DNA of 64,000 bases, taken from contig NZ_CDMW01000001.1 of the NCBI RefSeq assembly GCF_001078705.1, positions 2,225,541 to 2,289,540 on the forward strand, written 5' to 3'. The translations under genes were made by a program, and so were the position numbers. Each line of letters opens with the position of its first letter. Position 1 is the first letter of the stretch. The notes under the pieces are model-generated. The model was not told where the DNA came from, searched no databases, and saw only the letters and a list, made by a program, of their open reading frames with translations. The stretch is from Streptococcus sanguinis (lineage in GTDB: Bacteria; Bacillota; Bacilli; Lactobacillales; Streptococcaceae). Of this stretch, positions 1 to 64,000 are shown in pieces.

Positions 1-35
1 AGATAAATAACTAGCAGGAGCTTTTGTTTCTATTG

Positions 36-52
36 ACTACTCATAGAGTAGT
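36..52. repeat. Small palindrome downstream of sepM
   Basis: Perfect 7-bp inverted repeat (ACTACTC, 3-nt loop, GAGTAGT) just beyond the sepM stop codon. There is no T-run on the minus strand side, so it is not a convincing intrinsic terminator; it may be an mRNA 3' end stabiliser or an operator for whatever lies to the left. Confidence 0.4.
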
Positions 53-60
53 AAAGTCTC

Positions 61-1095
61 TTATTCCATCTCTCTGAGATAGTTCAAAGCTTCGTTGAAG
101 GTTTTGACAGGGACGATTTTCATTTTACTCTTGATTTTGATAGAAGCACGAAGTGCCTCATGGTAGTTAGAGCGCAACTTGGGATTGTACTGGGCAATAT
201 CAGCGTCAATGGTATCATCAGGAACAAAGAAAATCTCAGCGCCTGCCTTATCTGCAGCCATGACCTTCATCTCTATCCCGCCAATCCGGCCAACATTTCC
301 CTTGTGGTCAATCGTTCCAGTACCAGCAATAGCTTTTCCTTTGGTAATGTCTTCAGACACGAGCTGATTGTACAGCTCCAAACTGAACATGAGTCCACCA
401 GAGGGACCTGCTACACCGTTGCTCTTAAACTTCGTCAGAGGATTCATGGCAACACTGGCCTTAGAACCCAATGCAATCCCCAAACCAGGCTTACCAGTTG
501 TCTCATCCACAATCACAGGACCGCTAGCCAAACCGATTACACCATTACGGCTGTACTCAATGGATACCACATTGCCAACTGGCCGCTGTTCCATCTGATC
601 GACAATGTCGTATGGGCTAGTGTAACTCTGATTGTCAATCTTTAAAATCACATCGCCTTTCTGCAGCTCCTGAGCTAACGGCGTCTCTTGGCTGACAGCA
701 TCCACAAAAATCTCTTTATGTCTAATCTCAACAGTATGACCGGATGCTTGATAAGCTACCTGCAAGGCATTGAGATGGGAAGACCCCATAGTGCTGTTCT
801 CTCGCTCTTCCCGTCCCTTCTCCTTATCGAAATAGTTTTCAGGTACAGAGACATACTCTGTTTCCAGCCTGTAATTAGGCAGCAAAGTCAAAAAGAGACT
901 GAACACCCGGGCATCGGAAACACCGACAGCCATGACATAGATTTGACCTTTTCCTTGACTAGTTCCTCCTTGAACTTGGACAAAGTCTTTGGCATTCAAA
1001 GCCGGTCTCAAGGTCTCCACTTGATAAGGCAGGGGGATAAAGCCAATCCCAGTTAGCACCAAAGCTGTTATTAAAATTCTTGTTACTGATTTCAT
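61..1095 (-). CDS. sepM: SepM-like membrane-anchored PDZ-Lon (S16) protease
   Basis: Extracytoplasmic serine protease; the S. mutans homologue trims the competence-stimulating peptide. The 344-residue product has an N-terminal membrane segment (residues about 5-22), a PDZ domain (about 120-185) and a C-terminal Lon-type S16 domain. The catalytic dyad is visible as Ser232 (GPSGG) and Lys277 (IEMKVMAA). The start chosen (MKSVTRIL) follows GAGGAAGGAT; a start 14 codons upstream lacks a ribosome site. It lies 51 nt after the preceding membrane-protein gene and closes the pil-linked gene run on this strand. Its usual neighbour coaD may lie further left, outside the window. The substrate in this strain is not deducible. 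Confidence 0.9.
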   Translation of the reverse strand: MKSVTRILITALVLTGIGFIPLPYQVETLRPALNAKDFVQVQGGTSQGKGQIYVMAVGVSDARVFSLFLTLLPNYRLETEYVSVPENYFDKEKGREERENSTMGSSHLNALQVAYQASGHTVEIRHKEIFVDAVSQETPLAQELQKGDVILKIDNQSYTSPYDIVDQMEQRPVGNVVSIEYSRNGVIGLASGPVIVDETTGKPGLGIALGSKASVAMNPLTKFKSNGVAGPSGGLMFSLELYNQLVSEDITKGKAIAGTGTIDHKGNVGRIGGIEMKVMAADKAGAEIFFVPDDTIDADIAQYNPKLRSNYHEALRASIKIKSKMKIVPVKTFNEALNYLREME

Positions 1096-1146
1096 ATCCT
1101 TCCTCTTGTTTCTATCAAGTATTGTCTGGTCTTGCAACTTCCTAAA

Positions 1147-2037
1147 TTAATCACCAAAATCCACCACTTCTGTATCATTTTCCATCAGAGTATCGGCAAA
1201 AACTGTCCGAACAACCAGAACAAATACACAGTAAAAGCTACTGAAAACTAGGACAGGAATCATCTGGATCAGGCCAAGTAAATCATCCAGTTCCCCCAGC
1301 AAGGGACCAATATACTGCCTTATCAGATCCATCAGGAGATGAGTACCCAAGCCAATCAACCCACCAAAAGAAGCTAGAAAAAAGCTGAGCAGAACATAAC
1401 GACCCCTGCGCTCCTTCATCAGTAGAACTGACTTTCTCAAACAGCCATAAAAAGAAAGCGGCTTGGCCAGATTGTCTCTGGAGCTAGTATCCTGAATGAT
1501 ATAGGACAGCAAAAAGAAGTGCGAATCAACCAGATAAGTGAAGAGCAGGTAAAAGACCATGAACAAGAAAGGAAAGAGAAACTGGAAAATCACAATGGCC
1601 TCTGGACTTACTGCTCTCCGATAAAAGGCAAAGAGACTAGCCACCCCAAGATTGATGCCAATTGCCGACCAACCCATGTACAGAATCAGAACCTGGACGG
1701 CACTGACAATGAAGGAATAAAAGAGGCGAGTAAGCAAGCCATCTGAGATACTGTACCAAACCGCATAGCCAAAATAGAGCTTAACCATCTGCGGATTTCG
1801 TATCACTGTCAAGGCAAATTTATTGACATAAGCAAAACCGAAAGCAATTATAAAAGCCAAACAGGTCAAGACTAAAATGGACCGGTAAGACCAACTCGAA
1901 ACCAGCGGAAAAAGAAACCAGCCCAGCACTGCAAGCGGGATTCCGACCAGCAAAAGGCCTTTCAGCCAGACAAAATAATATTCTGTAACAAAAATCCAAG
2001 CTTCTCTGAAAACCCTTGTTACTTTTACATCATTCAT
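1147..2037 (-). CDS. Polytopic membrane protein, paralogue of the next upstream gene
   Basis: I do not recognise a function. The 296-residue protein has about six hydrophobic segments. It shares with its upstream neighbour (2086-2970) an N-terminal REAW..T..YFVW stretch, the block NPQMVK.YF..AVWYSISDG, the block HFFLL.YIIQDT and the block RGRYVLL, so the two arose by tandem duplication. It ends in EVVDFGD, as the neighbour ends in EIVNFGD. The gene lies 48 nt after its paralogue and 51 nt before sepM, in the tail of the type IV pilus gene run. A role in pilus assembly is only guilt by location. Confidence 0.75.
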   Translation of the reverse strand: MNDVKVTRVFREAWIFVTEYYFVWLKGLLLVGIPLAVLGWFLFPLVSSWSYRSILVLTCLAFIIAFGFAYVNKFALTVIRNPQMVKLYFGYAVWYSISDGLLTRLFYSFIVSAVQVLILYMGWSAIGINLGVASLFAFYRRAVSPEAIVIFQFLFPFLFMVFYLLFTYLVDSHFFLLSYIIQDTSSRDNLAKPLSFYGCLRKSVLLMKERRGRYVLLSFFLASFGGLIGLGTHLLMDLIRQYIGPLLGELDDLLGLIQMIPVLVFSSFYCVFVLVVRTVFADTLMENDTEVVDFGD

Positions 2038-2085
2038 CGTTCATTATCCTAAATCCTAAAACCCTTTCTAATTTTTTCATAAATA

Positions 2086-2970
2086 TTAATCTCCAAAATT
2101 AACTATTTCCCGATCATAAGACATCAGGATGTCAGCCATAACCGAGCGGGCTGCCAAGGCATAAATCAGCAAAAAGCCATTTATCATACTAACAATCATT
2201 CCCACAATATTAGACACACCAGCACTAAAAAGTAAACTCAAAACTTCTATTAGACCCAATACTACAGGAATAAGCTTTAAGACAAGCTCTACCAGTAAGT
2301 AACGTCCCCTCTGACCATTCATACGAGAAAAGGACTTGCCCAAGCTGCCAAAGGCTGACAGAGGACGCAAGAGATTATCAGAGGAGTTGGTATCCTGAAT
2401 AATATAGGGCAACAAGAAGAAGTGAGAGACGATAAAATAGCTGTAAAACAAATGGAATACCAAGTTAAACATTGGTGCTATCAAAAAAACCAGGAAGAGC
2501 ATACTAGCCATCTTCTCTTGATTATTTGCAACCCAAATCATCCAAGTTCCCATATTCTCTTGAAAATTTGCATCTGGCATCAAGACATTATAAAAGTATA
2601 CAAAAAGAAGTAACATAGCCAAGAAAAAGATGAAGACATAAATAGACATAGAAAGCAAACGCCCAAAAAAGCCATCAGAAATACTGTAGCCAACAGCCCT
2701 CCAGAAGTTTCTTCGCACCATCTGCGGATTACGAACCATGGTCAAGGAAAACTTATGGATATAAGCAATCACAAAAGAACATAGAAATCCAAAGAAAATC
2801 ATACTTGGAAGAAATGTAGAAGTCAATGGAGAAAAAAATAGAATTAACAGCCCTAGAATAAAAAATGGCAGTTGAATGATAGCAAGCCCTGCTGTCCATA
2901 CAAAAAAGTAATCAACAGTCAGTCCCCAGGCTTCCTTTAAAACATCGCTTACGTCAAACTTTCTTTTCAT
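2086..2970 (-). CDS. Polytopic membrane protein, paralogue of the next downstream gene
   Basis: 294-residue integral membrane protein with about six hydrophobic segments and short charged ends; function not recognised. The start MKRKFDVS is preceded by TTAGGGGATTT, a better ribosome site than the ATG ten codons upstream. It shares conserved blocks with the gene at 1147-2037 (NPQMVR.NFWRAVGYSISDG, HFFLLPYIIQDTNS, RGRYLLVEL). A weak hairpin lies between it and the glucosaminidase gene, so the pair plus sepM may be separately transcribed or read through from the pil operon. Confidence 0.75.
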   Translation of the reverse strand: MKRKFDVSDVLKEAWGLTVDYFFVWTAGLAIIQLPFFILGLLILFFSPLTSTFLPSMIFFGFLCSFVIAYIHKFSLTMVRNPQMVRRNFWRAVGYSISDGFFGRLLSMSIYVFIFFLAMLLLFVYFYNVLMPDANFQENMGTWMIWVANNQEKMASMLFLVFLIAPMFNLVFHLFYSYFIVSHFFLLPYIIQDTNSSDNLLRPLSAFGSLGKSFSRMNGQRGRYLLVELVLKLIPVVLGLIEVLSLLFSAGVSNIVGMIVSMINGFLLIYALAARSVMADILMSYDREIVNFGD

Positions 2971-3135
2971 AAATCCCCTAATTAAGTCATTTTTCGCCAT
3001 AAAAGACGATGTCGCAGAAGCAAGTTTTTTATTATTTAGTCCCGTGAGGATGATTAGGAATTTTTAGAGCCCCAAAGAGCAAGAAAAACCCCGTCAGTCG
3101 CCTCACCAAAAGAAATTCTTTCTATAATAAAGCAA

Positions 3136-3157
3136 GCTGAGACACGATTGTCCCAGC
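3136..3157 (-). terminator. Hairpin after the glucosaminidase gene
   Basis: On the minus strand, just after the stop at 3162, GCTGGGACA pairs with TGTCTCAGC around a short loop. The following TTGCTTTATT is only a weak T-run, so it may terminate partially. Confidence 0.45.
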
Positions 3158-3161
3158 CTCC

Positions 3162-3761
3162 TTAACCTTTTTTCAAAAAATTTCGAATACGAATCATAAT
3201 CTTGCTTGACCAAGTTTTGTCAGATGCGTATCTTACATTGATAGCAGCCATGCTCTTACCATTGTAGAACTGACCGCCAGGCTTGAGATAGTGCTCGCTA
3301 AGATAGCGGGCAACGGTATCTATACCATCGTCAAATGTTGCGAAATTTCCTGCACTGGAAAAAGGACTGGAGTCATAAGCCATGAAACCAAACAGGTTGT
3401 GCTTGGCCTGAGCAATCTGACTGCGGCCGTAATCCGATTCGTGAATAGCCAGCCCTACGAGAAAAATTGCATTAACTCCATGATCTTTCTCTGCTTTTTT
3501 GAAAGCTTTTCCCAATCCAGCCATCGGTGTGCCAGCCAGACGACTATCAATGAAATCGGCTGACACTGTGCTTGGCACTGTTACATCTTCTGAAAAGACG
3601 ACTGCTCCTGTTTTCTTGGCCTGAAACTGATCTGACACCTGCACTAAAGATGGATCCAGACTGGCCTTTTCATTTGCCGCTAGGCGGCTGACAGGCAGCA
3701 CACTGCCCGAAAGGACAGTAGCTGTCGCTAATGCTATGATAACTTTTTTCTTCCTAAACAT
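3162..3761 (-). CDS. Secreted glucosaminidase-type (GH73) peptidoglycan hydrolase
   Basis: 199-residue protein with a signal peptide (KKKVIIALATATVLSGS) followed by about 60 linker residues and a glucosaminidase domain related to FlgJ/LytG. The acid in AIHESDYG fits the catalytic Glu; NLFGFMAYD and the C-terminal RYASDKTW are typical family motifs. It probably cleaves the glycan backbone of peptidoglycan outside the cell. It lies 35 nt downstream of pilD on the same strand. Local wall opening for pilus passage is a plausible inference, comparable to lytic enzymes of other envelope machines, but is not shown by the sequence. At 199 residues it is a compact member of the family. Confidence 0.82.
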   Translation of the reverse strand: MFRKKKVIIALATATVLSGSVLPVSRLAANEKASLDPSLVQVSDQFQAKKTGAVVFSEDVTVPSTVSADFIDSRLAGTPMAGLGKAFKKAEKDHGVNAIFLVGLAIHESDYGRSQIAQAKHNLFGFMAYDSSPFSSAGNFATFDDGIDTVARYLSEHYLKPGGQFYNGKSMAAINVRYASDKTWSSKIMIRIRNFLKKG

Positions 3762-3796
3762 TTTTTCTATCCATTTCTATTGTCGCTTTTGGTTTC

Positions 3797-4537
3797 CTAA
3801 ATTCCTCCCCAGAAATATAGGATGACCGCCATGATACTCATAGCAGGACCAAAAGGGACTTCTTCTTTCAACTTAAATTTGAATTTCTTAAAGATGGTTG
3901 CGATTAAGAGAATCGCTCCAGCCACAAAGAAAGAACCATATCCCAAAATCAGCGTATTCAAGGGGCTAAACCAACTGCTCAGAGCAGCTAAGTAGAGAAT
4001 GTCTCCCATCCCGAAAGCCTCTTTCTTGTAATAAGCCTTGGCCCCAAAATAAATAAGAGAGTAGAGACCAGCGCCGACTAGCAGCGAAAGGAGTAAGTCC
4101 CAATTGAACTCATTGGTAAAAAACGTAACAGCCATGCGGCCCAGCCAGAAAACCAGCAGAACCGAGTCCGAGATGTACTGAGTATCAAAATCGATATAGC
4201 CGATAATGAGACAAAGCGACACTAAGAGGCAGGCTGAAACAACCATCCACGGCCCCTGATCTTGAAAGATCAGATAAGAGGCCAGCCAGAGCAGGCCCGT
4301 CAGGAGCTCCACAATGAGATAGCGCGGTGAAATCGGCTCCTTGCAGTGCTTGCATTTAAAGCCCTGCATGATAATCGACACAACCGGAATCAGCTCCACC
4401 GAAGTCAAGACATGACCGCAGGACGGACACATAGACCGACCTTTGGCAATGCTCTTTTCCAGCGGTACGCGGTAGATGACGACATTGAAAAAGCTCCCAA
4501 ATACGACACCTAATATAAATACTAAACTTGCAATCAT
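3797..4537 (-). CDS. pilD: Prepilin peptidase PilD (A24 family)
   Basis: Integral membrane aspartic protease that cleaves class III leader peptides of prepilins and N-methylates the new N-terminus. The 246-residue protein carries the cytoplasmic methylase region with two CxxC pairs (C37/C40 and C62/C65), about seven membrane segments, and both catalytic regions: IDFD (D116/D118) and GMGD ending at D179. The start MIASLVFILG follows AAAGGG; the longer frame upstream overlaps the previous gene and has a non-membrane start. Expected substrates are PilE1, PilE2, PilA, PilB and PilC, encoded upstream on the same strand. Confidence 0.95.
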   Translation of the reverse strand: MIASLVFILGVVFGSFFNVVIYRVPLEKSIAKGRSMCPSCGHVLTSVELIPVVSIIMQGFKCKHCKEPISPRYLIVELLTGLLWLASYLIFQDQGPWMVVSACLLVSLCLIIGYIDFDTQYISDSVLLVFWLGRMAVTFFTNEFNWDLLLSLLVGAGLYSLIYFGAKAYYKKEAFGMGDILYLAALSSWFSPLNTLILGYGSFFVAGAILLIATIFKKFKFKLKEEVPFGPAMSIMAVILYFWGGI

Positions 4538-4605
4538 AATTTTTCCCTTTTTATACTCTTTGAAAGTCTCAGATGACGGTGTCAAACTTAGACTTCCCTT
4601 GAGTA

Positions 4606-5670
4606 TCACTTAGATGCCAGAATAATGGATACTTGCCCCTCCTCCAAACTTAATGAAAATACCATATCTGTTTCTGTATTGTTTTGAATGGTCAATTCGG
4701 TCAAACCTTCAGCCGGCGTTCCAATGTTGAAATACTGTCCTCGATAGGAAATAACATTGGTCCGTGAAAAGGCGAGCTGCTGAATGGCATCTATAATCTG
4801 CTCAGCACCCTGACCGTAAACTTCTTTATTATCCTTGTCCTTGACTGGAAGATAGCCAGACTCCGCATTCAAAGCACCCAACAACTCTGAGATTGACTTG
4901 GTCTCGCCAGGAGCCAAGTAAACATTCTGCAACTTGTAAAAAGCTGTCTTCATGTTTTGAGCTTGGGCAGCGTTGGTCGGCAGTGGTACTTCCTTACGCT
5001 CTATAAAGTGCGTATATTGGCTCAGAAGTTCACTCTGATCTTCTGCTTCAACAGGCGTGCTCTCAACCTTGACATCATCAAATTTACCAGTCTTGGCAAT
5101 CTCCTCAGATGCTTGGATAAAAGCAGCAGGGTCAATCTTATAGCCATTAGACTTGTCTCCCACCTTTACATTAGACTCACCATCCATGACCAGATGATTG
5201 GTCGTTGGAAGCTGACTGAGAACATCAGGATGGGCAGCTAAGACATCGTTTAAAGGTCTAAGCCAAAAAAGACGGTTAGGATAGATGGAAATCTGTAGAT
5301 TTTCCTTGGTATCGAAAAACGGTGTAAACTTATCCCAGACTGTCTTGGCTGAGATATTATCCAGCCGCTTAAGCTCTTCTTCTGTGAAATAGCTCAGTCC
5401 TAAAAAGCGCATATCTACAGAGAAGTGTTGCCCCGTAGACAGCTGAAATGTAGCCTTATAGGGCAGTTCTCTGTAAACTTCAATCTCAGCTTCGCTCCGA
5501 GAGCGAACCTTCATAGAGGGGCGGCCATTGATACTCAGGTCAATCGTTGGATTAAAGACAAAAATGACATAAAATAAACTACCCAGCAGAAAGGCAGCAA
5601 GTGTCGCTGCTGGAAGTAGTTTTTGATATTTTGATGAAACCTTTCTTTTTCTTCTTGACATGAATCTCAT
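4606..5670 (-). CDS. VanW-like membrane-anchored extracellular protein of the pil locus
   Basis: 354 residues: a short Arg/Lys-rich cytoplasmic end, one membrane segment (about 20-42) and an extracellular domain. Residues about 250-310 (YLAPGETKSISELLG..., then GQGAEQIIDAIQQLAFSRT) resemble the VanW motif (LKPGE..SF...G... followed by GGG..Q.STTLY.A), but the conserved Cys/Gly cluster is altered. The mechanism of VanW proteins is unknown. Gene context, between a PRC-barrel gene and pilD within the continuous pil run, suggests a pilus assembly or wall-crossing factor specific to Gram-positive T4P. It lies 7 nt after the upstream stop. Confidence 0.7.
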   Translation of the reverse strand: MRFMSRRKRKVSSKYQKLLPAATLAAFLLGSLFYVIFVFNPTIDLSINGRPSMKVRSRSEAEIEVYRELPYKATFQLSTGQHFSVDMRFLGLSYFTEEELKRLDNISAKTVWDKFTPFFDTKENLQISIYPNRLFWLRPLNDVLAAHPDVLSQLPTTNHLVMDGESNVKVGDKSNGYKIDPAAFIQASEEIAKTGKFDDVKVESTPVEAEDQSELLSQYTHFIERKEVPLPTNAAQAQNMKTAFYKLQNVYLAPGETKSISELLGALNAESGYLPVKDKDNKEVYGQGAEQIIDAIQQLAFSRTNVISYRGQYFNIGTPAEGLTELTIQNNTETDMVFSLSLEEGQVSIILASK

Positions 5671-5677
5671 CCCAACC

Positions 5678-6766
5678 TTATACTACGCATTCAGCTAAGC
5701 GGATAAGGAATTTACGGTCGATACGGCGAAGAAAATCAATGATGTCATCTGAAACAGTATCTCCGGCATTCAGGATAACTCCTCCATCTGCATTAACAAG
5801 GTCTTTTTGCAGTGTTTTGCCTACTAGAAGACGTTTTTGCCGATCGATAAAATCGTTAACAGCTTTCTTTGCTGCTGACTCTTCTTCAGCAACTGGAGCT
5901 GTGCTGATAGTTGTTTCTACTTCCTCAGCAGGAGCTGCCAATACTTCTTCCAAAGCAGCATCCAGACTCAGCGCTGCATCTGTTTCTTCAACTTCTTCTT
6001 CAGCTGGAGCTGTTGTTTCTTGTACCAAGTCTTGAACTTCTGGTTCTTCTGCTGTCTCTACGACTGCTTCAGAAAACTCCAACTCAGGAGAAGCAGCTCC
6101 CAGACCTACAGCAGCCAAGGCCTCTGTCAAATCTGTCGCAACTTCTTCTTTTACATCTACTTTTTCATCTACAACTGGCTCGAATACAGGTGCTTCAGCA
6201 ACTACTTCCTCAATTTTTTCGGCAGGTTTTGCAGCTTCAGTCTCATGGAGCAGATCTGCTGCAGCCAGACGGCCCATCTCTACATCTGCTTCAAGATGAG
6301 GAGCTGTCTTTTTTTCATCATTGAGGATGATATACTCTTTACCAATCATCAAGATGCGTGATTTAGGAATCTGAATTTCCTCGCTGGCATCTTCAGAATT
6401 AACCACCAAGTAACCAATTTCATTCTTTTCGTCAATATGATAGTCAACAACAGTTCCCACCTTGTTTCCATCAATTGTGATAACAATTTCGTCAAAGACG
6501 CTACCCTGCTTGTCGTTCAAGACCTTCAGATCAGCCTCTTCCAACTCTTGAAAAACTGAGCTATTTTCTACCATGACCGCAAAGTCACCGATGCCTTGGA
6601 TGTTCTTGCTAGACAGCAAGGCAAAAGGCTGTTCAGACTGCTTTGACTTAATGACAAAAGTCAGATTGACCCCCTCGTCAACAAAGACTTCATGGACTTC
6701 ACCCAGTCCCATCCCTTTTTCAATCTCAATGACAACGGTCCCTGTGATTGTTTTACAACTTTTCAT
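5678..6766 (-). CDS. PRC-barrel protein with acidic linker, pil locus
   Basis: 362-residue protein without a signal peptide or membrane segment, hence probably cytoplasmic. The N-terminal 155 residues look like two PRC-barrel-like repeats (TVVIEIEKGMGLGEVHEVF and IVITIDGNKVGTVVDYHID). A long Glu/Ala/Val-rich low-complexity region (about 170-300) follows, then a C-terminal helix pair ending in FLRRIDRKFLIRLAE. PRC barrels often act as adaptor or assembly modules. RBS AGGGGAAATT. The acidic linker also dominates the next upstream gene product, which suggests the two proteins act together. The pil gene letter used in the literature is uncertain to me, so none is given. Confidence 0.72.
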   Translation of the reverse strand: MKSCKTITGTVVIEIEKGMGLGEVHEVFVDEGVNLTFVIKSKQSEQPFALLSSKNIQGIGDFAVMVENSSVFQELEEADLKVLNDKQGSVFDEIVITIDGNKVGTVVDYHIDEKNEIGYLVVNSEDASEEIQIPKSRILMIGKEYIILNDEKKTAPHLEADVEMGRLAAADLLHETEAAKPAEKIEEVVAEAPVFEPVVDEKVDVKEEVATDLTEALAAVGLGAASPELEFSEAVVETAEEPEVQDLVQETTAPAEEEVEETDAALSLDAALEEVLAAPAEEVETTISTAPVAEEESAAKKAVNDFIDRQKRLLVGKTLQKDLVNADGGVILNAGDTVSDDIIDFLRRIDRKFLIRLAECVV

Positions 6767-6821
6767 AATTTCCCCTAAAACCCTTCTAATTGATTACAAT
6801 CAATTGTATGTTTATATAGTA

Positions 6822-8534
6822 TTAATTTTTCACGATTTTGTCCAGCATGTTGAACGCTTCTTGACGAAGATTTTGATCTGAACTGCCTTGGACAATTTCT
6901 TTCAGATAGTTCTCAGCTTCTTGAACTGCATTAGAAGCCAATAATTCCTGACTTTCCAGTAGGAGGAATTGGAAATAGACTTCTTTATCTCCCGCAGTTG
7001 CTGCAGCTGGTCTTGCTTCTGCCGCTTCCTCAGCCTTGAGGATGTCAGTGATTTTCTGAAGCAAATCTTCTTCTGTCTCATCTGTAGCCGGAACGACCGG
7101 AGCAGCTTTGACTTGTGCTTCCTCAGCTTTGAGGATGTCAGCAATTCCCTTGAGCAAGTCTTCTTCTGTTTCATCTGCAACTGCTTCTTGGATAGGCTCA
7201 GCCTGTGTCCAAAGTGCGTCTTCAGAAACTGATTGAACAACTGCTGGTTCAGCGGCTGCTTCAAACTCAAACGTTTCTGATGCAGGTTCGAAGCTACTTT
7301 CTTCCTCCCAAGTCTCTGCGACTTCAGCAGTTAAATCTTCCTCTTCAGATCCCAGCAAATCATGCTGAATCTGGCTGAGAATATCTTGATAACCCTGAAT
7401 ATCAGCGCGATCACGGCTAACCATAGACTCTTCAGAAGCAGAAAATTCTGGCTCTGATGCAGCTTGACTGAAGGCGGAATCCATTTTAGCTTGTGGCTCA
7501 GTGTCTGAGTCAGCAAAGAAGAGAGATTCTAAGCTGTTTGCTGTTCTTGACTCTTCTGCTCTAACTGGCTTGATATCTCCCGTAGCAGCAAAAACATCTT
7601 CCAGGCTGTTGCTTACTTCTTCTGCCACTGGCTGCTGAGCTTGTTCTTGCTCAGTAAAGAATTCTTCCTCATCTTGAGAAACAACACCTGTCACCTCAAC
7701 CGCCTGCGGTCTGAAGTTGCCATAGCTAGACTCCGTATAGGACATCGGTCTAATCTTAGACAGAACAGCAGTCTCAAAGGCTGGATCATCTATATCTGTA
7801 TAGCCTTGATTGCCGGCTGCATTTGCTTCCGTAGGCTGAATCATAGAGTTGGCCACCTTAATCTTAGTAGAGCCCTTGCGATGATGAAGCAGAGACTGCA
7901 GAAATTCATCATTGGCTTTTTGTGAGCTGTGTTCCATACCCACCATACCGACCTCAGCTGCCGCTAGCTGACTGTTTGGCTCGTACTCTCCAAAGGCAGG
8001 AGCCGTAGCCAAATTATCAACTGGGTAGAGAGGTTTTACTTTCTCAAATCTTGTCATATCCTTTTTGATTGAACGCTCTGCCAAGGTGCGGCCAGAAGCA
8101 GATACTCTCTGCCTTACCGGACTTTCCTCAGCCTGAACCCTTTCTTTACTTTCCTTTCTCATCCCACCGGTTGAAGCATTGGAAAAGTTCAAATCTCTAG
8201 CGATTGACAAGCTTGCTTCCTTAGCTTCCACTTTCTTCCGCGAGATCTTAGCATGCTTCTGGCTTCTGCTTCGCGTAGAAGCAGTTGCTTTTTTCTTGAC
8301 CGGAGCTAGCTCCTGTGAAAAGAGCAGCACCATATAGACAGCCAAGGCCAAGGCACAGAGTCCAACAAAGGCTATGCCGGGAACTTGTTGAAAGAGGAAT
8401 GGAGCACCAATCGCAAATAGCATGACCCATACTACGAGAAAAAGGCGCTTTATTAAAGAAATCCTAGAAACAAATAAAATGCTAATCGTATGCAGCGCTA
8501 TAAGCCCTGCTCCAAAAGGTAAAAAATATGCCAT
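6822..8534 (-). CDS. Membrane protein with very long acidic cytoplasmic region, pil locus
   Basis: About 570 residues. The N-terminal 85 residues form two to four membrane segments, followed by a Lys/Arg-rich stretch (KKKATASTRSRSQKHAK) and some 400 residues of acidic, low-complexity sequence. Near the C-terminus a repeated segment (ADETEEDLLKGIADILKAEEAQ and ATDETEEDLLQKITDILKAEEA, both about 20 residues) precedes a tetratricopeptide-like helical tail (FQFLLLESQELLASNAVQEAENYLKEI). No enzyme signature seen. The start is unclear: ATG at 8534 lacks a close ribosome site, and a GTG eight codons upstream (8558) is possible. Probably a scaffold linking the pilus machine to the membrane; inference from position. 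Confidence 0.68.
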   Translation of the reverse strand: MAYFLPFGAGLIALHTISILFVSRISLIKRLFLVVWVMLFAIGAPFLFQQVPGIAFVGLCALALAVYMVLLFSQELAPVKKKATASTRSRSQKHAKISRKKVEAKEASLSIARDLNFSNASTGGMRKESKERVQAEESPVRQRVSASGRTLAERSIKKDMTRFEKVKPLYPVDNLATAPAFGEYEPNSQLAAAEVGMVGMEHSSQKANDEFLQSLLHHRKGSTKIKVANSMIQPTEANAAGNQGYTDIDDPAFETAVLSKIRPMSYTESSYGNFRPQAVEVTGVVSQDEEEFFTEQEQAQQPVAEEVSNSLEDVFAATGDIKPVRAEESRTANSLESLFFADSDTEPQAKMDSAFSQAASEPEFSASEESMVSRDRADIQGYQDILSQIQHDLLGSEEEDLTAEVAETWEEESSFEPASETFEFEAAAEPAVVQSVSEDALWTQAEPIQEAVADETEEDLLKGIADILKAEEAQVKAAPVVPATDETEEDLLQKITDILKAEEAAEARPAAATAGDKEVYFQFLLLESQELLASNAVQEAENYLKEIVQGSSDQNLRQEAFNMLDKIVKN

Positions 8535-8555
8535 TTGAATATTTTCGACACCCCC

Positions 8556-8823
8556 CACTTTCTAAATGATATTAAACTTTTTCAATGCAAAACCAGTCTT
8601 GATTTTGTTTTTCCATAAACTCCATTAAAACCCAAAATAGACTCGGGCGTCTATTCTGAGTTTGCTTGTATTATACTTCAAATATCTCTATGTTTTAGTT
8701 TACTATAAATGCACCGTGAATACTAGTCTAATAACTTGGTTTTTAGCATTTTTTTAAGAAAAAATTTAGTCATGCTCTTCAAATTTTAAACCATAGACTT
8801 ATTTGGTATTTTTTCAAAGTGTT
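8556..8823 (-). promoter_or_regulatory. Internal promoter region with early hairpin
   Basis: The only sizeable gap inside the pil run (about 265 nt). On the minus strand a TATAAT -10 (8670-8675) is followed within about 10 nt of the expected start by AATAGAC-loop-GTCTATT (8636-8655) and TTTTGGGTTTT. This reads either as an internal promoter whose RNA starts with a hairpin, or as an attenuator separating pilF-to-pilO from the downstream genes. No good -35 is visible. Confidence 0.45.
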
Positions 8824-10410
8824 TTAGCTAACCACCAAGTTATTCACAGATAGGTTATCCAGCTTCATAGTCGTTTCAGGACTTTCTCCGCTAGGAGTTT
8901 CAAAGTAGTAACCCACAATAGTCATTGGATAGCTGAATCCTGGAATGTTTTCAGGATCGAAGCTAACTTCGCGCCAGCCAGTCCAGCTGTTAGGACGAAT
9001 GACGTGAAGATAAATCTTCTGACCGCTGGCATTCTTGACAATCAAGCCAATCTTGCCCTGCCATTGATTAGACAGAGATAGAGAGAAGCTGATAGCATCC
9101 GGCTTATTGTTCAAGGATACATACGGTGCTGCAAATTCCATTTCATACATGGTAGAAGACTTGGTTGCTGGAATCTTAACCACGTTGGAACCTGAACCCT
9201 CTAGGAAGTCCGTATTGTCAACTGTCACATCATACTGATTGCTGCCGCCTGACTGAGTCAGCTTAAGAGGTGACTCGAAGCGGTAGATAGTTGATGAATT
9301 GTAATAAGCTGACAGACCATCGTTCCGACTAGACTGAGTGCTAAGCTGCTCCAGATAAGATGGAGCCAGATTGGTACTGCTGTTAGCATTCGCGCTGCTA
9401 GTTGTATTGGTTGTTGCGCCCCCCAAACTGCCCTTATTGCCAGTTGCATCAGTGCCGCCACCAGCTGTCGTTACAGATATAGAACCTGCCTGCCAAGTCG
9501 GAATGGCAAATGGAGACTGCCAGTTAGCAAACTGAATCGGTGTCTTATCGACATTGCTCTCTAAGGTCACATAGCGCTCAACGTCTTTAACCTGATAGAA
9601 ACGCAGCTTGATTTTACCGCTGGTCAGATCAGGGTTTTTGTTTTCCTCCGTGCTAGATAGGCTTTTCTTTCCGCCCAATTCCAGCTCACTGGAAACGATT
9701 TTTTGTTGATTGCCATCAATCAATTCCAACAATTTCAGAACCTGTGTATAAGTTCCTTCGAACTCAATGTCTGCTGTCATCTGCGTGATGTTAGTATTAT
9801 TGGTCGTTCCGTTCCCTGGTGTCGCTGTGTTAGCTGCAGTTGTTGTTGCAGTATTGGCGTCTGATGAAGAGCTGCTGCTTGTTGACGATGAAGACGATGT
9901 ACCAGACGAACTAGAGGTCGTACTGGATGAAGAAGATGTCTCATTCGAGCTTGAGCTGCCAGTCGTATCAGAAGAGTTGGAGTTTTGCCCCTTGGACGAA
10001 GTCGCAGCCAATCCCTCCTGCTGGAGTTCCAACTCTGTGCTCTCAGTGTAGTTGACAGACTTGAATTTAATACCGCTTTCGTTGACCAACTTGTCAATCA
10101 AGAAGATGAACTCCCCTTGATTGGTCGTACCATAGTATTTCTTAGCCTGATCCAGAGTCTTAGCATTCAAAGTTTGGAGCTGTTTGGTAAGAGACTTCCT
10201 CTGACTAATCTTGGCATTCTTGCCTTCCAACTCTGTCGAGATAGTTGCATGTTCTTCAGCTAACTGCGCCATCCGTGTATAAGAATTTGTTACCAGATAC
10301 CCTCCACCAGCAAGTACCGCTACTCCTCCGACACAGGCCAACAATTTCTTGTCACGCTCATTTAAATTACTCAGGATTTTTTTCTTTTCTTTCTCATTTT
10401 TGCTCTTCAT
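8824..10410 (-). CDS. pilO: PilO-type alignment protein with extra C-terminal beta-sandwich domain
   Basis: 528 residues, more than twice the usual PilO length. Order: cytoplasmic Lys-rich end, one membrane segment (about 23-42), coiled-coil (about 45-110) and ferredoxin-like PilO core. A Ser/Thr/Asn-rich linker (about 135-210) interrupts the core. A second T/N/G-rich linker (about 315-345) leads to a C-terminal domain (about 365-528) with a pattern like carbohydrate-binding jelly rolls (YRFESPL..., WTGWREVSFDP..., GYYFETP...KLDNLSV). It overlaps pilN by 17 nt, implying translational coupling. PilN/PilO dimers link PilM to the pilus; the added domain could contact wall glycan, which is inference. 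Confidence 0.82.
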   Translation of the reverse strand: MKSKNEKEKKKILSNLNERDKKLLACVGGVAVLAGGGYLVTNSYTRMAQLAEEHATISTELEGKNAKISQRKSLTKQLQTLNAKTLDQAKKYYGTTNQGEFIFLIDKLVNESGIKFKSVNYTESTELELQQEGLAATSSKGQNSNSSDTTGSSSSNETSSSSSTTSSSSGTSSSSSTSSSSSSDANTATTTAANTATPGNGTTNNTNITQMTADIEFEGTYTQVLKLLELIDGNQQKIVSSELELGGKKSLSSTEENKNPDLTSGKIKLRFYQVKDVERYVTLESNVDKTPIQFANWQSPFAIPTWQAGSISVTTAGGGTDATGNKGSLGGATTNTTSSANANSSTNLAPSYLEQLSTQSSRNDGLSAYYNSSTIYRFESPLKLTQSGGSNQYDVTVDNTDFLEGSGSNVVKIPATKSSTMYEMEFAAPYVSLNNKPDAISFSLSLSNQWQGKIGLIVKNASGQKIYLHVIRPNSWTGWREVSFDPENIPGFSYPMTIVGYYFETPSGESPETTMKLDNLSVNNLVVS

Positions 10411-10975
10411 TGAAATCTACATCCTTCGTCAAAATTTTAATGTTAAACTTGTACACTGTATTGTTATCCTTTTCCTCGCGAGTAATGTTATCCACAAAAA
10501 TATGGTTAAACTTCTCAGACTTACGAAGCTCTTCCTCAAACTTAGCGATAGAAAGATGCTCTTGAGACGAACCATTGATTTCTACATTGTCGTTATTAAT
10601 CTTGATATCGTCAAAGACCAGGTTCCGTGTCACGTTTTTATTAAGGAAGTCCATAAAGGCTTTGTTTACTCGGTGCAGGCGGCGGAAGTCGCCTTCTAGG
10701 CTTGTAAAGAGAAGCTCGTCATTCTTGACCGTTACAATCTTATCTTCAGTCTCAGAGACTGCCTTCAGCTCTTGAGCCATTTCTGGACTCTTGAGCGTCT
10801 GCTCCGCACGGTCAATCTCGCCTTGGAGGTGCATAGCGCTAAACTGGAAGAAGCCAATCAGCACAATCATAATCGCTACAATCCCAGCAAAAGCGGAAAT
10901 AGCAGCAAGTTTCAGTGGACTAGCCTTAGCCGGTGCCACATGATATTTTGAAAAGTAGTTTAAATCTCTCCGCAT
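10394..10975 (-). CDS. pilN: Type IV pilus alignment protein PilN
   Basis: 193 residues: short cytoplasmic N-terminus, membrane segment (about 23-48), coiled-coil and a small alpha/beta domain (VFDDIKINNDNVEINGSS...), the usual bitopic PilN layout. It pairs with PilO outside the membrane and binds PilM inside through its first residues (MRRDLNYFSKY). The start ATG overlaps the pilM stop region by one base and its 3' end overlaps pilO. Confidence 0.88.
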   Translation of the reverse strand: MRRDLNYFSKYHVAPAKASPLKLAAISAFAGIVAIMIVLIGFFQFSAMHLQGEIDRAEQTLKSPEMAQELKAVSETEDKIVTVKNDELLFTSLEGDFRRLHRVNKAFMDFLNKNVTRNLVFDDIKINNDNVEINGSSQEHLSIAKFEEELRKSEKFNHIFVDNITREEKDNNTVYKFNIKILTKDVDFNEEQK

Positions 10976-12387
10976 TAGTTCGCTCTCCTAATCAACATGG
11001 CTGTAGCCGGAATGAACTCCGCATTAAACTCGGCAGAACCTTCCCACAGTACATTCTCATAATCTACATTATCAATTGAGATGAATTCCCGATTCATGTT
11101 CTGCTTCAAAATAGATGCCAACTGCCAACAGATGTCCTGGTCCCCAAAGACATAGAAACTGTCAATGTTGAGACCGGTTGATCCGCTGAAGAAATTTTCA
11201 GTATTGAGAATGTGGTTCTTAGCATCAGCCACCCACTCATCCAAGGCCCTCTTCAAGAGACCTGTATCCAGATCATCTGAAGCCACTGCTGGAAGCTTCT
11301 GCAAAAGACTAGCATCGTCTGCATAGCTCAGGATGTCCTTGTAGCCACGATTGAGATAGTTGCTGGTCACAAACTTGCCTTCTGAGTAGAGATAAACACC
11401 AATGAAGCTCTTGCTCAGATGTACCATGCCGACATTTTCCTTGGTCAGCTTCTTGGCACGATTGTTAATCGCTTGTACGCGTTCCAGCCATTTTTCAAAG
11501 GTATTAGACTGAAGGTCAAAGACATAAGGTGTCAGCTTCAAATTCTCAGCCAAGCCCAGATATTGCTCTACCACGCCTTTTGGCACAGCATAGACCATGA
11601 GTGAGCGAGTATCTTCATCAAGCGGAAAAGCTGAATTAGACTCTTGCTCTTGGAACTGGATAACATAAGAAGTCGGATCAATATCCAGATATTGCTGGAG
11701 CTCGTAAGATACCAAGCCCTCAATATCCTCATCATTCTGCACACTAGCTGCCACATCAACCGAACGGGCGATGATATTGGTATTGCCCAGAGCAAAGAAA
11801 GCGTACTTAGCAGTGATCGCATGCTGCTCCATTAGGTCACTGATAATATTTTTGAGAGTAATCGGGTCGATAATCTCACTATTCAGTACAACACCTTCTG
11901 GCAGATTAGCAGATGCCATCTTGATAATCTCCAGTTCATTGCGCTTTTGTCTAGCAACAACCAGATAGACTGATTCGTCAGTGAAGTCAATGGCCATCAG
12001 ATTGCCCTTAATTGGCTTGCCAAACATCGTGTAAGGTGCATGCATTCTAGTGACCGGTTGGCTCGCCGCACCACTGCCTTTCTTAGCAAAGAGCGAGCGA
12101 TTACCAGACTTAGCCGGCATATCATCACTGCCACTATTCTTAGAAAAGAGCGGCTTGTTGAGCTTGGTTAAGAAGCTCCCTTTTGCCGTTGACTTTTCCT
12201 CATCGTCAAAGTCTTCTTGACGATCTGACTTGATCTGAACTCCTTGAATAGATAAGTGTTCTTTATGTTTCCCTTTTGATGAGAAGAGCGGTTTATTTAA
12301 TTTTCCTAAAAATGAGCCTTTTTTCTCATTATCTTCTTCGTCCAGAGCTCTTCTGCGCCCCTTGGACGAAAACATATTTTTTGCCAT
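10975..12387 (-). CDS. pilM: Actin-like pilus protein PilM with duplicated N-terminal motif
   Basis: 470 residues. The C-terminal 340 form the actin/FtsA-like fold of PilM (GNLMAIDFTDESVYLVVAR at the first phosphate-loop strand; FFALGNTNIIARSV; LSKSFIGVYLYSEG). Unlike Gram-negative PilM it has about 125 extra N-terminal residues carrying the motif KGSFL.KLNKPLFS twice and a degenerate third copy (NRSLFAKKG). PilM is the cytoplasmic ring partner of PilN and the ATPase. RBS AGGAGATT. The repeated motif could bind the unusual PRC-barrel or acidic proteins of this locus; inference only. Confidence 0.9.
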   Translation of the reverse strand: MAKNMFSSKGRRRALDEEDNEKKGSFLGKLNKPLFSSKGKHKEHLSIQGVQIKSDRQEDFDDEEKSTAKGSFLTKLNKPLFSKNSGSDDMPAKSGNRSLFAKKGSGAASQPVTRMHAPYTMFGKPIKGNLMAIDFTDESVYLVVARQKRNELEIIKMASANLPEGVVLNSEIIDPITLKNIISDLMEQHAITAKYAFFALGNTNIIARSVDVAASVQNDEDIEGLVSYELQQYLDIDPTSYVIQFQEQESNSAFPLDEDTRSLMVYAVPKGVVEQYLGLAENLKLTPYVFDLQSNTFEKWLERVQAINNRAKKLTKENVGMVHLSKSFIGVYLYSEGKFVTSNYLNRGYKDILSYADDASLLQKLPAVASDDLDTGLLKRALDEWVADAKNHILNTENFFSGSTGLNIDSFYVFGDQDICWQLASILKQNMNREFISIDNVDYENVLWEGSAEFNAEFIPATAMLIRRAN

Positions 12388-12430
12388 AATCTCCTAATCT
12401 CCCTTATTTTTCCTAAAAACTATTTCACTA

Positions 12431-13891
12431 TTAGCTTGCCTTATACTTATCGCGGAAGTATTCAGCAAGTTTTTGTATATTGCTGTTATTCAGACTTTCA
12501 GTATAAACTGCAAACTCATTAATGTAAGTATTGCCACCAAAGATAATCTGACCACTACTAATATTATGCGTCGTTCTGTTTCTGGTCAGCGAAACTGTTT
12601 TATTATAGACTGATTGTCCATTGATAAAAATTTCAATCCCTAAAGAGCCATTCTTCGCAGCACTACGCACTTGTATAGAATTATCATTACTATAGTCTAA
12701 CTTAACATTTTGTATATATTCCTGACCACCGTTATTAGCTGTAGTTGTATCTACTGTTTTAATAGCAATTCTACCGTCATTTTCCAGATTAATCCCCCAA
12801 GTTAGTGTATCATCTAGTTTATAGGTTAGAAGCGGTCCGGTCTGCTGACGATTCCCAATCAATACAGAAGTCGTATAGCCATTATTAAAATTATGATTAC
12901 TAAACTGCATCGTACGGCCATCAAGTGCTATTAACTGTCGAGTCTGGTTAATTGCAGGCTCTTTATAATTCAGAACAGGGATAGTCGCACCATAAACAAC
13001 ATCATTAAAATAATCTCTTACTTCTGTATTAGTATGTAACTGATTATCCGTTGGTATAAGCGAGGTAGTATTTCCATTCTTAAGCAGAGCCAAGTCGGCA
13101 TCTGTATGAAGACGCACGTTCTGTGTAACTGGCAGACCCATAATCCAGATACGGTCTGCTTCCTGATAATTTCCTACCCGTCCATAAGAGTTAATCGCTC
13201 GAGCAGCAAAAGTCAGGTACTTCCCTCTCATATCATCTGTAATATGTATCCCGGTTTCTAACTTTGATAATTGTTTAAAATCTGTCGGCATTTCTGGAAA
13301 AAGCGTCTGAGATATAGTGCCGTCGCCTTTTTGGCCTATCGTTCCCACTGGGACAATGCCAGACACCCCTTGTCCTATAGCACGATCACTTAGAAACCAT
13401 CCAGATTCTGTGTAAATCCTAGTTTTACTCTTTTTCTTACTATCAGCTATATCTACTTTGCCGCCGGGAGTCGTTATCCCCATACCAGCATAATAATACC
13501 TTTTCCCACTAGGGATAGTAACCTTCATATCAGGAAGTCCCAGAGGGGTTTCGATTGCATTAGCAGCAAAAAGATGGATTTTTTTGATTCTATCATTATA
13601 AGACAGATTTGTACCTTTTACATCAATACTCTGCTTGGTTCCATTACCGATTTGGTAAGTAAAGGTTTCAATATCTGTTCCTGTACCTTCGTGTTTCTTG
13701 CTTTCAGCCAGTTGTTTCTCGAAAGACTCCTGAATATCAAAGTTGATAGCATTCTGACTTCGCTGACGGAGAATATTATTAAAACTCCCAGAAAAGAAGG
13801 TCAAGAACCCTGCCGCAATAACTCCAATCAGAATCAGAGAAACCAAGACTTCGACCAGTGTAATCCCTCTGTGTCTCTTTAATCTTTTCAT
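12431..13891 (-). CDS. pilC: Minor pilin PilC with C-terminal lectin-like domain
   Basis: 486-residue prepilin. Class III leader MKRLKRHRG, cleavage before ITLVE (Ile instead of Phe at +1, Glu5 kept), then the hydrophobic pilin helix. The middle is pilin-like; the last about 170 residues (from PAINQTRQLIALDG to the end) show the concanavalin-A/LamG pattern (WGINLENDGRIAIKT, GIEIFINGQSVY, IIFGGNTYINEFAVY). In S. sanguinis such a module on a minor pilin is known to bind glycans. It lies 12 nt after pilB and 43 nt before pilM. Likely a pilus-tip adhesin. Confidence 0.92.
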   Translation of the reverse strand: MKRLKRHRGITLVEVLVSLILIGVIAAGFLTFFSGSFNNILRQRSQNAINFDIQESFEKQLAESKKHEGTGTDIETFTYQIGNGTKQSIDVKGTNLSYNDRIKKIHLFAANAIETPLGLPDMKVTIPSGKRYYYAGMGITTPGGKVDIADSKKKSKTRIYTESGWFLSDRAIGQGVSGIVPVGTIGQKGDGTISQTLFPEMPTDFKQLSKLETGIHITDDMRGKYLTFAARAINSYGRVGNYQEADRIWIMGLPVTQNVRLHTDADLALLKNGNTTSLIPTDNQLHTNTEVRDYFNDVVYGATIPVLNYKEPAINQTRQLIALDGRTMQFSNHNFNNGYTTSVLIGNRQQTGPLLTYKLDDTLTWGINLENDGRIAIKTVDTTTANNGGQEYIQNVKLDYSNDNSIQVRSAAKNGSLGIEIFINGQSVYNKTVSLTRNRTTHNISSGQIIFGGNTYINEFAVYTESLNNSNIQKLAEYFRDKYKAS

Positions 13892-13903
13892 CTCTGCTCC
13901 CTT

Positions 13904-15292
13904 CTACGGCCCTGATACAAACCACAAATCCTGTTGAATTTGCTTTTTAATGTCAGAAAAGGTCTTTTGCAAAGCTTCTTCATTCGTAGCTGATACATAT
14001 TTAGTCTCCATACCACCCTCGCCAATCCTATCTGTCAAGCTTTGACCATAAGCGATTTCATGGTTCACACCAGAAAAACCAATCACATTGACCCGCTTAA
14101 TACCAAGGCCAAATTTTTTAGACACTTCTCCAGCATAAGCAATAGAGTTTTCACGCGTTATGGAATCTCTAGAATACAAATCATAGCCCAGACGACTGTA
14201 CTCATACCCTAAAGTTGGGGACAGATCATAAATAGGATTGTTAAAAGTTACACGACCAGCTCCCTGGCTAAGATCTACTCTATTGCCAGCGTACAAGGCC
14301 CTTGAATCTACTAAATAAGCATTAGGTATGCCATCTGTCAATAGAACTATATATTTAAGCTGAGCTGGTTGAGACTGCAGACTAATCATCCCATAGCGAA
14401 GTCCATCCCCTGGATTTGTAACACCATCCGGGTTTAAATTTTCACGTTTAGTTATGGTGGCTATAATAGTATTTGTACCGTTATCTAAATTAGAAAAATT
14501 TTGTTGAATATATTTTGCTGAAGTAGAGAAGCCCACTAAGTTCACACTAATATTCCCAATTTCCGCAAGGTCCTTGATCATGATTACGGATTTCTTTCGT
14601 AGGATATCCATACGACTCTCATTACCAGTTTTTTTAACATTTCTTCCCTGCAAATCCCAATCCATGGAACCAGATGTATCAAATACAAAAGAAACAGCAA
14701 TATTCATCTGACCTTGAATAGGGTCAGTTCGATAAGCAATAGCAATCCCTTTCTTGCCTTTAGCAACTTTAGAGAAGACCTGCTTAGTATTGAGAGCTGA
14801 TATAGCAGTATCAATGCCTAACTTGTTATTGGTATCTGGATATTTCCCGGTCAGATTATAGCTAATCAAGCGGTTGTCCTGATAGGCGCCCTCTGTCTTA
14901 AACTCCAAGTCCAACTTCATATTGTAGAGAGATTTGGTTCCCAGCTCGCTGACATCCCAGTCCTGTTTTTGCTTATTCCAGACATAGTTCATGACCTTTT
15001 TACCATCCGCAGAAAGACCAATATAGCTCCACTCTCTGGTTAGTCCTTGCTTGGAGCCTTTGAACTTACTGTCATCCAGGATAAAGATTGAGGTTGCCTT
15101 ACCAACGGTTCTATCCACATACTGCATGGAGGTTCGCATTTCAGCTTGGATACTCGCTTCACGCTCGATCAATTCTCGGCTGGAAAACATGGTGTTAAAT
15201 ATAACACCAATGATGAGTGCTATCATGCTCATCAACATGATAGCCATAATCATCTCGACTAGGGTAAACCCTTTTTTTATTTGCTTCATCAT
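13904..15292 (-). CDS. pilB: Minor pilin PilB with von Willebrand factor A-like domain
   Basis: 462-residue prepilin. Leader MMKQIKKG, cleavage before FTLVE, then a hydrophobic helix and pilin module. From about residue 195 there is a vWA domain with a metal-ion-dependent adhesion site: D205-T-S207-G-S209, a Thr in VTNPGDG (T292) and D320 in LLTDG. Such domains bind extracellular matrix proteins; for S. sanguinis PilB adhesion to fibronectin and fibrinogen has been described. The second ATG (15289) has better spacing from AGGTAGGA. It sits 16 nt after pilA. Confidence 0.93.
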   Translation of the reverse strand: MMKQIKKGFTLVEMIMAIMLMSMIALIIGVIFNTMFSSRELIEREASIQAEMRTSMQYVDRTVGKATSIFILDDSKFKGSKQGLTREWSYIGLSADGKKVMNYVWNKQKQDWDVSELGTKSLYNMKLDLEFKTEGAYQDNRLISYNLTGKYPDTNNKLGIDTAISALNTKQVFSKVAKGKKGIAIAYRTDPIQGQMNIAVSFVFDTSGSMDWDLQGRNVKKTGNESRMDILRKKSVIMIKDLAEIGNISVNLVGFSTSAKYIQQNFSNLDNGTNTIIATITKRENLNPDGVTNPGDGLRYGMISLQSQPAQLKYIVLLTDGIPNAYLVDSRALYAGNRVDLSQGAGRVTFNNPIYDLSPTLGYEYSRLGYDLYSRDSITRENSIAYAGEVSKKFGLGIKRVNVIGFSGVNHEIAYGQSLTDRIGEGGMETKYVSATNEEALQKTFSDIKKQIQQDLWFVSGP

Positions 15293-15308
15293 TCCTACCT
15301 ATTTATTT

Positions 15309-15803
15309 TTACTTCTGTGCCGATCTCAAATGTCCTTCTTCCGAGCGAATTCCTTTTGTGTCAAAGTTAAAGGTTACAATATGCTCATAATAGTCATTGG
15401 AGCCAGCTAATTTTGACTTCGATTTAATCGTGATATTATAATTTTCAGGACCAGTCAGGCCATCTACGAGCTGTCCATTCATCTCGATTTCTGCTACACT
15501 GCCATCTTTGAAGGTATGGGTTGACTTAATCGGCTCTGTTGAAGGATCCACGTTATGGGCCCGCTCGTCAAACTCTGCATAAACCGATGATGGATTGCCG
15601 TCAACAGGGTCTAGATAAGCACCCCAAGCCAACTGCGTTCCAGAAGTTGCTGTGTACTTGGCTTTGAGATAGTTATACATTCGTTGAGTCTGGCTTTGCC
15701 CTGTATCTACGATAGAAGCCAAAATCCCAATCATAGCTACCAACAGCACAATGGTTACAATAACCATGGGCAAAGTAGACCCTTGTCTTTGTTTCCCTTT
15801 CAT
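15309..15803 (-). CDS. pilA: Minor pilin PilA with non-canonical class III leader
   Basis: 164 residues. A short basic leader (MKGKQRQG) ends in Gly and is followed by STLPMVIVTIVLLVAMIG, so the processing Gly is present but the mature protein lacks both Phe1 and the conserved Glu5 (Met at position 5). The body (YNYLKAKYTATSGTQLAWGAYLD...) is pilin-like in length. RBS AGGAGATATTATC. It is the first gene after the strong hairpins that follow pilE2. Missing Glu5 suggests a special position, for example at the pilus tip or in initiation. Confidence 0.85.
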   Translation of the reverse strand: MKGKQRQGSTLPMVIVTIVLLVAMIGILASIVDTGQSQTQRMYNYLKAKYTATSGTQLAWGAYLDPVDGNPSSVYAEFDERAHNVDPSTEPIKSTHTFKDGSVAEIEMNGQLVDGLTGPENYNITIKSKSKLAGSNDYYEHIVTFNFDTKGIRSEEGHLRSAQK

Positions 15804-15830
15804 TGATAATATCTCCTAGTTTTCTCTTTT

Positions 15831-15900
15831 GATATTGCCAAAATAGTTGTCACAGTCTGACAACTACTTTGGTAATATCCGACTGCCAAAGCAGTCGGAT
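15831..15900 (-). other. Two strong RNA hairpins between pilE2 and pilA
   Basis: Minus-strand order after the pilE2 stop: a perfect 10-bp stem with a 4-nt loop (15877-15900, ATCCGACTGC / GCAGTCGGAT), then a stem of about 21 bp with two mismatches (15831-15879, core TAGTTGTCA / TGACAACTA). Neither is followed by a T-run, so they are not classical terminators. They may stabilise the upstream pilin mRNA 3' end or reduce read-through, giving more major than minor pilin. Confidence 0.7.
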
Positions 15901-15943
15901 AAGAGTTAATTTTCTAATGAATAACTCAAATTAATTCAAGTTA

Positions 15944-16396
15944 TTATTTTGAATTAGCACCAGCTTCGGTCCAGTTGTATGTTAAAACGGTTGCCTTAGC
16001 CTTGCTATCGCTTGGAGTAAATGTTGAAGTTAGTGTGTGTGCATTCGAATCAATTACGTGAGCCGCACCATTTTTATCTTTAGCCAGTGACTTCTCAATA
16101 CCATCTTCACCTTTTGCATTTTTAGACATGTATGGTGCCAGTTTCGCCAAAGTGATTTCACCTGGGTTGGTTGGGTCGTCCTGAGCTCCGATATAAGACT
16201 GGATAGCTGATACCAACTCACGGTGTTCAGACTGGATACGGCTCTTACGAGCGTTATCTTGGAAGGAAGTGATAGCTGGAATCGCTACAGCTGCGATGAT
16301 GGCGATAATGATGATTACTACAATCAACTCAACCAAGGTAAAACCTTTACCTTTTTTCTTTAAATCCTGACGGAATTTTTGCAATTTGTTTAACAT
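15944..16396 (-). CDS. pilE2: Major pilin PilE2
   Basis: 150-residue type IVa-like prepilin with 18-residue leader MLNKLQKFRQDLKKKGKG, cleavage before FTLVE (Phe1, Glu5), then a hydrophobic helix and a small C-terminal domain ending in AGANSK. It is nearly identical to PilE1 in the first 90 residues, and about 194 bp of DNA are identical between the genes by eye (16167-16360 versus 16757-16950). Differences concentrate in the C-terminal third. S. sanguinis pili are known to be heteropolymers of both. Confidence 0.96.
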   Translation of the reverse strand: MLNKLQKFRQDLKKKGKGFTLVELIVVIIIIAIIAAVAIPAITSFQDNARKSRIQSEHRELVSAIQSYIGAQDDPTNPGEITLAKLAPYMSKNAKGEDGIEKSLAKDKNGAAHVIDSNAHTLTSTFTPSDSKAKATVLTYNWTEAGANSK

Positions 16397-16512
16397 ATGT
16401 ATTTTCTCCTAATGTTTTTATGATATAGCAGCTTAACTGCAGCATAGTTTCTAACTTTTTTATTTTTCTCAAATGCAGGGTTTTACTACATCTTATTTAG
16501 ATGATTTGACAA

Positions 16513-16986
16513 TTAGTTTGAGTTTACACCATTAGCAGACCAGTCGTAGGTCAAAACAGTAGCTTGGCCTCCATTGCTTGGAGTAAAGGTAGAAATCAAT
16601 TTATGGTTAGTAGTGTCGATTTGGTGAGCAGAACCTGGTGCACTTGTGCTAGAATTTCCACTTTTATCCTTAGCAAGTGAGTTTACAATACCATCTTCAT
16701 TTTTTGCATTTTTAGACATGTATGGTGCTAATTTTGCCAAAGTGATTTCACTTGGATTGGTTGGGTCGTCCTGAGCTCCGATATAAGACTGGATAGCTGA
16801 TACCAACTCACGGTGTTCAGACTGGATACGGCTCTTACGAGCGTTATCTTGGAAGGAAGTGATAGCTGGAATCGCTACAGCTGCGATGATGGCGATAATG
16901 ATGATTACTACAATCAACTCAACCAAGGTAAAACCTTTACCTTTTTTCTTCAAGTCCTGACGGAATTTTTGTAATTTGTTTAACAT
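16513..16986 (-). CDS. pilE1: Major pilin PilE1
   Basis: 157-residue prepilin with the same 18-residue leader and N-terminal helix as PilE2. It is longer by an insertion (SGNSSTSAPGSA region) and ends in NGVNSN. The start shown is the ATG matching PilE2, preceded by CAGGAGATC; an upstream in-frame start (17034) would add 16 residues to the leader without homology. It is encoded 116 nt before pilE2 and 166 nt after pilG. Structural subunit of the retractable, twitching-motility pilus. Confidence 0.96.
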   Translation of the reverse strand: MLNKLQKFRQDLKKKGKGFTLVELIVVIIIIAIIAAVAIPAITSFQDNARKSRIQSEHRELVSAIQSYIGAQDDPTNPSEITLAKLAPYMSKNAKNEDGIVNSLAKDKSGNSSTSAPGSAHQIDTTNHKLISTFTPSNGGQATVLTYDWSANGVNSN

Positions 16987-17034
16987 TTTGAATAGATCTC
17001 CTGTTTTTTCATAATTTTTACTATTTTCGCCCAC

Positions 17035-17152
17035 AGGGGCATTTGTTTTGTTCCTAGCTGGGAGACCCTACAAACTCCCAACATCAGAACGATTTCCTAA
17101 CTTTTTGTGCAGAGCAACTACTCCGCGAATCCTAACTTTCTTGAAGCTTCTA
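17035..17152 (-). other. Gap between pilG and pilE1 with short inverted repeat
   Basis: About 118 nt with no ORF. On the minus strand TGGGAG and CTCCCA form a 6-bp stem around a 10-nt loop at about 17057-17078. No T-run follows. A separate pilin promoter here is possible, but no clear -35/-10 pair is visible. Confidence 0.3.
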
Positions 17153-18379
17153 TTATTGATTTGTTTCAGCACCTGCATCCACAGCGTGAGCAAGCTCAAA
17201 CATTGGCAGCATGACAGAGGCAACGATACCTCCAATGATAACCCCCATGACGATGATCATGGCTGGCTCCAAGAGTGAGAGCAACTGCTTGATCGCTGTT
17301 TCAAGCTCTTCTTCATAATAATCTGATGTCTTGACCAGCATGGACTCCAGAGACCCAGACTCCTCACCGATTTTAACCATCGAGAGCATCATAGGCGGGA
17401 AGAGACCTGTTGAGGTAATCATCCCTGTCAGACGTTCCCCTTTTTGCAAACCTTCATTAGCGATCTTCATCTTTTCAATGACGACAGCGTTGTTGGTCGT
17501 TGCAGCAGCAGACTCAATAGCCTCGACCAGAGGGATACCTGCACTGGTCAGGATAGCCAAGGTACTGGCAAAGCGAGCAGTAACAATCTTCTGCATTGGC
17601 CCCTTGATGACTGGCAGCCAAAGCTTGAGGCGGTCCAGCTGGTAGCGGCCTGCCTCTGTACTGCGATAGCGCAGGAAGAGGAAGACCAGAATCCCCGTCA
17701 CACCGAAGAGAATATACCAGTAAGAGCGGACAAAGTTACTAGCTGCTAGTACGATACGCGTCGGTAGCGGCATGGCCATCCCACTCTGCTCAAAGATTCC
17801 TGAGAAGCTTGGGATAACGATATAGAGTAAGGCCAAGACTGCTCCTACAGCTAGAAAGGCTAGGACTGCGGGATAGATCATAGCTCCGCGAATCTGGCGG
17901 CTGGTCTTGAGCTCTTTATTATAGTGCTCAGACATCTTTTCCAGTACCTCGTCTAGCTTACCAGTCTTTTCACCGGCCTGCACCATACGAATCAAGAGAT
18001 CGGGAAACATCCCTTCCTGATCCAGCATGGCCTTGGACAGCTGACTACCTTCTTTTAGGCTCTTGCTGACGATTTTAAGACTAGACTTGAGATTCTTTGA
18101 AGTAGCCTGTTGCTCTAGGATATCCACCGCATTATTGAGGGGAATCCCTGACTCCAGCATAACCGACATCTGCTTACAGAAGAGCGATATGTCCTTGAGC
18201 TTGATCTTCTTGCTTTGGAAAAGGACAATCTCCTTAGAGCCCATGACCTTTTCTTCGACACTAATAGGCTTACCTTTGAGACGGATCCGATTGACGGCAT
18301 CTGTCCGGTTAGGAGCGTCCACCTCTAGTGTAACGACCCCTTGTCTAGTGTCTAAGTATTTACAAACATATACTGTCAT
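17153..18379 (-). CDS. pilG: Type IV pilus inner-membrane platform protein PilG (GspF/PilC family)
   Basis: 408 residues with the duplicated GspF architecture: two four-helix cytoplasmic halves (SLFCKQMSVMLESGIPLNNAVD... and RFASTLAILTSAGIPLVEAIE...) and three membrane segments (about 168-190, 218-238, 377-395). The platform couples the hexameric ATPases to insertion or removal of pilins. The start lies 3 nt after the pilT stop, so the two are co-translated. Confidence 0.95.
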   Translation of the reverse strand: MTVYVCKYLDTRQGVVTLEVDAPNRTDAVNRIRLKGKPISVEEKVMGSKEIVLFQSKKIKLKDISLFCKQMSVMLESGIPLNNAVDILEQQATSKNLKSSLKIVSKSLKEGSQLSKAMLDQEGMFPDLLIRMVQAGEKTGKLDEVLEKMSEHYNKELKTSRQIRGAMIYPAVLAFLAVGAVLALLYIVIPSFSGIFEQSGMAMPLPTRIVLAASNFVRSYWYILFGVTGILVFLFLRYRSTEAGRYQLDRLKLWLPVIKGPMQKIVTARFASTLAILTSAGIPLVEAIESAAATTNNAVVIEKMKIANEGLQKGERLTGMITSTGLFPPMMLSMVKIGEESGSLESMLVKTSDYYEEELETAIKQLLSLLEPAMIIVMGVIIGGIVASVMLPMFELAHAVDAGAETNQ

Positions 18380-18382
18380 GCT

Positions 18383-19447
18383 CTAGTACCCCACTATTCC
18401 TAGGGCTTTTTCGACTTGAGCGCGATCCACTGAGTAGGACAGCAGTGTTCTTTGGTCGATAACATTGCGACGGTAGAGTCCCATGAGCGAAGTGTCCATG
18501 GTAATCATGCCTAGCTGAGCGCCTGTTTGGATTGGGGTAAGCAGCTGGTGGGTCTTCCCTTCGCGAATGAGGTTGCGAATAGCGGGAGTTCCCAGCATGA
18601 TTTCAAAGGCAGCTACACGACCCTTGCCGGTCGCTGTACGCATAAGCTGCTGCGATACAACGCCTTCCATAACGGCGGAAAGCTGTACACGGATCTGCTC
18701 CTGCTGCTCGGCTGGAAATACGTCGATAATCCGGTCCATGGTGTTTACGGCACCAACCGTGTGGAGGGTTGACAGGACTAAGTGACCTGTTTCCGCTGCA
18801 CGAAGAGCGATTTCAATCGTTTCCTTATCCCGCATCTCACCGACTAGGATGACATCCGGGTCCTGACGAAGGGCACCGCGGAGGGCATTTCCGAAGCTCT
18901 GCGTATCCGCTCCCAGCTCACGCTGGTTGACCAAGCACTTATTATGCGTGTGCATGTACTCGATCGGATCTTCAATCGTGATGATGTGCTCGTCCCGCAA
19001 GCTGTTCATGTAGTTGATCATGGTTGCCAGGGTCGTTGACTTTCCGCTTCCTGTTGGTCCGGTAACCAATATCAGACCCCGGCGTTTCTCAGCTAGCTTT
19101 TTGATAACTGGTGGCAATCCCAGAGATTCCATAGATGGAATATCCTTGGGAATGACCCGCAAGGCAATCCCGCAGTTGTTTTTCTGCTTAAAGATATTGA
19201 CCCGCAAGCGATAGCCATTGTCGACCTCGTAGGCACAGTCCACTTCACCAACTTCTAAAAGATGAGCAATCTGCTTCTCATTTAAAATATGCTTGGTGAA
19301 GCGAACCGTGTCTTCGTTGGTCAAAATTGTATTGTTGAGTTGTGTTAACCTCCCGTGCAGACGCATGGTTGGCTCTGCGCCAACCGTGAAGTGGATATCT
19401 GATGCACCCGCTTCAATCGCCTGCTTAATTAACTCATCCAAATTCAT
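18383..19447 (-). CDS. pilT: Pilus retraction ATPase PilT
   Basis: 354-residue hexameric AAA-type motor. Visible: PAS-like N-terminal domain, Walker A GPTGSGKS (130-137), Asp box TIEDPIEY, Walker B with GEMRD, His box GHLVLSTLHT, and the PilT signature AIRNLIREGKTHQL near the C-terminus. It powers pilus depolymerisation and twitching. It follows pilF with a 1-nt gap. Confidence 0.97.
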   Translation of the reverse strand: MNLDELIKQAIEAGASDIHFTVGAEPTMRLHGRLTQLNNTILTNEDTVRFTKHILNEKQIAHLLEVGEVDCAYEVDNGYRLRVNIFKQKNNCGIALRVIPKDIPSMESLGLPPVIKKLAEKRRGLILVTGPTGSGKSTTLATMINYMNSLRDEHIITIEDPIEYMHTHNKCLVNQRELGADTQSFGNALRGALRQDPDVILVGEMRDKETIEIALRAAETGHLVLSTLHTVGAVNTMDRIIDVFPAEQQEQIRVQLSAVMEGVVSQQLMRTATGKGRVAAFEIMLGTPAIRNLIREGKTHQLLTPIQTGAQLGMITMDTSLMGLYRRNVIDQRTLLSYSVDRAQVEKALGIVGY

Positions 19448-19448
19448 C

Positions 19449-21131
19449 CTAAACTTCCCCTTCTAGACTAAAGGCAATCTTCATTGCTTCTTCAATCGTT
19501 GTAGTCCCCTGTTTTGCGATATCAATGGCCTCCTCCGCCAAGTCTCGCATACCATTTTTCTTAGCTTCTGCTCGAAGCTGTGCTGTTGTTCCACCATCAT
19601 TAATTAGTGATTTAATCTCCCTTGTCACTGCCATGATTTCGTGGATAGCGATACGTCCATAGTATCCCGTACCGCTGCAGTAGTTGCAGCCGCGTCCGCG
19701 ATACAAGGTGTCTCCCTTGTGAATACCGATACCTGCATGTTCATTTGTTTCTACAGTGTACTCAGTCTTGCACTTAGGACAGATGCGCTTAATCAAGCGC
19801 TGTGCGATAATACCGACAGTCGCCGTTGAGACCAGATAAGGCTTGATGCCCATATCGACCAAACGGTTGACTGTACTAGCTGTGTCATTGGTGTGGATAG
19901 TCGAGAGAACGACGTGACCAGTGATAGCGGCACGAACCGCGATACTAGCTGTCTCTTCGTCCCGAATCTCCCCCAAAAGAACGATGTCCGGGTCCTGACG
20001 CAGGATACTTCTCAAACCACTCGCGAAGGTCAGTCCAGCTTTGTTATTTACCTGAACTTGGTTGACCCCTTCCAATCGGTACTCAACCGGATCTTCAACA
20101 GTGATGATATTTTTTCCTACATCATTGAGCTCACGGAGCGCTGTGTAGAGAGTGGTCGTCTTTCCGCTTCCCGTAGGACCAGTCAGCAAGATGATGCCTT
20201 CTGGCGCCTTAAGAATATCTTCGAAGAGCTTCTGATTGGTCGGCGAGAATCCCAGCTCCTCTTTACTGAGGAGGGTTGCATTCCGGCTCAAAATCCGAAT
20301 AACGATTTTTTCACCGAATACAGTAGGCAAGACTGAAACCCGCATGTCGACTTCTTTGCCGTCGATGGTTGTTTCAATCCGTCCATCCTGAGGAATCCGT
20401 CGCTCGGCAATGTCCAGACCACTCATGATCTTAATCCGTGTCGCAATGGCTGAGTGAGCATTGGCTTTCAACTGCATGTTTTCCACCAAGGTTCCGTCAA
20501 CCCGGAAACGAACACGAACAACTTTTTCAAAGGGCTCAATATGGATATCGCTGGTCCGCGTCTTGATTGCCTGACTGATAATCGAGTCAATCAAACGTAC
20601 AACCGGAGCGTTTTTGATTTCGAGATCTTCTTCGACGATCTCTTCATCCACATTAAAACCTTCGATTTCGGTCGCTGCCTGTTGGGCTTCTTCTCCTTTG
20701 GAATAGTATTGATCGATATACTTCTCAATATCATCCCGAAAAGTTACATAAGGTTCTACCGCCATCTTAGAAACGATTTTAACATCGTCTAGGGCGATAT
20801 AGTTGCTTGGGTCTGCCATCGCAACTACTAACTTGGGTTCTTCTCCCTCTTCCCCATCTGTGAAAGAGATCGGAATCAATCCATGACGTTTAGCAACTTT
20901 TTCTGAAACCTTCTCGACAGCTTCCTTTTCTATCACAAACTGTGATAGATTGACATGAGGTACACGATAATAGTAACTCATGACTTTCAGCATATCTTCT
21001 TCTGTCACATAGCCCTTGCTGATTAGATATCTCTCTAACTGCATGTTTGATTGTGGCATATCTTGAAGAATTTCTTCTTTTTGAGCTGCCGTTATCAGAT
21101 TGAATTGAACCAATATAGCGATTAGTGCCAT
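19449..21131 (-). CDS. pilF: Pilus assembly ATPase PilF (GspE/PilB family)
   Basis: 560-residue extension motor. N-terminal GspE_N domain (about 30-150), then the ATPase core: Walker A GPTGSGKT (318-325), Asp box ITVEDPVE (343-350), Walker B ending GEIRD (387-391), His box GHVVLSTIHTNDT (405-417). The zinc-binding tetracysteine C451/C454/C482/C485 is intact. First gene of the pil run; RBS AGGAG before the ATG. The upstream region carries CiaR-like repeats. Confidence 0.97.
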   Translation of the reverse strand: MALIAILVQFNLITAAQKEEILQDMPQSNMQLERYLISKGYVTEEDMLKVMSYYYRVPHVNLSQFVIEKEAVEKVSEKVAKRHGLIPISFTDGEEGEEPKLVVAMADPSNYIALDDVKIVSKMAVEPYVTFRDDIEKYIDQYYSKGEEAQQAATEIEGFNVDEEIVEEDLEIKNAPVVRLIDSIISQAIKTRTSDIHIEPFEKVVRVRFRVDGTLVENMQLKANAHSAIATRIKIMSGLDIAERRIPQDGRIETTIDGKEVDMRVSVLPTVFGEKIVIRILSRNATLLSKEELGFSPTNQKLFEDILKAPEGIILLTGPTGSGKTTTLYTALRELNDVGKNIITVEDPVEYRLEGVNQVQVNNKAGLTFASGLRSILRQDPDIVLLGEIRDEETASIAVRAAITGHVVLSTIHTNDTASTVNRLVDMGIKPYLVSTATVGIIAQRLIKRICPKCKTEYTVETNEHAGIGIHKGDTLYRGRGCNYCSGTGYYGRIAIHEIMAVTREIKSLINDGGTTAQLRAEAKKNGMRDLAEEAIDIAKQGTTTIEEAMKIAFSLEGEV

Positions 21132-21221
21132 TTGTTTCTCCTGTCTGTGATTTTTTTGTAAAAATCCTTCAATTCTTTCTATGCGTTATTAGATAACAGC
21201 TTTCTTAAAAAAATCTCCCTC

Positions 21222-21260
21222 GCTTAAAGTTTCCTTTAAGGTTTCTTTAAGCTTTTTAAG
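21222..21260 (+). promoter_or_regulatory. CiaR-type direct repeats
   Basis: TTTAAG (21235-21240), 5 nt, TTTAAG (21246-21251) matches the published CiaR response-regulator site TTTAAG-N5-TTTAAG exactly. A third TTTAAG follows 3 nt later (21255-21260), and an inverted CTTAAAG lies at 21222. A weak -10 (TAGGCT, 21262-21267) is spaced as in CiaR-activated promoters on the plus strand. The site is also about 100-130 nt upstream of pilF on the other strand. Confidence 0.6.
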
Positions 21261-21437
21261 TTAGGCTAGTACATGGAAAATTTACCAATAGAACCAAACT
21301 TAATGTTTTAAGTTAGATGCTTTGAGCAGTATCTCCATTTGATAAACCTAGTAACAGTCCTTAAAACAATCCTAAGATTGATAAAGGAAGTTTTAGATTT
21401 GTCAAAAGGGGCGCAAAAAAGCAGATGCCAAAAACAT

Positions 21438-21465
21438 TTGTTCTTGCGTTCTTAGATACTATACA
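21438..21465 (+). promoter_or_regulatory. Promoter for the candidate small RNA
   Basis: TTGTTC (-35, 21438-21443), 16-nt spacer, TATACA (-10, 21460-21465). Predicted start near 21472. Confidence 0.45.
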
Positions 21466-21471
21466 AAGCAA

Positions 21472-21597
21472 GTTCTCTTGCAAAATTTCTCATGCTTTGA
21501 GATTTAGGTTAAACCGTGTGTGTGTGAAGTTGGTTTAACCCGAATCAGCAAGCAGCCAGTGCCATAAGATAAGAATTCTTGTCTTATGGTTTTTTCT
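21472..21597 (+). ncRNA. Candidate small RNA with two stem-loops
   Basis: About 125 nt from a predicted promoter to a strong terminator, with no ORF. It contains a 9-bp stem-loop (GGTTAAACC ... GGTTTAACC, 21508-21539), an unpaired stretch CGAATCAGCAAGCAGCCAGTG, and the terminator hairpin. The two-hairpin layout and the CiaR repeats 200 nt upstream recall the CiaR-controlled csRNAs of streptococci, but the distance is longer than usual and identity is not shown. Confidence 0.45.
21562..21597 (+). terminator. Strong intrinsic terminator, plus strand
   Basis: 12-bp stem (CCATAAGATAAG / CTTGTCTTATGG, one G-U pair), AATT loop, then TTTTTTC. No protein gene on the plus strand precedes it, which is the main reason to suspect an RNA gene. 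Confidence 0.85.
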
Positions 21598-21839
21598 TTT
21601 TACCGATATGCATATTTTGGTAGGAAATGCTAGGAACAAAAGCTTTATTTGCTTTAAAAAACATTTACCTATCACAGTATATGACATAATTGACATCTTG
21701 TCAACAAGTTTGCTTCGAAAAAAATGATTGCATTTAAAAAAATGTTCAACTTTGATAAAATCTTGTTATATCAACGTTTCTAACGTTTTTTTAATGATTT
21801 TTTTCTTTTTTAGGGTTTAAAAAGCTACAATTTTTTTGA

Positions 21840-21985
21840 GGTGTTTCACCTCCTTGTCGCTTTCTCCCTAGCCTTCAGATGGACAGTGTGACAGCATCTG
21901 TCTTCTTCTGATCGGTAGTCGATATGCTTAGGAAAGGCGCTTCAGGACAAGGCTTAGCAAGCTTTGCCTGTTTCTTCCTACTCAA
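21840..21985. repeat. Cloverleaf-like inverted repeat structure
   Basis: Plus strand: CCTTGTC (about 21851) pairs with GACAAGG (about 21947). Inside, GCTTTC..CCTAGC pairs with GCTTAGGAAAGGC with small bulges. The apex holds two hairpins, CAGATG...CATCTG and ATCG-loop-CGAT. Flanks add GAGGTG-TTT-CACCTC and AGGC..AGC/GCT..GCCT. It can fold on either strand; no T-run follows. It may be a structured RNA or a BOX-like intergenic element. No second copy is visible in this window. Confidence 0.45.
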
Positions 21986-22256
21986 TAGTATATGCTAAAG
22001 AAAATGCATTGTCAATACATTTGCATTTTATTATATGGAAAACCTCTCTAAAAATGCACAATGTACTCAGCTTGTCTATTTTTTTATAGAAAAACCACAA
22101 AATCAAAAAGCTAGAATTTTCAGACAGGGAAATAGAGGAATTAAATAAGAAGAAAATCGTAAGAATAGGACCAGTTAAGTGATGGAAATTATACTGCAAA
22201 ACGAAAAAACAGCCCGAAATATCGGACTGCAGAGATATAGTTTATAGTAGTACTAT

Positions 22257-23150
22257 TTAAGTATGAGGTTTTAAATCGCCTTCTCCACCTATACACCACT
22301 CTTCATGCTCTTCCAAGCTACTATCTGTCTGAATAGTGATTTTGGTAATACCGTAGGCCTGCAGTTCTTGACGCAGGGTGGCTTGGGTCTCGGCCAGCAG
22401 GTCTGGATTTTCAAGACAGATATGGATCATGGCAAATTTTTCCAAACCGTCTGTGGTCCAGACATTGAGCTGGGTAATAGCCTGAACGTTTTCAACCGCC
22501 AGAATTTCCTGATAAAGCTGGCTCAAATCAATATCGCTTGGGATGTGATCCAGAAAGATCTTGATGTTTTCCCAGAACTTAGGCAGGGCCTTGCTGAGAA
22601 TGAAGCCTGCAATGAGCAGGGAGAGCAGCGGATCTAGAAAATACCAATCGGTAAAGCGCAAAACAATAGAGACCAGAATAACAGCCACCCAACCCAAAAT
22701 GTCCTCTAAAAAATGAAGACTGAGAATAGACTCATTATGACTGTGTCCATGGCTATGTCCATGACCGACCACCTTGCTGGCTGCTAGATTGACTATAATG
22801 GCGAAAATACCCAGCACCAGCATGCCGTCATAATTGACCTTTTCAGGCGCAAAGACCTTGGGTACATTCTCAATAATCACCAAGGTCGAGCCGACCAGCA
22901 AGATGACCGAGGTCAGAAGGGCTCCTAAAAGGCTGTAGCGCTTGTAGCCCAGAGTATATTTCTTGTCTTCTTTTTTATTAGAAATTTTTTCAAAAAGGGT
23001 GGAAAGTCCGATGGCCATCGCGTCTCCCGTGTCGTGCACGGCGTCGGCTAGTACAGCGCTGGAATTGAACATGAAGCCAAAGATAAACTCAAGAATGGCA
23101 AAGGAAAAGTTTAACAGAAAAGCGATGGTCATATTTTTACTAGATTTCAC
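22257..23150 (-). CDS. czcD: Zinc cation diffusion facilitator CzcD
   Basis: 297-residue CDF exporter using proton antiport to remove Zn2+ from the cytoplasm. Six membrane segments. The tetrahedral zinc site is visible as H39/D43 in TM2 (DAVHDTGD) and H146/D150 in TM5 (HFLEDILGW); the His-rich loop HGHSHGHSH lies between TM4 and TM5, and the cytoplasmic C-terminal domain carries the family fold. GTG start preceded by AAAGGAGG. Divergent from a TetR gene, matching the czcD-sczA pair of S. pneumoniae. Confidence 0.93.
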   Translation of the reverse strand: MKSSKNMTIAFLLNFSFAILEFIFGFMFNSSAVLADAVHDTGDAMAIGLSTLFEKISNKKEDKKYTLGYKRYSLLGALLTSVILLVGSTLVIIENVPKVFAPEKVNYDGMLVLGIFAIIVNLAASKVVGHGHSHGHSHNESILSLHFLEDILGWVAVILVSIVLRFTDWYFLDPLLSLLIAGFILSKALPKFWENIKIFLDHIPSDIDLSQLYQEILAVENVQAITQLNVWTTDGLEKFAMIHICLENPDLLAETQATLRQELQAYGITKITIQTDSSLEEHEEWCIGGEGDLKPHT

Positions 23151-23183
23151 GGCAGCCTCCTTTCAGTTTGGCTAAATTTATAG

Positions 23184-23214
23184 TATAATGTAATCAAAAC
23201 GGAACACCTTGTTC
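23184..23214. promoter_or_regulatory. czcD/sczA promoter and operator
   Basis: TATAAT (23184-23189, plus) lies in the divergent gap. Next to it is a perfect palindrome GAACA-CCT-TGTTC (23202-23214). TTGTTCAGT (from 23209) recurs inverted as ACTGAACAA near 23285. These repeats are good candidates for the binding sites of the adjacent TetR-type zinc sensor. Confidence 0.6.
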
Positions 23215-23319
23215 AGTTTTCTTCATCTTTATTATCCCTTATTCTCAGAAAGGAAACAAGAAGCAATTGAGGGGCTTTGTCTGTTACTGAACAATCCCGC
23301 TCTTTTGTTCCGAAATACT

Positions 23320-23841
23320 ATGGACAGACGAGTCAAGAAATCACGCGCAGCTATTTACCAAGCTTTTATCAACCTGCTGCATCAAAAAAGCTATGAAAGC
23401 ATCACGGTGCAAGAAATCATCGACCTGGCAGACGTTGGCCGGTCGACTTTTTATGCCCATTTCGATACTAAGGAAGCCTTGCTAGAGGAGGTTTGCCAAG
23501 ACCTCTTTCAGCATACCTTTCTTGAGCGCGACGACGGCAAGGATCTCTTTGAAGCAACCACACATATTTTCCAGCATTTCCAAAAAAATCAGGATAAGAT
23601 TGCGACCTTGCTGCTTTCGAAAAATATCTATTTCACCAATCGCTTAAAGATTGAGCTGGAAAACTATCTCTTTCCGATGATTCAGGAGCAGCTCCTGCAG
23701 AAAAAATCTCAGCTGCCGGAGCCTTTTCTGAGAAATTACGTGACCTCTACCTTTGTGGAGACGGTCAGCTGGTGGCTTCAGCAAAAGAAAATATTGCCAG
23801 AAACAGTTATCAGCCAGTATTTTCTGGATTTGATGGACTGA
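23320..23841 (+). CDS. sczA: TetR-family zinc-responsive regulator SczA
   Basis: 173 residues: N-terminal helix-turn-helix (KSRAAIYQAFINLLHQKSYESITVQEIIDLADVG, RSTFYAHF) and a C-terminal helical ligand domain. SczA of S. pneumoniae activates czcD when zinc is high. Start taken at MDRRVKKSR because this is where TetR homology begins; a TTG 37 codons upstream opens the frame but adds unrelated residues. No strong ribosome site is visible. Operator-like repeats lie upstream and within the leader. Confidence 0.85.
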   Translation: MDRRVKKSRAAIYQAFINLLHQKSYESITVQEIIDLADVGRSTFYAHFDTKEALLEEVCQDLFQHTFLERDDGKDLFEATTHIFQHFQKNQDKIATLLLSKNIYFTNRLKIELENYLFPMIQEQLLQKKSQLPEPFLRNYVTSTFVETVSWWLQQKKILPETVISQYFLDLMD

Positions 23842-23879
23842 TTTTATTTTGATATTTATATAGGAGGAAACTTAACTTT

Positions 23880-25046
23880 ATGAAAAAGCAACATTCGAAA
23901 TTTTTACTTCCAGGTATTCTGACGGTGGGGATTGTCCTGCGTGCACCTTTTGCAGTGCTGCCCGTTGTTCTGGGCGATATTGCTAAGGGGCTGCAAGTTC
24001 CCGTCAACTCTCTGGGACTGCTGACTAGCCTGCCCTTGATCATGTTTGCCCTCTGCTCAGCCTTTTCCCCACGCCTGGCTCAAAAGGTCGGCCTAGAAAA
24101 GCTCTTTACCATAGCCATGATTGTGCTGACTCTGGGCTCTTTTATTCGTATCTTTAACCTGCCTCTACTCTATGCAGGTACAATCATGCTAGGGGCTGCC
24201 ATCGCTGTCTTAAATGTGCTCCTGCCTAATGTTATTCAGGCCAATCAGCCAGAGAGAATTGGATTTTTAACCACACTCTATATCACTTCTATGGGACTGG
24301 CCATCTCAGTCATGTCTCCCTTGGCCGCGCCTATTGTCCGCTTAGCTGGCTGGAAAGGACTGATTCTCGTCCTGACCTTTATCTGCTTACTGGCCTGCTT
24401 AATCTGGCTGCCGAACAGCCGGCACAATCACAAACTGACTAGTAAAAATCGCGAGCAGCAAATGGGCTCCCTGCTAAAAAATCCTAGAGTATGGGCTCTG
24501 ATTGTTTTCGGCGGCTTGCAGTCCTTGCTCTTTTACACAGCTATCACTTGGCTGCCGACTCTTGGCCAGTTGGCAGGACTTTCCGATGATGCTACTGGTT
24601 TCTTAGCCTCTATCTTTTCGATTATCAGCCTTCCTTTGGCTATGACGATACCTAGTCTGACAACGCGTCTATCCGCTAAAAAACGCTTGGGGATGATTGC
24701 TCTCTTTTCTGTAACTGGTATGGTTGGTCTGGGCATGCTGCTGATCAAGACAGATTCCTTTATCTACTGGCTCATTCTCAATCTGCTAATCGGTATGTCC
24801 GTCAGCGCCCTCTTCCCCTACCTCATGGTCACTTTCTCGCTCAAAACCAGTACTCCTGAACAAACCGCTCAGCTATCTGGCTTAGCCCAAACTGGTGGTT
24901 ATATTCTGGCCGCCTTTGGACCTAGCCTCTTTGGATACAGCTTTGATTTATTCCATTCCTGGACTCCAGCCATCCTCATTCTCATTGGCTTGGCTGCCAT
25001 CGTGACACTAACTCTCTTTTACATTGAGAAGTTTGACAAGATCTAA
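23880..25046 (+). CDS. MFS permease, CynX/NimT type
   Basis: 388 residues, 12 membrane segments. The opening (LPGILTVGIVLRAPFAVLPVVLGDIA) and TGGYILAAFGPSLFGY near the end are typical of the CynX/NimT group of major facilitator proteins, whose members carry cyanate, nitroimidazoles or unknown anions; the substrate here cannot be told. RBS AGGAGGAAAC, 38 nt after sczA, so probably read together with it. A bidirectional terminator follows. Confidence 0.82.
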   Translation: MKKQHSKFLLPGILTVGIVLRAPFAVLPVVLGDIAKGLQVPVNSLGLLTSLPLIMFALCSAFSPRLAQKVGLEKLFTIAMIVLTLGSFIRIFNLPLLYAGTIMLGAAIAVLNVLLPNVIQANQPERIGFLTTLYITSMGLAISVMSPLAAPIVRLAGWKGLILVLTFICLLACLIWLPNSRHNHKLTSKNREQQMGSLLKNPRVWALIVFGGLQSLLFYTAITWLPTLGQLAGLSDDATGFLASIFSIISLPLAMTIPSLTTRLSAKKRLGMIALFSVTGMVGLGMLLIKTDSFIYWLILNLLIGMSVSALFPYLMVTFSLKTSTPEQTAQLSGLAQTGGYILAAFGPSLFGYSFDLFHSWTPAILILIGLAAIVTLTLFYIEKFDKI

Positions 25047-25054
25047 TATAGACG

Positions 25055-25083
25055 AAAAACGCTTAGAAATCCTAAGCGTTTTT
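25055..25083. terminator. Bidirectional terminator
   Basis: AAAAACGCTTAG / CTAAGCGTTTTT, 12-bp stem with 5-nt loop, between the MFS gene (plus) and the mpg group (minus). Confidence 0.85.
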
Positions 25084-25190
25084 GCAATAGTTGAGACACT
25101 CTTCCAGGTCCACATCCCGCTCTAAATGCTCTGGTGTCTATCCTCTCGCATAATTTCTACGACTTGGTCAAAAATCTCTGTTTTCTTCAT
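25072..25190 (-). pseudogene. Broken 38-codon ORF downstream of mpg
   Basis: ATG at 25190 with RBS AAGGAGTAAAAG starts MKKTEIFDQVVEIMRED, then stops early at 25122 (RHQSI stop). Removing 2 nt (GATAGACACC to GATACACC) would join it to PEHLERDVDLEECLNYCKNA, ending at 25072 in the terminator. The product would be a 38-residue acidic peptide, N-terminally reminiscent of acyl-carrier proteins but too short to assign. It begins 3 nt after the mpg stop. Confidence 0.35.
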
Positions 25191-25193
25191 CTT

Positions 25194-25802
25194 TTACTCC
25201 TTCTTCCAGGTGTCCTCATCATACAGCAGGCCTCGCTTGGGCATTTTTGAGACATGGCGATTGCCGTCCACATAAAAGCCCAAGGGCTCCTCTCGCCAGG
25301 CATCTGTGCAGGTCACGCCAATCCGCGGACGGCTGGCAATCTGATTCGGAGTCAGGTCATAGGCTAATTGCAGACTGGAGGTCGCTAAACTTTGTCCATC
25401 AAAACGCTTATCAATCCCAGCGTACTTGGTTAACTTGCCAGGGCCGTTAGCTAAAAGACGGCCATCCGGTAGCTCCAAGGCTCGAATCAGTACGGCTTCG
25501 GCCACATTTTCAGCCTTGGTCACCAGATTCAGCATCTGATGGCCATGAATCTGATAGACATACCAGTGACCAGCTGGCAGATACATGGATTCATTCTTAG
25601 GGGAGCGGCGCCCTCTAGCTGAATGACAGGCGCTGTCCTGACTTCCTAGATAGGCTTCTGTTTCGACAATCCGGCCTAACTTCTGGCCATTTAGAATCAG
25701 CTGCATACCTAACAAAGCTCGCGCTGCTGCAACTGTGTCTGTCTCGATTAGTTTCTGAAAATCTCTTGATAACATAGCTTGATTATAGCATGATTTCTCC
25801 AT
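25194..25802 (-). CDS. mpg: DNA-3-methyladenine glycosylase (AAG/MPG family)
   Basis: Base-excision repair enzyme removing 3-methyladenine and other alkylated purines. Up to 202 residues, matching the AAG fold: LLGMQL, IVETEAYLG..DSACHSARGRRSPKN, then GHWYVYQIHGHQMLNLVT, VLIRALELPDG, NGPGKLTKYAGID. The Glu of VETEAY is the catalytic acid. The start may be ATG at 25775 (MLSRDFQKL), because a TATAAT-like sequence lies inside the first nine codons of the longer frame; neither start has a strong ribosome site. Confidence 0.9.
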   Translation of the reverse strand: MEKSCYNQAMLSRDFQKLIETDTVAAARALLGMQLILNGQKLGRIVETEAYLGSQDSACHSARGRRSPKNESMYLPAGHWYVYQIHGHQMLNLVTKAENVAEAVLIRALELPDGRLLANGPGKLTKYAGIDKRFDGQSLATSSLQLAYDLTPNQIASRPRIGVTCTDAWREEPLGFYVDGNRHVSKMPKRGLLYDEDTWKKE

Positions 25803-26054
25803 TTACAGAGGAAAAGAAATGTTGCAAAAATGTTATTTTTCTCTTTCTCATGGACTTGTTGTTTATTACAAAAAAATTATGACACAAATAGCCTAGAAAG
25901 CACGAAAAGCTTATAAAATCTATGTATTATCTAATAATCGTACATATAATTTGTAACATTTTTATTAATACAGTATGTTATTTGTGTATCATTCCGGTTT
26001 TTCATTGCTTCAAATGAAATATTTGTTTAATATTATACTAGAAGGAGGGGTAAG

Positions 26055-26450
26055 ATGAAAAAATTATCTAAAATTTCTTTATTTTTATTACCACTAATTG
26101 CACTTTTCTTTTTGGCAGCTTGCGGAAATTCTGCAGATAAGAAGACTGAAGAAAGCTCAAGTTCCAGCTCAAGCGTATCTTCTTCATCTAAAGCTAAGAC
26201 AAGCTCTAGCAGCACATCTGAAGAAAGCGGTAGTGCCAAAGTCAACGTAAACGGCGGAGATGCTAGCGTTAATGTAAATGGCGGAGACGAAAGCGGAGAT
26301 GCTTCTGTTGAAACTAACGGAGACGGTAGTGCTAATGTACAAACTGACAACGCTGCTGTTAGCGTAAATGAAGATGGCGTTCATGTTGAAGGCGGCGGTG
26401 TTGATGTTAAGGTCGGCAGCGATGGAACTATCAATATCCAAACACCTTAA
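26055..26450 (+). CDS. Small Ser-rich lipoprotein with VNVNGGD repeats
   Basis: 131 residues. Lipoprotein signal with lipobox LAAC (Cys23), then an EESSSSSSSVSSSSKAKTSS-type flexible tether. The C-terminal region is a repetitive Gly/Asp/Asn/Val sequence (VNVNGGDASVNVNGGDES, SANVQTDNAAVSVNEDG), resembling a short beta-solenoid. Function unknown. RBS AGAAGGAGGGG. Own transcription unit: about 250 AT-rich nt upstream and a terminator 34 nt downstream. Confidence 0.8.
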   Translation: MKKLSKISLFLLPLIALFFLAACGNSADKKTEESSSSSSSVSSSSKAKTSSSSTSEESGSAKVNVNGGDASVNVNGGDESGDASVETNGDGSANVQTDNAAVSVNEDGVHVEGGGVDVKVGSDGTINIQTP

Positions 26451-26483
26451 TTGAAAAAAGTCTTTCGATTATTATAGATCATG

Positions 26484-26509
26484 AAAACCGAGATTTGCTC
26501 GGTTTTTTT
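26484..26509 (+). terminator. Terminator after the lipoprotein gene
   Basis: AAAACCGAG / CTCGGTTTT stem, ATTTG loop, TTTTTTT. Confidence 0.88.
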
Positions 26510-26614
26510 GATTTTCTCCAATGTAATTCTTAGTGACTTATAAATGATTATAAATACTTTTAAAAACTTATCAATTATGTTATACTCTATTTAGAAAAAT
26601 AAGGAGAAACAAGC

Positions 26615-27361
26615 ATGTACCAAGAACAACGCTTAACTGAAATCTTAGAGCTCTTGGCTGAGAAAAAACAGCTGTCAGCCAAGGATATGATTGAGCATTT
26701 TCAGGTCTCTAAAGATACTATTCGGCGAGATTTTTCGATTTTGAGCGAGCGTAGGCTTGTGCAGCGCACCCACGGAGGCATTATCCCGCTGGACACTAGT
26801 CGGCAAATTCCCTCCTTTAACGATCGCATCAACCAACTAAGTCAAGAAAAAAAGGCTATTGCTCAGAAGGCTCATGACTTTCTCAAGGCAGGGCAAATAG
26901 CTTTCTTTGATGTCTCAACCATTGTTCTCCATCTGGCTCAGCGCATCAAGGAGCCTATGACAATCTACTCCCATTCTCTGGATAATGCAATCATGCTGAG
27001 CACTCAGGACAAAGTGGACTTTCACCTCTTAGGCGGAAAATTTTATCCCAAAAACCGATTCTACTATGCGCTCAATGAAGCAGAGCTGCTGGAGCAGATT
27101 TCCTTTGACATTGCCTTTATCGGGGCAGCCAGTGTCTCTGATGGCCTAGTCAGCTTTGAAGACGAGGCCGATGCTCACCTGAAAAAACTAGCTTTGAAAC
27201 ACGCCAAAATCAAAGTTTTACTGGCTGAGCAAGACAAGTGGCAGAAAGAGTCTAACTACATCCTGGCTCCTGTCAGCGACTTTGACTACTGGATTACGGA
27301 CCAAAAGCCAAGTCCTGAAGTCCAAGAAAAGCTAGGAGACAAGGTTAAAATAATTTATTAA
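26615..27361 (+). CDS. DeoR-family sugar-phosphate-responsive regulator
   Basis: 248 residues: N-terminal winged helix (LTEILELLAEKKQLSAKDMIEHFQVSKDTIRRD) with the family signature RRLVQRTHGG, then the DeoR sensor domain (IGAASVSDGLVSFEDEADAHLKK). Members bind phosphorylated sugars or sugar acids. RBS AAGGAGAAAC. The next gene, a Cof-type phosphatase, lies 32 nt downstream, so the pair probably responds to and removes a sugar phosphate. Ligand unknown. Confidence 0.88.
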   Translation: MYQEQRLTEILELLAEKKQLSAKDMIEHFQVSKDTIRRDFSILSERRLVQRTHGGIIPLDTSRQIPSFNDRINQLSQEKKAIAQKAHDFLKAGQIAFFDVSTIVLHLAQRIKEPMTIYSHSLDNAIMLSTQDKVDFHLLGGKFYPKNRFYYALNEAELLEQISFDIAFIGAASVSDGLVSFEDEADAHLKKLALKHAKIKVLLAEQDKWQKESNYILAPVSDFDYWITDQKPSPEVQEKLGDKVKIIY

Positions 27362-27393
27362 ATCGATTCATTAGACACATAGGAGGACGCCCC

Positions 27394-28221
27394 ATGACAA
27401 AACAAGCGATTCGCCTGATTATCAGCGATATTGACGGCACCATTTTGGATGACCAACATCAAGTAGATTCTAAACTCAAGGACATGATTCCCCTGCTAAG
27501 CCGAGAAAAAATCCCTTTCGTTCTGGCTTCTGCCCGCTCTCCTCTGGGCATGGAGCCGATTGCGCGTGAGCTGGGGCTGGGAGATAATCCACTGGCCTGC
27601 TACAATGGCGCTTTAGTCATCAAGGGCGACCCGCAAGCTTATGAGACCATTATCGAGCACCCTCTGGATAAGGAAGAAATCCGCACTTTTCTGGAACTGG
27701 TCAAGGCTGAATTTCCCAGTGTGTCCATCAATCTCTACTCTGGCAAGGATTGGATTGCTGATCGTCTGGATAAGTGGGTGCAGATAGAGGCAGAGATTAC
27801 AGGTGAGCAGCCGATGATTCAGAATGAGCTAATCCCAGTGCTGAATGCGCAAATGCCCGTCCACAAGCTACTCCTGATTGATCAAGCGCCTATCATCCAG
27901 AAACTCCATGACTACCTGCAGACCTTAGACTTTCCCAAGACAGCCTTCTACCTCTCTAAAGACAACTACATGGAAGTCACAGCCAAGCATGTCTCCAAGG
28001 AGCAAGCCTTGTACGAAATTGCCCAGCACTATCAAGTGCCACTAGAGGAGGTCATGACAATCGGAGACAACTTCAATGACCTTCCTATGCTACGCCTGGC
28101 TGGACTTGGAGTCGCTATGGGCAATGCCCCTGAAGCAGTTAAAACCGAGGCAAAAGCCGTCACCAAAAGCAACAATGAGCACGGGGTCGCAGAAGCTGTA
28201 GAAAAGTATGTTTTGATATAA
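27394..28221 (+). CDS. Cof-type HAD-IIB phosphatase
   Basis: 275 residues. HAD motif I DIDGTILDD with nucleophile Asp; cap domain of IIB type; motif III Lys in HVSKEQAL; motif IV GDNFNDLPML with the metal Asp residues. Likely dephosphorylates sugar phosphates or similar small substrates. RBS AGGAGGACG. Co-transcribed with the DeoR regulator; terminator follows at once. Confidence 0.92.
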   Translation: MTKQAIRLIISDIDGTILDDQHQVDSKLKDMIPLLSREKIPFVLASARSPLGMEPIARELGLGDNPLACYNGALVIKGDPQAYETIIEHPLDKEEIRTFLELVKAEFPSVSINLYSGKDWIADRLDKWVQIEAEITGEQPMIQNELIPVLNAQMPVHKLLLIDQAPIIQKLHDYLQTLDFPKTAFYLSKDNYMEVTAKHVSKEQALYEIAQHYQVPLEEVMTIGDNFNDLPMLRLAGLGVAMGNAPEAVKTEAKAVTKSNNEHGVAEAVEKYVLI

Positions 28222-28224
28222 CCT

Positions 28225-28253
28225 AAAAAATCTGCCCTTGAGCAGATTTTTTT
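28225..28253. terminator. Bidirectional terminator
   Basis: AAAAAATCTGC / GCAGATTTTTTT with 6-nt loop between convergent genes. Confidence 0.88.
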
Positions 28254-28737
28254 ATTGATGATAGTCATAAGCCAGGCGAGGACTGCCGTCTGCCACATGA
28301 ATAATGCCGCACTCCCTAAAGCCGTAGTTCAGCACAGCTGCCTGCATAGGCTGATTGTCCGCATGGGTATCGATTCGCAAGTAGGGAATCTGCTGGCAGC
28401 AAAAATCAAAGACCTGACGGGATAGGCCTCTGACTTGGCCATTTGAAGCAATGCGGTGAATGGTGCCGTAAGGCTCCGCAAAATGCCAGGCCCCCTTTTC
28501 GATGACCTGATAGGTCGGGTCTTCTCCGATGATAAAGGCAAAGGTGCCGACCAGCCGCCCTTCTTCCTCAACAACAAAGGAATGGCCAGCCGCAATATCA
28601 TCCTCAATCAAGCCCGCGCTGGGATAGCCTCCATCCCACTGAGTCGGATTGCCCTGGTCTTTCATGAACTGACGGGCCACATCATAAATCGCCATAATGG
28701 CTGGGATATCTTCTATTTGGGACAAACGAATTTTCAT
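28252..28737 (-). CDS. GNAT-family N-acetyltransferase
   Basis: 161 residues. GCN5-related fold: IRLSQIEDIPAIMAIYDVARQFM, central strands LVGTFAFIIGEDPTY, acetyl-CoA loop region RGLSRQVFDFCCQ (a degenerate Q/RxxGxG/A), C-terminal NYGFRECGII. Start MKIRLSQ has AAAGGAGGAAAG; a longer frame upstream is not supported. It begins 41 nt after the dltD stop, past a terminator. Substrate unknown. Confidence 0.85.
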   Translation of the reverse strand: MKIRLSQIEDIPAIMAIYDVARQFMKDQGNPTQWDGGYPSAGLIEDDIAAGHSFVVEEEGRLVGTFAFIIGEDPTYQVIEKGAWHFAEPYGTIHRIASNGQVRGLSRQVFDFCCQQIPYLRIDTHADNQPMQAAVLNYGFRECGIIHVADGSPRLAYDYHQ

Positions 28738-28750
28738 CTTTCCTCCTTTA

Positions 28751-28777
28751 TAAAAATAAGGCTGGAAAGTCCCAACC
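28751..28777 (-). terminator. Terminator of the dlt operon
   Basis: Minus strand: GGTTGG / CCAGCC (G-U pair) and TTATTTTTA, directly after the dltD stop. Confidence 0.7.
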
Positions 28778-30046
28778 CTATTTGAATTCTTCTGGTTTGC
28801 CAGTATACTGAGACCATTCCCTAGTGAAGAAACGGTCATTCATCTGGTAGTTTGGCGCTGGATGTGGATTGGCCACAAAAGGATCAACCGCCTTGTCAAA
28901 GGCCAGCCAGCCATTCCAGCCCATGTGAATAGTATCCTGCATGAAGTAAGGCTTGTCGCCGTCCTTAGAAAAATCAGCAATGTTGGTAAAGCCCTGACTT
29001 TCCAGCTGGTAGCGAATCTTGGCCACCGTCCGCTGGTACATTTCTGGACTGAGTCCTGTATACTCCATCCACTTAGAATTGACCGGTGGAATGATGAAGA
29101 TAACATTGGTCTTTGATTTGGCGAACTGATCCAGAACCAGCTGCAAGTCGTTGTACTCAGGAGATTTTTCATAAGATTGCTTGGTCTGAAAACCTCTGAG
29201 CTTAGCAACCTTGCCAGCGATACGATACTTGTAAAAGTGATTGTCTATGCCGAATTGGTTGTTATTGGTCTTCTTTTTAGCTTCTGCTGTGGCAATCTCT
29301 TCCAAAGCCTGATAAGAGAAGGTGTCTGGCAAATCAGCCATATAAGGTAAAATTCGCTGGTCATAATTTTCATTATTGAGGGCAGCAAAGTTGCTAAAAA
29401 AAGCATCTTGGCGCTCATTAAGATGAGCCATCATATCAATATGACGCTCTTCAAAGCTGCTCAGCTTTTTACCTTCAGACAGCTTCTGCACACTCTCTGC
29501 CATAGCGACATCTGGATAGAGCTGCAGGAGGCGCTGGGCTGCATATTGCGCAGCCGCATCTCCTTTCTGCTGAGACAGATAAGCCGTCAGCTGATCACTG
29601 TTGAAGTACTGCTGAAAGGCCGAAGCATCATAGCCGGTCTTGGTAAACCACTGGGGCGACACCACATAAACTGCCGTTTGTCCCTCCAACTCGGAAGACA
29701 TCTGCTGCATGCCAAAGTACTGATTAAATGATGCCGCCCCGCGCTGGCCTAGAAAATAAGGCCGATAGGAGCGATCATACTTCTCAGCCAGCACTGCCGG
29801 ATGCATGCTATCAAAGCGCAGCCATTCGCTAGACCCAAAGAAGGGAACAAAGCGCATCTTCTTATCAGTCAAGGCTGTCACCTTCTTGCTGCGGCTCTTA
29901 AAGTTTTCTGCTGTCAGGGTCACTGCCGAGCGCTTCTCTGCTTCTATATCATGCTTTTTATCAAGCGGATAGAAGAAAAAGAGCAGGGCAACCATGACCA
30001 TGGCGCAGAAAACCGGCCCCAGAATCAGCCAGAGTCGTTTAAGCAT
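28778..30046 (-). CDS. dltD: DltD, teichoic acid D-alanine transfer protein
   Basis: 422 residues: N-terminal membrane anchor (about 7-27) and an extracellular SGNH-like domain. GSSE motif at 71-74 carries the nucleophilic Ser; [10 protein letters not shown] near the C-terminus gives the Asp/His pair. Acts in the final transfer of D-alanine to (lipo)teichoic acid. Overlaps dltC by 8 nt. Confidence 0.95.
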
Positions 30047-30278
30047 TGCGAAGCTCCGTTACGCCTTCAACGATTTTGTTAGCTGTGTTCCAGTCATCGC
30101 GGCCAAACTCTGACACTGGCACGCGGATATCAAAACGGTTTTCCAGCTCAACAATCAGCTCAACCGTCCCCATACTGTCTAGGACACCAGCGTCAAACAA
30201 ATCCTCGTCTATCATGTCTGACACATCTTCCATAAATAGTTCTTCAATAATTTCAATTACTTCTGCTTTTATATCCAT
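30039..30278 (-). CDS. dltC: DltC, D-alanyl carrier protein
   Basis: 79-residue acyl-carrier-type protein. Phosphopantetheine attachment Ser35 in [11 protein letters not shown]. It carries D-alanine activated by DltA to the DltB membrane acyltransferase. Spaced 19 nt from the dltB stop; RBS AGGAAGAA. Confidence 0.96.
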
Positions 30279-30297
30279 TTTTCTTCCTCATTCATTT

Positions 30298-31541
30298 TTA
30301 TTTTTTAAACCAAAGCTCATTTAAAAATCCAGAAAAGATTAAAAATGAGAACATGACTGCGTGAAAGGTCACCACAATCCCCAAAGCTTGGGTCCATTTA
30401 TTATCTGGCAGAGGCGGAAGCCCCTTAGCCTTGCGCTCTTTGTTTAGCGTTTTCTTCTTGCGCAGCCAGGCATCATTGACGACCAGACCAGCTCCATGAA
30501 AGAGACCGTAGGCGATATAGTACCAGGTCACACCATGCCAGAATCCCATTATCAGCATGTTGATCAGATAGGCCACACTGGAGGTCGTGTTGCGGTTTTT
30601 AAAGACCTTATTGCGCATCAGGACCATGACTAGACGCATAAAGACAAAGTCACGGAACCAAAAGGACAGACTCATGTGCCAGCGATTCCAAAATTCTTTC
30701 AAATCGCGTGAGAGAAAGGGCTTATCAAAGTTGATAGGGCTCTTGATTCCCATGAGATTGGAAATAGCTAGCGCAAACATCGAATAACCGGCAAAATCAA
30801 AGAAGAGATCCAGACCAAAGACATACATGACGCCCAGAGTTCCCAGATTAAAGAAGCCGCCGGTGTAGAGAGCGTAGGTCTTGACATGCCCCAGCAGCAG
30901 ATGTCCAAAGATATGTGCCAGGATAAACTTATAAAGGAAGCCTAGCATGATATACTTGACAGACTGCTCCAGCATATCCAGCAGCTCATCGCGCTCAGGA
31001 ATGTTCAAATAGTCTTCATTGAAACGCTTGAAACGATCAATAGGACCGCTTGAAAAGGTCGGCATGAAGAGCAGGAAACGTAAGAACTCCCAGAGCGTGA
31101 AGTCTGTCAAAACTCCATCCCGCATCTCAATCATCATCCCTACCGAGCGAAAGGTCAGATAGGAAATCCCCAAAAAGCCAAAGAGAGACTGATGACCGCT
31201 GATTGCGGGCTCTACCTTGACAAGCACAAGCGGCAGAACTGCCAGCAAAGTATGCAGAAAAAAGACCACTTGCTGTCTCGCGACCGCCGATAAAGCTTGT
31301 ATGAGTAAACCCAGACTATCTGCCAGATGACATAGCCCAGTAAAGCACAAAGCTGCGCCAGACTAGGACCTGTCAGCATCAGGACGATAAAGACCAAGCT
31401 GACCAATGCTTCATAAAGGGGAAAGCGTTTCTTAAAGAAAAGTCCAACAAAGATTGGCAGAACTGCCAGAACGATATAGACAAAGTAAACTGGGTTGCCG
31501 TAGGGTTCCAAGTGAGGCAGCTGTTTCAAGAAATCCATCAT
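30298..31541 (-). pseudogene. dltB: DltB (MBOAT D-alanyl transferase), reading frame split at a homopolymer
   Basis: The MBOAT transporter/acyltransferase of D-alanylation, normally about 415 residues. The start [17 protein letters not shown] is intact, but after DSKWSFF (minus strand, near 31258) the frame runs off to a stop at 31212. The rest (LHTLLAVLPLVLVKVEP... to 30298), including FMPTFSSGPIDRFKRFNEDY and the catalytic His region MGFWHGVTWYYIAYG, continues in the -1 frame. The tract is T6 (31258-31263); T7 restores one frame. In the 0 frame it reads U UUU UUC, a classical -1 slippery heptamer that would give exactly WSFFLHT. So it is a sequencing error, a phase-variable or dead allele, or recoding. 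Confidence 0.85.
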
Positions 31542-33088
31542 CGTTTATTGACCTCGCTAATCAGCCCCTTGATGTCAATCTTGCCATTCGGGGTCAGAGG
31601 CAGGGTCTCTCGATAGAGAAACTTGGACGGCATCATGTAGGACATCATGATATCCTGCAGATCTTCCTTGATAGCCTTGGTAATATCAATTTCCCGCTCA
31701 AACTGCTCAGCCACACCGTCTTTGAGAATGACATAGGCCAGCAGATTTTGGACCTTGTGATCCTTATTGTAGCGGGGCACAGCCACCGCAGATTCAACGT
31801 ATTTCGATTTGTTGAGGTTTTGAGACACATCCTCCAGCTCAATACGGAAACCATTAAACTTGATCTGGAAGTCCATCCGGCCGCCGTAGAGCAGCAGGCC
31901 TTCGTCCGTCATCGAGCCGACATCTCCTGTATGATAGGCTGGCAGACCTTCAAATTCAAAGAAGGCCTCCGCTGTCTTCTCAGGATTATTCAGATAACCT
32001 TTGGATACGGCTGGGCCGCAGATGATGATTTCTCCCTGCTGGCCATTCGGTACTTTCTGCCTTTCTTCGTCAATGACAAAGGTCGGAGAGTCTGCCTTGG
32101 TATAGCCAATCGGTAGGCGCTTGCAATTTTGCAGCATCTCATCTGTCACTGCTACTGCAGACAGGGCCACTGTTGCCTCAGTCGGACCGTAAGCATTGAT
32201 AATGCGAGCTTGAGGGAAGCGATCACGCAGCTTCTGAGCTGTCTTGACCGTCAACTCCTCACCGTCAAAGTAGAAATGCGTCAGCTGAGGCAGCTTCTGG
32301 CTGTTAAAGTCATCCGACAGCAAGGCCATGTCCGCGAAGGAAGGCGTCGAAGTCCAGATAGCAATAGGCAGACTGAGAATCGTCTCAAACAGCTGCTTGA
32401 AATCCTGAGTCACAGTCGAAGGCAGGGCAAAAAGAGTCCCTCCTAAGGCTAAAGTCGGCGCCCAATACATGACTGATAAGTCAAAAGAATAAGGCGGCTG
32501 AGCCAACATTTGAGGACGAGCCGGAGTCGCAAACTCTTTATCTGTAATCATCCAATTCGTAAAGCTGAGCAAATTATTGTGGGAAATTTGCACCCCCTTA
32601 GGCTTGCCAGTTGTTCCCGATGTGAAAATGATATAGTAGTTGTCATCTCCCTGGACCGGATGGCTAAGCTCATAGGGCGCTCCCTCTCTGAAGGCTTTCT
32701 GAACTTGCTCCGCACTGAAAATAGGAGCAGCTACATCTGCCAGCGGAAAATCATTGATGGCAATAATCAAGCTTGGCTCAGCAACTTCCACAATCGCTGC
32801 CACGCGCTCCAAGGCTGAATGGCTGTCAATAGGAATGTAGGCATGACCAGACTTGGTCAGGGCCACAAAAGTAGCCAGCATTTCGTATTCCTGACCGCCA
32901 AAGACCACAACTGGAGACTTGTCAGGAAGTCCCAAACGGTCAATCTGAGCCGCCAACGAATCGGAATCCTTCTTTAAATCACCATAAGTATGAACTTGAC
33001 CTAAAATATCATAGACCGGAAAATCCGGCTGCACCTGAGCAAAATGCTCAATCGCTTCAATCATATCATGTATCACTTTATTTGACAT
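31538..33088 (-). CDS. dltA: DltA, D-alanine--D-alanyl carrier protein ligase
   Basis: 516-residue ANL adenylating enzyme. P-loop-like [16 protein letters not shown], then [18 protein letters not shown], and the C-terminal hinge and Lys in [11 protein letters not shown]. Activates D-alanine with ATP and loads it on DltC. RBS TAGGAAACA. Overlaps dltB by 4 nt. Confidence 0.96.
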
Positions 33089-33107
33089 TGTTTCCTACTC
33101 TCTCACA

Positions 33108-33239
33108 TTAAAATTCATTATAGATAAAGCCGCCCTGACCCTGACCTAGATAGCTAAAGAAATAAAGCAAGGCCAGAAAGATAACAAAATATAGTAGGGT
33201 TTGGCCCAAAAACTTATATAGGGTTTGATGTTTTTTCAT
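33108..33239 (-). CDS. dltX: DltX, small membrane protein of the dlt operon
   Basis: 43 residues: MKKHQTLYKFLGQTLLYFVI opens the protein, then a membrane helix and the conserved tail ending FIYNEF. The C-terminal motif is the family hallmark, and DltX is required for D-alanylation in other Firmicutes. First gene of the operon, 19 nt before dltA; weak RBS AGAGAG. Confidence 0.93.
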   Translation of the reverse strand: MKKHQTLYKFLGQTLLYFVIFLALLYFFSYLGQGQGGFIYNEF

Positions 33240-33273
33240 TGATCTCTCTTATATTTTTAGTTAGACTTACACC

Positions 33274-33303
33274 ATTTTACCATTTTATGGAAGATGTTTT
33301 CAA
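33274..33303 (-). promoter_or_regulatory. dlt operon promoter
   Basis: Minus strand TTGAAA (33298-33303), 18-nt spacer, TAAAAT (33274-33279), 35 nt before the dltX start. Confidence 0.6.
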
Positions 33304-33392
33304 CACAAAAGCTAAGGAAGATGTAAAGTTCTTGTAAGGAAGAAAGGTACTTTGATGTGCCTTATAAACAGCCATTAAAAGACTTTTTCAAA

Positions 33393-33471
33393 AAATATAT
33401 AAAAATTTTATATATTTTGCTTGACTTTTTCCCTAAGAGGTTGTAGACTATATATAGAAAGATTATATATA
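33393..33471 (+). promoter_or_regulatory. padR promoter with two AT palindromes
   Basis: TTGACT (33421-33426), 17 nt, TAGACT (33444-33449). A palindrome ATATATAAAA-A-TTTTATATAT (about 33395-33416) precedes the -35, and TATATATA-GAAAGAT-TATATATA (33449-33471) overlaps the start region. This is the usual layout for PadR autoregulation. Confidence 0.6.
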
Positions 33472-33497
33472 AATATTTTACACAAGGAGGTGGTCCT

Positions 33498-33836
33498 ATG
33501 TCTTTCCCCACATCATCGGCTTTGATTGAGTTTCTCATCTTAGCCATCCTTGAAAAAGACGATTCCTACGGTTATGAAATCAGCCAAACGATCAAGCTGA
33601 TTGCCAATATCAAAGAATCAACACTTTACCCCATTCTGAAGAAGCTGGAGCAAAATGACTGCCTCACGACTTATTCGCAGGAGTACCAAGGACGAAAACG
33701 AAAATACTATTCACTCACTGCCTACGGGCACGAACATCTACTCACTCTAAAAGAAGAGTGGCAAACTTATACTACGACCATCAGCGGTATCATAGAAGGG
33801 AGCATCCGTCATGACAAGAACCGAGTATCTAGCTGA
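33498..33836 (+). CDS. PadR-family transcriptional regulator
   Basis: 112 residues. PadR winged helix: ALIEFLILAILEKDDSYGYEI, then STLYPILKKLEQNDCL and GRKRKYYSLTAYGHEHL. RBS AAGGAGGTGG. Overlaps the next gene by 26 nt, so the three genes to 35443 form one operon. In other Firmicutes such regulators control their own DUF1700/DUF4097 partners in envelope stress. Confidence 0.92.
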   Translation: MSFPTSSALIEFLILAILEKDDSYGYEISQTIKLIANIKESTLYPILKKLEQNDCLTTYSQEYQGRKRKYYSLTAYGHEHLLTLKEEWQTYTTTISGIIEGSIRHDKNRVSS

Positions 33837-34410
33837 GCTAGAAAAATATCTGAAAAAACTGCCACGCAAGGACTATGAGGAAGCTATGGATTACTTCACT
33901 GAGTACTTCGACGAGGTAGGCCCAGAGGGCGAGGAAGCCGCTATTGCTGAGCTTGGCAGCCCTAAGGAAGCGGCCCACGAGATTATGTTGAATCTTTTGG
34001 ACAAAAAAGTCGAGGAAGATAATCAAGACAGCAGTTCATCAAAAAACACTAAGAACATCGTCCAGATTGCTATCCTATCCATTTTGGCAGCACCCTTGGC
34101 AATTCCGCTCTTTATAGTAGCAGCACTTTTGACTTTTGTTTTCTTCCTCTTAGTCTTTATCTTTGCTCTCGTCATGGCTATAGGTGCCTTTGCATTCTTT
34201 ATCTTTGGCATCAGCCTGATCTGGGACACTTTGACAGTGGGACTGACGACATCTATCCCGGCCTTCCTGTTCACTCTGGGGCTCAGTGTTCTAGCTCTGG
34301 GACTGTCAGGCATCTTCTACGCAGGCATTTCTCCTGTTACTCAGTTTGGCAAGGCTGGCTTTGTCAAACTAGCTCAACTTTTCGCAAAGAAAGGAGCACG
34401 TCATGGCTAA
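33811..34410 (+). CDS. DUF1700 (HAAS) membrane protein
   Basis: 199 residues. N-terminal helical HAAS segment (MTRTEYLAELEKYLKKLPRK, EAMDYFTEYFDE) and four hydrophobic helices from about residue 85. Typical partner of PadR regulators, thought to relay envelope signals; mechanism unknown. Overlaps both neighbours. Confidence 0.88.
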   Translation: MTRTEYLAELEKYLKKLPRKDYEEAMDYFTEYFDEVGPEGEEAAIAELGSPKEAAHEIMLNLLDKKVEEDNQDSSSSKNTKNIVQIAILSILAAPLAIPLFIVAALLTFVFFLLVFIFALVMAIGAFAFFIFGISLIWDTLTVGLTTSIPAFLFTLGLSVLALGLSGIFYAGISPVTQFGKAGFVKLAQLFAKKGARHG

Positions 34411-35443
34411 CATCAAATTGAAAAAACCTCTTTTATCCGCAGCTATTTTAGCCTGCCTCTTTGGTGGAGCCCTGACAACTATCGGCTCCATGACAGGCGG
34501 TGTCAACGACTTGGTCAATTCTGCCAAAAGCAAGATAAAACTAACGAAAAAAGAAGAAAGCTTCTCTGATCTTTCTTCCCTAAATATTAACTTAGCGGCT
34601 AGAAACCTCGTCATCAGCGAATCTCCTGATGACAAGGCTCACTTGACCTATTACCAAAGCGATGGTAACTATCAGATTGATGGAAGCTCGCTTGGAAAAA
34701 TCACAACAAGTTCTGAAAACGGAAACTTAAACATCAAGGAAGATGGTGCAGGCTCCTTCCACATAAGCGCTGGCATCCGCTCCTTACTCAGCTTATTTGA
34801 CCAAGAATCTCAAGGAAAGCGTACTGTACAGCTTTCCCTACCTAAGGGGACCAAGCTTGAGACATTCAGCGGCAGTTCGTCATTAGGAGATGTTACGCTG
34901 TCCAATCTATCAGCAAAAAATGCTGACTTCTCTCTATCCAATGGCTCGTTGACTGTGAATGATAGCCAATTCGCATCTGGTAAATTTAAGAACTCTCTGG
35001 GAGAGATTTCCTTTAATAACAGTCAGATTAGCTCTGGAAAAATCATTGATTCTTCGGGTACCATCACTCTGAGCAACAGCCAGTTCGCATCTGGCGAAAT
35101 AGCAAACTCTCTGGGAGAGGTCAATCTAAACTCGAGCAAAATCTCCGACAGCACTCTGAAAATCTCAAGCGGCTCACTGAACTCTGAACAGTTGGAATTA
35201 GCTGGTACAATCTCTATCACTGACCAATTGGGCGATATTAATCTGCATCTGGTTTCTGGCAGTTTGTCGCAGCTATCCTTTGATCTGAAAACGGATCTAG
35301 GTGAAATTGACATCCCTAGTGGTATAAGTGTAGAGCACTCCAAAGGCGATGAACTTGGCGGCTCTGCCATCCGTAAAGTCGAAAATCCGACAACTACACT
35401 TAGTGCCAGCGCCCAAAGTGGCAGCATTAAGCTCAGCGAATAA
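34403..35443 (+). CDS. DUF4097 beta-helix surface protein
   Basis: 346 residues: N-terminal membrane anchor (about 9-28), then a right-handed beta-solenoid built from repeats of about 20-22 residues (NSLGEISFNNSQISSGKI, DSSGTITLSNSQFASGEI, NSLGEVNLNSSKISDSTL). This is the DUF4097 (adhesin-like) family found with DUF1700/PadR. Overlaps the previous gene by 8 nt. Extracellular; ligand unknown. Confidence 0.87.
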   Translation: MANIKLKKPLLSAAILACLFGGALTTIGSMTGGVNDLVNSAKSKIKLTKKEESFSDLSSLNINLAARNLVISESPDDKAHLTYYQSDGNYQIDGSSLGKITTSSENGNLNIKEDGAGSFHISAGIRSLLSLFDQESQGKRTVQLSLPKGTKLETFSGSSSLGDVTLSNLSAKNADFSLSNGSLTVNDSQFASGKFKNSLGEISFNNSQISSGKIIDSSGTITLSNSQFASGEIANSLGEVNLNSSKISDSTLKISSGSLNSEQLELAGTISITDQLGDINLHLVSGSLSQLSFDLKTDLGEIDIPSGISVEHSKGDELGGSAIRKVENPTTTLSASAQSGSIKLSE

Positions 35444-35469
35444 ATCATAGAAATGATTATATACAATCA

Positions 35470-35495
35470 GGGAGTCCTCAGCGGCTCCCTTTTTT
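35470..35495 (+). terminator. Terminator of the padR operon
   Basis: GGGAGtC / GgCTCCC stem followed by TTTTTT, about 26 nt after the stop. Confidence 0.8.
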
Positions 35496-35587
35496 GATAA
35501 AAATTCCCGCAATGCCCTAAGATTGCTTTACAGGCCTTGGCCTTTGTGCTATGATATTCTATAAAAATTTATCACAAGGAGGTCCCT

Positions 35588-36541
35588 ATGAAAAAACTCA
35601 CACCTGGTATGCACATTCGGGTCGTCAGCCCCTCAGCGTCAATCGAACACATCGGTGGCTTTGAGGCCAATCTAGCCGCCAAGGAGCGCTTGGAAAAACT
35701 AGGTTTTACCGTGTCTTTTTCGGAGCATTATCTGGAAAATGATATGCTAGACTCTGCCTCCATCGAAAGCCGGGTGGCAGACATTCATGCTGCCTTTTCG
35801 GATGACTCCGTTGATGCTATTCTGGCCACCATCGGAGGTTTCAACTGCAATGAGCTCCTGCCCTATCTGGACTTTGAGTTGATTGCTAGAAATCCTAAGA
35901 TTTTCTGCGGCTACTCAGACACGACAGCCTTGCTCAGCGCCATCTATAGCAAGACCGGCATGAAAACCTATATGGGACCATCCTACTCCAGTTTTAAGAT
36001 GGATGCTCTGCAGGACTATCAGACCGAGAGCTGGCTCAAGGCCGTCAGCCAGACTTCTTATGAATTGACTCCTAGTGAAAAATGGGGCGACAACGCCTGG
36101 TACCTGCCCGATGCCCCACTGACCTTCCATGAAACGGAGTGGAAGGTCTATCACCACGGACAAACCCAAGCCACTACTATCGGTGGCAATCTTTCCACTT
36201 TCTCACTCCTACGTGGCACACCCTATGCCCCAACAGATGAAAACTATGTCCTCTTTGTTGAAGAGGCGGAGGAAGATCATTATGTGGAGTTTGAACGCAA
36301 TCTAGCTGCCCTCCTTCAGGCCTATCCTAACCCGCAGGCCCTGCTCATCGGCCGCTTTCCAAAAGAATGTCAGATGACAGAGGAGCTGCTCCTTTATATC
36401 TTGGATAAACATCCTATTCTAAAGACGATTCCCGTCCTCTATGACTTGGACTTTGCCCATACTCAGCCTCTCTTTACCATCACCATCGGTGCTCAAGTGA
36501 CGGTGGATACGGAGAAGATGTTGATTAAGATAGATGAGTAA
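35588..36541 (+). CDS. S66-family LD-carboxypeptidase
   Basis: 317 residues. LdcA/MccF family: TIGGFNCNELLPYLDF, nucleophile Ser110 in GYSDTTAL, Glu in FVEEAEE (about 225), His in DFAHTQP near the end. Family members cut murein LD-peptides or microcin C-like peptide nucleotides. No signal peptide, so it is cytoplasmic, fitting peptidoglycan recycling or self-immunity. RBS AAGGAGGTCC. Confidence 0.88.
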   Translation: MKKLTPGMHIRVVSPSASIEHIGGFEANLAAKERLEKLGFTVSFSEHYLENDMLDSASIESRVADIHAAFSDDSVDAILATIGGFNCNELLPYLDFELIARNPKIFCGYSDTTALLSAIYSKTGMKTYMGPSYSSFKMDALQDYQTESWLKAVSQTSYELTPSEKWGDNAWYLPDAPLTFHETEWKVYHHGQTQATTIGGNLSTFSLLRGTPYAPTDENYVLFVEEAEEDHYVEFERNLAALLQAYPNPQALLIGRFPKECQMTEELLLYILDKHPILKTIPVLYDLDFAHTQPLFTITIGAQVTVDTEKMLIKIDE

Positions 36542-36572
36542 GGCATATCATAATTACTGTGGAGGTAGTAAA

Positions 36573-37187
36573 ATGTCAGCTCATAAATGGTTGTTTTTTG
36601 ACATTGGCTCTACTTTGATTGATGAAAAAGAAGCCTATCAAGATAGAATTAGGAGAGCAATTACAGGGACAAATATTAACTACGATATTTTTTATGCTCG
36701 TATGGTTGAACTGTTTAAAGAAGGCAAAAAGGGAGACTTGGAGACAATAAAAGAATTTAACTTAGAACGTCCCATTTGGAACTCTAATTTGGAGAAATTA
36801 TACCCAGATGCCCAAGTGGTCTTAAAAGAATTGCACAACCGATATAAAATCGGGATCATCGCCAACCAACTACCTGGCCTAAAAGAACGTTTGAAAAAAA
36901 TGGGACTATATCAATGGATTGATTTAGTTGTCTCTTCTGCAGAGTTCGAACTTGCCAAGCCTTCCCCTGCCATTTTCACTTTAGCTTTAGAGAAAGCTCA
37001 TTGCCCTGCTCAACAAGCTGTTATGATTGGTGATCGAATAGACAATGATATCATACCTGCGAAAGCACTAGGAATGACAACTATCTGGTTAAAACAAGGT
37101 TTTAGTGCTTATTACCAACCCCAACGACTAGAAGAAAAACCTGATTTCACTATAGAAAATTTATCGTCTCTCTTAAGTCTCCTATAA
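36573..37187 (+). CDS. HAD-superfamily hydrolase, IA type
   Basis: 204 residues from MSAHKWLFFD (RBS GGAGGTAG); an upstream ATG overlaps the previous gene and is less likely. Motif I is DIGSTLIDE, so the second Asp of DxD is Gly; motif II IIANQ; motif III KPSPAIF; motif IV GDRIDNDIIPA. The DxG change is seen in some HAD enzymes, but a normal phosphatase mechanism is uncertain. Confidence 0.85.
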   Translation: MSAHKWLFFDIGSTLIDEKEAYQDRIRRAITGTNINYDIFYARMVELFKEGKKGDLETIKEFNLERPIWNSNLEKLYPDAQVVLKELHNRYKIGIIANQLPGLKERLKKMGLYQWIDLVVSSAEFELAKPSPAIFTLALEKAHCPAQQAVMIGDRIDNDIIPAKALGMTTIWLKQGFSAYYQPQRLEEKPDFTIENLSSLLSLL

Positions 37188-37236
37188 AAGATTACTTTGC
37201 AGAAACATAGCTGCATCCCCGTCTTTTTCATAAATT

Positions 37237-37270
37237 AATAAGGCAGTTCAAATTGAACTGCCTTATTTTC
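37237..37270. terminator. Bidirectional terminator
   Basis: 15-bp AATAAGGCAGTTCAA / TTGAACTGCCTTATT stem followed by TTC on the plus strand, between convergent genes. Confidence 0.85.
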
Positions 37271-38530
37271 TTATCGTCCACCAAAACCGCCTTGGCCGCC
37301 CGGGGCACCGCCGCCACCAGGGCCACCAGCGCCGGGTCCGTCTGCTGTGATTTCTGTTCGGCTTTCACCATTGACCGTGATGGTACCGCCAGTGTAGGTA
37401 GCCGTTCCGTCAAAGTCAAAGGCAGATACCGTAGAAGTAATATCCAAGTTTCCTCCTGACATGATGACATCGCCGTTGGAGTCAATAGCGTCGGTATCGC
37501 CTTCACCGACCTCAACCTTGATATCGCCACCGGTAATCTTGATAAAGATATCAGCTCCAGTTACGTCACTAGCTGCATTGATACCATCATCTGTCGCATA
37601 AAGGTCCAGCTTGCCTCCGTTAATGGTGACATTAGTCCCCTCCAGAGCTTCTACACTCTTAGAAACCGTAATTGTTCCACCATCAATCAAAGCGATATTG
37701 CTAGCGTGCAGACCATCATCACCAGCATTAATCGTGATGGTACCGGACTGGATATAGAGATTCCCCAGAGAAGTATCTTCATCATTGTCCGCGTGGATAG
37801 CATCTTCTGTCGCTGTGATATCGATAGTTGCGTCCTTGATATTAATGGCTGAAGCTGCTGACAGACCATGCTTAGCTGCTTTGAGCGTATAAGTGCCACC
37901 TGTTACCCGCAAGGTCTGCTCAGACTTAATCGCTGTTTCATACTTGCCGTCAACTGTCAGACTGCCAGAGCCGTTGAGAGTCAGGTCAGAGTTACTATAG
38001 ATAGCTGCATCTGCATCTTTATTGCTGTGATTTGATGAGTCTGAGATTGTGTTTTGGCTGCCGTCAGCCAGAGTTAGGCTTGTTTTACCCGCATTTTCTA
38101 CCAGAATAGCTGCGTCTGTCCCGCTCATGGTTACGCCATTTAGGACGATTTGAACCTTGTCGCTATCACCTGCTTTGACAACAATCTGCACATTTTCACT
38201 CGTTCCGGAAACGACATAAGTCCCAGCCTCTGAGATTGTCACGGTAGAACCGGAGACACTAGCGCCATCACCAGAGGTCTTAGCACTAGAGCCGCTCAAG
38301 CTGATAGTCGTCGCCTTGGACTCATCATAAGAAGCGTCCGAATCCTCTGAGGCAAAGTAATCAGAAGTATTGGTCTTGGTCTGACTGGTGCTTGTAGCAT
38401 TAGCAGCCTGGGTGCTGCTTGAAGCTGTAGAGCTGCTGGCGTTTGAGCTGCATGCTCCTAGCACTGCTGTCATCAAGATCAGTGGAATCATCAATTTAAT
38501 TTTTTTAAGGGTTGATTTTGATTGTTTCAT
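37271..38530 (-). CDS. Cthe_2159-like carbohydrate-binding beta-helix lipoprotein
   Basis: 419 residues. Lipoprotein signal MKQSKSTLKKIKLMIPLILM with lipobox LGAC, a Ser/Thr/Asn-rich tether, then a long beta-helix of short repeats (VTISEAGTYVVSGTSENVQI, YIQSGTITINAGDDGLHASN, GGTITVSKSVEALEG) and a Gly-rich end (GGPGGGGAPGGQGGFGGR). The family binds acidic polysaccharides in the clostridial prototype. Start set by lipobox and RBS AGGAAAAG; the longer open frame overlaps the upstream gene. 19 nt after the VTC-domain gene. Confidence 0.85.
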   Translation of the reverse strand: MKQSKSTLKKIKLMIPLILMTAVLGACSSNASSSTASSSTQAANATSTSQTKTNTSDYFASEDSDASYDESKATTISLSGSSAKTSGDGASVSGSTVTISEAGTYVVSGTSENVQIVVKAGDSDKVQIVLNGVTMSGTDAAILVENAGKTSLTLADGSQNTISDSSNHSNKDADAAIYSNSDLTLNGSGSLTVDGKYETAIKSEQTLRVTGGTYTLKAAKHGLSAASAINIKDATIDITATEDAIHADNDEDTSLGNLYIQSGTITINAGDDGLHASNIALIDGGTITVSKSVEALEGTNVTINGGKLDLYATDDGINAASDVTGADIFIKITGGDIKVEVGEGDTDAIDSNGDVIMSGGNLDITSTVSAFDFDGTATYTGGTITVNGESRTEITADGPGAGGPGGGGAPGGQGGFGGR

Positions 38531-38549
38531 TTTTCTTTTCCTATCTTTT

Positions 38550-39263
38550 TTATTTACTGCTGATACAGTTTGCCTTTTTATAGGCAAAGCCATATTTGGA
38601 GAAAGAGCATGGAGACAGCTGGTAGCGATCCATGATTTCACTCAGCCATAGCGGACAAGCTTCTGGAATCTTAACTTCCATAATCACGTGGTTGGCTGGC
38701 AGGAGATGATCTCCATGACGACCGGCCAATAGACTCAGATCATAAGGACGGTAGGTCAGGTCGTGATCAAAGGTAATCCGAATCCGCTCATCCTCAATCC
38801 CTTTCATCGAATAACGATTGTAGCCGATATACATCATAGGCTGAATATTGCCAAAATGCTGGGTCAGCCAGACCATTTCCTTATCTATCTGAAGGTCAGT
38901 CAGCTGACTGTAATCACCGTCCAGATAGGCTTCCGCTGCCAGCAAATCTGCTGCAAGACGGCGTTTGGTGACCAGATTCTCAGTCTTTTTCTTGATTTCC
39001 AAAAAGACTTGACTATCCTCAGTCGGATGCTCTTGATAAGTTCGCAAACGCACCTTCTCATCAAAGTGAGGATTTTCCAAGGACTCACGAATGAGCTGAT
39101 AAGATGGCGTATCATAGTAGAGATTGTTAATGGTCGAATAAGCTCGCTCATCCTCCACCAGATAGCCTTCAAACTCTAGCAATAGATCCAATAAGGTTTC
39201 CTTGGAAATGATGTATTTGGTTTCAAAGCGCTGAAAATGATGTTGAAAAAATTTTTCTGCCAT
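38550..39263 (-). CDS. VTC-domain (polyphosphate polymerase-like) protein
   Basis: 237 residues. VTC tunnel-domain features: FETKYIISKETLLDLL, STINNLYYDTPSY, EKVRLRTY, FLEIKKKTENLVTKRR, YIGYNRYSMKG, IRITFDHDLTYR, IMEVKIPEACP, SKYGFAYKK. The paired basic and acidic residues of the catalytic tunnel appear present. Eukaryotic VTC4 makes polyphosphate; bacterial members sit beside carbohydrate-binding lipoproteins (as here), CotH and DUF4956 proteins, and their product is unknown. No DUF4956 gene is adjacent here. Confidence 0.85.
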   Translation of the reverse strand: MAEKFFQHHFQRFETKYIISKETLLDLLLEFEGYLVEDERAYSTINNLYYDTPSYQLIRESLENPHFDEKVRLRTYQEHPTEDSQVFLEIKKKTENLVTKRRLAADLLAAEAYLDGDYSQLTDLQIDKEMVWLTQHFGNIQPMMYIGYNRYSMKGIEDERIRITFDHDLTYRPYDLSLLAGRHGDHLLPANHVIMEVKIPEACPLWLSEIMDRYQLSPCSFSKYGFAYKKANCISSK

Positions 39264-39341
39264 GGGCTTCTCCCCTCTCTATCTTTCTTGAATGTAATGC
39301 AATTTTAAAGATGAAAACTTAAAAGAAAGATAAAGAAAACT
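39264..39341 (-). promoter_or_regulatory. VTC operon leader with TTTAAG repeats
   Basis: On the minus strand TTTAAG occurs twice, 16 nt apart, with TTTATC between them at the 11-nt phase (TTTAAG-N5-TTTATC-N5-TTTAAG). This recalls response-regulator direct repeats such as CiaR but with a degenerate middle unit. Confidence 0.3.
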
Positions 39342-39378
39342 TAAAGAAAACAAAACATCTCCCTTTTCAGGAGATGTT
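39342..39378 (-). terminator. Terminator after the YhgE remnant
   Basis: Minus strand ACATCTCC / GGAGATGT stem, then TTTTGTTTTC. Confidence 0.75.
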
Positions 39379-39452
39379 GGTTAGAGAAAAAGTAAACGAA
39401 TTACAGATAGACTTTTCATCTACATTTTTACAGATTCATAAAAGTACGAGCC

Positions 39453-39625
39453 CTAAGCTAGCTGTTTTTTATCTGTTCGATAGACTAGAGTACCAAGCGC
39501 CGTGAAAAGAACTAAAACAAAAGCAAGGAAGAGCACCTGAGTACCAATTTGGCCGTTCATAGAAATAGTTTGGCGTAAGCCCGATACAGAATAGCTCATT
39601 GGCAGCCAAGGGTTGATAATAAAAC
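39453..39625 (-). pseudogene. C-terminal remnant of a YhgE/Pip-type membrane protein
   Basis: About 55 codons ending at the TAG at 39453: NPWLPMSYSVSGLRQTIS, then a membrane helix (VLFLAFVLVLFTALGTLV) and a basic tail ending KKQLA. This is the typical last segment of YhgE/Pip proteins. An in-frame stop lies just upstream, and the other 700 or so codons are absent. A terminator follows, so the 3' end of the old gene is intact. Confidence 0.65.
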
Positions 39626-39645
39626 AATCATAAGCTTATTCTTTA

Positions 39646-39671
39646 AAATTAGACACTATGTCTAATTTTGT
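39646..39671. repeat. Inverted repeat at the deletion scar
   Basis: AAAATTAGACA-CTA-TGTCTAATTTT, an 11-bp perfect inverted repeat between the two gene remnants. It could be an old terminator or a junction palindrome. Confidence 0.5.
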
Positions 39672-39729
39672 TTAAAAAGATTGCAGGGAAACGGAATCAG
39701 TTAATCCTACTGTCTTTAATCCCTGAACA

Positions 39730-40191
39730 ATCTGTAAATAAAAGGTATTTTTCCACAGGTAAGTACACAGAAAATCAGTATTATGTTAGAATGATAAGAT
39801 TTATGCGACTGGCAATGCCAAGGTTTATTATCAATCCTATGAATCTGGCGGTTTTGAAGCTCAAATTCCTGAATTTAAAGGATATACCCAAGAAAAAGTC
39901 AAAAGTATTCTCGGCGAACCAGAGAAAGTAAGCACTGATCTCGCTTCTGAATATGAAGCCTTCCAAGACAAAGAATTAGAAAATCTGAAGAGGCTGGTTC
40001 AGGATCAAAAAATAAGCAAAGAACAAGCGCGTGCTTTCTTAGCGGGTGCAGTTGACATTGCTCAAGCATCAAGATTACAAAACACCTACACAATTTACTC
40101 TTATAAAAATGAGCAAATTTCTATTATCTTCTCGCAAGAGGGTGAGTTGCTTTACGTCACTCCTGACCCCGACTACCTCTACTTTAAATAA
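39730..40191 (+). pseudogene. Frameshifted lipoprotein-like gene (DUF4947-like)
   Basis: From about 39790 to the stop at 40189-40191 one frame encodes KIYATGNAKVYYQSYESGG, then EAQIPEFKGYTQEKVKSILG, and ends PDPDYLYFK. This is secreted-domain-like, with the KGYT.EKV.S.LG pattern I associate with DUF4947-type streptococcal proteins. The frame has a stop just upstream, while FSTGKYTENQYYVRM lies in the next frame, so a frameshift near 39797 and loss of the N-terminus are likely. A terminator follows the stop. Confidence 0.55.
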
Positions 40192-40205
40192 TGCTCAAAA
40201 CGAAG

Positions 40206-40242
40206 GCCGAGACTTTACTTTAAGTCTTGGCTTTATTATTTT
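40206..40242 (+). terminator. Terminator after the decayed gene
   Basis: GCCGAGACTT / AAGTCTTGGC stem (one G-U pair), then TTTATTATTTT. Confidence 0.75.
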
Positions 40243-40324
40243 ACCAGTCTAAGAAGCCTATTAAAATAAAATTTTGCCTATCTATGCCTATTTTCGGAAT
40301 TTAACTCTTTTCCACTTGAAAAAC

Positions 40325-40336
40325 ATTTGATATAAT
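40325..40336 (+). promoter_or_regulatory. Extended -10 promoter of the TetR gene
   Basis: TTTGATATAAT (TGn plus TATAAT at 40331-40336), about 88 nt before the tetR start; no clear -35. Confidence 0.45.
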
Positions 40337-40423
40337 AGTACATGGAGAAAAAGAAAAAGTAGTTTGCTATGATAGCTATTAGTTTGAAGAGCAGACTGAG
40401 GCTTAGCCTCAAAGGGAGATTTT

Positions 40424-40954
40424 ATGTTAGAAAGCAATAAACGCCGAAAAACCAAGGCTATTATTGAGAGAGCCATGGTTACACTACTGCATCAGCAGTC
40501 CTTCGACCATATCACTACTGTCCAGCTAGCTCAAGCTGCTGGCATCAGCCGTAGTAGTTTCTATACTCACTACAAGGACAAGTACGATATGATTGAACGT
40601 TATCAGCAAAACCTCTTTCATCAACTGGGGTATATTTTTGATAACAATCAGGAGGATATTCAAATTGCGATTACGGAGGTCTTTCAGTTCCTCCAGCTAG
40701 AGCCGCTTTTAGCTGCTCTTCTGACGGAAAACGGAACGAAAGAAATTCAAAATTTCCTGCGCCATAAGCTGCAGGTGATGCTGGCGGATAGTCTGCAGGA
40801 TCGTTTTAGTAGACGTGTTTACAATCATTTTGAAAAAGAATACAGCCGGGTCTTTCTCGCTAATGCCTTCTTCGGCGTCTGCCAGATGTGGGTTTCCAGA
40901 GGAAAAAAAGAAAGTCCTGAACAAATAGCAGAATTTCTTTTAAAAATGATATAA
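40424..40954 (+). CDS. TetR-family regulator (TetR_C_8 type)
   Basis: 176 residues. DNA-binding part KAIIERAMVTLLHQQSFDHI with recognition helix GISRSSFYTHYKDKYD; C-terminal helical domain of the streptococcal type. RBS AAGGGAG. Such regulators often sit beside YhgE/Pip genes, of which only a fragment remains 0.8 kb away, so this gene may be orphaned. It converges on the ketoacyl synthase operon and could control it instead; the sequence does not decide. Confidence 0.85.
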   Translation: MLESNKRRKTKAIIERAMVTLLHQQSFDHITTVQLAQAAGISRSSFYTHYKDKYDMIERYQQNLFHQLGYIFDNNQEDIQIAITEVFQFLQLEPLLAALLTENGTKEIQNFLRHKLQVMLADSLQDRFSRRVYNHFEKEYSRVFLANAFFGVCQMWVSRGKKESPEQIAEFLLKMI

Positions 40955-41005
40955 GAAGTTGCTTAAGTCCATCGGGCACACTTCTACTCAAATTTTTGAA
41001 CAATT

Positions 41006-41051
41006 AAACAGGGTGTACGAAACCAAAAGAGGTTCTGTACACCCTGTTTTT
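41006..41051. terminator. Bidirectional terminator
   Basis: AAACAGGGTGTAC.. / ..TGTACACCCTGTTTTT long stem between the convergent tetR and ketoacyl synthase genes. Confidence 0.88.
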
Positions 41052-41052
41052 A

Positions 41053-41997
41053 TTATAATTTCATAGCCAACATATTGACTGTCATACCAGCTGCTGTTCC
41101 CATCAGAGCGATGGTGTCTCCTTCCTTTACTAGATTGCGCTCCAGAGCATAGCAGAGAGAAAAAGGCACTGCCACTGACACCATATTACCATAGTCTTGC
41201 ACGAGATTGAGGTATTTATCATCAGGAATACCCAAGCTGCGCATGACCATTGGCAGAGCACGACTCGCCTGATGCGGAATGATATAATCCAGGTCAGATA
41301 GGCTGAGACCACTCTTTTCTTTAAATTCTTTAAACATTTCCGGAATTTTTCTGGCAGAAAGCAAGAGAATCTTCTTGCCATTCATGTCAAACATGTAGTG
41401 AGTCTTGGTAGCATCCGAATACTCCTTAGGCTGAAAAGATGTCAGACCACCGCGAATCTCTGTATCGTGAGCTCCTTCAGACCAGGTCCGCTGCAGGCTG
41501 GAGATAACCCCTCTCTCTTCCTCTGTTGCTTCAAAAATCAAAGCAGCCGCTCCATCACTGAACAACTCAAAACTTTCCTTCTGATTAGGATTGAGGCCCA
41601 GGCTTCCAACCTCACTGGACACGATGAGGATCCTTTGATACTCACCAGCCTCCAACAAATGAGACATGAGACTCAAAGCAGAGATAAAGCTGGTGCAGGT
41701 CGTATTGATATCCATGGCTGGAATGGACAAGCCCTTGGCCACCAACTCATGAATCAGGGCCGCTGTGCAAGGAATAGGCTGAACGCCCACTGCACTGGCC
41801 GATACGATGCAGTCAACATCTTTGATAGTCAAGCCCGCTTGCTGCAGGGCTTTTTCAATCGCCTTAACAGCCATAGAAAGCTGGGTTTCTTCATTTTCCA
41901 CCACTCGATAACGGGTCTGATCCTTAAAAGTCACAGTATTTCTAGGTAGATGCGTACCGTAACCAACAATCTTTATATGATTCTTTACTGCTGTCAT
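41053..41997 (-). CDS. 3-oxoacyl-ACP synthase III-family (FabH/OleA-like) enzyme
   Basis: 314 residues with the thiolase fold. Catalytic triad visible: Cys101 (DINTTCTSF), His242 (IPHQASRA), Asn271 (DYGNMVSVA). FabH makes acetoacetyl-ACP, but housekeeping fabH in streptococci lies in the fab cluster, so this is a second, pathway-specific enzyme that may condense acyl-CoA/ACP units (OleA style) or transfer acyl groups. Last gene of a four-gene minus-strand operon; 100 nt separate it from the ligase gene. RBS AAGGAGTTTA. Confidence 0.88.
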   Translation of the reverse strand: MTAVKNHIKIVGYGTHLPRNTVTFKDQTRYRVVENEETQLSMAVKAIEKALQQAGLTIKDVDCIVSASAVGVQPIPCTAALIHELVAKGLSIPAMDINTTCTSFISALSLMSHLLEAGEYQRILIVSSEVGSLGLNPNQKESFELFSDGAAALIFEATEEERGVISSLQRTWSEGAHDTEIRGGLTSFQPKEYSDATKTHYMFDMNGKKILLLSARKIPEMFKEFKEKSGLSLSDLDYIIPHQASRALPMVMRSLGIPDDKYLNLVQDYGNMVSVAVPFSLCYALERNLVKEGDTIALMGTAAGMTVNMLAMKL

Positions 41998-42097
41998 ATT
42001 AAACTCCTTCTTGTCAGACTTGGGGCTTCTCGGCAGCTAGGTAAACTGCCAAAGCACTTCAGCCTCTGATTCATATATTTTTCCACTTGGGGCATTC

Positions 42098-43357
42098 TTA
42101 AGCCCGATAGATGCGTTTCAACTTACGGCTTCTGTCCCGCTGATAATCTTCAAAAGAAATAGCCGGCATAAGAAATCTTTTATCAGTCGCTAAGTTTTGA
42201 AACTGCTGGACAATCTCGTCTTCTCGCTGCTGACTACGATGTTCGATAGCAATGGTCAGCGAATGGTCCTGCTTCTGAGCTACCTGGTATTCTCCAATCC
42301 CATCAACTAAGAGCAGGCAGCGGCGGATAAAGTCTGGAAAGATCTCCACCGACTGACCTGCGGCATTTTCAAAAATGAAAATATCATCCGAGCGCCCCTC
42401 GATTCTGTCAATCCGTGTAAAGACCGAACCGCAGGGGCAAGGTTCAGGATTTTCCACCAAGATATCATTCAGCTCATATTGAAAAATTGGCTGAGAAGTC
42501 CGCTTGAAATCCGTAATTATTGGATAAAATCGCCTATCATCCAAGTAGCGTTTATCTATATGGACAATGTCTTCGTTTAGATGAAGATTCCCGTAAGCAC
42601 AACTGCAAGCTAGAAAGCCCTCAGTCGCTTGGTAGACCTGATCCACCATTTTCAGACCAAATCCTGCTTGAATCCTCTGCCGATCCGGCTCTTCTAAAAT
42701 CTCTGCCACCGATACGACTTTGCTAGGGGCAATTTTCAAATTTCCTGCCTGGACTTGTTTAGCCAGATCCAAGAGCATTGACGCTGGAGCCACCAAAATC
42801 GTCGGCTGGTAAGCATTCAAGCGCTCTACATGTTCTTCAGCCCTCTGAAAAGTATCAAAATACTCCAAAGAAATCAATCCTGAATTGACAGTCTGATAGA
42901 GCTGGTTATCTGCCCGAAGAAAGAAGGCTATTTTGTGCCCAAAGAGTTTGCCTGTAGGCAGCATCTTGGCCAAGATGGCTGCCGCCCACATACTGCGCTC
43001 CTTTTCAGTGGTGACAAACAAGCCTCGGTGACCAGATGTCCCTGAAGACAGGCCGACAGCAATTTCTCCTATCATGGGACTGAAATCACGTGTCCGCTCG
43101 CTCTCAAGTGCCAAGGCTAACAACTCATCTCGATCCAGCCCCTGAGTATTGAGCTCATTGAAATGCTCCATCATAAAGGCCTTATTCATCTTAAAATCTA
43201 CTGGAATACCTGATTTGAAATAAGGTGATTCCTGCTGCAGAAATTCCCGATAGGTCTCTAAAGCCTTGACTTGATAGCTTTCCAGGGCCTGTCGATCTTT
43301 AAATCGATGCCCCCAGCGCATGACGCTAAAGGTTTTTAGAAATGTTCCTAGTTTCAT
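42098..43357 (-). CDS. PaaK/F390-synthetase-like adenylate-forming enzyme
   Basis: 419 residues. ANL-like features: SSGTSGHRG (104-112) as the phosphate-binding loop, QATEGF (243-248), Cys-rich CSCAYG and CPCG (307-310), RIEGRSDD near the hinge. Likely activates a carboxylic acid as acyl-AMP; substrate unknown. The start MKLGTFLKTF uses GGAG 10 nt upstream and overlaps the MBL gene by 32 nt, showing tight coupling. In Ole pathways an ANL enzyme (OleC) closes a beta-lactone, but this one belongs to the PaaK-like branch. Confidence 0.83.
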   Translation of the reverse strand: MKLGTFLKTFSVMRWGHRFKDRQALESYQVKALETYREFLQQESPYFKSGIPVDFKMNKAFMMEHFNELNTQGLDRDELLALALESERTRDFSPMIGEIAVGLSSGTSGHRGLFVTTEKERSMWAAAILAKMLPTGKLFGHKIAFFLRADNQLYQTVNSGLISLEYFDTFQRAEEHVERLNAYQPTILVAPASMLLDLAKQVQAGNLKIAPSKVVSVAEILEEPDRQRIQAGFGLKMVDQVYQATEGFLACSCAYGNLHLNEDIVHIDKRYLDDRRFYPIITDFKRTSQPIFQYELNDILVENPEPCPCGSVFTRIDRIEGRSDDIFIFENAAGQSVEIFPDFIRRCLLLVDGIGEYQVAQKQDHSLTIAIEHRSQQREDEIVQQFQNLATDKRFLMPAISFEDYQRDRSRKLKRIYRA

Positions 43358-44153
43358 ACAAAATCTGCTCCGCTCTCTCAGCCGGATCATGACTGACTAG
43401 CACCTGATAACCGACAGCAAGTAACTGTCGAAGCAAGGCCACACCAGCCATGTATTCTTCCTTGTTATCCTGCATTAGTGACGGCAAGAAACGCATCTGC
43501 TCCGTATAAGGCAACAGATCCACGCCCCAGCACAAATCAGCTCCGATAAACAGATGATAATCTGGCAAAAAGAGACAAGCTTGACCAGCGGCATGGCCAT
43601 CAACTGAGGCCAGATATATACTTCCATCCCCAAACAAGTCAACTGTCTTGCGATAGAGGAATTCTGCTTGGACCTGCTGAGGTTCCACCACTTCCAACCG
43701 ACTCTCAAAATCCTGCGGAAGAAATTCCTTGAAAATCAAATCCTTAAGCTTGGCATGCTGATAAGTTTTAAAAACGGTCTTGGTCAGAATGAAGCGGGCC
43801 TTGGAAAAGAAAGCAGATCCGCCGATGTGATCTGGATGCAAGTGCGACAAGATGACATAAGAAATCTCTTCTAGCGCAATTCCTTTTTTCTCAAGCAGCC
43901 GATCTACACGCTCCTCTTCTGACATATCTACAGGCGTTCCCAGACCATAGAGCCAGTATTTGAGCTTGGGCTTCAGAATAGCTGGAGAATAGCCAGTGTC
44001 GTAGAGAATATAGCCTTTCTCACGATGCTTCAAGAGGAAAACACCAGCTGGAAAAATCATTTTTTTCTTGGTAACTCCCTTAAACATCTGCTGCAAGTGA
44101 CTGCTACAGCGCCCAGGCTGAAGATACTCAATTTTCTCGATAATGTTGGACAT
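43326..44153 (-). CDS. MBL-fold metallohydrolase (lactonase-like)
   Basis: 275 residues from MSNIIEKIEY. Metal-binding set visible: HLHPDH (H104, H106, D108, H109), His in VDGHAAGQ, Asp in GADLCW, His in LVSHDP, the arrangement of dizinc AHL-lactonase/glyoxalase II-type enzymes. It may hydrolyse a lactone or thioester made by its operon partners. Overlaps both neighbours in the operon. Confidence 0.87.
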   Translation of the reverse strand: MSNIIEKIEYLQPGRCSSHLQQMFKGVTKKKMIFPAGVFLLKHREKGYILYDTGYSPAILKPKLKYWLYGLGTPVDMSEEERVDRLLEKKGIALEEISYVILSHLHPDHIGGSAFFSKARFILTKTVFKTYQHAKLKDLIFKEFLPQDFESRLEVVEPQQVQAEFLYRKTVDLFGDGSIYLASVDGHAAGQACLFLPDYHLFIGADLCWGVDLLPYTEQMRFLPSLMQDNKEEYMAGVALLRQLLAVGYQVLVSHDPAERAEQILYETRNISKNL

Positions 44154-45105
44154 ATTTTGCAATCCCTTCACTGATTGTCAACTTGGGTTGATAGCCCAAA
44201 TCCCTTACTGCTGCTGATATATCCAGCGTTTGACTGTAACGCATTAAGTAATAAGTGTAAAGAGTCAGAGGAGGCTCTTTTTCAATGTTAAAAAAGCGAT
44301 AAAAGCTTTCAAACCCCTGTGCCAGAAGACCTAGAAAAGCAGCAGGCAACTTAATATAACGTTTACGAACCTGTAAACCTTCCAAAGCTTCATCCAGCAT
44401 ATCCTTGAAACTACGGGATTCTCCGTTGGTAATGTTGTAAACCTGTCCTTGCGCTTCTGGAATTTCCAAAGCCAGTCGAACAGCCAAGGCCACATTTTCC
44501 ACACAGGTCATGTCCATCATTTGCTGGCCATTTCTGATAAGTGGAATCGCCAGTTTTTGACTTAAGCGCAGAATCCTAGGAAAGATACTGGTATCTCCAA
44601 TACCAAAAAGCCCTCTAGGACGCAAGATAACAGATGGAACTTGAGGATAGCTTCGGACAATCCGCTCAGCCATGAGCTTGCTTTTGATATAGAAATTCAG
44701 CTCATTCTCCTGAGGAGCAGCCTCTTCTTTGATAGCAAGTTGGTCACGCGCGGCAGCATAAACACTCGGAGAGGAAATATAGACCAGTCGTTGCACTCCA
44801 AAATGTCGGCAGGCTTCCATAACCAACTTGGTTCCTACTACATTGGTCTGATAAAACTGCTCCCATGGTCCCCAAATCGTTGAGAGAGCACCAGCGTGCA
44901 CCACTGCATCCACTCCTTCGCAGGCTGCAAAAATTTCTTCTTCTCTGGTAAAATCTCCAGCAAAAAACTCTACTAAAGGACCTTCTAACTGCCGACCAGC
45001 CTTCAGATTACGACCAAAAGCCCGCACCTGATAGCCTTGTTCAGCCAGCTCTTCAACAACATACCTTCCTAGAAAGCCAGTCGCTCCTGTCACTAGAACC
45101 TTCAT
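44128..45105 (-). CDS. NAD(P)-dependent extended SDR (3-beta-HSD/OleD-like)
   Basis: 325 residues from MKVLVTGATG (RBS AAAGGAG); a longer frame starting near 45159 includes the promoter and is rejected. Rossmann motif G7xxG10xxG13, catalytic Tyr139/Lys143 (YIKSK) and ISSPSVYAA. Extended SDR of the 3-beta-hydroxysteroid dehydrogenase group, which includes OleD (2-alkyl-3-keto acid reductase). First gene of the operon. Confidence 0.87.
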   Translation of the reverse strand: MKVLVTGATGFLGRYVVEELAEQGYQVRAFGRNLKAGRQLEGPLVEFFAGDFTREEEIFAACEGVDAVVHAGALSTIWGPWEQFYQTNVVGTKLVMEACRHFGVQRLVYISSPSVYAAARDQLAIKEEAAPQENELNFYIKSKLMAERIVRSYPQVPSVILRPRGLFGIGDTSIFPRILRLSQKLAIPLIRNGQQMMDMTCVENVALAVRLALEIPEAQGQVYNITNGESRSFKDMLDEALEGLQVRKRYIKLPAAFLGLLAQGFESFYRFFNIEKEPPLTLYTYYLMRYSQTLDISAAVRDLGYQPKLTISEGIAKYVQHYREN

Positions 45106-45147
45106 CGCTACTCCTTTCATATAATTTTCTGTTTGTGTCTTATCCTC

Positions 45148-45153
45148 ATTATA
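45148..45153 (-). promoter_or_regulatory. -10 of the SDR-MBL-ligase-KAS operon
   Basis: TATAAT on the minus strand, about 43 nt before the SDR start; no convincing -35, so an activator may be needed. Confidence 0.4.
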
Positions 45154-45317
45154 CACCATTTCAGCAAATCTTCCGTAAAAAAGCTGGAAAAAATCTTTAC
45201 AAAGTGTCTCACCTGATTAGATAGGAGCAGAAAGAAATCAACTAATTTCTGAAAAACAGCTGCCTCTTTTTGACCTATTCTTAGTTAGAATCAGCTTTAT
45301 TAGTTCATTGATAGTAT

Positions 45318-45344
45318 AAAAAAGAAGCCGGAAAACCGACTTCT
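45318..45344 (-). terminator. rpsD terminator
   Basis: Minus strand AGAAGTCGG-TTTT-CCGGCTTCT followed by TTTTT. Confidence 0.88.
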
Positions 45345-45357
45345 GAACAAATACAAA

Positions 45358-45969
45358 TTAAAGCATTTTGTTGTAGAATTCAACGATAAGTGCTTCGTTG
45401 ATTTCTGGGTTGATTTCGTCGCGCTCTGGAAGGCGAGTCAATGAACCTTCTAATTTTTCAGCATCGAATGATACGAATGCTGGACGTCCAAGAGTTGCTT
45501 CAACAGCTTCAAGGATTGCAGGCACTTTCAATGATTTCTCACGAACTGAGATTACTTGACCTGGAGTTACGCGGTATGATGGGATATCAACGCGTTTGCC
45601 GTCAACAAGGATGTGACCGTGGTTTACGAATTGACGAGCTTGACGACGAGTAGTCGCAAGACCAAGACGGTAAACAACGTTATCCAAGCGACGCTCCAAG
45701 AGAAGCATGAAGTTAAAACCAAGGATTCCTTCTTTGATTTTTGAAGCTTGAACAAACAAGTTACGGAATTGTTTTTCACCTACACCGTAAGTGAAACGAA
45801 GTTTTTGCTTTTCAGCCAATTGCAAACCGTATTCTGACAATTTGCTGCGGTTGTTTGGTCCATGTTGACCAGGTACATAGTTACGGCGAGCCAATTCTTT
45901 ACCTGTACCAGTAAGAGAAAGACCCAAACGACGAGCTTGTTTCCAAGATGGTCCTGTATAACGTGACAT
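45358..45969 (-). CDS. rpsD: 30S ribosomal protein S4
   Basis: 203 residues: [19 protein letters not shown] at the start, S4 RNA-binding domain [20 protein letters not shown]. Assembly-initiating protein of the 30S body. Start set by AGGAGGAC; a 42-codon in-frame extension is leader. Single gene with its own promoter and terminator. Confidence 0.98.
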
Positions 45970-46154
45970 AAAAATGTCCTCCTGTAAAATTTTTTTGAGG
46001 AAATAGTCACTTAGAAAGCCCTGATTCGTGCAGAACATTTTCGCCCAAACAGCTAAGGCTACTTTTATAGCTGATGTTCTGTTGACGAGCTCCATGCTTT
46101 CCTGCTGCTATTTCACACAAAGGCTATTGTACCACGAATAAAGTCAAAAGTAAA
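45970..46154 (-). promoter_or_regulatory. rpsD promoter and long leader
   Basis: Minus strand TTTACT (46149-46154), 17 nt, TACAAT (46126-46131). The leader is about 150 nt, long for a one-gene unit, and contains repeated complementary stretches (AGCTGATGTTCTG and CAGAACATCAGCT as parts of one arm, GTAGCC/TTAGCTG). S4 autoregulatory leaders exist in Firmicutes, so this is a candidate S4-binding leader; no published structure was matched. Confidence 0.5.
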
Positions 46155-46165
46155 GGGGCTCATCC

Positions 46166-46191
46166 AAAAAATCAAGCCAAAAGGCTTGATT
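46166..46191 (-). terminator. Terminator of the thiXYZ operon
   Basis: Minus strand AAATCAAGCC-TTTT-GGCTTGATTT then TTTGG, about 40 nt after the ATPase stop. Confidence 0.85.
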
Positions 46192-46231
46192 TAGGTTGTT
46201 TCTTGAAAGCAAAGGAATTCCGACAGTTGCT

Positions 46232-46954
46232 TCACACTCCTAAAATCTTCAGAATCTCCTGCTTGTATCGCAGCTTCTGCAGTTCCTTATCCTCGCTGTC
46301 TGACCAAGTCAGTTGGAGATCTGCAACGATTTGCCCAGGGCGATTTTTCAGAATATAGATACGGTCGCTGAGAGCCAGAGCCTCTTCAATACTATGCGTG
46401 ATGAGAAGAGTCGTCAGACCCAGCCTACGATGAATGTCCAGATACCAAGTGTGTAGCTCCATCTTGGTCAGCTCATCCAAGGCACTAAAGGCCTCGTCTA
46501 GAAGAAATAGCTTGTAACCGAACATATAGGTCCGTAGCAGTGCCACGCGCTGCCGCATCCCCCCGCTCAGCTCATGTGGATACTTATCTGCCACATCAAA
46601 GAGCCCGAACTCCTTCAAAATCTGAGTTGCCTGCTCCGTCGCTTCCTTTTTGGATACTTTTCGGATTAGCAGGGGTAAGATGACATTGCCCAACACCGTC
46701 TTGTACTCCAGCAGCAAGTCCTTCTGCAGCATATAACTCACCCGGCCCTTGGGATTTTCCTGCCCGTCTAGGACAATCCTACCCGACTGGACCTCCAAAA
46801 TCCCCGCAATCAGATTAAAGAGGGTCGTTTTCCCGACTCCACTAGGCCCCAAAATCGCTACGACCTGGCCTGCTTCTACTTGTAGGCTGATATCTTTCAA
46901 AATCTGCTGCTCATCATAAGCATAACTTACATTTTCAAGTTTAATTTCTGTCAT
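46232..46954 (-). CDS. thiZ: Thiamine-precursor ABC transporter ATPase (ThiZ)
   Basis: 240 residues. Walker A GPSGVGKTT, Q-loop, ABC signature LSGGMRQR, Walker B LFLLDEAFSALDE, H-loop THS. Nitrate/taurine/pyrimidine subfamily. Start overlaps the binding-protein stop by one base. Confidence 0.9.
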   Translation of the reverse strand: MTEIKLENVSYAYDEQQILKDISLQVEAGQVVAILGPSGVGKTTLFNLIAGILEVQSGRIVLDGQENPKGRVSYMLQKDLLLEYKTVLGNVILPLLIRKVSKKEATEQATQILKEFGLFDVADKYPHELSGGMRQRVALLRTYMFGYKLFLLDEAFSALDELTKMELHTWYLDIHRRLGLTTLLITHSIEEALALSDRIYILKNRPGQIVADLQLTWSDSEDKELQKLRYKQEILKILGV

Positions 46955-47952
46955 TATTTTATATAGTCGTTGCTAAATCCCTTGTCACTCAAGTCATTGT
47001 CCACGATACCCTTATCCTTGGCCCATTTGTAAAAGGCATTCCAGCGGCTAGCCTCAAACTGACCCCACTTGTCCTTATCTGATGCATATTGCTCGGACAA
47101 ATATTTTTGAGAAGCCAAAACAAAGTCTCGTTTGTTCTTCAGCTCTGGCGCATGCTTGATTAAAATATCCGCTGCTTCTTCAGGGTGCTCCATGGCATAT
47201 TGATAGCCCTTCTTGATAGCCTGCAGGACCTTTTTCGCTTCATCCGGATTCTTCTTCAGATAGTCATTATTAGCAATAATCACTGGAGAATAATAGTCAA
47301 ACTCCTTGACATAGTCCTTCATGTAAAAGAAATTAGTGTCCATGCCTTGCGTCTCTGCCATGATGCCGTCCCAGCCATGATAAATCCACGCTGCATCAAA
47401 CAAACCATTTTCAATCGGCGTAATGGAGTTGGAATCGTTGTTGGGAACTTTTTCCACTTCATCAAACTGGCCGCCTTGGCTTTCAACCAAAGTTTTGAGC
47501 ATGCCTAGCTCCACCGGATCATTCCAGGTGCCATATTTCTTCCCAGCTAGGTCCTTAGGTCCAGTAATCCCTGCAGACTTCTTGGAAATAATGCCCGAAG
47601 TATTGTGCTCTACAATAGCGGCAACAGCTGTGATTTCCGCACCCTTATCCAATTTTTTAGCCATAGAGTCCTGGAAATAAATTCCAAAAGGAGCCTTGCC
47701 GTTGATAATCAAATCCGAACTGCTATCTTCAGGCGGCAACTTGATATCCACATCCACGCCTGCTTCCTTGAAGTAGCCTTTTTCCTGAGCCACATAAAGG
47801 CCGGTATGATTGGTGTTAGGTGACCAGTCTAGGATAAAATCAATCTTTTTATCCTTCTTAGCTGACTCCGAGTCTGACTGACTGCAAGCCGCTAGACCAA
47901 AGATAGACACAGCAGCCAAGCCTGCCAGCAACACTTTATAACTTTTTTTCAT
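46954..47952 (-). CDS. thiY: Pyrimidine-precursor binding lipoprotein (ThiY, NMT1/THI5-like)
   Basis: 333 residues. Lipoprotein signal, lipobox LAAC (Cys23), then an NMT1/THI5 domain (FILDWSPNTNHTGLYVA, GYFKEAGVDVDI, PFGIYFQDS). The family binds formyl-aminopyrimidine or HMP salvaged for thiamine synthesis. ATGATG start with GAGGATA; the second ATG has better spacing. Under a TPP riboswitch. Confidence 0.92.
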   Translation of the reverse strand: MKKSYKVLLAGLAAVSIFGLAACSQSDSESAKKDKKIDFILDWSPNTNHTGLYVAQEKGYFKEAGVDVDIKLPPEDSSSDLIINGKAPFGIYFQDSMAKKLDKGAEITAVAAIVEHNTSGIISKKSAGITGPKDLAGKKYGTWNDPVELGMLKTLVESQGGQFDEVEKVPNNDSNSITPIENGLFDAAWIYHGWDGIMAETQGMDTNFFYMKDYVKEFDYYSPVIIANNDYLKKNPDEAKKVLQAIKKGYQYAMEHPEEAADILIKHAPELKNKRDFVLASQKYLSEQYASDKDKWGQFEASRWNAFYKWAKDKGIVDNDLSDKGFSNDYIK

Positions 47953-47996
47953 CATTATCCTCTTTTCTTTCTTTGGAAAATAGCAGAGCTGAGCTC

Positions 47997-48749
47997 CTAT
48001 TTCCACTTAATGACATATTTTTCACTGACAGCCACCAGCTTCATCCCCAGAAGACTGATAACCGAAACCAATATGATAATAGCAAACATGGTGTCGTACT
48101 GGAAAAGCTTCTTAGACTGGATCATATAAACACCCAAGCCTTCAAAACCACCCAGCCATTCGGAAACCACAGTCGTGATGAAGGCATAGGAAACACTGAC
48201 GCGCAAGCCCGCATAGAAATAAGGCAAGCTAGCTGGAATCTTAAAATGCCAAAGAATCTGCCAGCGATTGGCCTGCATGAGCTCAAAGAGAGTCAAGGTG
48301 TCTCGGTCACAATGCCGAAAACCGTCCAGAATACTGACGATAATCGGAAAAGTCGTCGTCAGAATAATGAGCACAATCTTGGGCAAAATCCCATATCCCA
48401 GCCAGAGAACCAAGATTGGCGCCAAAGCAATGGTCGGAATAGTCTGTACCACGACCATCATGGGGTAGATTAGATCATTGAGCCAGCTCATGCTGTCCAT
48501 CAGGACAGCTAAGATACAGGCCAAGATCAACCCCAAGAACAAACCCAACAAGGCTACTTTTAAGGTGGCCCAGCTATGAGTTGCCAGGAATCCAGCATCT
48601 CTCATAAAAGCCTGACAGATTTCCAGGGGTGTCGGCAAGATAAACTTGGGCAAGAGCTTGAGCCAGCCCATGACCTGCCAGATGACAAGTACACCCAGCA
48701 TCCCTAAGAGACCGATTTGCTGCCGCATCAGCCTTTGTAGTGCTTTCAT
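47997..48749 (-). CDS. thiX: Thiamine-precursor ABC transporter permease (ThiX)
   Basis: 250 residues, six membrane segments, BPD_transp_1 fold with the EAA-like loop FRHCDRDTLTLFELMQANRW. First gene of the operon after the riboswitch. RBS GGAGGAAAA. Confidence 0.92.
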   Translation of the reverse strand: MKALQRLMRQQIGLLGMLGVLVIWQVMGWLKLLPKFILPTPLEICQAFMRDAGFLATHSWATLKVALLGLFLGLILACILAVLMDSMSWLNDLIYPMMVVVQTIPTIALAPILVLWLGYGILPKIVLIILTTTFPIIVSILDGFRHCDRDTLTLFELMQANRWQILWHFKIPASLPYFYAGLRVSVSYAFITTVVSEWLGGFEGLGVYMIQSKKLFQYDTMFAIIILVSVISLLGMKLVAVSEKYVIKWK

Positions 48750-48821
48750 TGATTAATTTTCCTCCCTTCCTGCATTTTAGCACTGCAATTCTTCAAGATA
48801 TCACCATTCGATAAAGATGAT

Positions 48822-48855
48822 AAAAGAAAAGGCCTTTTCCATATATGGAAAAGGC
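48822..48855 (-). terminator. Riboswitch-controlled terminator
   Basis: Minus strand perfect 9-bp stem GCCTTTTCC-ATATAT-GGAAAAGGC followed by CTTTTCTTTT, between the TPP aptamer and thiX. Confidence 0.88.
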
Positions 48856-48872
48856 GCACAAATACCACATTT

Positions 48873-48962
48873 TTCGGTATGTTTCCTACGCTGGCATTAC
48901 CCAGATCAGGTGCGGTCGAAGCTTACACTTCCTCTCAGACTGTACACAGACTCCCATATATA
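48873..48962 (-). ncRNA. TPP riboswitch (THI element)
   Basis: Minus strand carries the conserved aptamer blocks: GGGAGT, CTGAGAGGAAG, GACCGCACCTGATCTGG, GTAATGCCAGCGTAGGAAAC, closed by a short P1 stem. It lies upstream of the terminator and thiXYZ, so thiamine pyrophosphate should stop transcription. Confidence 0.97.
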
Positions 48963-49051
48963 GGACTATGATAGCGCAATCATCAGCAAATGTCAAGGTT
49001 GGAGCTTGGACTCACTCCCTTTCAACGATAAGTGAAGCAAACTATCATCAA

Positions 49052-49675
49052 TCAGTCAAACTTCCCTTTCGCAGCCAGCAAAGTCTCCATAGCCCTGATA
49101 TTCTCTGTTTCGCTTGTGGATAAGATAGTTTCAAAGCCTAGTTCAGCTGCCGTATCTAAGTTAGCCTGAATATCATCAATGAAGACGGATTCTACCGGAT
49201 TCAGATTATATTTTTTTAACAGCTTTTGGTAAATCTCTGCTTCTGGCTTGACGACCCCGACCTCTGAGGAAAGGATATAGCCCGACAACAGTGGGTAAAT
49301 GGGCAACAAACCAGCTTTTTCAATATGGTAAAAAATCTCACAAGTGGTTGACAAGATATAGATTCGATAGCCTTGATTAGCCCATAGCCGAATCCTTTCC
49401 TGTAAATCACTGTAAACATGCACAACCTCATACCAGTGATAGAAGATATTCTTAACGGCAGAATGATAGGAAACGTCCAGCTGAGCCAGGACTTCCTCAC
49501 AAGCTTCTTTCAAACTCAGCTCTCCCTTGTCCGTCTGATGCCAGACACCCGACTCAAAAATAGCCTGTCTAAGGGCCTGCCGCCGCTCTTTCTCAGGTTC
49601 AAAATATGTCAAGATTTTCTCAGAATTCCATTCAATCAGAACATTGCCCAAATCAAAAACCAAATTTTTAATCAT
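49052..49675 (-). CDS. HAD-IA family hydrolase
   Basis: 207 residues. Motif I DLGNVLIEWN (DxG variant as in the YihX group), motif II ILSTTCE, motif III KPEAEIY, motif IV FIDDIQANLDTA. ATG preceded by AGGTGG; the GTG three codons upstream sits in that ribosome site. Sugar-phosphate phosphatase activity likely; substrate unknown. No terminator is obvious downstream. Confidence 0.88.
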   Translation of the reverse strand: MIKNLVFDLGNVLIEWNSEKILTYFEPEKERRQALRQAIFESGVWHQTDKGELSLKEACEEVLAQLDVSYHSAVKNIFYHWYEVVHVYSDLQERIRLWANQGYRIYILSTTCEIFYHIEKAGLLPIYPLLSGYILSSEVGVVKPEAEIYQKLLKKYNLNPVESVFIDDIQANLDTAAELGFETILSTSETENIRAMETLLAAKGKFD

Positions 49676-49771
49676 GATGACCACCTGTTTTCTTTGCTTA
49701 TCATCCTCTATATACGTCGATTTGACTGAGGAATTGCTTCAAATATAAGTAAAAAGGCCCACTGGACCTTT

Positions 49772-50047
49772 CTATTCATCAAAATAACGGATGAGGTTCT
49801 TTTCTGTCAAAATGTCAGAATAAGTATAAGATTCCACATAGGTATTGGAGATTTCCCCTGGCTGACCGCCTTCATTGGAATATTCCACGATAAACAAAGA
49901 CGGATAGACTTCAATCAGACGGCCTTGCTTGCTTTTTTGGCGCTTACGACCGTTTTCCAGCGTCATCTCAACGATTTGTCCTTCATGCGCCTTGATATCT
50001 TCTTTGATTTTTTTCATTTTTGCCACATCTGTAAATGCATCACTCAT
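49772..50047 (-). CDS. Veg-family protein
   Basis: 91 residues: KKIKEDIKAHEGQIVEMTLE, GRLIEVYPSLFIVEY and the Gly-rich turn EGGQPGEIS are the Veg (DUF1021) pattern. In Bacillus Veg affects biofilm matrix genes; molecular role unclear. Two nt after dnaC, so part of the gdpP-rplI-dnaC unit. Confidence 0.9.
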   Translation of the reverse strand: MSDAFTDVAKMKKIKEDIKAHEGQIVEMTLENGRKRQKSKQGRLIEVYPSLFIVEYSNEGGQPGEISNTYVESYTYSDILTEKNLIRYFDE

Positions 50048-50049
50048 CT

Positions 50050-51405
50050 TTATTCGTCCTCTCTTTTGGAAATACTTGAGAATTTATTATACTCTTTCTG
50101 GAAAATTAACTCTACTGTGCCACGCGCCCCACTCCGGTTTTTCTCGATAATGACTTCAACCTTGTTGTTGGGAATGCCTTCTTCCTCCTCACCAGCTCGA
50201 TCATAATAATCATCCCGGTAAAGGAAGGCAACGATATCCGCATCCTGCTCAATGGAACCTGATTCCCGAATATCAGACAGCACTGGTCGCTTATCCTGCC
50301 GCTGCTCCACGCCACGCGAGAGCTGACTCAGCGCAATGACCGGCACCTTGAGCTCCTTCGCCAAGATTTTTAACTGACGGGAAATTTCCGAAACTTCTTG
50401 CTGGCGATTTTCACGACCAGTTCCTGTGATCAGCTGCAGATAGTCAATCAAGACCAGCCCTAGATTACCCGTTTCCTGAGCTAGTTTTCGAGCCCGCGAG
50501 CGAATCTCCGTAATCCGAATCCCTGGTGTATCATCGATATAGATACTAGCGTTGGCCAGATTAGCTGTCGCAATGGTATATTTCTGCCATTCTTCATCTG
50601 TCAATTGCCCCGTACGAATGGAGTGAGAGTTAATCACCCCTTCTGAAGCCAACATCCGGTCCACCAAGCTCTCCGCCCCCATTTCCAGAGAGAAAATGGC
50701 TACAGTCTTATCCAGCTTGGTTCCGATATTCTGAGCAATATTAAGGGCAAAGGCCGTCTTTCCGACCGCTGGCCGAGCCGCCAGAATGATTAATTCTTCC
50801 TCATGCAGACCAGTCGTCATCTTGTCCAGCTCACGGTAGCCAGTCGCAATCCCAGTGATATCTGATGTCTGCAGAGACCGAGCCTCCAGATTGCCAAAGT
50901 TAAGATTCAGCACATCACGGATATTTTTAAAACCGCTGCGGTTAGCTGTTTCACTGACATCAATCAGAGCTTTTTCAGCTCCAGCGATAATTTCTTCTGA
51001 CAGCCGGTCACCATCGTAGGCTTGATTGATAGACTCTGTCAGACGCGAAATCAGCCGCCTTAGAATGGCCTTTTCTGCAACTATTTTAGCATAGTATTCA
51101 GCATTGGCAGATGTTGGCACAGAATTGACCACTTCTACCAAGTAGCTGAGACCCCCGATATTCTGCAGGTCACCCTGACTGTCCAAAATATTGCGAACCG
51201 TCGTTGCATCAATGGCATCCCCACGGTCAGCCAAGTCAATCATAGCCTTGAAAATCAAGCGATTGGCATACTTAAAGAAGTCGGCAGGCTCGATATACTC
51301 ACGAACAAAGACCAGTTTGCTCTCATCAATGAAAATGGCTCCTAAGACAGACTGCTCCGCTAAAATATCCTGAGGCTGAGCTCGGAGTTCATCAATCTCT
51401 GCCAT
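50050..51405 (-). CDS. dnaC: Replicative DNA helicase (DnaB type; dnaC in Firmicutes)
   Basis: 451 residues: N-terminal DnaB_N helical domain (DILAEQSVLGAIFID), linker, RecA-like core with Walker A ARPAVGKTAFALN, Walker B VLIDYLQLI, and ALSQLSRGVEQR. Hexameric 5'-3' helicase. No intein. 26 nt after rplI. Confidence 0.97.
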   Translation of the reverse strand: MAEIDELRAQPQDILAEQSVLGAIFIDESKLVFVREYIEPADFFKYANRLIFKAMIDLADRGDAIDATTVRNILDSQGDLQNIGGLSYLVEVVNSVPTSANAEYYAKIVAEKAILRRLISRLTESINQAYDGDRLSEEIIAGAEKALIDVSETANRSGFKNIRDVLNLNFGNLEARSLQTSDITGIATGYRELDKMTTGLHEEELIILAARPAVGKTAFALNIAQNIGTKLDKTVAIFSLEMGAESLVDRMLASEGVINSHSIRTGQLTDEEWQKYTIATANLANASIYIDDTPGIRITEIRSRARKLAQETGNLGLVLIDYLQLITGTGRENRQQEVSEISRQLKILAKELKVPVIALSQLSRGVEQRQDKRPVLSDIRESGSIEQDADIVAFLYRDDYYDRAGEEEEGIPNNKVEVIIEKNRSGARGTVELIFQKEYNKFSSISKREDE

Positions 51406-51431
51406 CGGTAAATCCTTCCTTCAAATCACTA

Positions 51432-51884
51432 TTATCCTTCTTTAACCTGCAAACGAATCACCCCAGTTATATCCTGATAAATTTTCACTGGAACATCTAT
51501 CAGACCAATAGAGCGAATCGGTGAGTCCACCTTAATATGCCGTTTGTCAATTTTGATGCCAAACTGCTTCTGTAGCTCTTCTGCTATTTTCTTGCTAGTA
51601 ATAGAGCCAAAGGTGCGGCCGTCTGGACCAACTTTTTCAGTAAATTCAACAAGAGTAGCTTCTTCTGCTAACTTAGCTTTAATAGCTTGAGCTTCTGCCA
51701 CTAGTTCCGCATGGGCTTTTTCTTCGGACTTTTGCTTGCCGCGCAGTTCTCCGATAGCCTGGGCTGTTGCTTCCTTGGCTAAATTTTTCTTAATCAGAAA
51801 ATTTTGAGCATAGCCAGTCGGCATTTCTTTGATTTCGCCTTTTTTGCCCTTGCCTTTTACATCTGCTAAAAAAATTACTTTCAT
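51432..51884 (-). CDS. rplI: 50S ribosomal protein L9
   Basis: 150 residues: [19 protein letters not shown] at the start, [14 protein letters not shown]-terminal domain. Overlaps gdpP by 4 nt (coupled). Confidence 0.97.
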
Positions 51885-53872
51885 CCTTTTTTCTCCTCGT
51901 CTATTATTACTTCCTCTTTAATGACTTGGTCCATAATTTCTTGATTCAGCGACTGAAGGACCTCAGAAACTGTTTTACCTTCAATTTGAGCTGCCGCCAG
52001 ATTGAAATGACCGCCACCGCCCAGCTTTTCCATAATTCGCTGAACATTGATTTTGCTGCGACTGCGAGCCGAAATAGACACATAGCCTTTGGTATTCTTG
52101 CTCACGACAAAAGTAGCTTCAATTCCTGACATAGAGAGCATGGTATCAGCTGCCTTACTGATGACAACCGTATCATAAGTATTCTCCTCTGGACCAGCTG
52201 CTACAATGACATTTGGCAAAATCTTCTTGCCATTTAAAATCAGCTCATTAATCGCACGATAATCCTCAAAATTCGTAGCAGAAATATCCTGAATCACAAC
52301 ACTGTCACTGCCCCGAGTTCGTAGATAGCTGGCCACATCAAAGGTCCGACTGGTGACTCGAGATGAAAATCCTTTGGTGTCAAGCATGATCCCCGCCATG
52401 AGAAGGCTGGCTTGCATCTTACTGAGACGATTCTTTTTAGAATTCTGGAATTGAATCAGCTCCGTTACCAATTCACTGGCACTGCTAGCCCCACTTTCGA
52501 TATAGGCAATCACAGCATTTTCTGGGAAATCTTCATCACGGCGATGGTGGTCAACTACGATAATCTGACTGAATTGATCAAAGAAATCCTTAGACAGAGT
52601 CAGAGATATCTTAGAGTGGTCAACCATAATCAAGAGCGAACGATTGGTCACCATATTTACTGCTTCAGAAAGCGGCACCAGATAATCAGCCCCTTCCTGC
52701 TGGAGCTTTGTAATGGATCGCTCAATGTCAGAAGCCATCTGAGACGGATCATAGACCACATAAGCTTTCTCAATGATATTACTGGCAAAGAGCTGCATAC
52801 CAAGAGAAGAACCCAAGGCATCCATATCCAGATTTTTATGTCCGACTATAAAGACCTGATCCACACTCTTAATCTTATCAGAAATCGCAGTCATCATAGC
52901 CCGAGTACGGGTGCGCGTGCGCTTAACAGCTGACGCCGTTCCTCCACCAAAGAAGATTGGGTTCATGTTGTCATTATTTTCTTTAACGACAGCCTGATCC
53001 CCACCTCGAACTTCAGCTAAGTTGAGGTTAAGCAGGGCGACCCGACCGATTTCATCATGATTGCCATCACCATAAGAAAAGCCCATACTGAGTGTCAGTG
53101 ACAGCTCTCGATTTTTAGCTTCCGTCCGGAACTGATCAATGATAGAAAATTTATTTTCCATCAGTTGTTCCAGCACCGTATAATCCGTAAAAAGATAGAA
53201 CCGATCCATGCCAACCCGACGGTAAAACATGTGAAACTGCTCAGAAAATTCTGCTACGAAGTTGGCTACAAAGCTATTGATATGGCTGATATCCGTGTCT
53301 GAAACGACATCTTCCAAATCATCATAATTATCCACCGAGATAATCCCAATCACCGGGCGCGTTGTTACCAGACCAACAGTCGCTTCGTATTCATTGGATG
53401 CATCAAAAAAATAAAACACACTGGATGCACGGTCCAAGTAAACCGAATATTTCTTGTCTCCAACCGTAGCATAATGACCAGAGTCTGAATAAGCAGCCTT
53501 CATGATATTCTTGAGCATATCAGCATCAAAATCGCCATCTTCGGTTGTAAAAATCAGTTCTGCATAGGGATTAAACCACTCTACATCACCATTATCTTCA
53601 CTAATTTTAATGACACCAACTGGCATCTTATCCAGCAAGGAAGCGAGGCTTCCTTCTGCTTGATGATTGACATAATGAATCTGCTCAATCTCGTCTAGCT
53701 CGGATACTCTCTGTTGCTGGATAAAAAGCACAATCAAAAGAGCCAGCACAAGCATGAGAGCAGCTAGCATGGCCAAACTATCACCAAAAAGCCTCAAACA
53801 GATGGCTAAGATTATAAAGGAAATTAGACCCGCCATCGCCAAGTGAATTGGGGCAAAACGAAATTTTTTCAT
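51881..53872 (-). CDS. gdpP: GdpP/Pde1 c-di-AMP phosphodiesterase
   Basis: 663 residues: two membrane helices (about 9-27 and 32-51), PAS-like domain (75-165), degenerate GGDEF domain (about 170-300) and catalytic DHH/DHHA1 domains. Metal residues visible: H345, D349, D351, D418, DHH at 441-443; [12 protein letters not shown] near the end is the DHHA1 motif. Hydrolyses c-di-AMP to pApA. ATGATG start after AGAGG; the longer frame is not supported. Confidence 0.95.
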
Positions 53873-53983
53873 CATAGACCTCTTATTCCGCCATTTTACC
53901 ATAAATCCTAGAAAAAAGCGAATTTCTCCCAATAAGTAAAGCATTTAAGAAGGGTAAAGGAAGCGAAAAACAGCCTTTCAAAG

Positions 53984-54016
53984 TTTACAACATTGTAAAT
54001 CTCTTGTAAATTTACA
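53984..54016. promoter_or_regulatory. Palindromic operator-like sites upstream of gdpP
   Basis: TTTACAA-CA-TTGTAAA (53984-53999), then TGTAAATTTACA (54006-54017), between the mnmG terminator and gdpP. The first matches in form the palindrome at 57832. Confidence 0.5.
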
Positions 54017-54052
54017 CAAAAAGGCTGCTTCCCAAAGGAAACTAAGCCTTTT
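54017..54052 (-). terminator. mnmG terminator
   Basis: Minus strand AAAAGGC ... GCCTTTTTG with an inner TTTCC/GGGAA stem. Starts 8 nt after the mnmG stop. Confidence 0.75.
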
Positions 54053-54059
54053 ACAAGAG

Positions 54060-55967
54060 TTACTTCGCTTGATTTTTAGAAATGCTTCTGGACTTGCCTT
54101 CTAAGTAAACCATCAAAATAGAAATATCTGCTGGATTGACACCAGAAATACGACTAGCCTGACCAATTGTTTCTGGATTGATTTTCTTAAACTTCTGTCG
54201 TGCTTCAGTTGCAATCGAGTCAATATCATCCCAGTCAATATTTGCTGGAATCCGCTTCTCTTCCATGCGCTTCATCTTTTCAACCTGATCAAGAGCTTTG
54301 GAAATATAGCCTTCGTACTTAATCTCTGTCTCAAGCAGCTCGATAATCTTTTCATCAAGCTCTTCTGCTGCTGGACCAATGAATTGAACCACATCTTGAT
54401 AAGACACTTCCGGCCGCCGCATAAATTCTTTGGCAGTTACCGCATCTGTCAGAGCTTTAAAACCAAGTGCTTCTACCTTGGCATTGGTTTCCTTGACAGG
54501 CTTTAGCTTGATGGATTCCAAACGCTTCATCTCATTGTCAAATTGATTCTTTTTAATCTCGAAACGAGCCCAGCGCTCATCATCTACCAGACCAATTTCT
54601 CGTCCCATCTCTGTCAAACGCATATCAGCATTGTCATGGCGGAGAATCAAACGGTACTCAGCTCGGCTGGTCAAAAGTCGATAAGGTTCTACGGTTCCCT
54701 TGGTGACCAAATCATCAATCATGACTCCAATGTAACCATCACTGCGCTTCAAGATCAACTCCGGCTTACCTTGGATTTTCAAGGCCGCATTAATCCCAGC
54801 GATAATCCCTTGACCTGCAGCTTCTTCATAACCAGAAGTTCCATTTGTCTGACCTGCTGTAAAGAGCCCTGAAATTTTCTTGGTTTCCAAGGTTGCTCGC
54901 AACTGGTGGGGCATAATCATATCGTACTCAATGGCATAGCCTGTCCGCATCATCTCAGCATTTTCTAGACCCTTGATAGAGTGAACCAAGTCCTTTTGTA
55001 CATCTTCTGGCAGACTAGTTGATAGCCCCTGCACATAAACTTCTTCCGTATCACGTCCCTCAGGCTCTAAGAAAAGTTGGTGGCGCTCTTTGTCTGCAAA
55101 ACGGACAATCTTATCCTCAATAGAGGGGCAATAGCGTGGCCCAACACCCTTGACTACTCCTGAAAACATGGGAGCACGGTGCAGGTTATTTTGGATAATT
55201 TCATGACTTTCCGCATTGGTATAAGTCAACCAACAAGGAACTTGATCTTTCACATAGTCTTCATCACGAGACGTGTAAGAGAAATGATTGGCCTTTTCAT
55301 CACCTGGCTGAATCTCGGTCACATCATAATTGATAGATGAAGCCTTGACACGCGGAGGCGTTCCGGTTTTAAAACGACCAATTTCAAAACCTAGATCCCG
55401 TAGGTTATCAGCCAAAGGAATTGCTGCTAGACTATGGTTAGGACCAGATGAATATTTGAGATCACCAATGATAATTTCTCCCCGCAAGGCTGTTCCAGTC
55501 GTAACAATAACAACTTTAGCCGCATACTCCTGATGAGTCGCTGTCTTAACACCAATTACCTTACCATCTTCTACCAAGATTTCATTAATCATAGTTTGCC
55601 GCAAGGTCAGATTTTCTTGATTTTCGACAGTCTTCCGCATTTCTTTGGAGTAGACCTCTTTATCAGCCTGAGCACGAAGAGCCCTAACTGCAGGTCCCTT
55701 ACCCGTGTTGAGCATCTTCATCTGGATATAGCTCTTGTCAATATTCTTGGCCATCTCACCGCCCAAAGCGTCTACTTCACGGACAACAATGCCTTTAGCA
55801 GACCCTCCGATAGATGGATTGCAGGGCATAAAAGCCAACATCTCAATATTAAGAGTTGCCAGCAGAACTTTACAGCCCATTCGACTGGCAGCCAGAGAAG
55901 CCTCAACTCCTGCATGGCCTGCCCCAATCACGACAATATCATAACTTTCAGTAAAATTGTGTGTCAT
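54060..55967 (-). CDS. mnmG: tRNA uridine-34 modification enzyme MnmG (GidA)
   Basis: 635 residues. FAD motif [12 protein letters not shown] at the N-terminus, [30 protein letters not shown]-like [10 protein letters not shown], and C-terminal helical domain. With MnmE installs (carboxymethyl)aminomethyl at tRNA wobble uridine. Confidence 0.97.
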
Positions 55968-56114
55968 TTTCTTTTTCCCTCATTTTTTCACCAAAAAAGG
56001 CCAAGTCTCTAGAAGTGCAGGACAAAAAAGCCTGCAACATCCATGAGCTTTGACCATCATAGGTATTGCTTATCTTATTTTAGCAAATTATGTTGAATTG
56101 TCAATCTAAAGCAA

Positions 56115-56539
56115 CTAAGATTGGCGAATCGCTTCAAAAGCTTCTTTATCAATCTCGACAGGTTCAGAGAAAGCATCCAGAACAACCCCTCTTACTGGGA
56201 ATCTCCCTCTGCCTTCTGCTGCAAACAAACAGTCTGTAAAAGGTAGTTGCAACCAAGAAAAGCGATCATAGTATTCTTTTGGAATCTCTTGCTCATTTGA
56301 GAAACAGGGATAGAAATAATCATCTCCCTTCTGCAGAATATCAGGTGTTAGGCGAGCACCCTCTTGACCTTCACTCTCATCCATTAGATAAGCATTGAAA
56401 GGAACCCAAACTTTAGATTGCTTTAATACTTTAAATAATGCCTCTATAGATTCTGTCGTTTTCTCATCCCAATACTGTTTCTTATAGTCAGAAAGAGTTT
56501 CAAGTCCTTCCTTCTTATCATTTTTTTAAAATGAAACAT
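56115..56539 (-). pseudogene. SseB-like gene with A7/A8 frameshift near its start
   Basis: ATG at 56539 with RBS AAGAGGAAC reads MFHFKK, then a tract of seven A (56521-56527 on the complement) shifts the frame. With eight A the ORF would continue NDKKEGLETLSDYKKQYWDE to the stop at 56115 (about 142 residues). The body (KVWVPFNAYL, DYFYPCFSNEQEIPKEYY, FSWLQLPFTDC) resembles the SseB N-terminal domain family. Function unknown. An intact internal frame starts at 56384 (MDESEGQEG), but without a ribosome site. Confidence 0.65.
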
Positions 56540-56560
56540 TCTTGTTCCTCTTGTAGTTAC

Positions 56561-57770
<1,210 letters not shown>

Positions 57771-57831
57771 GCACGAAAGGACTAGGAAAACAAATCAGAA
57801 ATTCAACTAAATTTATTAACTGTAAATTATG

Positions 57832-57847
57832 TTTACAACGTTGTAAA
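57832..57847. promoter_or_regulatory. Palindromic operator-like site upstream of sdaAB
   Basis: TTTACAA-CG-TTGTAAA, perfect 16-nt palindrome in the divergent mnmA/sdaAB gap; an overlapping TGTAAA-N5-TTTACA arm lies just upstream. Confidence 0.55.
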
Positions 57848-57980
57848 TATATTGATTTTCTCATTTACTTTAATCTCTAGCAAAATTTTATAATATCAAC
57901 TTTTAATTCATTTAAAAAATCAGCAGAAAGCCCTTAACTTTGTTATAATGAAAATAATAAATAAGCTGCAAGGAGAAATC

Positions 57981-58652
57981 ATGACTTCACTAAGATTTCA
58001 ATCTGTTTTTGATATTATCGGACCTGTGATGATAGGTCCATCAAGCAGCCATACGGCAGGCGCAGTCCGTATTGGAAAAATTGTCTCCTCTATTTTTAAC
58101 GATGAGCCAACAGAGGTAGAGTTCCAGCTCTTTAACTCTTTTGCTAAAACTTACCGAGGTCACGGAACTGACTTGGCTCTTGTCGCAGGGATTCTGGGAA
58201 TGGAGACAGATGACCCTGAGATTCCTAACAGCCTTGAAATTGCTCATAAACGTGGTATCAAGATTGTCTGGACGATTCAAAAGGATAGCAATGCTCCCCA
58301 CCCCAATACGACAAAGATTACAGTCAAAAATGACCGTAAAACAATCAGTGTGACTGGAGTCTCTATCGGTGGCGGCAACATTCAAGTAACAGAGCTGAAT
58401 GGCTTTTCAGTATCTCTGAGCATGAATACTCCGACCATCATTATTGTCCACCAGGATGTCCCAGGTATGATTGCCCATGTCACCGAAGCTCTGTCACGCT
58501 ACAATATCAATATAGCGCAGATGAATGTTACCCGTGAGAAGGCTGGAGAAAAAGCGATTATGATTATTGAAGTTGACAGCCGCAGCTGTGAGGAAGCCAT
58601 CGATGAAATTCGCAATATTCCTCATCTGCATAATGTGAATTTCTTTAAATAG
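57981..58652 (+). CDS. sdaAB: L-serine dehydratase, beta subunit
   Basis: 223 residues from MTSLRFQSVFDI (RBS AAGGAG); an upstream in-frame ATG is less likely. Contains the serine-dehydratase beta fold (GPSSSHTAGAVRIG) and a C-terminal ACT domain (TIIIVHQDVPGMIAHVTEAL). With SdaAA makes the Fe-S enzyme converting serine to pyruvate and ammonia. Confidence 0.95.
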   Translation: MTSLRFQSVFDIIGPVMIGPSSSHTAGAVRIGKIVSSIFNDEPTEVEFQLFNSFAKTYRGHGTDLALVAGILGMETDDPEIPNSLEIAHKRGIKIVWTIQKDSNAPHPNTTKITVKNDRKTISVTGVSIGGGNIQVTELNGFSVSLSMNTPTIIIVHQDVPGMIAHVTEALSRYNINIAQMNVTREKAGEKAIMIIEVDSRSCEEAIDEIRNIPHLHNVNFFK

Positions 58653-58660
58653 GAGAAAAT

Positions 58661-59533
58661 ATGTTTTATTCCATCAAAGAATTGGTAGAGCAAGCTGACT
58701 TGGATTACCAAGGAAATGTTGCTGAATTGATGATTGCTACCGAGTATGAATTAACTGGTCGTGAAAGAGATGAAGTCCTGCGACTGATGGGTCGCAATCT
58801 GGAAGTCATGAAAGCCTCTGTCCTTCTGGGACTTGATGAGAGCAAGTCTCGCAGCGGATTGACTGGCGGAGACGCAGCAAAACTTGACCACTATATTCAG
58901 TCAGGAAAGACTTTATCAGATTACACTGTACTGACTGCTGCAAAAAATGCTATTGCTGTCAATGAGCATAATGCTAAAATGGGTTTAGTTTGTGCAACAC
59001 CTACTGCCGGCAGCGCTGGCTGTCTGCCGGCTGTTCTTACATCAGCTATTGAAAAATTAGGCCTTTCAGAAGAAGAACAGCTAAACTTTCTATTAGCTGC
59101 AGGCGCTTTTGGCCTAGTTATTGCCAATAACGCCTCAATTTCGGGTGCTGAAGGCGGCTGTCAAGCTGAGGTTGGCTCCGCTTCTGCTATGAGTGCAGCT
59201 GCTTTAGTTCTGGCTGCTGGAGGTTCACCTTTTCAAGCCAGCCAAGCTATTTGTTTTGTCATCAAAAACATGCTGGGTTTGATTTGCGATCCAGTAGCTG
59301 GTCTGGTGGAAGTGCCTTGTGTCAAGCGGAATGCTATGGGAGCCAGTTACGCCTTTATTGCAGCTGATATGGCTCTTGCGGGAATCGAGTCTAAAATTCC
59401 TGTTGACGAAGTCATTGACGCTATGTATCAAGTCGGGTCAAGTCTACCTACTGCTTTCAGAGAAACAGCTGAAGGCGGTCTAGCTACAACACCAACAGGC
59501 CGCAGACTTTCAAAAGAAATCTTTGGAGAATAA
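58661..59533 (+). CDS. sdaAA: L-serine dehydratase, alpha subunit
   Basis: 290 residues, 8 nt after sdaAB. PTAGSAGCLPAVL, EGGCQAEVGSASAMSAAAL, CDPVAGLVEVPCVKRN: the conserved cysteines that ligate the [4Fe-4S] cluster are present. Gives the catalytic half of the enzyme. Confidence 0.96.
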   Translation: MFYSIKELVEQADLDYQGNVAELMIATEYELTGRERDEVLRLMGRNLEVMKASVLLGLDESKSRSGLTGGDAAKLDHYIQSGKTLSDYTVLTAAKNAIAVNEHNAKMGLVCATPTAGSAGCLPAVLTSAIEKLGLSEEEQLNFLLAAGAFGLVIANNASISGAEGGCQAEVGSASAMSAAALVLAAGGSPFQASQAICFVIKNMLGLICDPVAGLVEVPCVKRNAMGASYAFIAADMALAGIESKIPVDEVIDAMYQVGSSLPTAFRETAEGGLATTPTGRRLSKEIFGE

Positions 59534-59584
59534 CCTTGACAATTTTGTCAAGTAGATTTACGGGATAGTAAACAAGGAGACAAG

Positions 59585-60232
59585 ATGATTCATTTGAAAC
59601 ATATCTTCTTTGATTTGGATGGAACCTTAGTTGACAGTTCAAAGGGCATCCAAAAATCCTTTGAATACGGCTTCAAACAACTTGGAAAAGAGTGCCCTGA
59701 AGAAAGTATTATAAAAAGTTTTATGGGGCCGCCTCTTGAAGTAAGCTTTGCCTCTGTTCTTGAAGAAAGCCAAGTTCCAGAAGCGATTAACTATTATCGC
59801 AGCTTCTATAAGGAAAAAGGCATCTGGGGCGTTCGCCTCTATGAGGGGATACCAGAATTGCTGACACAGTTAAAAGAGGCTGGTTATCAGATTTATGTAA
59901 CAACGAGTAAAAATCAACCCACGGCACAAGATTTATTAGCAAATCTAGCTATCTCTGAGCAATTTGATGATATTTTTGGCTCACTGCCAGATTCATTTCA
60001 CAAAGCAGATGTTCTGCGCCGAGCTCTGCGAACACTAGATGCAAATCCAGAAGAAACCATAATTATAGGCGATACAAAGTTTGATATAATTGGCGGTAAA
60101 GAAGTAGGAATCTCAACTCTAGGAGTTCTTTGGGGCTTTGGCAGCCAAAGAGAGTTACTAGAAAATGGAGCAGATTTGCTGGCTAATTCTCCCAACTACA
60201 TTTTAAAAATATTGAAAGAACACTTTTCATAA
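59585..60232 (+). CDS. HAD-IA hydrolase, phosphoglycolate phosphatase-like
   Basis: 215 residues: DLDGTLVDSS, TTSKNQ, motif III Lys in FHKADVLRRAL, GDTKFDIIGG. 51 nt after sdaAA with RBS AAGGAGAC, so possibly same transcript. Substrate unknown. Confidence 0.9.
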   Translation: MIHLKHIFFDLDGTLVDSSKGIQKSFEYGFKQLGKECPEESIIKSFMGPPLEVSFASVLEESQVPEAINYYRSFYKEKGIWGVRLYEGIPELLTQLKEAGYQIYVTTSKNQPTAQDLLANLAISEQFDDIFGSLPDSFHKADVLRRALRTLDANPEETIIIGDTKFDIIGGKEVGISTLGVLWGFGSQRELLENGADLLANSPNYILKILKEHFS

Positions 60233-60327
60233 CTTTACGCAGCTGTCAATATAGATAAGATTGTTACCTTTAAATCTTTATCTAAACTATCATTTTCTGC
60301 TTATAAATTGTCAATTTTTTGTAAACC

Positions 60328-60356
60328 AAAAAACCACAGAGTTTCTGTGGTTTTCT
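60328..60356. terminator. Bidirectional terminator
   Basis: AAAACCACAGA / TCTGTGGTTTT, between convergent genes. Confidence 0.88.
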
Positions 60357-60366
60357 TATTTTTATC

Positions 60367-60957
60367 TTAGTAACCCCAAGCTGAAAGTCCTTGAGCACTA
60401 TAGGCGCTATAGGCTGATTGGATTTGATCATCAACAGTAGCTGTTGATCCCCAACCTGGCATTGTTTGGAAAAGGCCACTAGCACCTGAAGGGTTGTAGG
60501 CATCTACTTGACCATTTGATTCACGGGCAATAATAGCTTCCCAAGTTGATGCAGGAACACCAGTCATTTCTGCCATACGTGATGCTGCATAAGAACCAGT
60601 TGTACCAGCGGTATTACCATTGCTAAGTACAAGGCCTCCTGATGTTGCTGCTGAATTAGCTGTTGCTGCAGGTGCTGCATAATTATTTACGGGAGTTGCA
60701 GTTGCTGCTACGCTTGTTTCAGACGTTTTGGCACTATTTCCAAGTTCCAAGATTTGACCAACACGGATGTGATTTGGATCTGCAATCTTGTTTAACTCTA
60801 CTAATTTCTCAAGAGTTGTATTTTTTTCGTTAGCAATAGCTGATAAAGTATCACCGGCTTCAACTGTATAGGTCTCAGCATTCGCAATACCTGAAACCAA
60901 GAAAGCCGCTGCAGCGACTGCACCTGTTAAAGTCCATTTTGCTGTTTTTTTGTTCAT
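60367..60957 (-). CDS. Secreted LysM protein with Apf-like lysozyme-fold domain
   Basis: 196 residues: signal peptide ending near IANA, LysM repeat ([16 protein letters not shown]...LELG), Ala/Thr/Ser linker, C-terminal domain typical of Apf/IsaA-type lytic transglycosylase-like proteins ([29 protein letters not shown], ending LSAWGY). The Glu of ARESNG is the candidate acid. Cell-wall located. RBS AAAGGAGAAT. A WalR-type box lies upstream. Confidence 0.9.
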
Positions 60958-61005
60958 TAAAAAGTAATTCTCCTTTCGGTGATAATACTATCTTACACAT
61001 AAAAT

Positions 61006-61042
61006 ATTACCAAAAAGTTACATTACCAAGTCAAACGTTACA
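61006..61042 (-). promoter_or_regulatory. WalR (VicR)-like box upstream of the LysM gene
   Basis: Minus strand TGTAAC-N5-GGTAAT (61006-61022) differs at one base from the WalR consensus TGTWAH-N5-TGTWAH. Another TGTAAC lies at 61037-61042. WalRK controls many wall hydrolases in streptococci. Confidence 0.6.
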
Positions 61043-61167
61043 AGAACATTTAGTTTAGACTTTAAAAACAGACTTTTACAGCTTTTTTGCCAAATATTTT
61101 CTTTGATCAAGTAAAAAATAGACGGTTTTAACCTATACTATTCTCTAAAAAAACTTTAAACAACAGG

Positions 61168-61962
61168 TCAGTTTTTCAATATATAAAGTAAAATACCCAA
61201 TATAAGTAAGCTAATAATAGCCAAGCTGTCATTTCTTTTCCATGCCAAGCGGCGAAAACGTGTCCGACCTTCACCTCCATTATAGCCGCGCGCTTCCATG
61301 GCAATTGCTAGAGCGTCTGCCCTTTTAAAACTGGAAGCAAACAAAGGGATTAGAATGGGAATAATAGATTTAACCTTTTGAACAAGCTTTCCCTCGCCAA
61401 AGTCAACACCACGCGCCCTCTGGGCGTTCATAATCCGAGTAGTATCATCCATTAACGTTGGAACGAAGCGCAGGCTCATAGAAAGCATCAGGCCAATCTC
61501 ATGTGCTGGCACTTTGAAAACCTTCAATGGTTTCAACAAAGACTCAACCGCATCGGACAAGCTTAAGGGTGTCGTTGTCAGAGTCAGAAGAGTAGAAAAG
61601 AAAATAATCAGAATAAAGCGGCTAAAAATAATTCCAGCCTGTGACAATCCTAGTTCTGTAATTCTGATAAAAGCGAATCGAAAGATTGTGGCCCCTCCAG
61701 AGGTTAAAAACAGCTGGAACAAGGTGGTAAAAGCTATGATAAAAACCATGGACTGGATACCCTTTAAAAAGAACTTCAAAGGAACCTTGGACAGCAAGAC
61801 CAAACTAAAAACGAAAACAAACAACAGCAGATTGGTCACAAGATTACTAGCCCAGAAAATTAATAGAATAAAAAGAAACATCGCCAGCAACTTGCTCCGC
61901 GGATCCAAACGATGGATGATTGAATTTCCGGGAATATAGCGACCTAAAATCAACTTATCCAT
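61168..61962 (-). CDS. ecfT: ECF transporter T component
   Basis: 264 residues from [10 protein letters not shown] (RBS AAGGAG). Membrane helices at both ends and the two coupling Ala-Arg-Gly motifs, RARGVD and MEARGYNGG, that grip the ATPases. Shared energizer for vitamin S components. Overlaps ecfA2 by 8 nt. Confidence 0.95.
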
Positions 61963-62794
61963 GCAAGATCTCCTTGAATTCTTCAATTGTAATAGGATAG
62001 TGCGAGAAATTCATCCCTTTCTCCGCCAATTCGTGAGCAAATTTTGTAATCTTGGGAACACCCAATTGGATACTCTCCATAAAATCAAGATCCTGAAAGA
62101 CCTGAGCAGGCTGACCGCTCTTGACGACTCTGCCCTTATCTAAAACATAGACTGTATCAGCAAAGTTGGCTACATCATCCATTAGGTGAGTTACCAAAAC
62201 AATAGTCATACCAGCTCGATGCAGCTCTTCAAAGAGCCTCATCAGTTCTTTTCGTCCGGATGGATCAAGTCCTGCTGTCGGCTCATCCAAAACCAAGATA
62301 TCAGGCTCCATGGCCAGTATGCCCGCTATGGCCACCCTGCGCATCTGGCCACCAGAAAGTTCGAAAGGACTGCGATTGAACAAATCCTCAGAAATTCCGA
62401 CTAAGTGCAGTTTTTCACGCGCCAAAGCTTCCGCTTCTTCCTTAGAAACACCAAAATTCTGAGGACCAAAAGCCACATCTTTCAAAACAGTTTCATCAAA
62501 AACTTGACTTTCCGGAAATTGAAAGACTAGACCGACCTTCTTGCGCACCTGTTTAATGTCTTTATTGACGGAATCAGCCGTGATGACTGTACTGCCTACT
62601 TCAACACTGCCCTGATTGGGAACTAGCAAGCCATTTAAAAGCTGGAGAATGGTGGACTTACCGCTGCCTGTATGCCCGATAAGAGCGGTATAGCTGCCGG
62701 ATTTTATCTCCAAATCCACTCCAAAAAGCGCTGGTCCCTCAAAAGGAGTGCCAGCTTGATAAGTATAACTTACATTTTTGAGAGTAATGCCCAT
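61955..62794 (-). CDS. ecfA2: ECF transporter ATPase A2
   Basis: 279 residues: Walker [23 protein letters not shown], Walker [14 protein letters not shown]-loop THL. Overlaps ecfA1 by 25 nt. Confidence 0.95.
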
Positions 62795-63606
62795 AGTTGA
62801 TCCTGCAATTCTTTTTCTGTTAAGTAAGTCTCTGGTAGAGGAAGCCCTGACTGACGCAAAGCCGCCTTTACCTGATTAACAAATGGCTGATCCAATCCTA
62901 GCTCTACCAAATCTTCTCGAGAAAAAAGTTCTCTCGGGGTAGCGGTAGACTCAACCTGCCCCTCTTTCATGACCAAAACACGGTCGCTTAAGGCTATTTC
63001 ATCCAGGTCATGAGTGATAGAAATGACGGTCAGCTGATTACTATCTTTAATTTTTTTCACGGTCTGGATAAGATCCAAACGCCCCTCTGGATCCAGCATG
63101 CTGGTTGCTTCATCCAAAATAATAATATCCGGTCTCAGAGCTACGACACCTGCAACAGCTACCCGCTGTTTCTGACCTCCGGAAAGACGAGCTGGTTCAC
63201 GCTCCTTAAAATCCTGCATGCCGACAAGCTCTAATGCCTGCTGGACTCGCTCTACCATCAGATCATAGTCCAGCCCTTGATTTTCCAAACCAAAGGCTAC
63301 ATCGTCTTCTACAGTTGCTCCGACAAACTGATTATCTGGATTTTGGAATACCATGCCAATCTGTCTGCGTTTTTCCCAGACATTTTCAGCTGTTAGCTTA
63401 TCACCTGAGATAATAATATCTCCGCTTTCCGCTTCTAAAAGACCGTCAATCAAACGAACTGTGGTTGATTTTCCACTCCCATTATGACCGACAATAGACA
63501 GCCATTCCCCTTTTTTTACTTGAAAGGAGACATCATTTAAAGTGTAATTCTCAGACTCACTATCGTATTTGTACTTAAGATTTCTTACTTCGATGATATT
63601 TTCCAT
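62770..63606 (-). CDS. ecfA1: ECF transporter ATPase A1
   Basis: 278 residues from [14 protein letters not shown]. Walker [35 protein letters not shown]. No own ribosome site: the ATG comes one nt after the pgsA stop (TAA-T-ATG), implying translational coupling. Confidence 0.94.
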
Positions 63607-63607
63607 A

Positions 63608-64000
63608 TTATTTAAAGGTATCTTTAAAGAGATAGGCACTTCCCTTGAAGTAGTCATATCCAGAATAAATCGTAAAGATTAAAGCGATATACAGAAGGAT
63701 TTGTCCTAAGAGAGTCCAATGAATCAGTAGAAAAATAATAGCAAACATCTGCGTGAAGGTCTTGATTTTACCTGGCATAGCAGCCGCTAAGACTGTACCG
63801 CCCGTTTCCACTAAAAGCAAGCGCAGACCTGTTACTGCCAATTCCCGGCAAATAATAATAGCCACAACCCAGGCAGGAGCCATTTTCATCTCAATCAACA
63901 TGATAAAAGCAGACATCACTAAAAGCTTATCAGCCATGGGATCAGCAAATTTACCAAAGTTTGTCACCACTTCCCACTTTCGAGCCAAATAACCATCTAG
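63608..64000 (-). CDS. pgsA: Phosphatidylglycerophosphate synthase PgsA, partial
   Basis: C-terminal about 130 codons; the 5' end is beyond the right edge. The frame is open to position 64000 and gives LDGYLARKWEVVTNFGKFAD, then PMADK, the second half of the CDP-alcohol phosphatidyltransferase motif (DG..AR...G..D...D). Makes PGP from CDP-diacylglycerol. Three membrane helices follow. Confidence 0.93.
   Translation of the reverse strand, partial: LDGYLARKWEVVTNFGKFADPMADKLLVMSAFIMLIEMKMAPAWVVAIIICRELAVTGLRLLLVETGGTVLAAAMPGKIKTFTQMFAIIFLLIHWTLLGQILLYIALIFTIYSGYDYFKGSAYLFKDTFK

Follow-up and report, generated by a model that had tools for sequence, protein, structure and literature searches.

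Four genes of Streptococcus sanguinis, encoding an extended short-chain dehydrogenase (SDR), a metallo-beta-lactamase-fold hydrolase (MBL), an adenylate-forming enzyme (ACS) and a FabH-superfamily ketosynthase (KAS), probably form the core of a dedicated acyl-condensing pathway, the product of which would be glycosylated in streptococci. The original prediction, made from a single stretch of DNA, was of a set producing an acyl-derived small molecule. Its four-gene core stands, as a dedicated and co-conserved set, but it overlooked a glycosyltransferase, a second, unlinked operon and a variant in Bacilli with ATP-grasp and GNAT-like genes. Our starting points are gene content, gene order, intact catalytic residues, purifying selection and co-occurrence with a glycosyltransferase of the GT1 family (UGT); from these we infer substrates, step order and product.

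The operon and its surroundings

The window, the whole stretch of 64,000 nucleotides that was analysed, corresponds to C1:2225541-2289540 of a genome assembled as one contig of 2,308,610 bases. The compact minus-strand operon proposed at 41053-45105 is indeed there, with all four genes intact (Table 1). SDR and MBL overlap by 26 nt, MBL and ACS by 32 nt, and a gap of 100 nt separates ACS from KAS. The operon lies after rpsD, and its KAS end is convergent with a TetR-type gene (P0005). We dropped this gene as a local regulator: it is convergent, not upstream, and gave no sign of control. The inverted repeat between the two is probably a two-way terminator, absent from the output of our terminator scan because its loop exceeds the length allowed. 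At the other end, a TATAAT in the interval between rpsD and SDR may be the -10 box from which the operon is transcribed; it has no matching -35 hexamer and was not listed by the promoter scan. Both the promoter and the terminator scans returned chance-level numbers (6 found versus 6.6, and 4 versus 4.0, respectively). Upstream of rpsD, at window positions 46232-48749, we recognized by eye genes for the substrate-binding protein, permease and ATPase of an ABC transporter. The same three families are found near the operon in two other loci (L010 and L031), which suggests an old common location.

Table 1. Features of the operon and its flanks (window positions)
Feature	Position	Strand	Evidence
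SDR: extended short-chain dehydrogenase, OleD/3beta-HSD-like; operon gene 1	44128..45105	-	OleD model 208.5 bits (cut-off 580); Y139/K143 and GxxGxxG in 31/31 rows
MBL: metallo-beta-lactamase-fold hydrolase, acyl-homoserine-lactonase type	43326..44153	-	
ACS: adenylate-forming enzyme, F390 synthetase-related / PaaK-like (TIGR02304)	42098..43357	-	TIGR02304 553.2 bits (cut-off 251.9); SSGTSG, E246, D298, K412 in 31/31 rows
KAS: FabH-superfamily ketosynthase, short clade; MxnB and CorB closest solved relatives by sequence	41053..41997	-	
13-bp perfect inverted repeat between KAS and the convergent TetR gene	41006..41049	.	read directly from sequence
TATAAT between rpsD and SDR	45148..45153	-	read directly from sequence

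The catalytic residues named beforehand (C101/H242/N271 in KAS, SSGTSG in ACS, HxHxDH in MBL, Y139/K143 in SDR) are correct and invariant in 31/31 aligned rows. The four proteins share 93-99% identity with their closest named relatives, all in S. sanguinis loci, and the genes evolve under purifying selection. In comparisons with seven S. sanguinis loci, KAS has omega values of 0.02-0.05, SDR 0.04-0.10, ACS 0.07-0.17 and MBL 0.11-0.22 (0.02-0.22 across 28/28 gene comparisons), and no internal stop interrupts any of the four genes in these loci. The operon itself holds no carrier protein or transporter, as had been noted; two distant relatives do have an acyl carrier protein (ACP) gene after KAS (see below).

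Conservation of the four-gene core

Scanning named genomes with ACS gave 53 relatives at 52 distinct loci. The order SDR-MBL-ACS-KAS is kept in all 52, with the SDR of L024 and the KAS of L052 each in two pieces, so that the co-conservation of the four families, put forward earlier as a check, is found. These loci include MAGs assigned to Eubacteriales (L045), Lachnospiraceae (L049), Clostridia (L050), Streptococcaceae (L051) and Bacilli (L054). Thirty loci from a TIGR02304 scan of Streptococcus genomes have the same core. TIGR02304 scores above its cut-off in 39 of 147 Streptococcus genomes, 67 of 398 Bacilli genomes and 9 of 398 genomes of the phylum, and wherever we retrieved wider DNA (20 of the 67 Bacilli genomes) all four core genes were together. 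Distances among the core proteins correlate with one another (r 0.886-0.939; 31 rows, 465 pairs, uncorrected for kinship).

Among the phylum matches, L118 and L119 have an ACS-like gene alone, the other three core genes being absent nearby. In both (L118 8554-11152, L119 8252-10871), the TIGR02304 protein is followed by a membrane protein that resembles an acyltransferase by eye, an arrangement that may represent another use of this ligase family.

Which ketosynthase?

The best NCBIfam model for KAS is PRK07204 (NF005541), at 289.3 bits against a cut-off of 402, with FabH models next. We rejected its identification as the housekeeping FabH, in line with the original prediction: KAS reaches 162.8 bits with the fabH model TIGR00747 (cut-off 292.1), lies outside the fab cluster and shares its genome with a FabH that passes this cut-off at 355.5 bits. 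That FabH belongs to a fab cluster elsewhere in the genome (FabM-like, FabT-like, FabH, ACP, FabK, FabD and FabG, named by eye). KAS is therefore the genome's second KAS III. Of the results named beforehand as refuting, neither came about: the four genes are co-conserved, and KAS is not the sole fabH.

The proposed likeness to OleA did not survive. The catalytic Glu (OleA E117, PpyS E105) reaches into the partner's active site, and PpyS E105 corresponds to V94 of MxnB and CorB (PMC4578411). V94 of CorB aligns with I75 of the window KAS, and 31/31 rows have Ile or Leu there. We therefore discarded an OleA-type KAS because the catalytic Glu is absent; OleA also falls well below MxnB, CorB and FabH in sequence comparisons. 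The closest PDB relatives by sequence are MxnB and CorB (147.5 bits for MxnB versus 62-66 bits for OleA), which also come first and tied third in the VIA ranking.

Does this affinity imply pyrone chemistry? An MxnB/CorB-like KAS could join two chains, one of them 3-oxoacyl, into an alpha-pyrone, which MBL would open before reduction, activation and glycosylation. We regard this route as unlikely. A FabH is the top Foldseek match, and FabH rows lie within 2 Z units. In the KAS tree, 33 rows including MxnB and CorB are split from three FabH with support 100/100; however, long branches meet in this tree, which has no OleA row, and the placement of MxnB and CorB inside the group is tentative. Moreover, the loci have no modular PKS.

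Reductase, hydrolase and ligase

Of the OleD-like nature proposed for SDR, one part stood: OleD is its best NCBIfam model, with a score far under the cut-off (Table 1). For MBL the best NCBIfam model is the AttM lactonase (71.8 bits, cut-off 390), followed by AiiA (45.7 bits, cut-off 375), neither reaching its cut-off. Its structural model matches lactonases, and PqsE is not among the structural matches listed, an absence that does not count against it. The metal ligands H104, H106, D108 and H109, plus H187, D206 and H255, are invariant in 31/31 rows, so fold and HxHxDH plus His, Asp and His ligands agree with the predicted lactonase-type hydrolase. ACS passes TIGR02304 (F390 synthetase-related protein), the only NCBIfam model above cut-off; it has no Pfam match and no OleC model in its list. 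Its SSGTSG motif is S104-S-G-T-S-G109.

These assignments bear on an OleABCD-like scheme, in which KAS would make a head-to-head link between two fatty acyl chains, SDR reduce the resulting 2-alkyl-3-oxo acid, ACS close a beta-lactone and MBL open it. The best model of SDR, the lactonase fold of MBL, the presence of an adenylating enzyme and the mycolate reductase model that tops the list for the reductase of the second operon (101.2 bits, cut-off 380) all fit. Yet the missing Glu, the low OleA scores, the unmet OleD cut-off and a ligase of the TIGR02304 family in place of OleC make this scheme improbable.

A second operon

Outside S. sanguinis, 41 of 45 named loci have a GT1-like UGT gene immediately before SDR. 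Of the remaining four, L050 and L051 have a different adjoining GT1-like gene, and no such gene is present in L049 or L054. In the seven S. sanguinis loci, rpsD occupies this position. The window's genome encodes a single UGT homolog (C1:1200847-1202127), which has 43% identity to the UGT that is linked to the core in S. infantis. Its gene is the last of four that overlap and make up an operon, SDRc-GT21-c11-UGT, at a distance of about 1.06 Mb from that of the window.

SDRc is a second reductase, for which other SDR models rank above mycolate reductase in L152; GT21 is a membrane glycosyltransferase; and c11 is a probable alpha/beta hydrolase, judging from S128, D178 and H197, which are invariant in 9/9 rows and stand in alpha/beta-hydrolase order. 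For the c11 protein, the PDB gave no match (the lowest E, 0.7, was for a glutaredoxin), and none that was consistent came from Pfam. UGT and GT21, like SDR and MBL, score far under curated cut-offs.

The eight genes SDRc-GT21-c11-UGT-SDR-MBL-ACS-KAS are contiguous in L121 (G129, of the same genus) and in L152 (G618, of another family in the same order), and c11-UGT-SDR-MBL-ACS-KAS is contiguous in L045, from a different order of bacteria. The window's genome, of the S. sanguinis type, thus holds the eight-gene set split in two. The two operon promoters share no same-strand motif of at least 9 bp. One 9-mer, TTCATATAA, is common to both in opposite orientation, and we took it as a chance match because the DNA is A+T-rich.

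Co-occurrence in Streptococcus and Bacilli

Across 147 Streptococcus genomes, ACS and UGT are each found in 39 and both in 38 (Fisher p 6.6e-33, without correction for kinship). Four weak or fragmentary UGT matches (G036, G043, G127 and G130) were set aside, and the UGT of G077 was counted despite its broken frames; with the four included, the table becomes 38 genomes with both, 1 with ACS only, 5 with UGT only and 103 with neither. The sole genome with ACS and no UGT, G033, has the ATP-grasp/GNAT version of the locus. The sole genome with UGT and no ACS match, G134, has the whole SDRc-GT21-c11-UGT operon (L199, G134:C1:390000-408000), so the two halves can part.

Within the 39 ACS genomes, UGT lies within 5 kb of the core in 26, is present only unlinked in 12 and is lacking in one. 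Both linked and unlinked copies are found in G137 and G038; G131 and G024 have an intact unlinked operon (L200 for G131) and a linked UGT of which only fragments survive (L201 6521-6969 and L202 5295-5489). In G127 (L203, G127:C49, 7581-9736), UGT fragments directly adjoin the cardiolipin-synthase-like gene normally located after KAS; the four core genes are absent, as though this lineage had lost the operon by deletion. One S. infantis draft (L024) and G077 (L205) have UGT, SDR and cardiolipin synthase broken in the same way, and these breaks may be sequencing errors.

The genes c11 and GT21 mark the same 15 Streptococcus genomes, which represent few lineages; 14 of them are ACS-positive (Fisher p 1.4e-8, again uncorrected for kinship). 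Only 14 of the 39 ACS genomes have the GT21-c11-SDRc trio, and 25 have neither c11 nor GT21, so the trio is not needed everywhere. In Bacilli, c11 is found in 8 of 398 genomes, 7 of which are among the 67 with ACS (hypergeometric 2e-5); the eighth is G134.

Alternative architectures

A different order, KAS-ATP-grasp-SDR-MBL-ACS, is found in 24 loci, mostly from Bacillus- and Paenibacillus-like genomes. A GNAT-like gene is present in 14 loci; a firm GNAT label for the Bacilli gene was set aside, at 21.9 bits against a cut-off of 22. In this architecture, the KAS of the L160 relative passes PRK07204 (558.9 bits, cut-off 402), and the ATP-grasp protein passes PRK06849 (486.9 bits, cut-off 406). 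One locus, L166, has a second ATP-grasp stretch after ACS (5876-7030), besides the usual one before SDR.

KAS also differs in length, with 304-320 aa in the short-KAS architecture versus 330-359 aa in the long one. The short rows form one clade of the tree (100/100), and 13/13 of them lack a stretch of 18 columns in which 16/17 long rows have a Trp, at the position of the EWISSRTGI motif of the genome's own FabH. We take this FabH motif to bind CoA. G033 (L122) is mixed, combining a short KAS with ATP-grasp and GNAT-like genes.

In the distant relatives L049 and L054, an ACP gene directly follows KAS, and then come acetyl-CoA carboxylase parts, FabD and FabF, pointing to malonyl-ACP chemistry. 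FabG, FabZ and enoyl reductase were not seen in the stretches that follow the core (L049 10217-14136, L054 10211-15879).

Proposed pathway

What could these enzymes make together? All functions here are assigned by homology, several far below curated cut-offs. KAS would load one acyl chain on Cys101 and condense it, by Claisen chemistry, with a second chain (malonyl- or 3-oxoacyl-) to yield a 3-oxoacyl product. MBL would release this product as an acid, through lactone opening or thioester cleavage; the OleD-like SDR would reduce the 3-oxo group to a hydroxyl; ACS would adenylate the carboxyl group for transfer; and UGT would attach a sugar to that hydroxyl. Where the second operon is present (S. 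sanguinis-type genomes and some others), it would supply the UGT, the membrane glycosyltransferase, the probable alpha/beta hydrolase and the second reductase. OleD and mycolate reductase both reduce 2-alkyl-3-oxo acids, and the resemblance of SDR to the first and of SDRc to the second hints at a branched 3-hydroxy acid.

The ketosynthase, the glycosyltransferases and the ACP, carboxylase, FabD and FabF genes of L049 and L054 suggest that the set builds a molecule instead of degrading one. A catabolic or detoxifying set, in which MBL would open a foreign acyl lactone, ACS activate the acid, and SDR and a thiolase-like KAS degrade it, accommodates the lactonase fold and the neighbouring acid-activating enzyme but is very improbable given these same ACP-to-FabF genes, the CHN-type KAS, the adjacent glycosyltransferase of most loci outside S. 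sanguinis and an operon with no uptake gene.

The acyl-condensing pathway with a glycosylated product thus remains our preferred reading. A counterpoint to the sugar is that L049, L054, L122 and the 24 ATP-grasp loci have no such UGT nearby. More speculatively, and with less confidence than for the preferred reading, the loci might represent a widespread, undescribed class of Bacillota natural products: an MxnB-like KAS would fuse two acyl chains into a lactone without a modular PKS, a dedicated lactonase would open it, and an OleD-like reductase and an F390-synthetase-like ligase would finish the molecule. Tailoring would then differ between lineages: streptococci would add a sugar, Bacillus- and Paenibacillus-like genomes would use ATP-grasp/GNAT enzymes for acyl or amide chemistry, and some gut MAGs would have an ACP and a source of malonyl units of their own. 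The oral streptococci would keep the pathway in two unlinked operons.

The enzyme families are all known; in our searches of an open-access paper library we found no account of their combination in such a pathway. New here is the second half of the pathway, contiguous in two lineages and split in the window's genome. Common inhabitants of the mouth include S. sanguinis and the mitis and parasanguinis groups, and the known specialised chemistry of these bacteria consists mostly of peptides and NRPS/PKS products. Eight genes at two places, from co-occurring families with clear catalytic residues, predict one glycosylated acyl product. This gives the TIGR02304 family, the PRK07204 ketosynthases and four genes of unassigned role a question of function that experiments can address. 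Split pathways such as this one escape searches for contiguous gene clusters.

Comparison with known systems

With housekeeping FabH, KAS shares the fold and the Cys-His-Asn triad; it differs in its fabH score, its location outside the fab cluster and its status as second KAS III. MBL has the fold and all the metal ligands of the N-acyl homoserine lactonases (AiiA, AttM, AhlX, GcL) but is about 20% identical to them and scores under the AttM and AiiA cut-offs. The pairing of c11 with UGT resembles RhlA-RhlB of rhamnolipid synthesis, which handles a 3-hydroxyacyl product: there too, a small hydrolase-like protein adjoins a GT1 glycosyltransferase, although c11 is assigned as a hydrolase from its Ser-Asp-His pattern only, without a library match.

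Like the alpha-pyrone ketosynthases of myxopyronin (MxnB) and corallopyronin (CorB), its best PDB sequence matches and, in a tree where long branches meet, its companions apart from FabH, KAS has a hydrophobic residue at the OleA Glu position. In contrast, it is 27-29% identical to them, its operon loci include no modular PKS, and its short clade is missing the 18 columns that surround the Trp/Arg motif for CoA in FabH. The OleABCD olefin/beta-lactone pathway likewise combines a FabH-superfamily ketosynthase with an OleD-like SDR and an adenylating enzyme, with a possible lactone step in common. The window set departs from it in a KAS without the OleA Glu and an SDR under the OleD cut-off; a PaaK/F390-like ACS takes the place of OleC, a lactonase-type MBL that of the OleB hydrolase, and glycosyltransferases are added.
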